Source: a virus
Length of the DNA: 32,678 nucleotides
Virus record (IMG/VR): IMGVR_UViG_3300024429_000024
Coordinates: 1 to 32,678 of that record
Direction: 5' to 3' (one strand)
The notes below the pieces were generated by a model. It was not told the DNA's origin, searched no databases, and saw only the letters and a program-made list of their open reading frames with translations. Positions within the stretch are counted from its first letter, which is position 1. Each line of letters starts with the position of its first letter. Shown one piece after another: positions 1-32,678 of the stretch. The position numbers and the translations under genes are program-made.

Positions 1-217
1 CATAAATCCAGTATTATTTTATACGAGTTTTCCATACATTCCCTTTCATTTTCATCCCTCGACATCCTCAATGTGAGCCATTAGGTTATCCTCAAACCAG
101 CCCATAATATACAATTGCCTAATGCTACTAAACACTCACAACCACCAACTAATCTATTGCATCAATGGAAGTCTTGGGATTATGATCAGCGCTCAACTAG
201 ATGGTGGTTATACGTAT
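1..217 (-). other. Left edge, no convincing gene
   Basis: No ORF of normal size reaches this stretch. On the minus strand there are two tiny frames: a 17-codon frame (105 down to 52) and a frame starting at position 35 with an AAAGGGA ribosome site that runs off the window edge and could be the first 11 codons of the next leftward gene. Neither can be identified. Positions 106-217 show nothing I can name. Confidence 0.3.
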
Positions 218-412
218 TTATACTGCTGCGATATCGGTTAGCTTTTCAGTTAAGTCTTTCTTGACCGAGACAATCCTTGCCTCCACATTCTTGACAACTA
301 TTCTTGCTGCGCACAGTTCTTTTAGCAATTCTTCGATTTCTGATACAGCATGGTCATTTAAGCCCTTCTCGATGTTTGCCTGGGCTTTTTCCATAATTTC
401 AGTGGGCGTCAT
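218..412 (-). CDS. Small hypothetical coiled-coil-like protein (64 aa)
   Basis: I do not recognise this protein. It is short, charged and predicted mostly helical, with heptad-like spacing of Leu, Val and Ile, so a coiled coil or small helical bundle is plausible. There are no Cys residues and no membrane segment. The start is well supported: AAGGAGG lies just upstream, and the ATG overlaps the stop of the preceding leftward gene as ATGA, indicating translational coupling. It is the last full gene of the leftward early run inside the window. Confidence 0.75.
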   Translation of the reverse strand: MTPTEIMEKAQANIEKGLNDHAVSEIEELLKELCAARIVVKNVEARIVSVKKDLTEKLTDIAAV

Positions 413-717
413 GTTTTACTCACCTCCTTTTTAATTTGTAGTTGTATTCGCAATACGCGATCTTCTATTGTTTCACATGAAACTCCCTGCATATCACTAA
501 TTTCTTTAAAAATAGTTTCTCCGTTTGAATATCCACAATCAGTCCGGAAATCTGCCTCCAGGACACCATTCCACAACAAATAACTATTGCATTGTTTACA
601 AGGTTCTTTCCAGTGACTACACCTACAAAAACCAGTTAAACGCATTGTTTTTCCGTTAACTTTGTAACGACGTCCTATTTTATATTCATCGTTTTTGGGA
701 CTGTATTCTTGTGTCAT
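409..717 (-). CDS. Cys-rich hypothetical phage protein (102 aa)
   Basis: The function is unknown. The central part has a CxC...CxxC cluster (CRCSHWKEPCKQC, about residues 31-43) and a later single Cys, suggesting a structural zinc site. The last 30 residues are charged and helical and contain ETIEDRVLRIQLQIKKE, which resembles the SIEDRVKRISESIKKG tail of the next upstream gene product (721-981). The two neighbours may therefore share a C-terminal motif. The ribosome site GGAGG sits six bases before the ATG, and the stop overlaps the next start as ATGA. Confidence 0.75.
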   Translation of the reverse strand: MTQEYSPKNDEYKIGRRYKVNGKTMRLTGFCRCSHWKEPCKQCNSYLLWNGVLEADFRTDCGYSNGETIFKEISDMQGVSCETIEDRVLRIQLQIKKEVSKT

Positions 718-720
718 CCT

Positions 721-981
721 TCACCTCCCCTTTTTAATACTTTCGCTAATTCTCTTCACTCTGTCCTCTATGCTTTCTGTATACAGGAAATCAAACACGC
801 TAGGATACAAATTCAATAAATCATAGTCATTTATCTGAAATTGTCGCTCTTCTTCCGTCATTACCTCTAACCAGTCAATAAATTCTCCCGGACATTCACA
901 ATCTCCATCAAGGAACTGTTCACAATCCATTCCACAATTTCCACTTTGTCCGGTATCAAAGCATATGCCATGAATACTCAT
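721..981 (-). CDS. Cys-rich acidic hypothetical protein (86 aa)
   Basis: I do not recognise this family. The N-terminal third carries five Cys (CFDTGQSGNCGMDC, then CEC), consistent with metal binding. The middle is acidic and aromatic. The C-terminus (SIEDRVKRISESIKKG) resembles that of the 409-717 product. A strong GGGAGGGG ribosome site precedes the ATG, which overlaps the TGA of the gene remnant upstream. The beginning of this gene and the 3' end of that remnant resemble the equivalent junction at 1334-1337. Confidence 0.75.
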   Translation of the reverse strand: MSIHGICFDTGQSGNCGMDCEQFLDGDCECPGEFIDWLEVMTEEERQFQINDYDLLNLYPSVFDFLYTESIEDRVKRISESIKKGR

Positions 982-1109
982 TTCCCCTCCCCCATATCCC
1001 CAAGTTTATCCATAACCCCTTTCACATACCCGCTCTTCTTTAACATTTTCAATCCTCGTTGGTAGGCAGGATCTTGTTTTCTTTTAAAAGCTCTTTTTTA
1101 TAAAACTGT
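982..1109 (-). pseudogene. Duplicated remnant of the 3' end of the 1334-1960 gene
   Basis: The minus-strand frame ending at 982 reads KSGYVKGVMDKLGDMGEGK then stop. This closely matches KSGYVKGVMDSLNDIEGG at the end of the intact gene at 1334-1960. Further upstream the DNA at 1098-1110 (TATAAAACTGTG on the plus strand) again matches that gene at 1463-1474, but in another frame, so the copy is frameshifted and has no start. It reads as a diverged partial duplication that took with it the junction to the following gene. It is unlikely to be translated on its own. Confidence 0.6.
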
Positions 1110-1337
1110 GACTTCTGAAATCTCTTTTCTATACGTCACTTTAGCCGAAGCGTCATCATCCCCATCAAGACTACCTCTACAACTCCAAGTTTCGGTATGT
1201 TCTTGATACTTATCAGAATATGTCTCCGCTTTCTTTTTTGTAGTAAACAATTCATACCAATCATTCCTAACGCTACCGTTCCAAAATTTTGTAATATCAA
1301 CTCTATAAATTATTTTGCTACTCATATCTATACTCAC
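1098..1337 (-). CDS. Small hypothetical phage protein (79 aa, or 75 aa from the internal ATG)
   Basis: This protein is unrecognised. It is a soluble sequence rich in Lys, Asp, Thr and aromatic residues, with a single Cys and no membrane segment. The longest frame starts with GTG at 1337, overlapping the stop of the upstream gene as GTGA. An ATG four codons later (1325) is better spaced from the G-rich ribosome site. Its 3' end overlaps the duplicated remnant at 982-1109. Confidence 0.65.
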   Translation of the reverse strand: MSIDMSSKIIYRVDITKFWNGSVRNDWYELFTTKKKAETYSDKYQEHTETWSCRGSLDGDDDASAKVTYRKEISEVTVL

Positions 1338-1960
1338 CCCCCCTCAATATCGTTTAGCGAATCCATAACCCCTTTTACGTACCCGCTTTTATGGAAGGTT
1401 AGTCCGAGTTTCCATCCAGTCTTCTGTCTTTCCCGATCCATGAACTCAATTTTCTTGGCATTATAAAACTGTGATCCCAGTGGGCACGGGCTATCTTTCC
1501 TGGGGGCGCACTGGAAAGAGTCGCATTTTGCCTCTCCGTAATTCGGGTAGATATCACTCAATGTCTTGACGCTATAATTATATTTCCCCATGTCAATTTC
1601 AGGAGATGAACAGTCACAACGGACAACCCCATTCAAAGATTCAAAGAAGATCCACCCGAACCCGGCGCAACAAGGGCAGTAATCAGGATTAGTCGTTGCC
1701 TTGCCCATCCCCAATAAAAAAGATTTTATTTGATCAATATCTGGCATTACTCCACAAGCCGAACCATCTTCCTTGTATCGTGGGGGGTTATTTGATAAAT
1801 ATTCGGTCAGAATAGTCCCAGCCTGTTTATACGGTATCGACAACTCCATAAAAAGCTTAACCCACCGCATAGCGTCCCACTCTGGCAACTCTGAGCGGTA
1901 TGGCGATAGATAGGGCTCGGAAAAATTTTTTAATAGGGTTGCTGCGGATTCTTGGGTCAT
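1334..1960 (-). CDS. Zinc-finger phage protein, unknown role (208 aa)
   Basis: The N-terminal half is helical and resembles the small helical domains found beside phage replication proteins. Residues about 93-115 hold CPCCAGFGW...RCDC, a CxxC/CxC pair like a DnaJ-type or ribbon zinc knuckle. Further Cys follow (CDSFQC, CPLG). The C-terminus ends in KSGYVKGVMD, the piece repeated in the remnant at 982-1109. The gene is coupled by ATGA to the frameshifted gene upstream and by GTGA to the gene downstream. It lies just after the replication-initiator-like gene, so a role near replication is plausible but is inference. Confidence 0.75.
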   Translation of the reverse strand: MTQESAATLLKNFSEPYLSPYRSELPEWDAMRWVKLFMELSIPYKQAGTILTEYLSNNPPRYKEDGSACGVMPDIDQIKSFLLGMGKATTNPDYCPCCAGFGWIFFESLNGVVRCDCSSPEIDMGKYNYSVKTLSDIYPNYGEAKCDSFQCAPRKDSPCPLGSQFYNAKKIEFMDRERQKTGWKLGLTFHKSGYVKGVMDSLNDIEGG

Positions 1961-2306
1961 TTTCTATTTTTCTTCTTGATGATTTTAGTGAGAAATTTGA
2001 ATTCTGCTTTTGTTCTGTCATATAATTCTTTTCCTACTGTACAATTGCTATTGCGCTCAAAATAATAATCAATCCCGGAATAAGGTGTGTTTTGGCAATA
2101 TCCAACACCCGTAAAAACTTTTATAGGACATCCTAAGCATTTTTTTTCCTATAAACACGGCAATATGAGCATGATGAGTATGAATGGTCATAATTTGAAT
2201 CATCCTTGTTTCCCACAACCCATTTAACAGAAATTAATCTTTTAGCTTCTTTTAGGTTTTTCCCCCAATGTTTTAAAACTTTAATATCTGTCTTGTTTAT
2301 TTTCAT
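1957..2306 (-). pseudogene. Cys-motif phage protein gene, frameshifted at an A8 run
   Basis: The first part (start 2306, preceded by GGAGGGGGG) runs to CSYCRVYRKK and stops soon after at 2133. In the -1 frame directly after the run of eight A (minus strand, 2147-2140) the sequence continues as CLGCPIKVFTGVGYCQNTPY and on to a TGA at 1957 that overlaps the next ATG. Joined, this gives about 116 aa with the C..C / C..CP / C..TPY pattern common in small phage proteins. One extra A, or -1 slippage on the A run, restores the frame. An alternative earlier ATG at 2327 overlaps the upstream gene and is less likely. Confidence 0.7.
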
Positions 2307-3150
2307 TCCCCCCCTCCAAAAATTCAAATTTCCTCACGGTTTCTTCTGGCTTTTCTTCAACTCGATCCTCCCAGCGCTTCGCACGGAGCCAAGTGGCCGG
2401 GTGAGTCCATGGTGCCATCCAGACCTTGGCTTCTTTTTTCCACTTACGTTCTTTTGTCTGGGCTTCGACCCCTTCGATTATTTCATTAAAGAGTTTATCG
2501 GTTAAAGTGGAAAGAAATTTAGTTGTGCACCTTCTCCCAGCAAACCCTTTAACGAATAGCTGCTGCCAGGCTACCCAAGCTTTGTCTTTGGCAACAGCAT
2601 TCGGGTAAAGGTTTATGAATTTATCGAATCTTTCTCTCACCATCCCATTCCCCCCTTGGGGGACTATAGGGGGTTTAGGTTCTTTTGAAGTTGAAGAGGA
2701 AAGAGAAGATGAAGATGAAGATGAAGGGGGTGTCTTTTGGTTGCCCGTTTGGTTGGGGCTTTGGTTAACCAAAGCAGGATTACCACCAAGCTTTCCAACC
2801 TCTTTCCGTATCACTCTAAGTGCATGATCTTTAACCATTCTCTTTGAATATATCAAACCATGGGCATCATGTTTTATAACGTCGTTTTTGGATAACTCTT
2901 GGATGCCAATAATTATCCGTTTAGTGGTCATTCCGGTAAGTTTTTGGATTGTTTTTGGACTCATATTGGCCCACTTTCCGTCTACTTTATGGACAAGAAA
3001 ACCATATTTTTTTGACTTGTGCATGAGGCATAATAAGTCAATCCAGACACCCCTAGTACCAACCGAACACATTCTTAGATTCATATCGCCGAGCCAATCA
3101 TTCGGATAGAATTGGAACGCTGGCAGATTATCCGAGGAGTTCTTTTTCAC
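2281..3150 (-). CDS. Phage replication-initiator-like protein
   Basis: The product is about 289 aa. The N-terminal 110 residues (FYPNDWLGDMNLR..., then a winged-helix-like region) resemble phage helicase-loader or origin-binding proteins with a DUF1376-like start. A low-complexity Pro/Ser/Gln linker follows. The C-terminal 110 residues carry the pattern FxxxYPN...DKAWVAWQQL...HPATWLRAKRWED, typical of the C-terminal region of phage O-like proteins. The longer frame up to 3282 is not real: its extra residues overlap the XRE gene in another frame. I chose GTG at 3150, preceded by GGAG. It probably acts in origin recognition or helicase loading (inference from family resemblance). Confidence 0.75.
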   Translation of the reverse strand: MKKNSSDNLPAFQFYPNDWLGDMNLRMCSVGTRGVWIDLLCLMHKSKKYGFLVHKVDGKWANMSPKTIQKLTGMTTKRIIIGIQELSKNDVIKHDAHGLIYSKRMVKDHALRVIRKEVGKLGGNPALVNQSPNQTGNQKTPPSSSSSSSLSSSTSKEPKPPIVPQGGNGMVRERFDKFINLYPNAVAKDKAWVAWQQLFVKGFAGRRCTTKFLSTLTDKLFNEIIEGVEAQTKERKWKKEAKVWMAPWTHPATWLRAKRWEDRVEEKPEETVRKFEFLEGGNENKQDRY

Positions 3151-3301
3151 GATTGAGTTTCTCCAGCGCCAGAAATGAAGGCTTATTACTACCCTTCTCC
3201 CAATTAATAACCGTTGACCTGGATACCCCCAGTAAATGACCGAACCTCTCTTGTGACAATTGTAAACGTTTGCGAATAGCAATTATTTCCTCTTTTATCA
3301 A
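3128..3301 (-). CDS. Short XRE-family helix-turn-helix regulator (57 aa)
   Basis: This gene begins with TTG at 3301 behind a G-rich site (GGGGG) and ends at 3128. The protein is essentially one HTH domain: IRKRLQLSQERFGHLLGVS as the first helices, then RSTVINWEKGSNKPS as the recognition helix and loop. This is the classic LSQxxxAxxLGVSxxTVxxWExG pattern. It is too short for a dimerisation domain, so it may act as a Cro-like protein or as an autoregulator. A near-consensus promoter stands 43 bp upstream. The end overlaps the start of the replication gene by 23 bases. Confidence 0.75.
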   Translation of the reverse strand: MIKEEIIAIRKRLQLSQERFGHLLGVSRSTVINWEKGSNKPSFLALEKLNREKELLG

Positions 3302-3344
3302 AATAAACCCCCAATTTAGTTCAACTCTTTGCTTAGTTTTCTAC

Positions 3345-3372
3345 ATTATAGCGTAAAAAAAAGGGGTGTCAA
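3345..3372 (-). promoter_or_regulatory. Sigma70-type promoter with embedded repeat
   Basis: On the minus strand TTGACA (3372-3367) is followed after 16 bases by a perfect TATAAT (3350-3345). It would drive the 57-aa XRE gene and the replication gene. The -35 box is part of a CTTGACACCCC repeat copy (3373-3363), so a protein bound to the repeat would block this promoter. Confidence 0.75.
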
Positions 3373-3379
3373 GCCGCAT

Positions 3380-3787
3380 TTATTCTTTCTCGATAGCAAA
3401 TCTAATAATATCTATTAAGTCATGCAATTGGCATTTTATGCTATTTAGCTCTTCCTCTATATGTAATAATATCTTATCTTTACTTCCCGGCCCATCCACT
3501 ACGGACTGTTTTTTCTTATTTATAACATCCTTGAAAGTAATTAATAAATCAATAATATTGTTTTTCTCTAATATTAATATTTGTCTTTGTTGAATGTTTT
3601 TTTGCAAGTCACAATTATGGTGAATTTCGCCCCTCTTAATTAATGAATTTACTACAGACAATTTGCCCTCAATGAGATGCAGCTCTTTAACTAAATCCAA
3701 ACGCCTTGCAATAGTATCCGACAAAGATTCTCTCTCTAATAGATCACTGCCACCAGAAGAATGTCCTTGGGGTTTTAGTCCTGCCAT
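3380..3787 (-). CDS. Coiled-coil hypothetical protein (135 aa)
   Basis: I do not recognise this protein. After a short Gly/Ser-rich start it is almost wholly helical, with heptad-like Leu/Ile spacing through about residues 20-80 and 105-135. Two His and one Cys are scattered. No catalytic motif or membrane span is visible. I chose ATG 3787 because GGAG lies eight bases upstream; a longer frame to 3823 would run through the repeat copy at 3807-3817. It follows the MazG-like gene in the leftward run. Confidence 0.65.
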   Translation of the reverse strand: MAGLKPQGHSSGGSDLLERESLSDTIARRLDLVKELHLIEGKLSVVNSLIKRGEIHHNCDLQKNIQQRQILILEKNNIIDLLITFKDVINKKKQSVVDGPGSKDKILLHIEEELNSIKCQLHDLIDIIRFAIEKE

Positions 3788-3851
3788 TTTTTTCTCCACA
3801 AAAAAAGGGGTGCCAAGTGCCAATTAAGCCCTCGCCCCTCAGAAAATACGG

Positions 3852-4193
3852 TTAAAAGAAAAAGTCAAAATCATATCGTTCTAGTGTGTCTTTCTGTGAA
3901 AAACGACGAATCATGTTTTCAGAAAGCATCATTGCGAAGTTGGCAATGTCGGCACATTCAGCTACAAATTCAACAACTTGTTTTTCGGTTAATGGTTTTT
4001 CTTCAAATGTATCTAGCTTATTCCGGAAGTGAGCATATAGCAGTTCGTCAGTTTCCTGCCTGATGCGAGTGAGAAGGATGTCGAACCGAAGATCAGACCA
4101 TCCTTGTTTATGATCATTGTTTCTTAGAACTTTTTCCATAATACGGGAAAAATGTGTAATTGAAGGCCTGCGTCTAATATTTTTAGGTTCCAT
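3852..4193 (-). CDS. MazG-like all-alpha NTP pyrophosphatase-type protein (113 aa)
   Basis: The sequence has the ExxE...ExxD arrangement of all-alpha NTP pyrophosphatases: E47-x2-E50 in RIRQETDEL and E79-x2-D82 in VAECADIANFAMM. It also shows an N-terminal FSRIMEKVLRNNDHKQGW segment usual in phage members. Such enzymes hydrolyse (d)NTPs to the monophosphate, and phage versions are thought to tune nucleotide pools or alarmones. The substrate cannot be read from the sequence. The leader TTTTGAAAGGAAG with a repeat copy precedes the ATG. Confidence 0.7.
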   Translation of the reverse strand: MEPKNIRRRPSITHFSRIMEKVLRNNDHKQGWSDLRFDILLTRIRQETDELLYAHFRNKLDTFEEKPLTEKQVVEFVAECADIANFAMMLSENMIRRFSQKDTLERYDFDFFF

Positions 4194-4216
4194 GTCTTCC
4201 TTTCAAAAGGGGGGTG

Positions 4217-4639
4217 TCAAGCCGGGTTATTCCCCAACTTCCAGATATGCGACAATAATAATTTAATTTCTGCATTCCTGTCGGCATTGAATCCACCAGA
4301 TTGTTTTATGATCCTTACTTGTTTCGGCCAGACCCTCAACAATCCCCAGTTATCCGGCAATGATCCAGGGATTATAAAGTCTTTATCCACCATGAAATAT
4401 CTTTTCACACCCATTCCTATTTCCGGATTTTTTCTGAATATTTTACTTCTATCTGAACTAAAATCACCCTTACTGGCTTTGCATTCTATCAAGATTGACG
4501 AGCCAGTGCCGGTTACAAAACCAAGGGCATCAGGTATTTCTATGCCATACATCGTTGAGCATTCTAACAACACAGGACGGCACCGCATGCTATTCTTGAG
4601 CCATATACCGGCTCGCAAGACTAATTCATCGTGATCCAT
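4217..4639 (-). CDS. PD-(D/E)XK nuclease-like protein (140 aa)
   Basis: A PD-(D/E)XK core is visible: PDALG with D37, then ILIECKASKGDF with E52 and K54 of the ExK motif, and further acids D59 and D63. The remainder (GVKRYFMV...LPDNWGLLRV) fits the MmcB-like or phage VRR-type nuclease pattern seen in many phage early regions. It would be a small metal-dependent DNase acting in DNA repair, recombination or host-DNA breakdown. The TGA stop lies inside a repeat copy. It is co-directional with the MazG-like gene downstream. Confidence 0.7.
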   Translation of the reverse strand: MDHDELVLRAGIWLKNSMRCRPVLLECSTMYGIEIPDALGFVTGTGSSILIECKASKGDFSSDRSKIFRKNPEIGMGVKRYFMVDKDFIIPGSLPDNWGLLRVWPKQVRIIKQSGGFNADRNAEIKLLLSHIWKLGNNPA

Positions 4640-4664
4640 TTTTCATCCTCAAAAAAAGGGGGTG

Positions 4665-4841
4665 TCAAGGGTTTCTCGCCGCTTCTTCAAAGAATCTATT
4701 ATCATTTATACCTGCCGATCTTCCACATCCATTGTGTTCCCTTGTACACCAATCAGGTCTTGGCTGAATGTTTGACCATTTACAATAATTACAAGATAAT
4801 ATTTTGTTTTTTGGGGACCGCTGCCCGATTACGACAACCAT
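4665..4841 (-). CDS. Small Cys-rich zinc-binding-like protein (58 aa)
   Basis: This frame starts at ATG 4841, overlapping the stop of the upstream gene as TAATG, and ends with a TGA inside a repeat copy. The protein has CNYCKWSN, then C and C about nine residues apart (CTREHNGCG), a plausible four-Cys zinc site. The C-terminus is acidic. The function is unknown; similar tiny Cys proteins are frequent in phage early operons. Its stop position matches the pattern of its neighbours, which supports it being a real gene. Confidence 0.65.
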   Translation of the reverse strand: MVVVIGQRSPKNKILSCNYCKWSNIQPRPDWCTREHNGCGRSAGINDNRFFEEAARNP

Positions 4842-5086
4842 TATAATTCCCCCTCATTATTTATATAATCCGAACAGTTTGCTTTTAAACCATTAGCAAG
4901 GTCAATTAAGGCATCTTCAACGGTGTTCCCAAATCCGGCATGACCTTCTTGTATATTCTCTCCAATCAAGGCACACCAGGCATCACCATCTTTGTAAATC
5001 ATTACAAGTCTGTTGTCTGAATATAAATCCCGACATCTTCTATTAAAACCATCTTCCGTTAAACCTTGGAAACTTAAATTATTCAT
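4841..5086 (-). CDS. Conserved small phage protein, unknown function (81 aa)
   Basis: The central pattern DGDAWCALIGENIQEGHAGFG followed by TVEDALIDLANGL recurs in small phage proteins of unknown function, and looks like a compact alpha/beta fold. There is no membrane span or catalytic motif I can name. The start is supported by the shared leader TTTGAAAGGAAGATT just before the ATG, with a repeat copy immediately upstream. It is coupled to the Cys-rich gene that follows. Confidence 0.7.
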   Translation of the reverse strand: MNNLSFQGLTEDGFNRRCRDLYSDNRLVMIYKDGDAWCALIGENIQEGHAGFGNTVEDALIDLANGLKANCSDYINNEGEL

Positions 5087-5107
5087 AATCTTCCTTTCAA
5101 AGGGGTG

Positions 5108-5266
5108 TCAAGCCGGGTTATTTTTGGGAAACTCTATCATTTTAGTACATTCAGTGCAGAAGGTATTGATTGTAAACTTGCCATCTTTCGCACTAGAAAA
5201 AGATGAACAACCACAAACAAAGCTTTCTTTTATTATCCCATAATCATATCTTTCTGGATTATATTT
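5108..5266 (-). pseudogene. 3' fragment of a Cys-rich gene cut by the IS element
   Basis: An open minus-strand frame without its own start runs from the left end of the IS element to a TGA in the repeat copy at 5102-5112. It encodes KYNPERYDYGIIKESF, then CGC, CTEC and an end of FPKNNPA, so a small zinc-site protein end. If the IS and one copy of an eight-base target are removed, the frame joins in phase to the HigA-like start at 6810-6934. The two together may be one interrupted gene, or two genes joined by an IS-linked deletion. Confidence 0.55.
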
Positions 5267-5290
5267 CGGAATTATCCCTTGACATACAGT
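5267..5290 (+). repeat. Left terminal inverted repeat of the IS
   Basis: Starts CGGAATTATCCC and ends TACAGT. It matches the reverse complement of 6786-6809 at 21 of 24 positions. It contains the TTGACA used as the -35 box of the transposase promoter. Confidence 0.8.
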
Positions 5291-5306
5291 AAAATCATGG
5301 TATACT
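5279..5306 (+). promoter_or_regulatory. Transposase promoter
   Basis: TTGACA (5279-5284) and TATACT (5301-5306) are separated by 16 bases. The -35 lies inside the left inverted repeat, a usual design in which transposase binding could repress its own gene. Confidence 0.65.
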
Positions 5307-5341
5307 TAAAGTATAAGTTAACGACACAAAAGGAGCGTACC

Positions 5342-6232
5342 ATGACATTCATTGAGTTTTTAAATAAGTTTCCAACAGAAAAAAAAGTTATAGATCATTT
5401 TATTGCTATCCGTTATGGCAAAGAAGTTGCTTGTAATCATTGCGGATCGCTTAAAGTTTATCAAAGACATAAATATCCAAAAGTTTTTGCTTGTAATGAT
5501 TGTAAGAATAATTTTTCTATTTTCAAAGACACCATCTTTGAGAAAACATCAACTGATCTCCGAAAATGGATGTATGCTATCCATCTTTTCTTGAATGGCA
5601 AGAAAGGCATATCTGGCCTACAATTACAACGAGAGATTGGTGTTACATACAAGACAGCCTGGAGAATGCTCAAGCAAATAAGAATATCTATGGGAAATGA
5701 ACGAGACAATAAATTTAATGAAACAGTCCTTGAAATGGATGAAACATATATTGGCGGGAAACCTAAAAAGAACAATAACGATGATGAAAACAATAAAAGA
5801 GGCAGGGGTACTAAAAAATCTCCAGTTGTAGGAGTGGCCGACAGAGACAATAAGAAAGTCCATGCTGAAGTAGCTGTTCCAGACGGATTAGGAAAGAAAT
5901 TAACTGGCATTCAATTACTTTCTATTTTGGACAAACACAGTAAAGAAAATTCCATAATAGTTACTGATGAATTCAAGGGATACAACAAGTTTTCCTCGAC
6001 TAACCATGCACATTTGAGGATAGATCATACAGTTGAATATTCAAATGGCGATATTCATACAAACAATATTGAATCTTTCTGGGCTACATTAAAACGCGGT
6101 ATTTACGGTATTTATTATCATGTGTCGGTTAAGTATTTGCAAAATTACATTAACGAGTTTTGTTTTCGCTGGAACAATAGATCTGATTCCAATATGTTCG
6201 ATTTGGTTTTAAGCCAGGCAATTTTAGGTTAA
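5342..6232 (+). CDS. IS1595-family (ISXO2-like) transposase (296 aa)
   Basis: The N-terminus holds the IS1595 zinc ribbon (C31-x2-C34 and C51-x2-C54), followed by a helical DNA-binding segment (KTAWRMLKQIR). The DDE-type catalytic core begins with EMDETYIGG (D133), continues with IVTDEFKGY (D209), and ends with NNIESFWATLKRG (N242/E244 region). The length is normal for the family and the frame is intact, so it may be active. The start is ATG 5342 behind AAAGGAG; an earlier in-frame ATG would lie in the promoter region. Confidence 0.9.
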   Translation: MTFIEFLNKFPTEKKVIDHFIAIRYGKEVACNHCGSLKVYQRHKYPKVFACNDCKNNFSIFKDTIFEKTSTDLRKWMYAIHLFLNGKKGISGLQLQREIGVTYKTAWRMLKQIRISMGNERDNKFNETVLEMDETYIGGKPKKNNNDDENNKRGRGTKKSPVVGVADRDNKKVHAEVAVPDGLGKKLTGIQLLSILDKHSKENSIIVTDEFKGYNKFSSTNHAHLRIDHTVEYSNGDIHTNNIESFWATLKRGIYGIYYHVSVKYLQNYINEFCFRWNNRSDSNMFDLVLSQAILG

Positions 6233-6723
6233 GGCATTTTATCAGACACTACTCTTAATTTCTTTGCAATGGCACTCATATAACTAAGGAGCGGCGGCCG
6301 TCTATAAATATTATCCAGGATATCATCTGAATATCCTTGTTCTTTCGCTTGTTCATAGAGTAGCACTACGTTGTTATTATAATGAACTCGATAATCTTCT
6401 AATACATCATGGATTAGCATATCATCTTCTTCGCATTTAGAAACAAATACGACTATTGCATCTGATAACTCTATTAATTGTTTCTTCAAGCTTTTTGTTG
6501 TATTGTCAGGCGATTCTTGCGTGTTCTTACCTGCGTGCTTTATTTGGTTTTTTAATGCGCTTATAGTCTCATCTTTCGTTTTGAAAATATCCCTATAACG
6601 CCAATTAAATATAAAATAGAACAATAATGAGTAGATCAAATAAATCTCTAATGGCACTGATTGAACCATACTCCACCTATTAATTATGAAACTAAATACA
6701 ATATCAAACAATTTATCCGCCAT
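6229..6723 (-). CDS. IS passenger: membrane-anchored protein of unknown function (164 aa)
   Basis: The gene lies inside the IS boundaries and converges on the transposase, their stop codons sharing TTA/TAA. Residues about 24-43 (VPLEIYLIYSLLFYFIFNW) form one likely membrane span near the N-terminus. Next comes a charged linker, then a helical soluble domain with an acidic middle (KCEEDDMLIHDVLEDYR) and a basic end. The overall look resembles single-span host membrane proteins of unknown role. AAGGAGG precedes the ATG. It is not a known transposition helper, antibiotic-resistance protein or toxin that I can recognise. Confidence 0.75.
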   Translation of the reverse strand: MADKLFDIVFSFIINRWSMVQSVPLEIYLIYSLLFYFIFNWRYRDIFKTKDETISALKNQIKHAGKNTQESPDNTTKSLKKQLIELSDAIVVFVSKCEEDDMLIHDVLEDYRVHYNNNVVLLYEQAKEQGYSDDILDNIYRRPPLLSYMSAIAKKLRVVSDKMP

Positions 6724-6785
6724 GATACCTCCTTATAATAATTAACAAAGAGGGTATCAAGTATATCAACCTAAATCAACAAAAA

Positions 6786-6809
6786 ACTGTACGTTAGGGG
6801 ATAATTCCG
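6786..6809 (-). repeat. Right terminal inverted repeat of the IS
   Basis: Its reverse complement begins CGGAATTATCCCC and ends TACAGT, matching the left end with three mismatches. It supplies the last codons and the stop of the truncated HigA-like frame. Confidence 0.8.
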
Positions 6810-6934
6810 TTAATATTTATTACATATTGAACAGACCTATTAATGATTGCCCCAAGTATTTTTTCATCCCAATGTCGGGCATCAAGCTCTTCCTTGAGAA
6901 TTTCTCCTGGTGATATTGGTCGATAGGGTCTCAT
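6794..6934 (-). pseudogene. HigA/VapI-type antitoxin-like gene truncated by the IS
   Basis: The first 41 codons (6934-6810) encode MRPYRPISPGEILKEELDAR followed by helices resembling the XRE domain of HigA-family antitoxins (PGEILKEEL is the family signature). Translation then enters the IS end and stops at 6794. Half of the HTH and the rest of the family length are missing. An AAAGGA ribosome site and a TTGACACCCC repeat copy stand directly upstream. No HigB-like toxin gene is visible next to it, so it may have been a stand-alone regulator. Confidence 0.65.
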
Positions 6935-6969
6935 TGTATTATCCTTTCTATCTCGTAAAAAAAGGGGTG

Positions 6970-7290
6970 TCAAGTTTCTTTCTTTAATTGAATGTCATAA
7001 TTTGAAATAGAGTTAGGGTAGTTTTGTTCAAGAAAATCTAATATGGTTTTCAACTTCTCTTCAATCCTGTCAAGTTGGGGCTTTTCTTCTGGCAATTCAA
7101 AAGAAATTATTCTTTCAGGGGGCAAGTTAAGGGCTTTTGATAATTTTATTAGAATATCAATAGAAAAAGACCGGTTCCCTTTCTCGATTTGGCACATGAA
7201 TGCGGCTGTTATACCTGTCATTTTCCCCAATTGTCGTTGACTCAGCTTTAAATCAAGCCGCCGTTGTTTTATTTTCTCGCCTCTAGTCAT
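6970..7290 (-). CDS. XRE-family repressor-like protein (106 aa)
   Basis: Residues 3-60 form a typical XRE HTH domain: GEKIKQRRLDLKLSQRQLGKMTGITAAFMCQIEKGNRS, followed by DILIKLSKALNLPPERI. The C-terminal part (RIEEKLKTILDFLEQN) is a helical, coiled-coil-like segment that could dimerise. The family binds short operator DNA; phage members act as lysogeny or early-gene repressors. It sits among seven TTGACACCCC sites, which makes it a candidate for their reader (inference). The shared leader TTTTGAAAGGAAGATT precedes the ATG. The TGA stop lies inside another repeat copy. Confidence 0.8.
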   Translation of the reverse strand: MTRGEKIKQRRLDLKLSQRQLGKMTGITAAFMCQIEKGNRSFSIDILIKLSKALNLPPERIISFELPEEKPQLDRIEEKLKTILDFLEQNYPNSISNYDIQLKKET

Positions 7291-7320
7291 AATCTTCCTT
7301 TCAAAAGGGGTGTCAAATAT

Positions 7321-7389
7321 CTACAAGCTCACAGTCCTCAAGCGGGAAACCCTCATTCCAAATACTTCTTTTGCCTCTTCTCTTGTCAT
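7321..7389 (-). pseudogene. Tiny ORF, probably frameshifted (22 aa as read)
   Basis: The ATG overlaps the stop of the upstream gene as ATGA and reads MTREEAKEVFG before diverging to a TAG at 7321. In the -1 frame the sequence continues as EGFPLEDCELVDI and ends with the TGA of the repeat copy at 7307-7317, just as neighbouring genes do. One missing T in the TATTTGG stretch would give a 25-aa protein, MTREEAKEVFW plus that tail. Function unknown. Confidence 0.35.
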
Positions 7390-7820
7390 CTCGCCTCCCA
7401 ATCCTCTCCGTTCCAGGTGAGATTGAACTTCTCTTCCATGACAAAGGCTAACCATAATTGTTCGAAAGACATTTTCCTTATTATTCCAATCTCTAATGTC
7501 TTTAACAAAACGCTATCGGTAAAGATATTTAGAAGCTTCGTCAAGCCCTTGTCTGAAAAAATAGGAAGTTTTTCCTTTAACATATCCTGCAACTGATCCT
7601 GTCTTGGGAGCCAAATCAATTCCGATCTGTATTGATTATTAAACCCATGTTCTACTTGATAAAGCGGCCGAGCTTCATGTCCTTTTGTTTTTATTTCCAA
7701 GAGAAACCCTTGTCCTGGAAATCGTGACAATGCAACATAATCACCGACTACAGGTTTCCACAATTCCTGAACCTCAACCGCCTTCTCACACATCTTTATA
7801 TTTAGTTCTGTCGTGTCCAT
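7386..7820 (-). CDS. Conserved phage hypothetical protein (144 aa)
   Basis: The N-terminus (MCEKAVEVQELWKPVVGDYVAL) and the later pattern WLPRQDQLQDML...LTWNGEDWEA occur in small phage proteins of unknown function found in early regions. It appears to be a soluble alpha/beta protein with no catalytic motif that I can name. I start it at ATG 7820, preceded by GGGAG; the longer frame to 7859 would lie entirely inside the ASCH gene. The first 35 bases still overlap the end of the ASCH gene. Confidence 0.7.
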   Translation of the reverse strand: MDTTELNIKMCEKAVEVQELWKPVVGDYVALSRFPGQGFLLEIKTKGHEARPLYQVEHGFNNQYRSELIWLPRQDQLQDMLKEKLPIFSDKGLTKLLNIFTDSVLLKTLEIGIIRKMSFEQLWLAFVMEEKFNLTWNGEDWEAR

Positions 7821-8361
7821 TCTTCTCCCACCTCTCGTAATCATCGCAACCGCCCCCATCGGCGTTTATCATCCTAACATCGTCGATAGACTCAAACCAC
7901 GTTTTGCCATCATCTGACACTACATCAACTCCACAACAATGAGTAGAGTCCAGTAAACCGCGTTCAAAAGCACTGGCATGTTTGCACAAATCAGCATGCC
8001 GGGGTGATTCCCACAACCCCAACTTCCCCCTATAGGGTATCGGAGTTGCAAATCTTACCGGGTTTTCAAGAACCCATCCGTATTTTGTCCAGTTTCCCAT
8101 GGGGATCAAATGCATATCATTAAAGTAATGGAAAGTATTTTGTCCAAAAAACTCAATAATATTTATGAGCTCAACCGTTCCGACAATCTTGCCCTTTACT
8201 TGATAATAACTTTCGTCAAACAAATTATCACACCAAGCTTTTTGCGAAACGTGAATGGCGAGAGTCCCGCGATAATCAGTCTTCCAACTCCGGCATTCGA
8301 TGGTTTTCTCTTCCCGGAAAATGGCCTCCGGCCAGGGGCGCTGGATGCTGATGGTTTTCAT
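7786..8361 (-). CDS. ASCH-domain protein (191 aa)
   Basis: Residues 1-95 match the ASCH fold: MKTISIQRPWPEAIF with the conserved PWxxAI start, then KTIECRSWKTDYRGTLAIHVS, the GxKxxExR and RG.LaIHas motifs. ASCH domains are PUA-related RNA-binding or nucleoside-processing modules common in phages. The second half (about 115-191) is Cys/His- and Asp-rich (HADLCKHA, THCCGVDV) and may bind metal. The start ATG 8361 has GGGGGAG upstream and overlaps the previous stop as ATGA. The molecular role cannot be read from the sequence. Confidence 0.8.
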   Translation of the reverse strand: MKTISIQRPWPEAIFREEKTIECRSWKTDYRGTLAIHVSQKAWCDNLFDESYYQVKGKIVGTVELINIIEFFGQNTFHYFNDMHLIPMGNWTKYGWVLENPVRFATPIPYRGKLGLWESPRHADLCKHASAFERGLLDSTHCCGVDVVSDDGKTWFESIDDVRMINADGGGCDDYERWEKNGHDRTKYKDV

Positions 8362-8624
8362 TTCTCCCCCGGACCGAAACAGTAATGACCACCTCGCTCG
8401 GATTTCTGCCAATAGATAAACCAGAAGAAGTTGTACTTCTGTAAATCTTCTATAATGTCCTCATTGTGAGACCATCCGCCAGTTGACAGTTCTAGTGACC
8501 ATTCCTCCGGCTCGCCATTAATTGCGCCAGAATAACTCATTGTCCCATAATTATGATCCCAAGCTTCGGTAAGTTCGTCTATGAATTGTTTAAGCTTCCC
8601 AGGTTCTAATTGTTTTATTTTCAT
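8358..8624 (-). CDS. Small hypothetical protein (88 aa)
   Basis: This protein is not recognised. It is an acidic, aromatic-rich soluble protein (EEWSLELSTGGWSHNEDII, FFWFIYWQKSERGGH) with one Cys. The pattern of a helix followed by short strands with many Trp residues resembles small phage accessory proteins. Translational coupling on both sides (ATGA overlaps with the genes before and after) and a GGAGG site support the start. Confidence 0.7.
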   Translation of the reverse strand: MKIKQLEPGKLKQFIDELTEAWDHNYGTMSYSGAINGEPEEWSLELSTGGWSHNEDIIEDLQKYNFFWFIYWQKSERGGHYCFGPGEK

Positions 8625-8800
8625 TTTACCTCCACCCAGTATTCACAATTTTGACAATCGTCATTGCACTCAGAACGATAAACGGCACCCTTGGGGGTTG
8701 AAAATACCGGTTCTGTGTTTGTACATTTACCATCAAAGCATTCTGGGCATTTACAATCATCGGCATGTCGGTCATCTGTTTTGTGAATAATTTCACTCAT
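8621..8800 (-). CDS. Small Cys-rich zinc-binding-like protein (59 aa)
   Basis: The protein holds two CxxC-like groups: DDCKCPECFDGKC near the start and CNDDCQNCEYW near the end, enough for one or two structural zinc sites. The function is unknown. I prefer ATG 8800, with GGAG seven bases upstream, over the in-frame ATG at 8812, which lies within the previous gene. It is coupled by ATGA to the next gene. Confidence 0.65.
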   Translation of the reverse strand: MSEIIHKTDDRHADDCKCPECFDGKCTNTEPVFSTPKGAVYRSECNDDCQNCEYWVEVK

Positions 8801-8802
8801 TA

Positions 8803-8994
8803 TCAACTCCATGACCGGGCAACCATCGTATCAGGATCAATATCCCAGAAGCTTTCAGACTCAAGTGCTAATTCCTTAAGTTCTTCCACTGTCTTTTCAA
8901 CCGTTCCCGCCTCCAGACTTTCATTGCACATAAAAATACCTTGCCAACAGCTTGCCATTAGGCAGTGATCGCAGACTGTTATTGTTTGTTTCAT
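8803..8994 (-). CDS. Small hypothetical protein with a CxxC start (63 aa)
   Basis: The preferred start gives MKQTITVCDHCLMASCWQG, with C8, C11 and C16, then an acidic helical half (EKTVEELKELALESESF). A longer reading from ATG 9030 is possible because that ATG overlaps the upstream stop, but its first codons contain the GGAGG that more likely serves as a ribosome site. I do not recognise the family. Confidence 0.6.
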   Translation of the reverse strand: MKQTITVCDHCLMASCWQGIFMCNESLEAGTVEKTVEELKELALESESFWDIDPDTMVARSWS

Positions 8995-9029
8995 AATATC
9001 GGTTTCCCATGACCCTAAAATTACCTCCA

Positions 9030-9218
9030 TTATTTCTTCATCTTCTGGTAGACTTCAGTGCCATCACATGCTTTATGAATCATTTCAAGCATGAAGTCAT
9101 TCTTATTTCCCTTGAAATTTTCATCCCTCATTCTTTGCTCGACAACATAATCTAGCCACAACGGGACATCTCTTACTATTATTGTCTTAAAATCGTTCAC
9201 ATCATGTTTAAGCGCCAT
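9030..9218 (-). CDS. Small Arc/ribbon-helix-helix-like protein (62 aa)
   Basis: The sequence begins with a short strand-like segment (FKTIIVRDVPLWLDYVVEQRM), followed by two helices. This is the layout of Arc/MetJ-type ribbon-helix-helix DNA-binding proteins, although the match is only by pattern. It is the first gene of the leftward early transcript, directly behind a strong promoter with an AAAGGAGGG ribosome site. A regulatory role at this divergent promoter is plausible by position. Confidence 0.6.
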   Translation of the reverse strand: MALKHDVNDFKTIIVRDVPLWLDYVVEQRMRDENFKGNKNDFMLEMIHKACDGTEVYQKMKK

Positions 9219-9229
9219 CTTACCCTCCT

Positions 9230-9250
9230 TTAAGTTAATTTCTTAAGTTA
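9230..9250. repeat. Direct repeat TTAAGTTA x2 in the divergent promoter region
   Basis: TTAAGTTA occurs at 9230-9237 and again at 9243-9250, 13 bases apart centre to centre. It covers the region from the ribosome site to the -10 box of the leftward promoter. It could be an operator, but the copies are short and AT-rich. Confidence 0.4.
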
Positions 9251-9275
9251 TACCATTTATTATTTATCTTGTCAA
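9247..9275 (-). promoter_or_regulatory. Leftward early promoter
   Basis: On the minus strand TTGACA (9275-9270), a 17-base spacer and TATAAC (9252-9247) form a near-consensus sigma70 promoter. It fires into the Arc-like gene and the whole leftward run. Confidence 0.75.
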
Positions 9276-9290
9276 TGTTTAAAATAATAT

Positions 9291-9319
9291 TTGACAAAAT
9301 GAATTGTTTTTGGTAGAGT
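9291..9319 (+). promoter_or_regulatory. Rightward early promoter
   Basis: TTGACA (9291-9296), a 17-base spacer and TAGAGT (9314-9319) precede the GIY-YIG-like gene. Its -35 box is 15 bases from the -35 box of the leftward promoter, so the two are back to back. Confidence 0.65.
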
Positions 9320-9346
9320 AAGTTTGTGATTGGGAATTAAACCATT

Positions 9347-9709
9347 GTGAAAATACCAAGATTGACCAATAAAATGAGAATAAAACCTAAAGGAAAATCG
9401 TTTATTTACGTGCTCTTAGGTGAAATGACTCACAGGATTAAGATAGGGCGCACAACCCGAATGAAGGCAAGAATAAAGGCTATTCAATCTAGTTCTCCCG
9501 ATAAATTAAAACTATTGATAGCTTTTGAGGGGTTTGAAGAAGAGGAAGAAATATTACATGAAATGATCAAAGACAGAAGGATTCATGGAGAATGGTTTGA
9601 TCCTGATTCAGAATTCATTAATTTTCTTTCTTCTATAGAATTGATCGGTTTTAAAGCCGCCCTTAAAGAATTTAGATTAACTAAGGGCGAATGTCGTAAT
9701 AAAGAATAG
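9347..9709 (+). CDS. GIY-YIG-superfamily protein, T5orf172/MUG113 type (120 aa)
   Basis: Motifs in order: FIYVLLGE (residues 19-26, the Y-V of the GIY part), IKIGRT (31-36, the YIG part), R42 in the following helix, EEEEEILHEMI with the catalytic-type Glu and H71, and HGEWFDP (80-86). This is the compact T5orf172/MUG113 branch, thought to be nucleases, with a DNA-binding role in some phage proteins. It is the first rightward gene. The start is GTG 9347 with a weak GGGAA site, so ATG at 9374 remains possible. Confidence 0.8.
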   Translation: MKIPRLTNKMRIKPKGKSFIYVLLGEMTHRIKIGRTTRMKARIKAIQSSSPDKLKLLIAFEGFEEEEEILHEMIKDRRIHGEWFDPDSEFINFLSSIELIGFKAALKEFRLTKGECRNKE

Positions 9710-9977
9710 TGATACTGCAGGTGTTTGGATTTACACACATTGGGGCGGATATGAATTAGCCGGGCGGGTTCAAAGAGCCCTTGCAAAGAGATGGCGATGG
9801 AATGACGAGCAATATCTAACCCGGATAATTTATGATGAAGTTGTGAAGGGAAGGGAGGGGACAGAAACTGGTTTTGGTCTTAGTACCCGAATGGGCGATA
9901 ATGGACACAAAATAATCATGATTGATTGTTCGCTTCAAAGAATACGGTTTATCCCAGAGGAGGAAGGGAGTTTGTAA
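9691..9977 (+). pseudogene. Conserved YTHWGG phage protein lacking a start (frameshift at the 5' end)
   Basis: An open frame without ATG, GTG or TTG near its beginning encodes VIKNSDTAGVWIYTHWGG, then RWNDEQYLTRIIYDE, ETGFGLSTR and an end of RFIPEEEGSL. This is a well-known family of small phage proteins of unknown function, usually starting one to three residues before the VI.. segment. ATG at 9691 would be the natural start but is out of phase: ATGTCG then TAA. One inserted base after ATGTC would restore the expected beginning. It is either a real frameshift or a sequence error. Confidence 0.65.
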
Positions 9978-10091
9978 ATCTTCCGGTCGAGAATTTGGAA
10001 AAGGCGTATAACGGCGATTAACCCTCAATCTCCGCCCCGTCAGTGGGCAGACGTGGAGTGTCAATGGAACGGAACTTAACCGGAGGGGAAG

Positions 10092-10844
10092 ATGAAAAAA
10101 TATCTCAAAGACGGGCGGGAAATAACAGTAGAGCATGAAACAACGAGTGGTTTATTGGTCGTTAGGCCCCTATTATAATGTGAGGATGGTGAATGCTCTT
10201 GTTATTACGAAAATATCATAGTTATCTCAGCGAAAGAAGTATTGGACATGCCTCCAGTGCAATCATATCATACGGAGATCGCTAGCTTAAAAAAGGAAAT
10301 ATTCGAGCAAAAATCAAGAAGACGAAAACTAACCAACGAGTTAATGGACTTAGTAAAAGAGTTAAGGCTCGTCAAGAACGAGCTGAATAATGATGACATG
10401 GTAATTGCTCGCGCCATAAAAAAAGTTGGGTCATTTATCAGCAATCCTTCTTTATTGACGGATTATTTTACCGATAAAATTGCTTTCGTTGTTACTTACA
10501 ATCAGTATTGTGCATCAATACATTCTTTTGACAATATTTATAAATCAACGCTTGATTTAAGGCTTGAATCTGGGAGTAATAGGGCGGCTGTTTTATTAGT
10601 AAAGATTAATGATTCTTATTGGCAGGGAACGCCTTTTGCGTCAAAGGAAGAGGCGTTGGAATTCTTCAAGGAGAAGTTGGAGGATTTGTTTAATAATGAC
10701 CGGGGAGAATATGCCATGAGAGAAGCAAAAAAACACGAAATTACGTTGGATAATAAATATATAAAGCAGTACAACAAGCACAAAGAACAAGAAAGAGAAA
10801 AAAAGAAAAAAGACCTAAAAAGAAAGATTGACGAATTGGGTTAA
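10092..10844 (+). pseudogene. Coiled-coil phage protein gene interrupted by an in-frame TAA
   Basis: The frame opens at ATG 10092 behind GGAGGGG and reads MKKYLKDGREITVEHETTSG up to RPLL. It meets TAA at 10176-10178 and continues in the same frame as CEDGECSCYYENIIVISAKE into the long frame from ATG 10242 to 10844. The whole would be 250 aa: an N-terminal beta part, a heptad-rich helix (about 55-100), a middle domain and a Lys-rich C-terminus. The long part (200 aa) could be made on its own by restart at 10242, which has only a weak ribosome site. Function unknown. Confidence 0.7.
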
Positions 10845-10892
10845 GCTTTTTATAGATTGGTAGGATTGTGAGGAAATTAACAGGAGGGGAAG

Positions 10893-11111
10893 ATGAGACA
10901 AAAATCCAAGCTAAATAAAAAAGAACAGCGCAATTCAAGACTGCGGAATGTTTTATTTATAATAACAATTTCTTGTATAGCTACATTCGCACAAGTACCT
11001 TGGTGGAAAGCGGCAATTATTAGCATTGTTGTGGAAATATGGACAATAACTCAAATTGCCATAAATATACTCATTGTAGAAAAGAGGACGGGGGAGCAGG
11101 TGGTGTTATAA
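10893..11111 (+). CDS. Small membrane protein with two spans (72 aa)
   Basis: A basic N-terminus (RQKSKLNKKEQRNSRLRN) is followed by two hydrophobic segments, about residues 20-34 and 38-62 (WWKAAIISIVVEIWTITQIA...). This suggests a short inner-membrane hairpin with both ends in the cytoplasm. The ribosome site AGGAGGGG is strong. It does not look like a classic holin with a lysin partner, since no lysin gene is nearby. Function unknown. Confidence 0.65.
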   Translation: MRQKSKLNKKEQRNSRLRNVLFIITISCIATFAQVPWWKAAIISIVVEIWTITQIAINILIVEKRTGEQVVL

Positions 11112-11121
11112 AAAATCCTAG

Positions 11122-11220
11122 CTATCAATTCCTAAGCAGATCAAGGCTGTTTAGGTATGGGGAGCTAAATTCACTGATTTTATACCTAACTGGGTTGAAC
11201 CTTATTATCCTGGTGCATAA
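11122..11220 (+). pseudogene. Remnant of a small gene with an in-frame TAG
   Basis: One frame reads PKQIKAV, a TAG at 11152-11154, then VWGAKFTDFIPNWVEPYYPG and a TAA at 11218. The second half has coding-like composition, but there is no start codon, so this looks like a decayed small gene. The stretch also contains an inverted repeat, TTAGGTAT (11151-11158) with ATACCTAA (11182-11189). Confidence 0.35.
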
Positions 11221-11236
11221 AATGAAAGGATAAACC

Positions 11237-11344
11237 ATGGAAAATTATGAAATATTTTATTGATCAGGTACTTGGTACGTTGCACTTAAGCTTTTATTCT
11301 GGCTTTTTGTAGGGGCTCTTTTGGATTGGTTTTTTTGCTGGTGA
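11237..11344 (+). pseudogene. Small membrane protein gene with an in-frame TGA
   Basis: ATG 11237 sits behind GAAAGGA and reads MENYEIFY, then TGA at 11261-11263, then in the same frame SGTWYVALKLLFWLFVGALL and on to a TGA at 11342. With the first TGA read as one residue it would be a 35-aa single-span membrane peptide. The good ribosome site and the hydrophobic run suggest a once-functional gene. Confidence 0.45.
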
Positions 11345-11351
11345 GGGAAAC

Positions 11352-11546
11352 ATGAAAATAAAAATAACAAAAGGAAACGATCTGGCCGAGGACATTTACA
11401 TCGTCTCGGTTCCCGGAACCAGTATTCCGGCATGTTCCTCTTTCAATAAAGAAGAGGCGGTCGGGGAGCTTGTCATGTCATACGATTTCCGCCTTTTTGC
11501 GAAAATCCCCGCTGCTCTTGAGATACAAGACGAGACAGGGGAATGA
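11352..11546 (+). CDS. Small hypothetical protein (64 aa)
   Basis: A soluble, compact sequence (MKIKITKGNDLAEDIYIVSV...) with alternating strands and one helix (NKEEAVGELVMSYD). It has the look of a HicB-like or small phage alpha/beta protein, but without a diagnostic motif. The ribosome site GAGGGAA lies just before the ATG, and the next gene begins five bases after the stop. The family is not recognised. Confidence 0.6.
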   Translation: MKIKITKGNDLAEDIYIVSVPGTSIPACSSFNKEEAVGELVMSYDFRLFAKIPAALEIQDETGE

Positions 11547-11550
11547 TAAG

Positions 11551-11820
11551 ATGGATAAACCGTGTTTTTTTCAAGATGAAGAATATCCTTGTCGTTGTTA
11601 TGATAAAACAGAAACATGTGTATATGGTTTTTATGAGGAATGTAATTATGGCAAACAATCCTCTGCGTTAGAAACTTACAACAAAGCCAGGCTCACCAAG
11701 GCAAGGGAAATAAGCAATGCAATCTACAGATGGATAAACGACGCATACAAAGGTGATTCTCTCATGGATAAGAGTGGTGTCAAGTCACAGATTACAAAAA
11801 CAATCAAAAGGCTCCTTTAG
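11551..11820 (+). CDS. Small Cys-rich hypothetical protein (89 aa)
   Basis: The first 35 residues hold six Cys (CFFQDEEYPCRCYDKTETC, then C), followed by a helical, basic half (ARLTKAREISNAIYRWINDA). The N-terminus could bind zinc or an iron-sulfur cluster. I start at ATG 11551, just after the previous stop; the longer frame from 11470 is the wrong frame of the preceding gene. Function unknown. Confidence 0.65.
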   Translation: MDKPCFFQDEEYPCRCYDKTETCVYGFYEECNYGKQSSALETYNKARLTKAREISNAIYRWINDAYKGDSLMDKSGVKSQITKTIKRLL

Positions 11821-11830
11821 GGATGGAATA

Positions 11831-11896
11831 ATGCCAAAACCAGGCTACATCCATGACAAGGAACTTGACGAATACTACAATAAAATAAAGGAATAA
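11831..11896 (+). CDS. Very small MPxPGYI peptide (21 aa)
   Basis: ATG 11831 begins MPKPGYIHDKELDEYYNKIKE and stops at 11894. Its first residues resemble those of the 53-aa protein at 12313 (MPGYIYDPDLNEHH). The codons run cleanly between two good genes, and the AAAGGA within its last codons serves the next start. It may be a truncated paralogue or a genuine micro-peptide. Confidence 0.4.
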   Translation: MPKPGYIHDKELDEYYNKIKE

Positions 11897-11898
11897 AA

Positions 11899-12297
11899 AT
11901 GAACAGCATTGAAAAGGAAATACTGGACTTACGAGAAAATATTTTTTGTATCCAAAAACATAAACCTTCGCTTGAATTAGCCGCATCGCTTCTGGAAAAT
12001 TACAATTATACCTTTGGACACATTAGAGTACACGGATCTTTCCTCACGCATTGGTGCAGCGTTTCAGTAGGTTCACCAATGAAGGGGATGTCAAGTGTGC
12101 TTACAAAACTCGCAGCTAATGGGTTTCACCAGAAAGAAAAAGGAGGCACAATCAGCCCAATACAAACAGGGCTAAATTGGGAGGTGTACAGGGGTGATGT
12201 GTCCATAGTTATAACCGCATTGGTGGAGGGGTCAACATGCGAAATAGTCCAAGTCTCCACCAAAGAAACGCCGGTTTATGCCATTAAATGCGAATAA
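11899..12297 (+). CDS. Hypothetical phage protein (132 aa)
   Basis: The product is an alpha/beta protein starting with a charged helix (SIEKEILDLRENIF), then a strand-rich region (FTFGHIRVHG-like, LNWEVYRGDVSIVITALV) with Cys at 17, 52, 114 and 131. No known motif was found. The start has AAAGGA upstream. It lies between the two MP(KP)GYI genes. I cannot assign a role. Confidence 0.65.
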   Translation: MNSIEKEILDLRENIFCIQKHKPSLELAASLLENYNYTFGHIRVHGSFLTHWCSVSVGSPMKGMSSVLTKLAANGFHQKEKGGTISPIQTGLNWEVYRGDVSIVITALVEGSTCEIVQVSTKETPVYAIKCE

Positions 12298-12312
12298 CCA
12301 CAGGATTATTTA

Positions 12313-12474
12313 ATGCCAGGCTACATTTACGATCCCGACCTTAACGAACACCACGTCCCCGATGAGGACCAATGCGAATTATGCACCTCGGAGGCGGTTC
12401 GGGACGGGCTGTGCTTGGGTCATTGGGAAGACGGGGAAGAAAGGGAAAATAAGCCAGAAAGGAGTGATTATTGA
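12313..12474 (+). CDS. Small zinc-site protein with MPGYI start (53 aa)
   Basis: ATG 12313 reads MPGYIYDPDLNEHHVPDEDQ, then CELC, a later C and GHW: a C-x2-C...C-x2-H pattern able to bind zinc. The tail is acidic and charged. The AAAGGAG in its last codons is the ribosome site for the following gene, whose ATG comes one base after this stop. The start motif is shared with the micro-gene at 11831. It is not a familiar protein. Confidence 0.55.
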   Translation: MPGYIYDPDLNEHHVPDEDQCELCTSEAVRDGLCLGHWEDGEERENKPERSDY

Positions 12475-12475
12475 C

Positions 12476-12901
12476 ATGAAAGGTTTTAAAAATAGATTAA
12501 AAATAAACGATAAGATTTATCACTATTTCACTTTTGGTAAAATAGGGGAGTATAAAGTCGTAGCAGAAATAAAAAGACAAAGTTCTGTTTTATATGAAAT
12601 TCAATGTCTTTGCTGTGACCACGGAAGTGAACCATGTGAAATAATAATAAAATCTTCTGATCATGAATCAGACAGTTTTGAATATGTAGATATGAAAAAT
12701 CATGATGATGAATCTTATGACTGTTTTCACAAAGGGGAAAAATATTATTTAACCCCCTCAAAAGCATTAATTGAAAAATACAAAGAGCATATATCTGATT
12801 ACAAAAGAGAAATAGAAAAACTTTCTAAGCAAATTGATTCAAAGAAAAAGCACATGAATGATCTGATCGACCACATGAATAACGTAAAGGAAAAACAATG
12901 A
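12476..12901 (+). CDS. Hypothetical protein with Cys pair and C-terminal coiled coil (141 aa)
   Basis: The N-terminal 100 residues are strand-rich with CLCCDHGSEPC (three close Cys plus His) and several Asp/His. The last 45 residues (YKEHISDYKREIEKLSKQID...) form a clear coiled coil. The start at ATG 12476 is set by GAAAGGAG upstream; a longer frame from 12362 lies in the wrong frame of the preceding gene. Function unknown. Confidence 0.65.
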   Translation: MKGFKNRLKINDKIYHYFTFGKIGEYKVVAEIKRQSSVLYEIQCLCCDHGSEPCEIIIKSSDHESDSFEYVDMKNHDDESYDCFHKGEKYYLTPSKALIEKYKEHISDYKREIEKLSKQIDSKKKHMNDLIDHMNNVKEKQ

Positions 12902-12934
12902 GCACCCGCCAGGAATCAAAATAAAGGAGATGTT

Positions 12935-14410
12935 ATGGCATTATTAAAAAAAGCAACGCTTGAACAGGCATATGGAAAAGTGGGAATTCTTGGTTTTTCT
13001 GGTGCCGGAAAATCTTTTACAGCGGCAGAAATAGCCATCGGGATATGTGAACTTGAGAAAACGAAACAAGTAGCTTTTTTCGACACAGAAACAGGCTCAG
13101 ACTTTCTTATCGCCAAATTTAAAAAAGCGGGGATAGAATTATTAAACATCAAAAGCAGGTCTTTTACGGATTTATTGACTACAATTGAAGAATGCCAAAC
13201 AAACAAGATAAAAGTATTGATAATAGATTCCATAACTCATGTCTGGAGAGATTTATGTGAATCTTATGACGAGAAATTAAAAAGAAACGGACGGCTTCAA
13301 TTTCAAGATTGGGCGATCATCAAAAAAGAATGGCATAAATATACAGATTTGTTTGTCAATTCCAGGCTACATATAATTGTCTGCGGGCGTGCCGGGTTTG
13401 AATATGATTACACTTTCGATGAACGAGGGAACAAAGACCTCATCAAGACCGGTGTAAAAATGAAGGTTGAAAACGAATTCGGGTTTGAGCCTTCGCTTGT
13501 ATTAGATATGGAGCGCGTTTCGGCCAATGAAGAAGAAATCAGCAAATTAAAAACCAGGGCAGCACGGCAAACATTTAAACCGAAAGAAGGTAGTCAATGG
13601 ATTCATCGATGCCATGTCATGAAAGATCGTTTTGATCTTATTAATGGACAGTCTTTTGATTATCCCACTTTTAAATCTTTTGAACCGCATTTCGTGGCCC
13701 TTAATATCGGCGGGAAACATTTGGGAATAAATACTGATCGCAACTCTGAAGGTAGATTTGACCACCAAGGCCGTCCCGATTGGCAGATTGAACAAAAGGA
13801 TAAAAAAATTGCTCTTGAAGAGATAATGGCATGTTTGGTTGAGAAGTATCCTTCCACAACCGCAAAGGACAAAACAGAAAAAGCAAGAATAATAAAACAT
13901 GTTTTCAAAACCGGTTCATGGACTGCTGTTGAGAACATGAATCTTATTGACCTCCAGAATGGCCTAGAAACCATTAAAAGGATCATAGACCCCCTCATAA
14001 GTGCTGACCAGATTAAAGCCATCCATGCCCTTTACAAGATCACTGAGGGGATAACTGATCATGACGTTGTCAGGGCAAAGTCGGCGGGTATTGTTAAACT
14101 ATTGAGCCTTAAAAGCATGAAAGACCTGACAAAAAAGCAGGGTAATGAAATTATCGACCATTTAAAGAGCATTGAAAAGAATAAGGAGCCACAAAAAATA
14201 GATATCGAAGTGATCAGAAACAAAATAAAGAAGACTTGGCTATTTGAAGTAGATGCATTACAAAAGCCCAAGCTCCTGGAATTGCTTAATGATCGCATGG
14301 AAAAACCCATTGAAAGGATTCTTGCTGCGGAGATGGAAGAAGAAAGTCTTTCGGTATTGGATGAGATATTCAAAGAACAGGGGGTTTACGGGGAGGGGGG
14401 GAAGTCATGA
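12935..14410 (+). CDS. Sak4-like RecA-fold recombinase / phage AAA ATPase (491 aa)
   Basis: Residues 15-27 hold the P-loop GILGFSGAGKS, and residues about 93-99 the Walker B VLIIDS. The region in between (FFDTETGSD at 48-56) matches the RecA-like AAA_24 proteins called Sak4 in phages, which promote single-strand annealing and recombination. About residues 235-491 form an additional helical domain not present in short Sak4 proteins. It may contact an SSB or nuclease, but no SSB gene is visible here. The start has AAAGGAGA upstream, and the stop overlaps the next ATG. Confidence 0.75.
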   Translation: MALLKKATLEQAYGKVGILGFSGAGKSFTAAEIAIGICELEKTKQVAFFDTETGSDFLIAKFKKAGIELLNIKSRSFTDLLTTIEECQTNKIKVLIIDSITHVWRDLCESYDEKLKRNGRLQFQDWAIIKKEWHKYTDLFVNSRLHIIVCGRAGFEYDYTFDERGNKDLIKTGVKMKVENEFGFEPSLVLDMERVSANEEEISKLKTRAARQTFKPKEGSQWIHRCHVMKDRFDLINGQSFDYPTFKSFEPHFVALNIGGKHLGINTDRNSEGRFDHQGRPDWQIEQKDKKIALEEIMACLVEKYPSTTAKDKTEKARIIKHVFKTGSWTAVENMNLIDLQNGLETIKRIIDPLISADQIKAIHALYKITEGITDHDVVRAKSAGIVKLLSLKSMKDLTKKQGNEIIDHLKSIEKNKEPQKIDIEVIRNKIKKTWLFEVDALQKPKLLELLNDRMEKPIERILAAEMEEESLSVLDEIFKEQGVYGEGGKS

Positions 14411-14595
14411 AAAAAAGTGATTTAAGAAAAGTTAGATACTGTACTGTATTAAATCGATCCTATGCTGATGGATTGTTTCACGAATGGGCTCAATGCGGTG
14501 ACCAAGAACATGGACTAGAAAAATTTGCTCTTGTAGAAAGTAAAGATGGGCAAATATACGAAGTTTCAACAAATGATATTGTGTTTATTTCTTGA
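14407..14595 (+). CDS. Small hypothetical phage protein (62 aa)
   Basis: The sequence MKKSDLRKVRYCTVLNRSYA...GLFHEWAQCGDQ...ALVESKDGQIYEV resembles small phage proteins that follow recombination genes: a beta-rich fold of about 60 residues with an aromatic HEW. The ATG overlaps the end of the Sak4-like gene as ATGA, so the two are probably translated together. Function unknown. Confidence 0.65.
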   Translation: MKKSDLRKVRYCTVLNRSYADGLFHEWAQCGDQEHGLEKFALVESKDGQIYEVSTNDIVFIS

Positions 14596-14730
14596 GGGAT
14601 AATAGAATTCCGTAAGCAAAAAGTAAATCTTACACAATTTCCGCAAGAATCCCCCCGGTCCCGGTTGGCCGAATCCTACAAAATGTCCCCGCCGATCGGG
14701 GCCGGGAAACTTAAATTAGGAGGAATTAAA

Positions 14731-15060
14731 GTGAATGCCGATGGAGAGAACTCAGATAAATTTGATAAGTTTCTTGATTCTTTAAATGATGACTTGTTTA
14801 AAGGACTTAGTGCTTTTTTGGATGGAGTTAAAGAAACACTAACAGCTTTTCCACCAGAATTGAAAGTTAACATTCTCACTAACATCATGGTATTAAAATT
14901 TTCTGAGTATGTGGTAACTATCAGAGATAATAATATGGCAATAGAGGCCGCAGGCATTAAAAAGCAGTTTCTTGGATTTATAGAAGAACTTGATAAAACA
15001 ATGGTATCGGAAAAAGATAAACCTTTTGTGGGAAAAATTAAGAACTCCCCTGCCAGTTAA
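14731..15060 (+). CDS. Helical hypothetical protein (109 aa)
   Basis: The sequence is helical and acidic (DKFDKFLDSLNDDLFKGLSA..., LKVNILTNIMVLKFSEYVVT), with no Cys and no motif. GTG 14731 is preceded by TTAGGAGGAATTAAA, an almost perfect site, so I use it. An ATG at 14683 in the same frame (MSPPIGAGKLKLGG...) is possible but would read through a small GC-rich hairpin (14687-14701). Role unknown. Confidence 0.6.
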   Translation: MNADGENSDKFDKFLDSLNDDLFKGLSAFLDGVKETLTAFPPELKVNILTNIMVLKFSEYVVTIRDNNMAIEAAGIKKQFLGFIEELDKTMVSEKDKPFVGKIKNSPAS

Positions 15061-15107
15061 TGTTGCATGCGGTTGGCTTAAATTACAGAAAAAGAGAATA
15101 ATAAATC

Positions 15108-15164
15108 ATGAAGAATTCAGTATATTTGCAACTGAAAGAAGAACTTTTTAAGGGGCTAAAATGA
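15108..15164 (+). CDS. Micro-ORF coupled to the next gene (18 aa)
   Basis: MKNSVYLQLKEELFKGLK ends in TGA overlapping the ATG of the 15161 gene. The ribosome site is poor. It may be a coupling peptide or chance. Confidence 0.25.
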   Translation: MKNSVYLQLKEELFKGLK

Positions 15165-15385
15165 AGCATGGCAAAATAAAGATGACAAACGCACACCCTA
15201 GTGCTCTGCGCATAATGGAGAAGTGCTCTCCCAATAAGGGTAGATTTAAGGATCTGACGGTTGGCAGGACGAAAAAGGGTTTCTATGCCGAACTACCAGA
15301 CGGCAGCGCTCGCTCAGTTTCCATGATGGCACTGGAAAAGATAACTGACCTAGAGCTTGAGACGTTGAGGGATCGGGGGAAATAA
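15161..15385 (+). CDS. Small basic hypothetical protein (74 aa)
   Basis: A basic N-terminal half (KHGKIKMTNAHPSALRIMEK) is followed by a strand pair (RTKKGFYAELPDGSARSV) and a short helix. It resembles small nucleic-acid-binding phage proteins, but I see no diagnostic motif. A weak AAGGGG stands before the ATG. The gene ends at the edge of a GC-rich, hairpin-rich stretch. Confidence 0.55.
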   Translation: MKHGKIKMTNAHPSALRIMEKCSPNKGRFKDLTVGRTKKGFYAELPDGSARSVSMMALEKITDLELETLRDRGK

Positions 15386-15550
15386 GAATTCCCGGCCATG
15401 GTGGGCGCGGGAAACGAGGCCGGCTGAAGAGCTTAGGCACCTAAAGCCGGGGATCCCCACCCGATAGCAAGGGCGCGGGAATGAAGGAAAGTTAAAATTC
15501 CACCAGATGGAATTCGCAAAAAACTTGTATCCCATGACCGATCCAGGGAA
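15386..15550. other. GC-rich hairpin-rich stretch (possible structured RNA or site)
   Basis: This region is clearly richer in G and C than its surroundings and has no coding frame. It contains an 11-base direct repeat GGGCGCGGGAA (15403-15413 and 15471-15481). It also has a nested stem in which CCGGCT (15420-15425) pairs with AGCCGG (15445-15450) around TTAG/CTAA, a palindrome GGGGATCCCC (15449-15458), and an AATTCC/GGAATT stem near 15497-15513. It might encode a small RNA or a protein-binding or packaging site; nothing identifies which. Confidence 0.4.
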
Positions 15551-16138
15551 ATGCGGAAAAGAAGATGTGTACTTGTAATGGAAAATAAGGTTTGCACAAA
15601 ATATAAAACAACTCTCCTTGGATTAATATGCGATATGGTGATTTCGTTGATAATTAATTTTAGGGGATATTTTCTAGTAAGGACTACTGCAAGAGGGTGG
15701 CGACCTGGTATCTACATTTATAAACCTGAATACAAATTTTGTACTAAATGCAAAAAGGAGCAATCACTAAAAGAGTTCCATCTTAATAAAAGTTCTGGAG
15801 ATGGCAAAAATAGCCACTGCAAAAAATGTAGAAATAAACACAATGCCGAATACCGAAATACCCCAGAACGACAAACAGCTGGAAAAGAATATAACAAAAG
15901 ATATGATAGCGAATATTATCATCAACATAAAGCAGCCATTGTTGAAAGTGGAAAGCGCTCATACAAAAAACGTTGGGCTAGAAGAAAGAAATACAATGAT
16001 GAATATTGTGAAAAAAATATAGAAAATTACATAATAAAACAATTAACAAAAGATTCTGATTTGGAACGTGGTGATATCCCAAAAGAACTAATATCATTGC
16101 ACAAAATAGTACTACTAGCTAAAAAAGAAAGGAGGTGA
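15551..16138 (+). CDS. Phage zinc-ribbon protein (HNH-associated type), up to 195 aa
   Basis: The reliable part begins near residue 57: FCTKCKKEQSLKEFHLNKSS, then HCKKCRN, a two-CxxC zinc ribbon with the DG loop between. This is the pattern typical of a phage family often fused or adjacent to HNH nucleases. A basic, Tyr-rich repeat-like region (EYNKRYDSEYYHQHK...) follows. The end (DIPKELISLHKIVLLAKKER) resembles the DIPxELI tail of such proteins. No HNH motif is present. The 5' part is uncertain and may start later (ATG 15581 or beyond). Confidence 0.65.
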   Translation: MRKRRCVLVMENKVCTKYKTTLLGLICDMVISLIINFRGYFLVRTTARGWRPGIYIYKPEYKFCTKCKKEQSLKEFHLNKSSGDGKNSHCKKCRNKHNAEYRNTPERQTAGKEYNKRYDSEYYHQHKAAIVESGKRSYKKRWARRKKYNDEYCEKNIENYIIKQLTKDSDLERGDIPKELISLHKIVLLAKKERR

Positions 16139-16143
16139 TAAGG

Positions 16144-16401
16144 GTGGAAGAAAGACAAAAAACAATGCCCGTTGATCTTACAAACGTGGTGGAGTTGAGA
16201 AATGTGCTCTGCGAGGAAATTTCAAAAATACGGAAAGGAGAAACAACACCGGCCAATCTAAATGCAATTGTCAATGCTTCTGGCAAGATAATTTCTTCTG
16301 TTAAACTGGAACTCGAATATAACAAAGCGGTGGGTATAAAAACACCAAACATTGATTTTGTTCGAAACGCAAACAATGAACAAAAGAAGATAAAAGAATA
16401 A
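16144..16401 (+). CDS. Conserved small phage protein (85 aa)
   Basis: The pattern DLTNVVELRNVLCEEISKIRKG...LNAIVNASGKIISSVKLELEYNKAVG is common in short helical phage proteins that lie near the boundary between early and DNA-packaging modules. The function is unknown. GTG 16144 follows AGGAGG by eight bases. An earlier GTG at 16135 is too close to the ribosome site. It is the last rightward gene. Confidence 0.65.
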   Translation: MEERQKTMPVDLTNVVELRNVLCEEISKIRKGETTPANLNAIVNASGKIISSVKLELEYNKAVGIKTPNIDFVRNANNEQKKIKE

Positions 16402-16774
16402 TTAAGATAAGTCCATCGGGGAAGTGGAGTTCTCTGGTGGGCTTTTCTTGTTCAACATTTTCAGGAATTGTACCTCGATGAGAATTTATAGTATACCCAG
16501 AACTCTTTTATTCACGTAATAGATGAACAAAGTCACTCGAAGTATATTTGTAATAATTAAATCTCCGCTTTAATTATCAGTAATTTTGCGAATTTAAGAG
16601 CATCTTCATCGGGGATTTAATTCTCAAAATACGCGGCTATCCCACAACCAGGGGTGGAATTCACTAACTTGCAGGGATTAGACAGGTAATCCTATATTCA
16701 GGATTAATACCTGGTAAAAATTAAAATTGAGATGATTGTGAAATTTTACAATTAAATGTGATAATTTGATATAA
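16402..16774. other. Convergent intergenic gap, no gene seen
   Basis: The rightward module ends at 16401 and the leftward tail module at 16775. The 373 bases between are AT-rich, with no convincing coding frame. They contain one clear hairpin (16683-16713). No U-tract terminator stands out on either strand. An attachment site would fit such a place, but I see no integrase or core sequence to support it. Confidence 0.4.
16683..16713. repeat. Inverted repeat hairpin
   Basis: CAGGTAATCCT (16683-16693) and AGGATTA...ACCTG (16700-16706, 16709-16713) form an 11-pair stem with a six-base loop and a small bulge. No T-run follows on either strand, so an intrinsic terminator is not strongly supported. 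It could stop or stabilise the two converging transcripts. Confidence 0.5.
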
Positions 16775-19165
16775 TTAAATTTCTAATGCAGTAATTATAG
16801 GAATTAATGATTGGCCACGTCTAGGTAAATCAATTTCAATATTCACAATTTCAGCATCAAAGGACGCTAATCCCAATTGTGGTGTTGTTATATCAACTTC
16901 ATCACCACGCTCCAGGTCAATCAATTTTGTCCAAGATTTAAAAGAATTCCATTTCCTGTTCAATTTATAAAATATTAATAATTTATCTCTTAAATCATCG
17001 GCATAACTGGAATTGTCGCCAATTGCAAAGGCATTAAAAACGCGCGTTTGGCGGCCATTTGCTGTTATTGAAGTTGCATCTTCATCTTGTGTATTCTGAT
17101 TATAATTATCATTGGCAAACCAGTTACCTTCGGATAAGACTAAGTCTAAATCAAAGTTAATTGTGATATCATTCCATACGCGGTCTTTGCCCCATCTATC
17201 TTCCTTGACTGTTAATTTGCTATTCCTTTTTATGGAATCCCACTCAGTGTCAATTGATTTGTCGTTTACACTTGATGAGTTTATTCTTATATGATTTAAT
17301 TTTGCAATACCTGCCTCCCAAATAAACCGGGAAAAGAATTGTTGAGCAAGATATGTTAATAATTCATTCACCCAAATCTGTTGCGTAATAACAAAACCCC
17401 ATTTATCCATGTTTGGATGTTCTGCTTCGGCATCTGCGAATGATCCGGATATATCGATATTGGCATGGGCAACAGGACCATTAGTAAAAGTCTCCAGAAT
17501 GTGATGGATTACATCAACTGGTTTTTCTATTAAATCCGTACCTGAGCCCGTCCAATGCCCTGCGATATCTGGTTCACCTTCAATATCGCATACACAATAT
17601 CCGCCAAGGGATGCAGCTACGGAATCTCCACCTAATGCTGCATTTGTTGTTCGAGGGCTGGTTGATATGTCGTCAGCAGCATGTGTATTGATGGTAACGG
17701 CAGGTACATATTCAATCTCCCAGTGCAAATCATATAAACGAACAGATACACCACCTGCATCGCTGGCAAAAACACGCAATCCATCAAGTTCAGACCAGTC
17801 GGTTTCATTTACCAATGCAGAAACTTCAAATTTTTGAATTATTCCCGGAACTGCACTGGAGGCCAACGTTTGAGTATATGATTTCCCAACGAGATCAACC
17901 CTATAATTCGTCCATCCCCCAGATGCTGCCTGATGGTGAATAACAGCGGTTGCTTTTTTTATTGTTAATCCATCAAACGCGGCAAAGCTAAACTGCAATC
18001 CCAAAAGGGCAGTTGATCCAGCCACCAATGATGCAAAAGTATCCGAATTTTGATCAAAAGCATTACCTGGATTAGTGACGCCTGATTGAGAATCAATAGC
18101 ATCAGCATTTATCGTTACCTGAGAATTGCCAGCGATTGAACCAGTATGAATATGAGTGCCCTCGGAAGTTACCGGCTGATCTGGCTGCTGGGTGACGGCA
18201 ATATCGACTTTTTTTCTTATTTGAGGTAATTGTGATAGTTCTATGGTGGCGATGCCAAAATCATCAACTCTATAAGTGGCAAAGTCATCAACCGAGACCT
18301 TTTCTTCTTTTGGTGATCCCCAAGGAACTATGGCCGCATTTAAAAGAGATTTGGCAATGCGTTCGGATGCCTGATAAGTTACTGTTTCTACTGCTTGTAA
18401 AATGGCATCCCCATATGAATGTGATGTTGCCGTTGTTCCGTCAATGCCCCGAGTAACGCCGGTTAATGTTGTTGCTGTCTTGCCCGTCCATGAAATCTTT
18501 TCATCACCAATAAATGCCTCGGCAGGATCGGCGCTTGAATCAGAACTGGGAAACCTTGTCGTATCTGTTATATTGAATGTTGTTTGGGAATCATCATGGT
18601 CTGCACTTATAGTGCTTGCCGCCCCAGCCTCGATTGCCAGGCAGCGAACATTTTTATTTAAACCATAGGGTATATTTTGAATCTTGCCAATATCGTTGGG
18701 ATCGGCAGCGGGATAGGTTGCTATATCTAGCCTATCCCCAATAAGTTTATTGTATTTTGCGCTTACATCTGTGCAAGTGAAGGAAAATTCCTCATATCCT
18801 GCAATAATATCATCATTAACAGTCCCCTCGAATATTTTGAATTTTGATCCTACAGCGGCTCCCAAATCCCAGATATATATGGATACTGCATCCCCGGCAT
18901 CAATGTCATCGGAAATTCTGGGTACATAATTTGATAATTTTATGGGAACTCTACCTTCCTTTATAAAATCTTCTCCCAGCCCAAGTTCCATACTCATGCG
19001 GCCCCAAGATAAAATACGTGCTTCATAACCTTGCCCATCTACAAATATATGTTGATCGGAATAGAATTTTGTGCCTCCGGTGGTAACTATTTCAACCAAT
19101 ATTCGGGGACGAGCGCCACCGAAGACTGAAAATAAACCGGCTATGTCGGGTGCTAATGATTTCAT
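16775..19165 (-). CDS. Large tail-tip / baseplate hub-like protein (796 aa)
   Basis: The N-terminal region (about 1-150: RPRILVEIVT..., GYEARILSWGRM, EDFIKEGRVPIKLSN) and the C-terminal region (about 570-796: WVNELLTYLAQQFFSRFIW, LIDLERGDEVDIT) fit the central tail-tip proteins of siphoviruses. Inserted segments look like adhesive beta domains. One spans about 185-260, with the TTTLTGVTRGIDGTTA pattern frequent in tail adhesins. The other, about 370-480, resembles an F5/8-type carbohydrate-binding fold (FDQNSDTFASL). It likely contacts the host surface. It is the last gene of the leftward operon. Confidence 0.75.
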   Translation of the reverse strand: MKSLAPDIAGLFSVFGGARPRILVEIVTTGGTKFYSDQHIFVDGQGYEARILSWGRMSMELGLGEDFIKEGRVPIKLSNYVPRISDDIDAGDAVSIYIWDLGAAVGSKFKIFEGTVNDDIIAGYEEFSFTCTDVSAKYNKLIGDRLDIATYPAADPNDIGKIQNIPYGLNKNVRCLAIEAGAASTISADHDDSQTTFNITDTTRFPSSDSSADPAEAFIGDEKISWTGKTATTLTGVTRGIDGTTATSHSYGDAILQAVETVTYQASERIAKSLLNAAIVPWGSPKEEKVSVDDFATYRVDDFGIATIELSQLPQIRKKVDIAVTQQPDQPVTSEGTHIHTGSIAGNSQVTINADAIDSQSGVTNPGNAFDQNSDTFASLVAGSTALLGLQFSFAAFDGLTIKKATAVIHHQAASGGWTNYRVDLVGKSYTQTLASSAVPGIIQKFEVSALVNETDWSELDGLRVFASDAGGVSVRLYDLHWEIEYVPAVTINTHAADDISTSPRTTNAALGGDSVAASLGGYCVCDIEGEPDIAGHWTGSGTDLIEKPVDVIHHILETFTNGPVAHANIDISGSFADAEAEHPNMDKWGFVITQQIWVNELLTYLAQQFFSRFIWEAGIAKLNHIRINSSSVNDKSIDTEWDSIKRNSKLTVKEDRWGKDRVWNDITINFDLDLVLSEGNWFANDNYNQNTQDEDATSITANGRQTRVFNAFAIGDNSSYADDLRDKLLIFYKLNRKWNSFKSWTKLIDLERGDEVDITTPQLGLASFDAEIVNIEIDLPRRGQSLIPIITALEI

Positions 19166-19167
19166 AA

Positions 19168-20400
19168 TTAAAAAGTGAAAATAGCCAATGATTCAACATT
19201 TAATGGCTCAGTCTCTTCGACCTCTTCCCAATCGATGCCATTGCTTGAACGGAAGATCTTGCCACCACTGCTCGTTCCAGCATAAAGAAAATCATTGAAA
19301 ACTATTAATGCTAGAATGTTGTTCTCTGTGGTCTCTTCGACCTCTTCCCAATCAATGCCATTGCTTGAACGGAAGATCTTGCCATTTGGGGTTGTACCAG
19401 CATAAAGGAAATCATTGAAAACGGCTAAAGTTCTAATGCTTGTCTCTGTAGCAAGATCCTCGACTTCATCCCAATCAATGCCATTGCTTGAACGGAAGAT
19501 CTTGCCTTGTGAATGTGTACCAGCATAAAGGAAATCATTGAAAACGGCTAAAGCAAAAACATTAGACGTGCCTAAATCTATAATCTCGGTCCACGTCGTA
19601 CCATTACCAGAACGGAATATCTTGCCACTGCCTCCACCAGCATAAAGAAAACCTCCGAAAATTGTCATAGAATAAAGAAATGACTCGCTAGTCTCTTCGA
19701 CCTCTTCCCAATCGATGCCATTGCTTGAACGGAAGATCTTGCCATTAGTACCCGTTCCTACATAAAGAAAACCATTGAAAATGGCCGAACATCTAATGCT
19801 TGATTCTGTCAAATCAACAACTTCATCCCACGTCGTACCATTACCAGAACGGAATATCTTGCCGTTACTTCCTGTAGCAGCATAAAGAAAACCCTTGAAA
19901 ATGATTAAAGAGAAAACATCTGATTCTCCTAAATCTTCAACTTCTTCCCAATCAGTCCCATTGTCAGAACGAAAAATCTCTGAGCCTGTTGTTCCCGCAT
20001 AAAGAAATTGAATAGCATTAACTCTGATGGTTATATTTTCCCCAAATAGATCATTAAAACCTTCTTGCCGGAAGTCATCATCTCCCTGCCAGAACCGGCA
20101 ACCATTAAATACATTACCGTCTATATCAATATAGTCAAATGTATATAATGACCAATTGACAGTATCATTCAAGAAATTAAAAAGAATTACTTTGTCATCG
20201 GACTCTAAATTTTTTATATTCCAATTAAGAAACTGAATGCGGGGGCCGAGTTCTTGAACAATAGCCGCCCCGCCCGGTGTTTCCATGCGCGTCTGATTAT
20301 TACGACCAGGCTGGGAAACGGGCAGATTTTCCAATCCACGGTTAAATTCAAGAATCAACTCTGGTTTATTAATATCAGGATAATATATAGTACTAGGCAT
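19168..20400 (-). CDS. Tail protein with seven-bladed beta-propeller (410 aa)
   Basis: Residues 1-130 look like a short siphovirus tail-end protein (EFNRGLENLPVSQPGR..., NWSLYTFDYIDIDG). Residues 131-410 are seven repeats of about 40 residues with consensus FNDFLYAGT..GKIFRSSNGIDWEEVEE, the length and number expected for a closed seven-bladed propeller. The repeats carry FRS-NG-W cores like BNR/sortilin-type blades. It sits between the tape measure and the tail-tip gene, so it is probably an exposed receptor-binding or enzyme-docking module. The repeats are very similar at the DNA level. Confidence 0.75.
   Translation of the reverse strand: MPSTIYYPDINKPELILEFNRGLENLPVSQPGRNNQTRMETPGGAAIVQELGPRIQFLNWNIKNLESDDKVILFNFLNDTVNWSLYTFDYIDIDGNVFNGCRFWQGDDDFRQEGFNDLFGENITIRVNAIQFLYAGTTGSEIFRSDNGTDWEEVEDLGESDVFSLIIFKGFLYAATGSNGKIFRSGNGTTWDEVVDLTESSIRCSAIFNGFLYVGTGTNGKIFRSSNGIDWEEVEETSESFLYSMTIFGGFLYAGGGSGKIFRSGNGTTWTEIIDLGTSNVFALAVFNDFLYAGTHSQGKIFRSSNGIDWDEVEDLATETSIRTLAVFNDFLYAGTTPNGKIFRSSNGIDWEEVEETTENNILALIVFNDFLYAGTSSGGKIFRSSNGIDWEEVEETEPLNVESLAIFTF
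19171..20010 (-). repeat. Seven tandem ~120-bp coding repeats (propeller blades)
   Basis: Near-identical DNA stretches recur at about 120-base spacing, for example GTCTCTTCGACCTCTTCCCA at 19211, 19331 and 19691 on the plus strand, with more diverged copies between. At least two subtypes alternate (NGIDWEEVEE and NGTTWxE). The similarity implies recent duplication or ongoing gene conversion, and copy number could vary. Confidence 0.8.
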
Positions 20401-22709
20401 TATATTGATACTCTATCTCTGTTTTTATCTATTAAACTCGATAAACTTTGTCGCTGGGAGAATTCATCTTCTTGTTGTCCCATATTGAACGTGTTATTGA
20501 AAGTCCGATTGTCATTAAAGGGATTTTGTGCGGCGGGAACAATCAGTTCCCCTTTTTCTATCAAGGATAGTTCTGTTTTTGGAGCTGACAAAACACCCTG
20601 ATGACGAACAGGAACGTCAAAGGATGTTATTTGTCCGGGGAAGGAAGATGCTGCTTCGATTGTCTGGCGAAGTTGTGATGCCTTTGCTTTTATTGATCGG
20701 GCAAATGCGTCAAATCCGTCTTTCCGTTTATCTAATTCCCCTAAGAAAGAATCTGTGTATGAAATATCCAAATTCTTCATTCCTTCCGTAGAAGATCTCC
20801 ATGCAGCAACATGGGCACTCGCTGTTCTGGAAAATTCAGTTGCCAACGTTGATGACACATTTAATCCAGTATCCTTGAATGAATTTATGGCTTCTGTGGC
20901 GGTTTTCTTTATAAATCTATTGGTATCCAGAACACCTTTTTCGATTGTGACCGTAGTGGCATCTGCTAATTTCTCTGTATCGCTTATAACTTTCTGGGCA
21001 GTCCTGACAGAAGAACCACCCAAGTCTTCAAGCAATCCTTCAATTCTCTCAACTTGCTCATCATCAATAATAAATCCACTTTTAGCAGCTTCGGCACTAA
21101 CTTCCTTTAGCCGGTCAATTAATTTTTGCCTGATTTTTGTCGCGGCCTCAACATTGAGTTCACCACGTTTATCCAGTTCCCTGGTCACTGTTTCAAAAGA
21201 TTTCAGAGTGTCTTGTATGACTTGATCGAATTGGGCTTCCGGAACTATTCCAAGGTCTTCAAAAGCGGCTTTGATATCGTCAGATGTTCTTTCCCATGTT
21301 CTTGAAATCTCAGCGGCTGCTTTTTGGGTTTCCTTAACCAAGCTCTCAATTCCAAGTTTTAATTCCCTGGGTATTAATTCAGAAGGTAAACCCAAAGCTT
21401 GAATGAGACGTTGCTGCTCTTTTACCGTCTTAGAAAAAAATTGAATTAAATCAATATCAGCGGTCTTTAGTGCCTGGATAAATGTATTGACTTTTATTGT
21501 TGTCAGATCAATCCCAGTTCCGGCAATACGCGCCCCCTCCAGTAATCTTTTATTAACGCTTTCAATGATTCTTATATTTTCGGTTAATAGAGCTTTACTT
21601 AATCCCTTGTCAAGTTCCTCAAAAAATGTAGTTAATCCAATTGTTGTTACTTTCTTTATTGAAAGAAACAATCTCCCAAATTTCTCTGACAACCGATCGG
21701 TAACTAGGCTTAATTTTAAAGATTGAGCTTCAACGGTATCGGCTTGTTTCTTGAAGGCATCGGCAGAAGAATCCGCAATATCTGGGAATTCGCCCATAAT
21801 CCTATTTAGGCTTGCATTTTGTTTTCCGACAACAGCCATAACGATACTTAATGCGCGAGCATTTGGCACTAATTCTGCCATTGCCTCTTCACTTCCTTTT
21901 GTTGCTATGCGCATATCATTAATGAAACCGGTTAAATCTTTTGCTCTTAACGCCGCAGCACTCCATTCTAACCCCAGTTCTTTTGCTTTTTTTATTGCCC
22001 CTTCAGATGGTTTTATAATGGATAATATGAATGATCGTAATCCAGTAGTAACCCTACGAGTTTCCATTGTCCTTGTTAATGTAGCGATAACACCGAATAA
22101 ATCTTCTAATCCAATACCGGCAGTGGCGGCAATCGATGTTACCGTACCCATTGCTCCCGCTAATTCCTCAAATGTAGTTTTTCCCAATCTAACAGTTTGG
22201 AACAACAGATCACTTACACGGGTTGCTTTTCTTGCCTCTAACCCATATGCATTTAAGATAGTTGTAATTACATCAACCGAAGTACGGGTATCGGACAAAC
22301 CGGCAGTGGCCGCAATAGCGGAGACGCGCAAGACACCTAGGGCCTCGGCACTATCGGTTATTCCAGCGGAGAACACTTGGTATAAACCGGAAGACAAATC
22401 ATCGGAAGATTTCAAAACCTCTGTGGTCATATTCTGAACTTCAGAAGTTAATGCCGCTATTTCTTTTTTCGGCTTATCGACAAGGGTCGCTACATTCGCC
22501 ATGCTCTTTTCAAGCTTGGCGGCTGCGTCCGTGGCTTTGGAGATTCCTTTTGCAAGCAAAATAGTTCCACCAATTACAAGCGCAGGAACGGCAAGCTTTG
22601 ATAAGTTATTGCTTAGGGTCAGTAATGATGATTGAGACGCAGCTATTCCTGTTAGAAAAGCGGTATTATTAAGTCCCAAAGATGCTGTTAATTCGCCTAT
22701 GTTTGCCAT
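20400..22709 (-). CDS. Tail tape measure protein (769 aa)
   Basis: The first 330 residues match the TP901/PhageMin_Tail domain: long alanine-rich helices, KSMANVATLVDKPKKEIAAL, then the conserved middle ARKATRVSDLLFQTVRLGKT and FEELAGAMGTVTSIA. A hydrophobic segment lies near 38-55. The C-terminal half is helical and charged, with Pro-rich DUF-like loops (SFDVPVRHQG...). The tape measure fixes tail length; 769 residues would predict roughly 115 nm by the usual rule of about 0.15 nm per residue. It directly follows the tail-assembly chaperones. Confidence 0.9.
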   Translation of the reverse strand: MANIGELTASLGLNNTAFLTGIAASQSSLLTLSNNLSKLAVPALVIGGTILLAKGISKATDAAAKLEKSMANVATLVDKPKKEIAALTSEVQNMTTEVLKSSDDLSSGLYQVFSAGITDSAEALGVLRVSAIAATAGLSDTRTSVDVITTILNAYGLEARKATRVSDLLFQTVRLGKTTFEELAGAMGTVTSIAATAGIGLEDLFGVIATLTRTMETRRVTTGLRSFILSIIKPSEGAIKKAKELGLEWSAAALRAKDLTGFINDMRIATKGSEEAMAELVPNARALSIVMAVVGKQNASLNRIMGEFPDIADSSADAFKKQADTVEAQSLKLSLVTDRLSEKFGRLFLSIKKVTTIGLTTFFEELDKGLSKALLTENIRIIESVNKRLLEGARIAGTGIDLTTIKVNTFIQALKTADIDLIQFFSKTVKEQQRLIQALGLPSELIPRELKLGIESLVKETQKAAAEISRTWERTSDDIKAAFEDLGIVPEAQFDQVIQDTLKSFETVTRELDKRGELNVEAATKIRQKLIDRLKEVSAEAAKSGFIIDDEQVERIEGLLEDLGGSSVRTAQKVISDTEKLADATTVTIEKGVLDTNRFIKKTATEAINSFKDTGLNVSSTLATEFSRTASAHVAAWRSSTEGMKNLDISYTDSFLGELDKRKDGFDAFARSIKAKASQLRQTIEAASSFPGQITSFDVPVRHQGVLSAPKTELSLIEKGELIVPAAQNPFNDNRTFNNTFNMGQQEDEFSQRQSLSSLIDKNRDRVSI

Positions 22710-22710
22710 T

Positions 22711-23061
22711 TTATTTCTTCTTTTTTAATCCGGTGAGGGCGAAAAAAGCATCCCTCATTTGTTCAGGTGTCTGTTTTTTTTCCACCTTTTTTTCATTTCC
22801 CCATTGAAGTATAAAATCAGATAAGGACGACATTTTTGACCCCTTCTTGCCCCATATTGACCGCATTAGATTTGTTATGGTAGAACATACCAAAGCAGTC
22901 CTGGTATCATTCCTGTATTCGCCTATTGGGTCAATTCTGTCATAGGCTTCCCACTCTGAAACTTGTTTAGATGTTAAAATATCAAGCAATATGTCGGGAT
23001 GGGGATAACCTAATTCCCGGCAGAGTCGGAAGTAGAATTGCCGTCTTGAACGGCTTCGGAG
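22711..23061 (-). CDS. Tail assembly chaperone, second frame (reached by -1 frameshift)
   Basis: The conventional ORF opens only at a TTG (22989), but the frame is open back to a slippery site at 23067-23061 in the preceding gene. There it gives RRQFYFRLCRELGYPHPDIL followed by SKQVSEWEAYDRIDPIG, the typical start of the T-part of G/GT chaperone pairs. The fusion (118 residues of the first ORF plus 116 of this one, 234 aa) would be the GT product that helps load tail tube protein on the tape measure. As an independent gene it has no proper start. Confidence 0.8.
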   Translation of the reverse strand, partial: LRSRSRRQFYFRLCRELGYPHPDILLDILTSKQVSEWEAYDRIDPIGEYRNDTRTALVCSTITNLMRSIWGKKGSKMSSLSDFILQWGNEKKVEKKQTPEQMRDAFFALTGLKKKK

Positions 23062-23414
23062 TTTTTTTCTATTTCTTTTTTTTCCTCCTCTGATATTTTA
23101 TTGAGCTTTGATGCTGCATTTGCAATTATCCTCAAACGCCGCCCGCTAATATTCTGACTCAATTTTGTGTAATCCTTGAGTTTGAAAATATTTTTTCCAT
23201 CTTTATCGCAAGCCACACGGACAACCAATTTGGCGCGAAAATCGGTCATCTCCCGTTCTTCTTCTCCCTTTTCAGGAAGAAGGGAAACTTCGTAGGCATC
23301 TCTTTCTCTGCCAGTCATCTCCCGTACATAAACATAATCATCGTTGCCAAGATCAATCTTAATGATCTCAAGTTTTTGTTTTAGCAAAAGTTTATCACAT
23401 GTTAAAAAGCTCAT
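23010..23414 (-). CDS. Tail assembly chaperone, G-type (134 aa)
   Basis: A small acidic protein following the tail tube gene: an N-terminal beta domain (KLEIIKIDLGNDDYVYVREMTG, then FRAKLVVRVACDKDG) and a helical, Lys/Glu-rich C-terminus (NKISEEEKKEIEKN). These are features of gpG-type tail chaperones. Residues 116-118 are encoded by the slippery heptamer A_AAA_AAC. Ribosomes that shift leave this frame and read the second ORF. The remaining tail (SEAVQDGNST...) is read only in the unshifted product. Confidence 0.8.
   Translation of the reverse strand: MSFLTCDKLLLKQKLEIIKIDLGNDDYVYVREMTGRERDAYEVSLLPEKGEEEREMTDFRAKLVVRVACDKDGKNIFKLKDYTKLSQNISGRRLRIIANAASKLNKISEEEKKEIEKNSEAVQDGNSTSDSAGN
23061..23067 (-). 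promoter_or_regulatory. Programmed -1 frameshift site A_AAA_AAC
   Basis: On the minus strand, the codons GAA AAA AAC of the first chaperone ORF contain the heptamer A_AAA_AAC in the correct phase for -1 slippage. The new frame is open into the second chaperone ORF all the way to 22711. This is the canonical heptamer class and sits in the canonical gene pair. Confidence 0.85.
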
Positions 23415-23452
23415 TGCATCACCTTAAATTATCCATGATTAGGATTTTTGTT

Positions 23453-23878
23453 TTAACCGGAACCAGAGCCTGAGTTAATGGATGGAGCCCCGGAAATTTT
23501 GATTGTTACGTCCTGTGTGACCTTGTCGTCAGTGGTAACAGCCAATCCCAAAGCAGTTACAAAAGCAGTGAAATTTATCGTCGTGTTATCATCATCTGGA
23601 AAGATAATTTCATACTGCTTCAACGAATCACTTTCAAAATCAGCAAGCATGATCTCTAATACGTCCCGTGTAAAATTCATCGCCAGCACCAGCTCGCCAG
23701 CATCCTTAAAGCTCGGGATAAATGTTCGGTAACCGCCTTCGGTATCAAGTGCAGTTGTGTCAATAGTCTCCCTGGTCATTCCTGGGCCTGTAATGCTATT
23801 AACTTCTGCGATGACCTCCCATTGGGTTAATTGAGGGTTATACCGTTTTAACTGAGTTCCTGCGCCTGCAATAGCCAT
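23453..23878 (-). CDS. Major tail tube protein (141 aa)
   Basis: The sequence AGAGTQLKRYNP..WEVIAEVNSITGPGMTRETIDTTALDTEGGYRTFIPSFKDAGEL is the classic phage tail tube N-terminal pattern (gpV-like), with the SI.GPG.TRE.ID motif and the KDAGEL turn. The C-terminus is a second beta-layer ending in a short Gly/Ser tail. It builds the hexameric rings of the tail tube. An AGGAGGTG ribosome site precedes the ATG. A strong terminator stands just upstream. Confidence 0.9.
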   Translation of the reverse strand: MAIAGAGTQLKRYNPQLTQWEVIAEVNSITGPGMTRETIDTTALDTEGGYRTFIPSFKDAGELVLAMNFTRDVLEIMLADFESDSLKQYEIIFPDDDNTTINFTAFVTALGLAVTTDDKVTQDVTIKISGAPSINSGSGSG

Positions 23879-23918
23879 ATCATTTTCACCTCCTTACTTG
23901 TAAATTAATGCTAAGGGC

Positions 23919-23964
23919 AAAAAAAAGAGACAACACTGGTGATATTGGCACCAATATTGCCTCT
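23919..23964 (-). terminator. Intrinsic terminator upstream of the tail tube gene
   Basis: On the minus strand a 16-base-pair stem (arms 23964-23949 and 23941-23926) with a seven-base loop is followed by eight U (23926-23919). Three pairs are G-U on this strand and would be A-C mismatches on the other strand, so it is made for leftward RNA. It lies inside the structural operon, 40 bases before the tail tube gene. Confidence 0.8.
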
Positions 23965-24042
23965 TTTGATTCTTGCGATAGTCTTAAAACTGGCCGGTTC
24001 TCAGACTATACCCTTAGTTGTTATTATTTTTAATACTTAATC

Positions 24043-24444
24043 TTATATAGGTTTCCTTTGAATATCAAAAGTTATCACCAATCTAACTCTGTTGCTCTCA
24101 TCATAATCAAGTAATGATATATCACTTGCAGCTTTTATCGATTCATAAGAAGTGGAATTCCTTATCTCGTGAGCTTTACCATGGAGTATTTCTTTGATGC
24201 TGTCAGCAAGGCTATATCCATCTGTAAAATCATTATTTCTAATCCTTATTTGAATAGACGGACGGTCATAGCGTTCATTCTTGTTCATGGTCAAGTCAGG
24301 GGAAAATCCCGGAGTGTCAAAAATAGTGACTACTGCATCCGGTTCAGCGGGTTCCCTGCTAACAAATAAATTAGTTCCAAATGTCAACGATAGACTGGCC
24401 TCGTCTTCCAGAATGTCTTTGATATCTTCACTGGGAGAATTCAT
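24043..24444 (-). CDS. Tail terminator / minor capsid-type protein (133 aa)
   Basis: The layout LTFGTNLFVSREPAEPDAVVTIFDTPG, then YDRPSIQIRIRNNDFTDGYSLADSIKEIL, and a final strand RLVITFDIQR matches the phage family PF12691-like tail terminator proteins that cap the tail and join the neck. It follows the HK97 gp10-like gene with a one-base overlap (ATG/TAA type) and precedes the tail tube gene. This order is typical for siphoviruses. Confidence 0.75.
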   Translation of the reverse strand: MNSPSEDIKDILEDEASLSLTFGTNLFVSREPAEPDAVVTIFDTPGFSPDLTMNKNERYDRPSIQIRIRNNDFTDGYSLADSIKEILHGKAHEIRNSTSYESIKAASDISLLDYDESNRVRLVITFDIQRKPI

Positions 24445-24947
24445 TATATTATTTTAGATTCATCCGCGATAACCTTTAATATCTTCCCCGCATTTCGCTT
24501 GATTGCAGCTTCAAAAAATTTTGCACCAGCTCCACCAGATCTACCACGCAAACCTTTTGTCGGTTGACTGAAGTTAGCTCCAACATTTTCATGAACAAAT
24601 AATGCATAGTTAGCGCTAAATCCCATTATTACGCCGGGCATCCCGGAAGCCTCCGCAATGAATTTATTTTTACCTTTGGATTCGTTGTGATCAGTGGCGG
24701 CTTGTCCTGCATTTTTACCCTTAAACTTTGGTGACTTTCCAGAAGCAACTCCTCCTGATGAAGTTACGACAAACCAACTGGCATGTAAATTACCAGTATC
24801 CCATGGTATTACTGGTGCCGTTTCATCCATTGATCTTCGCACTATAATTGTAGCCTTGACCATGCCTTTAATATTTCTTTCTTCCATGGTATCTATCAAG
24901 ACATTCATGTTTCTCAAGACATTTCCAAGACCTTTTAAATCTGCCAT
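24444..24947 (-). CDS. HK97 gp10-like head-tail joining protein (167 aa)
   Basis: The order of features fits HK97-gp10 family neck proteins: a first helix (LGNVLRNMNVLIDTMEER), VRRSMDETAPVIPWDTGNLHASW with the DTGNLxxS motif, and FSANYALFVHENVGA followed by a C-terminal helix FFEAAIKR. They link the connector to the tail terminator. Here a loop of about 35 residues (80-115, Gly/Lys-rich) is longer than usual. It lies between the head-closure and tail terminator genes. Confidence 0.85.
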   Translation of the reverse strand: MADLKGLGNVLRNMNVLIDTMEERNIKGMVKATIIVRRSMDETAPVIPWDTGNLHASWFVVTSSGGVASGKSPKFKGKNAGQAATDHNESKGKNKFIAEASGMPGVIMGFSANYALFVHENVGANFSQPTKGLRGRSGGAGAKFFEAAIKRNAGKILKVIADESKII

Positions 24948-25303
24948 TACAGAAATGCCTTTCTAAAAAAACGTGTCGGCTTGTTTATAGTCGGCGTCTT
25001 CTTGAATTTTTTAATTGGAAATGTACTTGACAATGTTTTCGGGTCTGCTTTTTGGGCTACTGTCAAATCGGCAATTTCTCCCAGAAATAATATTCCTTGT
25101 TCATCAAGATCCTGATTAACCGTTACTTTGGCTTTGCTAATAATTTGGTCACCGTTGCCAGTAAATATTTGCTCATTAGAATCAACCCAACGACAATCAA
25201 TCTCCACTGGATCATCCCAAGTAAAACCACCAAAGCCGTCTTTTGTTGGTGAACCCCAGTAAACAGCTTTTCGGTTAAGATTTCTTGAAGGAAAAGAAGC
25301 CAT
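24947..25303 (-). CDS. Head-closure / head-tail adaptor protein (118 aa)
   Basis: The pattern NLNRKAVYWGSPTKDGFGGFTWDDPVEIDCRWVD and the later KVTVNQDLDEQGILFLG matches the SPP1 gp16-like head-closure family, a small beta-barrel that seals the portal and binds the tail. I start at ATG 25303 rather than the ATG at 25312, which lies inside the upstream gene. The 3' end overlaps the next start by a base. The position in the neck gene order supports the call. Confidence 0.8.
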   Translation of the reverse strand: MASFPSRNLNRKAVYWGSPTKDGFGGFTWDDPVEIDCRWVDSNEQIFTGNGDQIISKAKVTVNQDLDEQGILFLGEIADLTVAQKADPKTLSSTFPIKKFKKTPTINKPTRFFRKAFL

Positions 25304-25304
25304 A

Positions 25305-25679
25305 TCAATCAAAACTCGGTACTGCGGTTATAGAAGCCCTCTTTTTCCCAACGCTTGCGGCCATTTTTCCGGTTGTGTCGAGAAGCATTACCTGCTGGCC
25401 ATAGGTGGTTGAATTAAGACCTTTCCCGGTCTTTCCGCCGTATGTGATACTTGCATCATCTGCTTTCTCAGTATGGGCTTGACGCTCTTTTGAACTTGCA
25501 ATCAGATGTGCAGTCAACCATCTTTCAATCTCTTTTAATTGGGCGGCAGTGATGACAGTGTCGGTGCCCAATATTGCAGTGACGGTAATATTTGCTGATA
25601 AAATAAAAGCATCTATATTTGGATTGCTCAAATCGGTGTCTATTATCTGTTTTACTTCACTTGGTTTTACACGAGCCAT
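25305..25679 (-). CDS. Head-tail connector, gp6-like (124 aa)
   Basis: The helical start (KPSEVKQIIDTDLSNPNIDAFILSANITVT) and the mid-part AAQLKEIERWLTAHLIASSK...YGGKTGKGLNSTTYGQQ are typical for phage head-tail connector proteins of the HK97 gp6/SPP1 gp15 type, which form a ring below the portal. The product normally acts directly after the capsid genes. Here it follows a sulfotransferase gene instead, so the cargo block seems to lie between head and connector genes. Confidence 0.8.
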   Translation of the reverse strand: MARVKPSEVKQIIDTDLSNPNIDAFILSANITVTAILGTDTVITAAQLKEIERWLTAHLIASSKERQAHTEKADDASITYGGKTGKGLNSTTYGQQVMLLDTTGKMAASVGKKRASITAVPSFD

Positions 25680-25681
25680 TT

Positions 25682-26407
25682 TTATACCTTATTCCTTGCA
25701 TGCCATAATTTAGGATCTATAAAGGATGCAACGACTTGACTATTCCACTTCAACCCGAGCCATTCAATTGTATCCATTATTTGAGTGTAATCACCTGATA
25801 CCATTCGCTCTGGCCAAATAACCTTGACGTTTAATCCAGCATCTTGCATTTCTCTAAATCGTTCAAGGTGTTTTTGTGCCCACCACAACCAACCATCATG
25901 GGCAGATTTAACCCCAACAGCTGTCTGGTTAGCGGGATTGCCGAAGGCTCGCATAAAATGGGTACGCATACACGAATCTGCAATATCCTCCGACTTTCTC
26001 CTAACTATAACCCATTTTGCATCCGGGAACGCATGGCTCCATATCGGCCACGTAAGACACATTTTTGCGCCTTTATACATCCATGACCCTTTAATATATC
26101 CATCTTGCTTGATAATCGATTCAACTCTGTCCTTCCAGTTCACAGGAATTGATAGTTTGTTGATTATGGGTAAAGGGTACTGCCCCATAGGGTCAAATCC
26201 CATTTCTCGTAAATATGGTTTGAGAACATCATTCCTTATTTTCACATTCTCAAACATACCCTTGGCATTGTTTTTGTTTGGCCCGGACATTTTGCCCCCA
26301 TAAGCACCACAACTATTAATCGCTCCCGCAATTAGGGATGTGCCTGATCTTGCAGCACCTGTGATCAAAATTGGGGATGGCATGTTGCTAGTAATTAAAT
26401 TTTTCAT
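25682..26407 (-). CDS. Sulfotransferase-family protein (241 aa)
   Basis: The P-loop-like PAPS-binding motif ITGAARSGTS lies at residues 15-24. The FENVKIRND and PFxx segments follow the family layout. The 3'-phosphate motif is seen in WVIVRRKSEDIADSCMR (R136/R137, S145). The enzyme would move sulfate from PAPS to a hydroxyl acceptor, here perhaps a sugar. The acceptor is unknown. The gene is immediately upstream of the neck genes in the transcript. I start at ATG 26407; an ATG eight codons later is also possible. Confidence 0.75.
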   Translation of the reverse strand: MKNLITSNMPSPILITGAARSGTSLIAGAINSCGAYGGKMSGPNKNNAKGMFENVKIRNDVLKPYLREMGFDPMGQYPLPIINKLSIPVNWKDRVESIIKQDGYIKGSWMYKGAKMCLTWPIWSHAFPDAKWVIVRRKSEDIADSCMRTHFMRAFGNPANQTAVGVKSAHDGWLWWAQKHLERFREMQDAGLNVKVIWPERMVSGDYTQIMDTIEWLGLKWNSQVVASFIDPKLWHARNKV

Positions 26408-26408
26408 T

Positions 26409-26639
26409 TTATTCACTACAATCAATTTCAGATATTTCTCTTTGTTTTTTGACTAAAGCAAGGCCATAACATACAGAACCAGTTGTAAAATTAATTTCTA
26501 GCTTGTGGCAAGTTTTACAATCAATTGTTGGGAAATAGATAGCTTTTTCACAATACATTTTTTTAATTTCTTTATTGTATCGTTCGGGATTACATTGATG
26601 AGTAAATAATAGTACGCAATTATCACATATTGATTTCAT
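26409..26639 (-). CDS. Small Cys-rich protein (76 aa)
   Basis: MKSICDNCVLLFTHQC, then YCEKA, DCKTCHKLE and late Cys residues make about ten Cys in all. Four to eight of them are likely metal ligands or disulfides. The function is unknown; it could bind zinc or a metal cluster, or chaperone the neighbouring transferases. The ATG 26639 overlaps the stop of the fusion glycosyltransferase gene as ATGA. A longer start at 26660 is less likely. Confidence 0.55.
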   Translation of the reverse strand: MKSICDNCVLLFTHQCNPERYNKEIKKMYCEKAIYFPTIDCKTCHKLEINFTTGSVCYGLALVKKQREISEIDCSE

Positions 26640-29026
26640 ATCCAATGTTCCTCTAACCAAGATGCCTCAATATCATGTGGCTTTGGCCTGTTTAAAAAGC
26701 ATATCACTCTTGCATCTTTGGGCAAACCAGATCGACAGTGTCTTTTATAACTATAAATTCCATTATGACTATCTTGAAAATATGGGATTGCATTATTTAT
26801 TGATCTAACACTATTAGTAATATATTCTATTTCATTTCCAGATTCTTCTTTTTTGAATTGGTCATAAATAAAAGAATATGTGCCGCCATTTTTCCAAAGC
26901 ATCATACCCGGAGCGAATAAACCCAACAGTTTGTTTTGTAGGTGCCATGGTTTTAGAGCTATAAAATCATCACGTTGAATCAATAACCTGTCTATGTTCC
27001 CGGTGATAATAGTATCGAGAGAAAAATAAATAATGTGTTTTGACGTAACCAGTCCGGACCTGAACATCTCAACCATTGACCCTTTTATTAAATTATCCTT
27101 TAGTATAATGCTTTCACATATCCCCAAAGGAATGTTTTTATCCGTTAAGCAGACAAATTTATATGGTACTGTTGTATTTCTCTCAATTCCCCGTTTTAAT
27201 TTTTCAACATATTGCAAATTAAAGCCGTCCCCGGTTTTATGAATGCATAATATAGTGATCGGCTCGGCTTCATATTTACGCTTAACTTGATTTTTTCTCT
27301 GGCCGTAGATAATTTTGCCATTCCCTCGCTCAGGCCAAAATAAAGTTGGCTTTCTGTCAGAAATTATATCATTTGCCGCTTTGGCCACATTGTTAACCGT
27401 CATTGTTGCCGTGTTCATGGCAAAATAGTTTTTATTCCATGTGTCCGGGGGGCATACATAACGATAAAATTTATTTCCATGGACTCCAATCTCGTAGAAA
27501 TCATTCCAAACCATAAGGGTTTTGCATCTAATTGCAGCCGACATAATAGTTAATCCAGAGGGGAACCCAAAAACCAATTCGCTGCCCCTTAAACATCCAA
27601 ATAACTGCTGCATATCTGTCTTACCGGTCAGATCCACAAGCTTTTTAATTTTACCTTTTGCCGCACTCAACTTTTTATCTTCTGCATCCCATTGTGCGCC
27701 AACGAGAACAGGGATAGCGTCATTCTCTTTGGAGATTTTATTTATTGCCTTGATTAGATTGTCAAGGCTAAATTCTTCTAACCATTTAACATAATGTCCA
27801 TAAAGCGGTAAATAGATGCAGAAATATTTCCCATATTGTTTAATGCAATTATTTTTAAAGTTTTCTTGATCCAAGGATACAAACATCGGAGGGTGCCAAT
27901 CACATTCATACTGAGGATCTACGTCTTCTAATTGAACGCCCCACCTGATATGACCATTATATGAAAGCATATAATCATGATCATAAATATCACGGAAAAC
28001 TGTCCGTCCCCTTTCAGAATAAGCCTCATTCCAAATCTTTTTTCCGTTTTCCATCTGTTTCATTGCAATGTGACCGCCAGCAGCATTAACAAAGGGGAAC
28101 ATTTGCAAAAACGGAACAGCCCGAACATGGCCATTGTATTTTTTGTCTTTGCCGGCAGCAATGCATATATCGGGCATATCTATTCCTTCCGATTTGAGGA
28201 ATGACTGCATTTTCACGATGGACCAATAAGAATCTCCCATCCCAGGTGGTACCAGTATTTTTACCCTTTTTTGAGTTGGCCTTGTTGCGTAAAATACAGA
28301 CCTTGTTTTCAAAGGATTTTTTATTGAATCAACTATAAATCCAATATTTTTCAACAAATTCGCCAGTTGTCCTTCGGTAAAAAACCAAACATGTTCAGAA
28401 TCTTTCCAATGATGGTTTCCTTTTTCGTTGAAGAAATTAGGAAAGTCAATAATGCATCTTCCGTTTTGCTTTGTTATCCTAAACATCTCTTTTATGAATT
28501 TCACGGGGTCCAACACGTGCTCCACTACATCATGGCAAGTCACGATATCAAAATGATCTGTGGGGAAATGGATATCCAATAAGCCTTTTCTGTAGATATA
28601 AGATCCATCTTCCTCGTAGTGATATTTTCCTAACTCACAACCAAATGATTTAAGCCCCCGAGACCTACATTCATCCACAAATGCCCCGCTGCCGGAACCA
28701 ACGTCAAGTATTTCAATGCCTTCAGTCTTGGCGGTTGGTATCTTGTATGATTCGCACCTTATGCCAGCCACTCTCCGGTCATGCTTATATGTTTTTTTAG
28801 TATATATTTTTTTAGTGGGTGGGTATCCCTCGTAATATTTATTATACTGTTTTTGCGTTTTAATGGCTGTTCCTGTCTGTCTTATGATTCCGCAACCATT
28901 ACAAGAGACCAGTTTTATGTCTTTCTTCTTTAATATCCCCTCATTGCTTACGGACACAGTGCTGTCTCTTTTGTATGGTTTTTTATTTTTGTTTCCGCAA
29001 ATGCATCTATTCATAATATTATCCAT
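26636..29026 (-). CDS. Methyltransferase / glycosyltransferase / glycosyltransferase fusion (796 aa)
   Basis: Three enzymes appear in one chain. Residues 1-50 hold a zinc ribbon (C8, C10, C42, C45). Residues about 60-250 are a Class I SAM methyltransferase: EILDVGSGSGAF at 105-116 (motif I), DIVTCHDVVEHVLDP, IIDFPNFF. About 255-590 is a GT-B domain with PGMGDSYW (261-268) and GFPSGLTIMSAAI, as in GT9 heptosyltransferases. About 600-796 is a GT-A-like domain: ITILCIHKTGDGFNLQYVEK, then IIYFSLDTIITGNIDRLL with a DxD-like LDT, and GLFAPGMMLW. It would build and methylate a surface glycan (inference). It overlaps both neighbours. Confidence 0.75.
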   Translation of the reverse strand: MDNIMNRCICGNKNKKPYKRDSTVSVSNEGILKKKDIKLVSCNGCGIIRQTGTAIKTQKQYNKYYEGYPPTKKIYTKKTYKHDRRVAGIRCESYKIPTAKTEGIEILDVGSGSGAFVDECRSRGLKSFGCELGKYHYEEDGSYIYRKGLLDIHFPTDHFDIVTCHDVVEHVLDPVKFIKEMFRITKQNGRCIIDFPNFFNEKGNHHWKDSEHVWFFTEGQLANLLKNIGFIVDSIKNPLKTRSVFYATRPTQKRVKILVPPGMGDSYWSIVKMQSFLKSEGIDMPDICIAAGKDKKYNGHVRAVPFLQMFPFVNAAGGHIAMKQMENGKKIWNEAYSERGRTVFRDIYDHDYMLSYNGHIRWGVQLEDVDPQYECDWHPPMFVSLDQENFKNNCIKQYGKYFCIYLPLYGHYVKWLEEFSLDNLIKAINKISKENDAIPVLVGAQWDAEDKKLSAAKGKIKKLVDLTGKTDMQQLFGCLRGSELVFGFPSGLTIMSAAIRCKTLMVWNDFYEIGVHGNKFYRYVCPPDTWNKNYFAMNTATMTVNNVAKAANDIISDRKPTLFWPERGNGKIIYGQRKNQVKRKYEAEPITILCIHKTGDGFNLQYVEKLKRGIERNTTVPYKFVCLTDKNIPLGICESIILKDNLIKGSMVEMFRSGLVTSKHIIYFSLDTIITGNIDRLLIQRDDFIALKPWHLQNKLLGLFAPGMMLWKNGGTYSFIYDQFKKEESGNEIEYITNSVRSINNAIPYFQDSHNGIYSYKRHCRSGLPKDARVICFLNRPKPHDIEASWLEEHWI

Positions 29027-30032
29027 TCTCTTGATTGCATATCAATCCAGCTATTTGATTAGGTCTCATTGATTCGCCATCAATTTGGGTCCTATGAGGG
29101 AATGAAGTCCATGAATAGCTTGATGGGTTATTATAGATAATATATTGTTTTACTTTATGATAACTGGCAAAAACGCCAAGCATGCCATCTAATCCAACAA
29201 ATAACTTAGAATTGACCATCAATGCATGTAGCATTGACAGGCTTGGAGATAAATATCTTGATATTCCCTCAATCTCAAAATCTCCTTTTTGGCCAATTTG
29301 TATAAGATTAAATGAATTTCTTAATTTTATACAAATTTTTTGCATGTTAAGCGCGCCGTAGTCTTTCCATTTCCTGCTCATATTTCCTCTTTTTGAGCAA
29401 GACTGTATAAGTATATATGGTTTTGATATATCGGTTGGCAAAGTAGCAATTTCACCATTATATTTTGCACTTATACCTTTTTTATAAACTAATTCCAAAC
29501 CGGTATTTATGTTAAAATTATCAACCATGCTTTTTACAAAGAACTCTTTGTCGCTTTTAGTATATTTCATATGACCGGAAATATAATCATAGTCTGGCGA
29601 ATGATCAGATGGATTATTGAAATATGTTTTACCAGCTATTTTTACGTCAAAACTATCAATAATTTGATTAATGATATCTGGCAACATAACCGGGCCAGCC
29701 CCGCGCCTTGCAACGGTCTTTCCCACCATATTTAAATATATGTCAATGTTGGGAAATTGGATATTAACCATCTTTAAAACAGACAGAGCCATCATCCAAT
29801 CGCCAATTCCAGAATACATTCTGTAGGCTAATAAACTTTTCCTTTGTTTTATTTGTGGGGATATATTCTCGCTGATGCCAGTCATTACATTCTGCCCGTT
29901 TACATTAGATGTATAAAGAATTTTACTGACTTTGCCACAAGCAAGACATTCTTCGCTATAATTGTTTATTTCACGGAAATCTCTGCTCCCGCAAGTGCAA
30001 GTATGGTTCGTGTAACTAACTCTTCTTGGCAT
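29019..30032 (-). CDS. Zinc-ribbon GT9/heptosyltransferase-like protein (337 aa)
   Basis: The N-terminus holds C12-x-C14 and C29-x2-C32, a zinc ribbon similar to the one opening the 796-aa fusion. About 65-330 resembles GT-B glycosyltransferases of the heptosyltransferase type: SGIGDWMMALSVLK (74-87), then PYILIQSCSKRGNMSRKW and LMVNSKLFVGLDGMLGVFA, which would contact the donor nucleotide sugar. The donor and acceptor are unknown. It is the next gene upstream of the fusion, overlapping it by eight bases, so both probably act on the same glycan. Confidence 0.7.
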   Translation of the reverse strand: MPRRVSYTNHTCTCGSRDFREINNYSEECLACGKVSKILYTSNVNGQNVMTGISENISPQIKQRKSLLAYRMYSGIGDWMMALSVLKMVNIQFPNIDIYLNMVGKTVARRGAGPVMLPDIINQIIDSFDVKIAGKTYFNNPSDHSPDYDYISGHMKYTKSDKEFFVKSMVDNFNINTGLELVYKKGISAKYNGEIATLPTDISKPYILIQSCSKRGNMSRKWKDYGALNMQKICIKLRNSFNLIQIGQKGDFEIEGISRYLSPSLSMLHALMVNSKLFVGLDGMLGVFASYHKVKQYIIYNNPSSYSWTSFPHRTQIDGESMRPNQIAGLICNQENG

Positions 30033-30688
30033 TAATAATTTGTCCGCCTTATTTCAATCTCTGAAATATCTAAAGTTTTATAGGTCGCGGATACAGTATA
30101 AATTACCTTTGCCGCCTCATCGGGATCGATCAATTTATCATGATCTTGTCGGTGCGCCGTCATGCCAGTTTTCATTGCACCAAGAAAGACATCAGTTATC
30201 ATAATATTGAACTTTGCGGCCTCCACCCGTAGCGATTGAGAAAAACCACGTAATCCAAATTTGCTTGAAGAATATGCCGACTCTCCACTGCTACCATGTT
30301 TTCCCGCAACTGAGTTTATATTAATAACATGGCCCCTGACATTTTTCCTGAAGATTGGCCATATCGCCTTTGTCAACTTAATTGGCACAGCAAGATTTAT
30401 TTCCATAATATGCCGATAATCACGTTCAGACATGTCGTTAAATTGTTTATTCTGATAGATCGCCGCATTATTGATCAGAACATCTACATTTCTTTCCCTG
30501 GCTATTTTTGCCAATGCGGGGATTGTTTTATTGTCTGCAAGATCACCTTTTACGACATCTATATTTTCATTCATAGATGCCCCGATATTTTTTGAATTCA
30601 AGATTAAATGATAGCCCCCAACAAGGAATGCTTTAGTCAATGATAACCCTAGCCCCCTTGTTGCCCCTGTTATTAATACTGTTTTCAT
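30032..30688 (-). CDS. Short-chain dehydrogenase/reductase (218 aa)
   Basis: Full SDR signature: TGATRGLG (7-14) for the NAD(P) Rossmann fold, NNAA (73-76), N98, S126 and Y139-x3-K143, the catalytic Asn-Ser-Tyr-Lys tetrad. The length is slightly below the usual 240-260. The likely reaction is oxidation or reduction of a hydroxyl or keto group, perhaps on a sugar nucleotide. Alternatives, such as a fatty-acid type ketoreductase, cannot be excluded. The ATG overlaps the stop of the small membrane gene upstream. Confidence 0.85.
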   Translation of the reverse strand: MKTVLITGATRGLGLSLTKAFLVGGYHLILNSKNIGASMNENIDVVKGDLADNKTIPALAKIARERNVDVLINNAAIYQNKQFNDMSERDYRHIMEINLAVPIKLTKAIWPIFRKNVRGHVININSVAGKHGSSGESAYSSSKFGLRGFSQSLRVEAAKFNIMITDVFLGAMKTGMTAHRQDHDKLIDPDEAAKVIYTVSATYKTLDISEIEIRRTNY

Positions 30689-30858
30689 AATAATTTTTTT
30701 CTTCTAAAATATTCTATCCCAAATCCAATAAATAGAGGGAAGATTAACTGCCAATTGTTTAAAAATAATTGTGATTCAGTAAGTTGAGGATTTGTAAATC
30801 TTAAATAAATTCCCCAATATAAAGAAACGATCAATATGATTAGTTGCCCTGTTCTCAT
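30685..30858 (-). CDS. Small two-span membrane protein (57 aa)
   Basis: The gene runs from ATG 30858 to TGA 30685, which overlaps the SDR start. The protein has two hydrophobic segments (GQLIILIVSLYWGIYL and LIFPLFIGFGIEYF), followed by a basic end RRKKLL. It looks like a small inner-membrane hairpin. The role is unknown; it could anchor the enzymes of this block. Confidence 0.5.
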   Translation of the reverse strand: MRTGQLIILIVSLYWGIYLRFTNPQLTESQLFLNNWQLIFPLFIGFGIEYFRRKKLL

Positions 30859-30861
30859 TCT

Positions 30862-30969
30862 TTATAACTCTTCATCGGTCATTATTCGTAAATTATATTG
30901 ACCATTGAAAAATATAGCCAAAAATAGTGAGAAAAGACCTATCCCTATATACCTGATAATCTTTTTCAT
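30862..30969 (-). CDS. Very small membrane protein (35 aa)
   Basis: ATG 30969 overlaps the stop of the transketolase-like gene (ATGA). The product has a basic start (MKKIIRY) and one hydrophobic span (IGIGLFSLFLAIFF), then a polar end. Tight coupling on its 5' side supports a real gene. Function unknown. Confidence 0.5.
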   Translation of the reverse strand: MKKIIRYIGIGLFSLFLAIFFNGQYNLRIMTDEEL

Positions 30970-31448
30970 AATATCGGCAATCCGTCTTTCTTCAAGCAAA
31001 TAATAGCCGGTTCTGCCATTAAATATGAGTCAAACATGGCTTTCTCTGTTTCCGCCATATTTCGGGGGAAATAACCATGGGTGTTTTTCAACAAACCGAC
31101 AAGCCCTTCTGCATTTAATGGCCTGTGGGAAACTCCATGAGTGGGATAATCGGCATTCCCCACCAGCATGACCGGTAGTTTTTGCCCGTCTATATCAAGC
31201 TTTATCTGCTCAAATGGCCGCTCAATTAAAAAAGGTGTCAATGTATAGACTACCGGCCTCAATCCCTCTATCGCCATCCCTGCGGCTATGCTTATCGTGC
31301 TCTGTTCTGTAAGCCCTGTGTTAAAGAATCTATCCGGGAATTTTTCCACGAACTCTTCCATCTCCTGGAAAACATCGCAGATCAGAAGGATGATCCGGGG
31401 ATCTTTTGTTGCAAGTTTTACGATTGTTTTTCCGAACTGTCTACGCAT
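30966..31448 (-). CDS. Stand-alone transketolase pyrimidine-binding-domain protein (160 aa)
   Basis: The sequence matches the PYR domain of transketolase/DXS-type enzymes: RRQFGKTIVKLATKDPRIIL, FFNTGLTEQSTISIAAGMAIEG with the conserved catalytic-type Glu (E48), then VYTLTPFLIERPFEQIKLDI and GVSHRPLNAEGL. The protein stops after this domain, lacking both the PP (ThDP) domain and the C-terminal domain. Split transketolases usually have a PP subunit plus a PYR-C subunit of about 310 aa. A partner may lie outside the window. ATG 31448 overlaps the pyruvate-kinase-like gene. Confidence 0.8.
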   Translation of the reverse strand: MRRQFGKTIVKLATKDPRIILLICDVFQEMEEFVEKFPDRFFNTGLTEQSTISIAAGMAIEGLRPVVYTLTPFLIERPFEQIKLDIDGQKLPVMLVGNADYPTHGVSHRPLNAEGLVGLLKNTHGYFPRNMAETEKAMFDSYLMAEPAIICLKKDGLPIL

Positions 31449-32145
31449 GGTACAAATCCACCATCTTACGCACAAACTGCACGCATTCTATGGGATATTT
31501 CCCGATTGCCGTCTCAGCGGCTAGCACCAACCCGTCAACCCCCAGCATAAGTAATGTTGCGATATCATTCACCTCGGCCTGTGTTGGCTGTGGACTTCCA
31601 ACCATTGATTCCAGGAGATTTGTTGCTACCCATACAGGGGTTTTCATTCCCTTGCACGTCAGTATAATTTCCCGGCATATTCGGGGTATCTCCTCAGGTG
31701 GAAATGATTTTGACAGGTCGCCACGGTCAATTAAGATAATATCAGCGGCATCTATTATTTCTGTTTTATTATTTACTCCACGCTTATCTTCTATCTTGGC
31801 GATAATCATATTTTTATCTTTAAGTCTCATCTGTTCTATGGGTTTCGCGCTTTGTGCAAATGAGATGGCAAATTGATCAACTGATTCAACGAATTTAGTC
31901 CATGCCCTAGCATCGAAATTCGTGAAATCAATGTCACTGGAGGGGGGACAAAACTTCTTGCCATGGGTATCAAGACAAGTTTTTGCACCGGTTTCCGTTC
32001 GAACCATGCCAATAAATGCTTTAATCTCATCCATCTCATTGGTATAAGAAAGATTCAACCGAAAAATAGTAACACCGGCACACCAAAGCTTTCTAACCAT
32101 TGATGGTGAATTTGTCGCCGGGCCTATTGTGCATACTATTTCCAT
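31441..32145 (-). CDS. Pyruvate-kinase-like barrel lacking lid and C-domain (234 aa)
   Basis: The chain aligns by motif with the barrel of pyruvate kinase: VCTIGPATNS (4-13), FRLNLSY with R29, N31, S33, LDTHG with D59, IIAKIEDKRGV with K117/E119, DRGDL with D143, VATNLLESM with T175, and the E211-T212 pair. Normal enzymes have about 470 aa; the roughly 100-aa B domain after the LDTHG region and the C-terminal regulatory domain are absent. The binding residues remain, so it may act on a related enolpyruvyl or keto-acid substrate rather than as a true kinase. ATG 32145 has GGTGGG upstream. Confidence 0.75.
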   Translation of the reverse strand: MEIVCTIGPATNSPSMVRKLWCAGVTIFRLNLSYTNEMDEIKAFIGMVRTETGAKTCLDTHGKKFCPPSSDIDFTNFDARAWTKFVESVDQFAISFAQSAKPIEQMRLKDKNMIIAKIEDKRGVNNKTEIIDAADIILIDRGDLSKSFPPEEIPRICREIILTCKGMKTPVWVATNLLESMVGSPQPTQAEVNDIATLLMLGVDGLVLAAETAIGKYPIECVQFVRKMVDLYHA

Positions 32146-32146
32146 A

Positions 32147-32678
32147 TCAATCCCACCATAACAAGTTTGTGAAGCCATACTTTTCCAGAAATGGCCGGAG
32201 CACCGGTTGTGATTCTTTCAATCTTCGCCATGGCCCCGGTAATTTCTTTTGCAAAGCAACTGTATCAAAGTTTGCATAATCAACCCTTAAATCACATTCT
32301 CCCGGAGTATTATTTATGCGTTCTGCCGGCTTAAGGCTGTCTAACCAATCATAATGATATTGAGGATATCCAGGTGACAAGCCGACTCCAACTATCGCAT
32401 TAACAAAACCTTGTTGGTCAAACGGATCCATCCGCCAGAACTTGACTCCCAATGTTTCACCCTTGTTTGCAATATTAATCCAGGCATCCAATAACCAATC
32501 ATAAGGATATAGAGGCGGTTCCCGGTGCCAGGCACGAATCATGCACAATAGCGGATCTCTGAGGGGTGATAGCGTCGGGACAACCAACATCATTGACTCT
32601 TGTGCTGATTGTGGGTACCAACGGTAGAAAGGTGACTGAACCGCCCCGTAATGCTCATATAAAAAGTGAACTTGCCGA
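32147..32678 (-). CDS. Partial sulfotransferase-like protein, runs off the window
   Basis: The frame is open past the right end (an internal ATG at 32593 is not necessarily the start), so only the last 176 codons are visible. The part VVPTLSPLRDPLLCMIRAWH followed by YPYDWLLDAWINIAN resembles the 3'-phosphate-binding RDP...S region of sulfotransferases, though the Ser is replaced. The rest (PGECDLRVDYANFDTVALQK) is less clear. It ends with LLWWD and is two bases before the pyruvate-kinase-like start. The assignment is weak. Confidence 0.45.
   Translation of the reverse strand, partial: RQVHFLYEHYGAVQSPFYRWYPQSAQESMMLVVPTLSPLRDPLLCMIRAWHREPPLYPYDWLLDAWINIANKGETLGVKFWRMDPFDQQGFVNAIVGVGLSPGYPQYHYDWLDSLKPAERINNTPGECDLRVDYANFDTVALQKKLPGPWRRLKESQPVLRPFLEKYGFTNLLWWD

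Follow-up and report, generated by a model that had tools for sequence, protein, structure and literature searches.

A conserved but variable gene island between capsid and connector genes of uncultivated tailed phages, predicted to glycosylate and sulfate the virion

The block of glycan-type genes at the right end of the window (the whole stretch of DNA analysed, a linear virus record of 32,678 bases) appears to be part of an island which is real, conserved but internally variable, and whose connector end is taken up by a sulfotransferase. The island is most likely a virion glycosylation and sulfation system, with activity, acceptor and glycan predicted. We consider it probable that the island is expressed late and directed at the virion, where a glycan containing an unusual sugar would be built on a structural protein and sulfated from PAPS. 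This view builds on the gene content, its conserved position, the motifs and the fold of the sulfotransferase and the near absence of membrane proteins, which were established here.

In the proposed scheme, the block of the window would form the side of the island that faces the connector. The island itself would be expressed late and occupy a constant site, flanked by the major capsid gene and the head-tail connector gene, in uncultivated tailed phages that are probably virulent. The glycan would be built on a structural protein by soluble glycosyltransferases (GTs), among them a conserved GT42-like enzyme whose gene lies on the capsid side. Epimerases, dehydratases, a short-chain dehydrogenase (SDR), a Zn-alcohol dehydrogenase, a two-part transketolase and methyltransferases would make or decorate the unusual sugar, and the conserved sulfotransferase would add sulfate from PAPS, supplied in some relatives by an APS-kinase-like enzyme of the phage. 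The tail-tube protein with its C-terminal Ser/Gly tail, a capsid protein, or both may serve as acceptor. The presumed benefit would lie in surface charge, adsorption or evasion of recognition.

The cargo block and its site in related phages

The right-hand half of the window forms a single leftward gene series. Read from the right end to the left, it contains a truncated sulfotransferase-type gene, a pyruvate kinase (PK)-type barrel, a transketolase pyrimidine-binding (Transket_pyr) protein, an SDR, a GT9-like protein, a fusion protein, an 83-aa ORF and the sulfotransferase (Table 1). The seven leftward cargo ORFs span positions 25682-32677 directly ahead of the DUF4054 connector and the tail cassette, in which an HK97-gp10-like protein, a terminator, the major tail protein, the tail chaperone and the tape measure follow the connector. 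A preliminary description had named these seven genes, their order, their common direction and their place ahead of the connector, all of which was confirmed by ORFs and by Pfam, PHROG and phmmer matches, for the GT9-like protein by motif only. Its statement of overlapping ends held insofar as the cargo gene ends overlap or abut, with the sole exception of a 277-bp gap (30689-30965); the 83-aa ORF it had left unmentioned. The gap, between the transketolase domain and the SDR, is filled by two very short ORFs of 57 and about 30 aa (30685-30858 and about 30876-30967, minus strand) with hydrophobic, membrane-type segments. The Cys-rich 83-aa ORF between fusion and sulfotransferase is possibly metal-binding. 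Scans for promoters and terminators separating the cargo block gave no more than shuffled sequences did, so nothing marks the block as a unit separate from the tail transcript, a separation which the preliminary description had named as evidence against its proposal. Near DNA matches to the window were not found in the phage records.

Table 1. Features of the leftward gene series in the window, listed from the right end to the left
Feature	Coordinates	Strand	Basis and remarks
Second sulfotransferase-type gene	32147..32677	-	176 aa left, cut by the window end; phmmer matches to c31-type genes of relatives
PK-type barrel without B and C domains	31441..32178	-	Start more likely at 32145; Pfam PK 1e-40
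Transketolase pyrimidine-binding subunit, without Transket_C	30966..31475	-	Start more likely at 31448, with ATGCGTAG overlap onto the PK stop; Pfam 5e-16
Short-chain dehydrogenase (SDR)	30032..30688	-	Pfam 2e-40; relatives in L008, L020, L031, L042 and L061
GT9-like protein, 337 aa, orphan	29019..30032	-	Motif reading only
Methyltransferase / GT9-like / PHROG 1962 glycosyltransferase fusion, 796 aa	26636..29026	-	Pfam, PHROG
83-aa Cys-rich ORF	26409..26660	-	ORF call; no Pfam, PHROG or other library match
TPST-like PAPS sulfotransferase (predicted), conserved	25682..26425	-	60 viral relatives, invariant PAPS motifs, fold
Head-tail connector, DUF4054	25305..25679	-	Pfam 1.7e-4, PHROG 302; adjoins the sulfotransferase in relatives
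Major tail (tube) protein, Ser/Gly C-terminal tail ...SINSGSGSG	23453..23878	-	PHROG 158, 3e-19

Scanning IMG/VR with the sulfotransferase yielded 60 relatives (48-71% identity), nearly all of which carry the same tail cassette after the sulfotransferase. Of 77 viral loci holding both genes, 74 have the sulfotransferase ahead of DUF4054, and in 44 the two are no more than 30 bp apart; a distance of 390-573 bp in a further 22 of the 77 leaves room for an APS-kinase-like gene. As a sample selected by the sulfotransferase is biased by its own query, the search was repeated with capsid sequences from ten extended relatives as queries. Of the 80 loci selected in this way (dereplication at 90% capsid identity), 48 continue for 1.5 kb or more beyond the capsid gene. 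Among these 48, a GT42-like gene was present in 45 and a small gene, c11, in 46. The sulfotransferase was located between capsid and DUF4054 in 27 of the 32 dereplicated capsid-selected relatives that reach DUF4054, and was absent in 5. The distance from capsid to connector ranged from 274 to 9,784 bp. This recurrence of the arrangement is far above chance; glycan-type cargo inside the structural series with tail genes following, as claimed for the window, was borne out. The refuting case of the preliminary description, random host genes with no neighbourhood shared among related phages, clearly did not apply, and the cargo is not random.

In the relatives the genes are ordered terminase, portal, head morphogenesis, PHROG 760, decoration, capsid, c11, GT42-like gene, variable glycan genes, sulfotransferase, in some cases an APS-kinase-like gene, and connector. 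Metabolic genes have therefore not taken the place of capsid or portal genes; in these relatives the terminase, portal, head and capsid genes precede the block and keep their customary order. The window itself stops short of the capsid and GT42-like genes; judged from the relatives, its own order past 32678 would be the same. Cultivated phages with related tail cassettes pass from capsid to adaptor without glycan genes between them. An empty site was seen in one uncultivated relative (L158:11092-11363), where DUF4054 follows the capsid gene after 274 bp without c11, GT42-like gene and sulfotransferase. In three loci (L004, L005 and L007) the sulfotransferase lies just after DUF4054 and not before it, in L004 with a further GT42-like gene between. 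In one locus (L171:7066-8000), a weaker transketolase-type pair precedes the PHROG 760 gene instead of occupying the usual cargo position. The c11 product (L099:8247-8783 and relatives) is a small unannotated protein whose gene adjoins that of the capsid in nearly all island-bearing relatives and is lacking from the empty site of L158; it may be an acceptor or an accessory protein of the capsid.

The connector-side sulfotransferase and its sulfate donor

By its motifs and its fold we identify the gene adjoining the connector as a predicted PAPS sulfotransferase. The Pfam match to Sulfotransfer_3 (E 4e-5) lies just under the curated cutoff. The 5'-phosphosulfate-binding loop (G-x-x-R-S-G-T) is present, with T22, G23, A25, R26, S27, G28 and T29 invariant in 42 sequences and its key residues at least 96% conserved in 84 sequences; the 3'-phosphate-binding residues R142, R143 and S151 are invariant in the former set and 98-100% conserved in the latter. 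The top of the list of fold matches to the structural model (pLDDT 89) consists entirely of sulfotransferases (Z 15 to 10). A median dN/dS of 0.22 (39 pairs) indicates purifying selection.

The nearest folds are tyrosylprotein sulfotransferases (TPSTs; Z 14.9-15.2 versus 13.2 for the next), ahead of mycobacterial, polyketide and heparan sulfotransferases (13 to 11). Likeness to TPST1 and TPST2 extends to fold and PAPS-site motifs, at about 17% identity. However, the best sequence match to a solved structure, again a TPST, is weak and not significant (E 0.018), and for this reason the enzyme was not filed as a TPST. That it sulfates tyrosines of virion proteins, with the glycan genes being a separate matter, appears quite improbable to us. 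This alternative draws on the nearest fold (Z 15 against at most 13), on those sequence matches and on the bacterial precedent of an APS kinase with a protein sulfotransferase, RaxQ and RaxST (PMC4216712), while no conserved tyrosine tracks the enzyme, its gene is embedded among glycan enzymes, unlike in the TPST case, and the second sulfotransferases vary with the glycan enzymes.

In 50,697 phage records, no match to the sulfotransferase was obtained at E 1e-3. A host search with the capsid protein against 395, 400 and 392 genomes of three phyla returned one strong match, a 33-kb phage contig in the metagenome-assembled genome G181; its binning is weak evidence for this phylum as host. In 297 genomes of the same phylum, the sulfotransferase profile scored 398 bits only on that phage contig and at most 56 bits elsewhere, thus no close cellular source was found in those 297 genomes.

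Most relatives that possess an APS-kinase-like gene (c19) carry it 2-84 bp downstream of the sulfotransferase. It was found in 22 of 58 sulfotransferase-selected loci versus 2 of 32 capsid-selected ones, and the latter count marks it as accessory. Its product exceeds the cutoff of Pfam APS_kinase (5e-18), while the NCBIfam apsK score of 59.7 bits stays below the cutoff of 138.7 and the C-terminal lid region has diverged; PAPS supply by the phage is therefore putative. By description, the arrangement resembles RaxST with RaxP/RaxQ of Xanthomonas, where the bacterial sulfotransferase depends on a dedicated APS kinase (PMC4216712). Unlike RaxST, which according to PMC6637879 serves a secreted peptide, the phage enzyme has no secretion genes beside it. 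A second, different APS-kinase-like protein, unlike the one following the sulfotransferase in other relatives, is encoded in the cargo of one locus (L099:12235-12702); the profile that it matches gave weak matches in two Pelagibacter loci with the transketolase pair.

The role of phage sulfotransferases has been stated to be unclear (PMC10580990). The Sulfotransfer_3 genes of marine phages described there are isolated and come from single genomes, whereas here a large group of uncultivated phages has the sulfotransferase as a near-core gene, at a fixed position between capsid and connector genes and sometimes next to a putative PAPS-making gene. The fixed site and the natural empty-site relative turn this open role into a defined test.

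Variable sugar genes around a conserved core

In 150 cargo proteins of the relatives, the commonest Pfam families were GT2, epimerases, GDP-mannose dehydratase and several methyltransferases including FkbM, together with GT11, SDR, radical SAM and GT47; the phage glycosyltransferase family PHROG 1962 was matched by 35 of the 150. The set of the window recurs in two relatives (L031 and L008), which encode Zn-alcohol dehydrogenase, Transketolase_N, Transket_pyr, SDR, fusion and both sulfotransferases. The preliminary description had seen in the block a coherent set for making and transferring a sugar. Its reading of the cargo as glycan enzymes was upheld, but the conserved core is the sulfotransferase plus the GT42-like gene, and the sugar-making genes between them vary.

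The GT42-like gene on the capsid side (c6) would have its counterpart beyond the end of the window. Its family is named sialyltransferase in PHROGs, and its model (pLDDT 86) resembles the GT42 sialyltransferases CstI and CstII (Z 11-12); this match is tied with an MptE-type kinase (8sd5, Z 11.2). The fusion protein combines a Methyltransf_23 domain (Pfam 3e-17), a middle GT9-like domain, matched marginally by the window protein (Pfam E 0.16) but significantly by a homologue (5e-12), and a C-terminal GT of PHROG 1962. Fusions 39-47% identical to it were found in six relatives (L008, L015, L016, L020, L031 and L042). For the separate 337-aa protein, searches of Pfam, PHROG and other profile libraries gave no significant match, and its candidate GT9 label derives from motif reading; its alignment to the middle domain of the fusion by hhalign was not significant. 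The truncated gene at the window end had no Pfam match and is akin to a second sulfotransferase-type gene of relatives (c31-type; phmmer 4e-10 to L120 and 3e-5 to L099), which in L099 bears a PQSGTW sulfotransferase-type motif.

The Transket_pyr protein is 69-75% identical to proteins of two phage loci (L008 and L031). Its best solved relative is the split transketolase 6yaj, matched over the Pyr domain only (169 versus 341 aa). The thiamine-diphosphate subunit, Transketolase_N, is absent from the window and is encoded beside the Pyr gene or close to it in both these loci; the partner of the window's gene may be located beyond 32678. Cells have this pair as well: in nearly all cellular loci examined, Transketolase_N immediately precedes the gene for the Pyr domain, and several also have an alcohol dehydrogenase and an SDR, with, by sequence reading, a cytidylyltransferase-like gene nearby. 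This company points to a sugar pathway rather than to central metabolism.

The PK-type protein has the A-domain barrel and aligns with PK residues 8-53 and 186-329 only; about 54-185 are unaligned and the protein ends at about 329. Its family score of 170 bits compares to a cutoff of 306. Since the B and the C domain are both missing, it is probably not a pyruvate kinase. Close viral relatives of this gene were not found, and among the viral loci examined it occurs in the window only. Matches to PK and transketolase in the 'phages' collection were discarded, as they come from draft records or records lacking annotation, a few of them named after hosts, and look like cellular DNA. The transketolase and PK homology claimed before was confirmed, yet both proteins lack domains and neither is an ordinary enzyme of central carbon metabolism. 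Auxiliary metabolic genes redirecting the carbon metabolism of the host during infection, which such homology might suggest, are in our view very unlikely, since the missing domains include the C-terminal domain of the transketolase, both genes sit among GTs and sulfotransferases, and most relatives have the island without either.

Target and acceptor of the modification

At least two predicted TM segments were found by a simple hydropathy scan in only 1 of 346 cargo proteins of at least 120 aa. In 18 records of up to 75 kb, most of which may be fragments, integrase or resolvase families (PF00589, PF00239) had no match. Together with the position in the structural operon, these results favour the virion over the host envelope as target; of the two possibilities left side by side in the preliminary description, the host surface is thus the lesser one. 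An island remodelling the host envelope would extend, methylate and sulfate a surface polysaccharide, and block superinfecting phages or spare progeny from loss on debris. In its favour, clusters for surface polysaccharides contain the same enzyme classes, sugar-type clusters of cells contain the transketolase pair, and 3 of the 150 cargo proteins, all GTs, match a GtrB-like PHROG. However, with essentially no membrane proteins there is no flippase, polymerase or GtrA-type partner, no sign of lysogeny was detected, and the site is fixed between capsid and connector genes, which makes this explanation unlikely. The island differs from the Gtr-type serotype-conversion modules of temperate phages in the same two respects, the all but missing multi-pass membrane partners and the lack of integrase and resolvase matches.

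Some phage GTs act on DNA, as cited in PMC12619734, and sugar or sulfate might accordingly hypermodify phage DNA. We give this idea hardly any credence, as the block is positioned in the structural operon and the families most often matched by cargo proteins include no nucleotide-hydroxylating or thymidine-modifying one.

Phage virion glycosylation is already known, and loci of this type likewise have GT genes linked to structural genes. Mycobacterium phages encode GTs, and glycans were reported on the C-termini of their capsid and tail-tube subunits (Freeman et al. 2023, as cited in PMC12619734). Similarly, GTs are encoded here next to the capsid gene and the tail-tube protein carries a Ser/Gly tail. 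In contrast, the island, known from its genes, combines swappable cargo, which reaches about 10 kb, at one fixed site with a conserved sulfotransferase and sometimes an APS-kinase-like gene. New would be the predicted sulfation, the possible synthesis of its donor and the cassette exchange at a fixed site; in the open-access literature no phage locus of this kind was found, most subscription papers being outside this search. Tentatively, we suggest that sulfate is added to the virions by the phages themselves, with PAPS of their own making in some relatives: a TPST-like enzyme would act on tyrosines of structural proteins and/or on the phage-built glycan. The make-up of this glycan would be swapped between relatives by cassette exchange, resulting in a self-made, diversifying sulfated coat on a prokaryotic virus. 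This raises the question whether virions are sulfated, on what, and whether cassette exchange alters their surface much as O-antigen loci alter bacterial surfaces.

The Ser/Gly C-terminal tail, present on the tail-tube protein of most relatives, is a candidate glycan acceptor. It is absent in the relative without the locus (L158), in one without a detected GT42-like gene (L170) and in six cultivated relatives, but also in three dereplicated locus-bearing relatives, and ancestry confounds this comparison of tail and locus. Tyrosines co-varying with the sulfotransferase were not found. Many capsid proteins contain a well-conserved acidic stretch, YETxLDEDYD (alignment A1, residues about 262-275), which resembles tyrosine-sulfation sites; this DEDY-type motif is kept also in relatives without the sulfotransferase.
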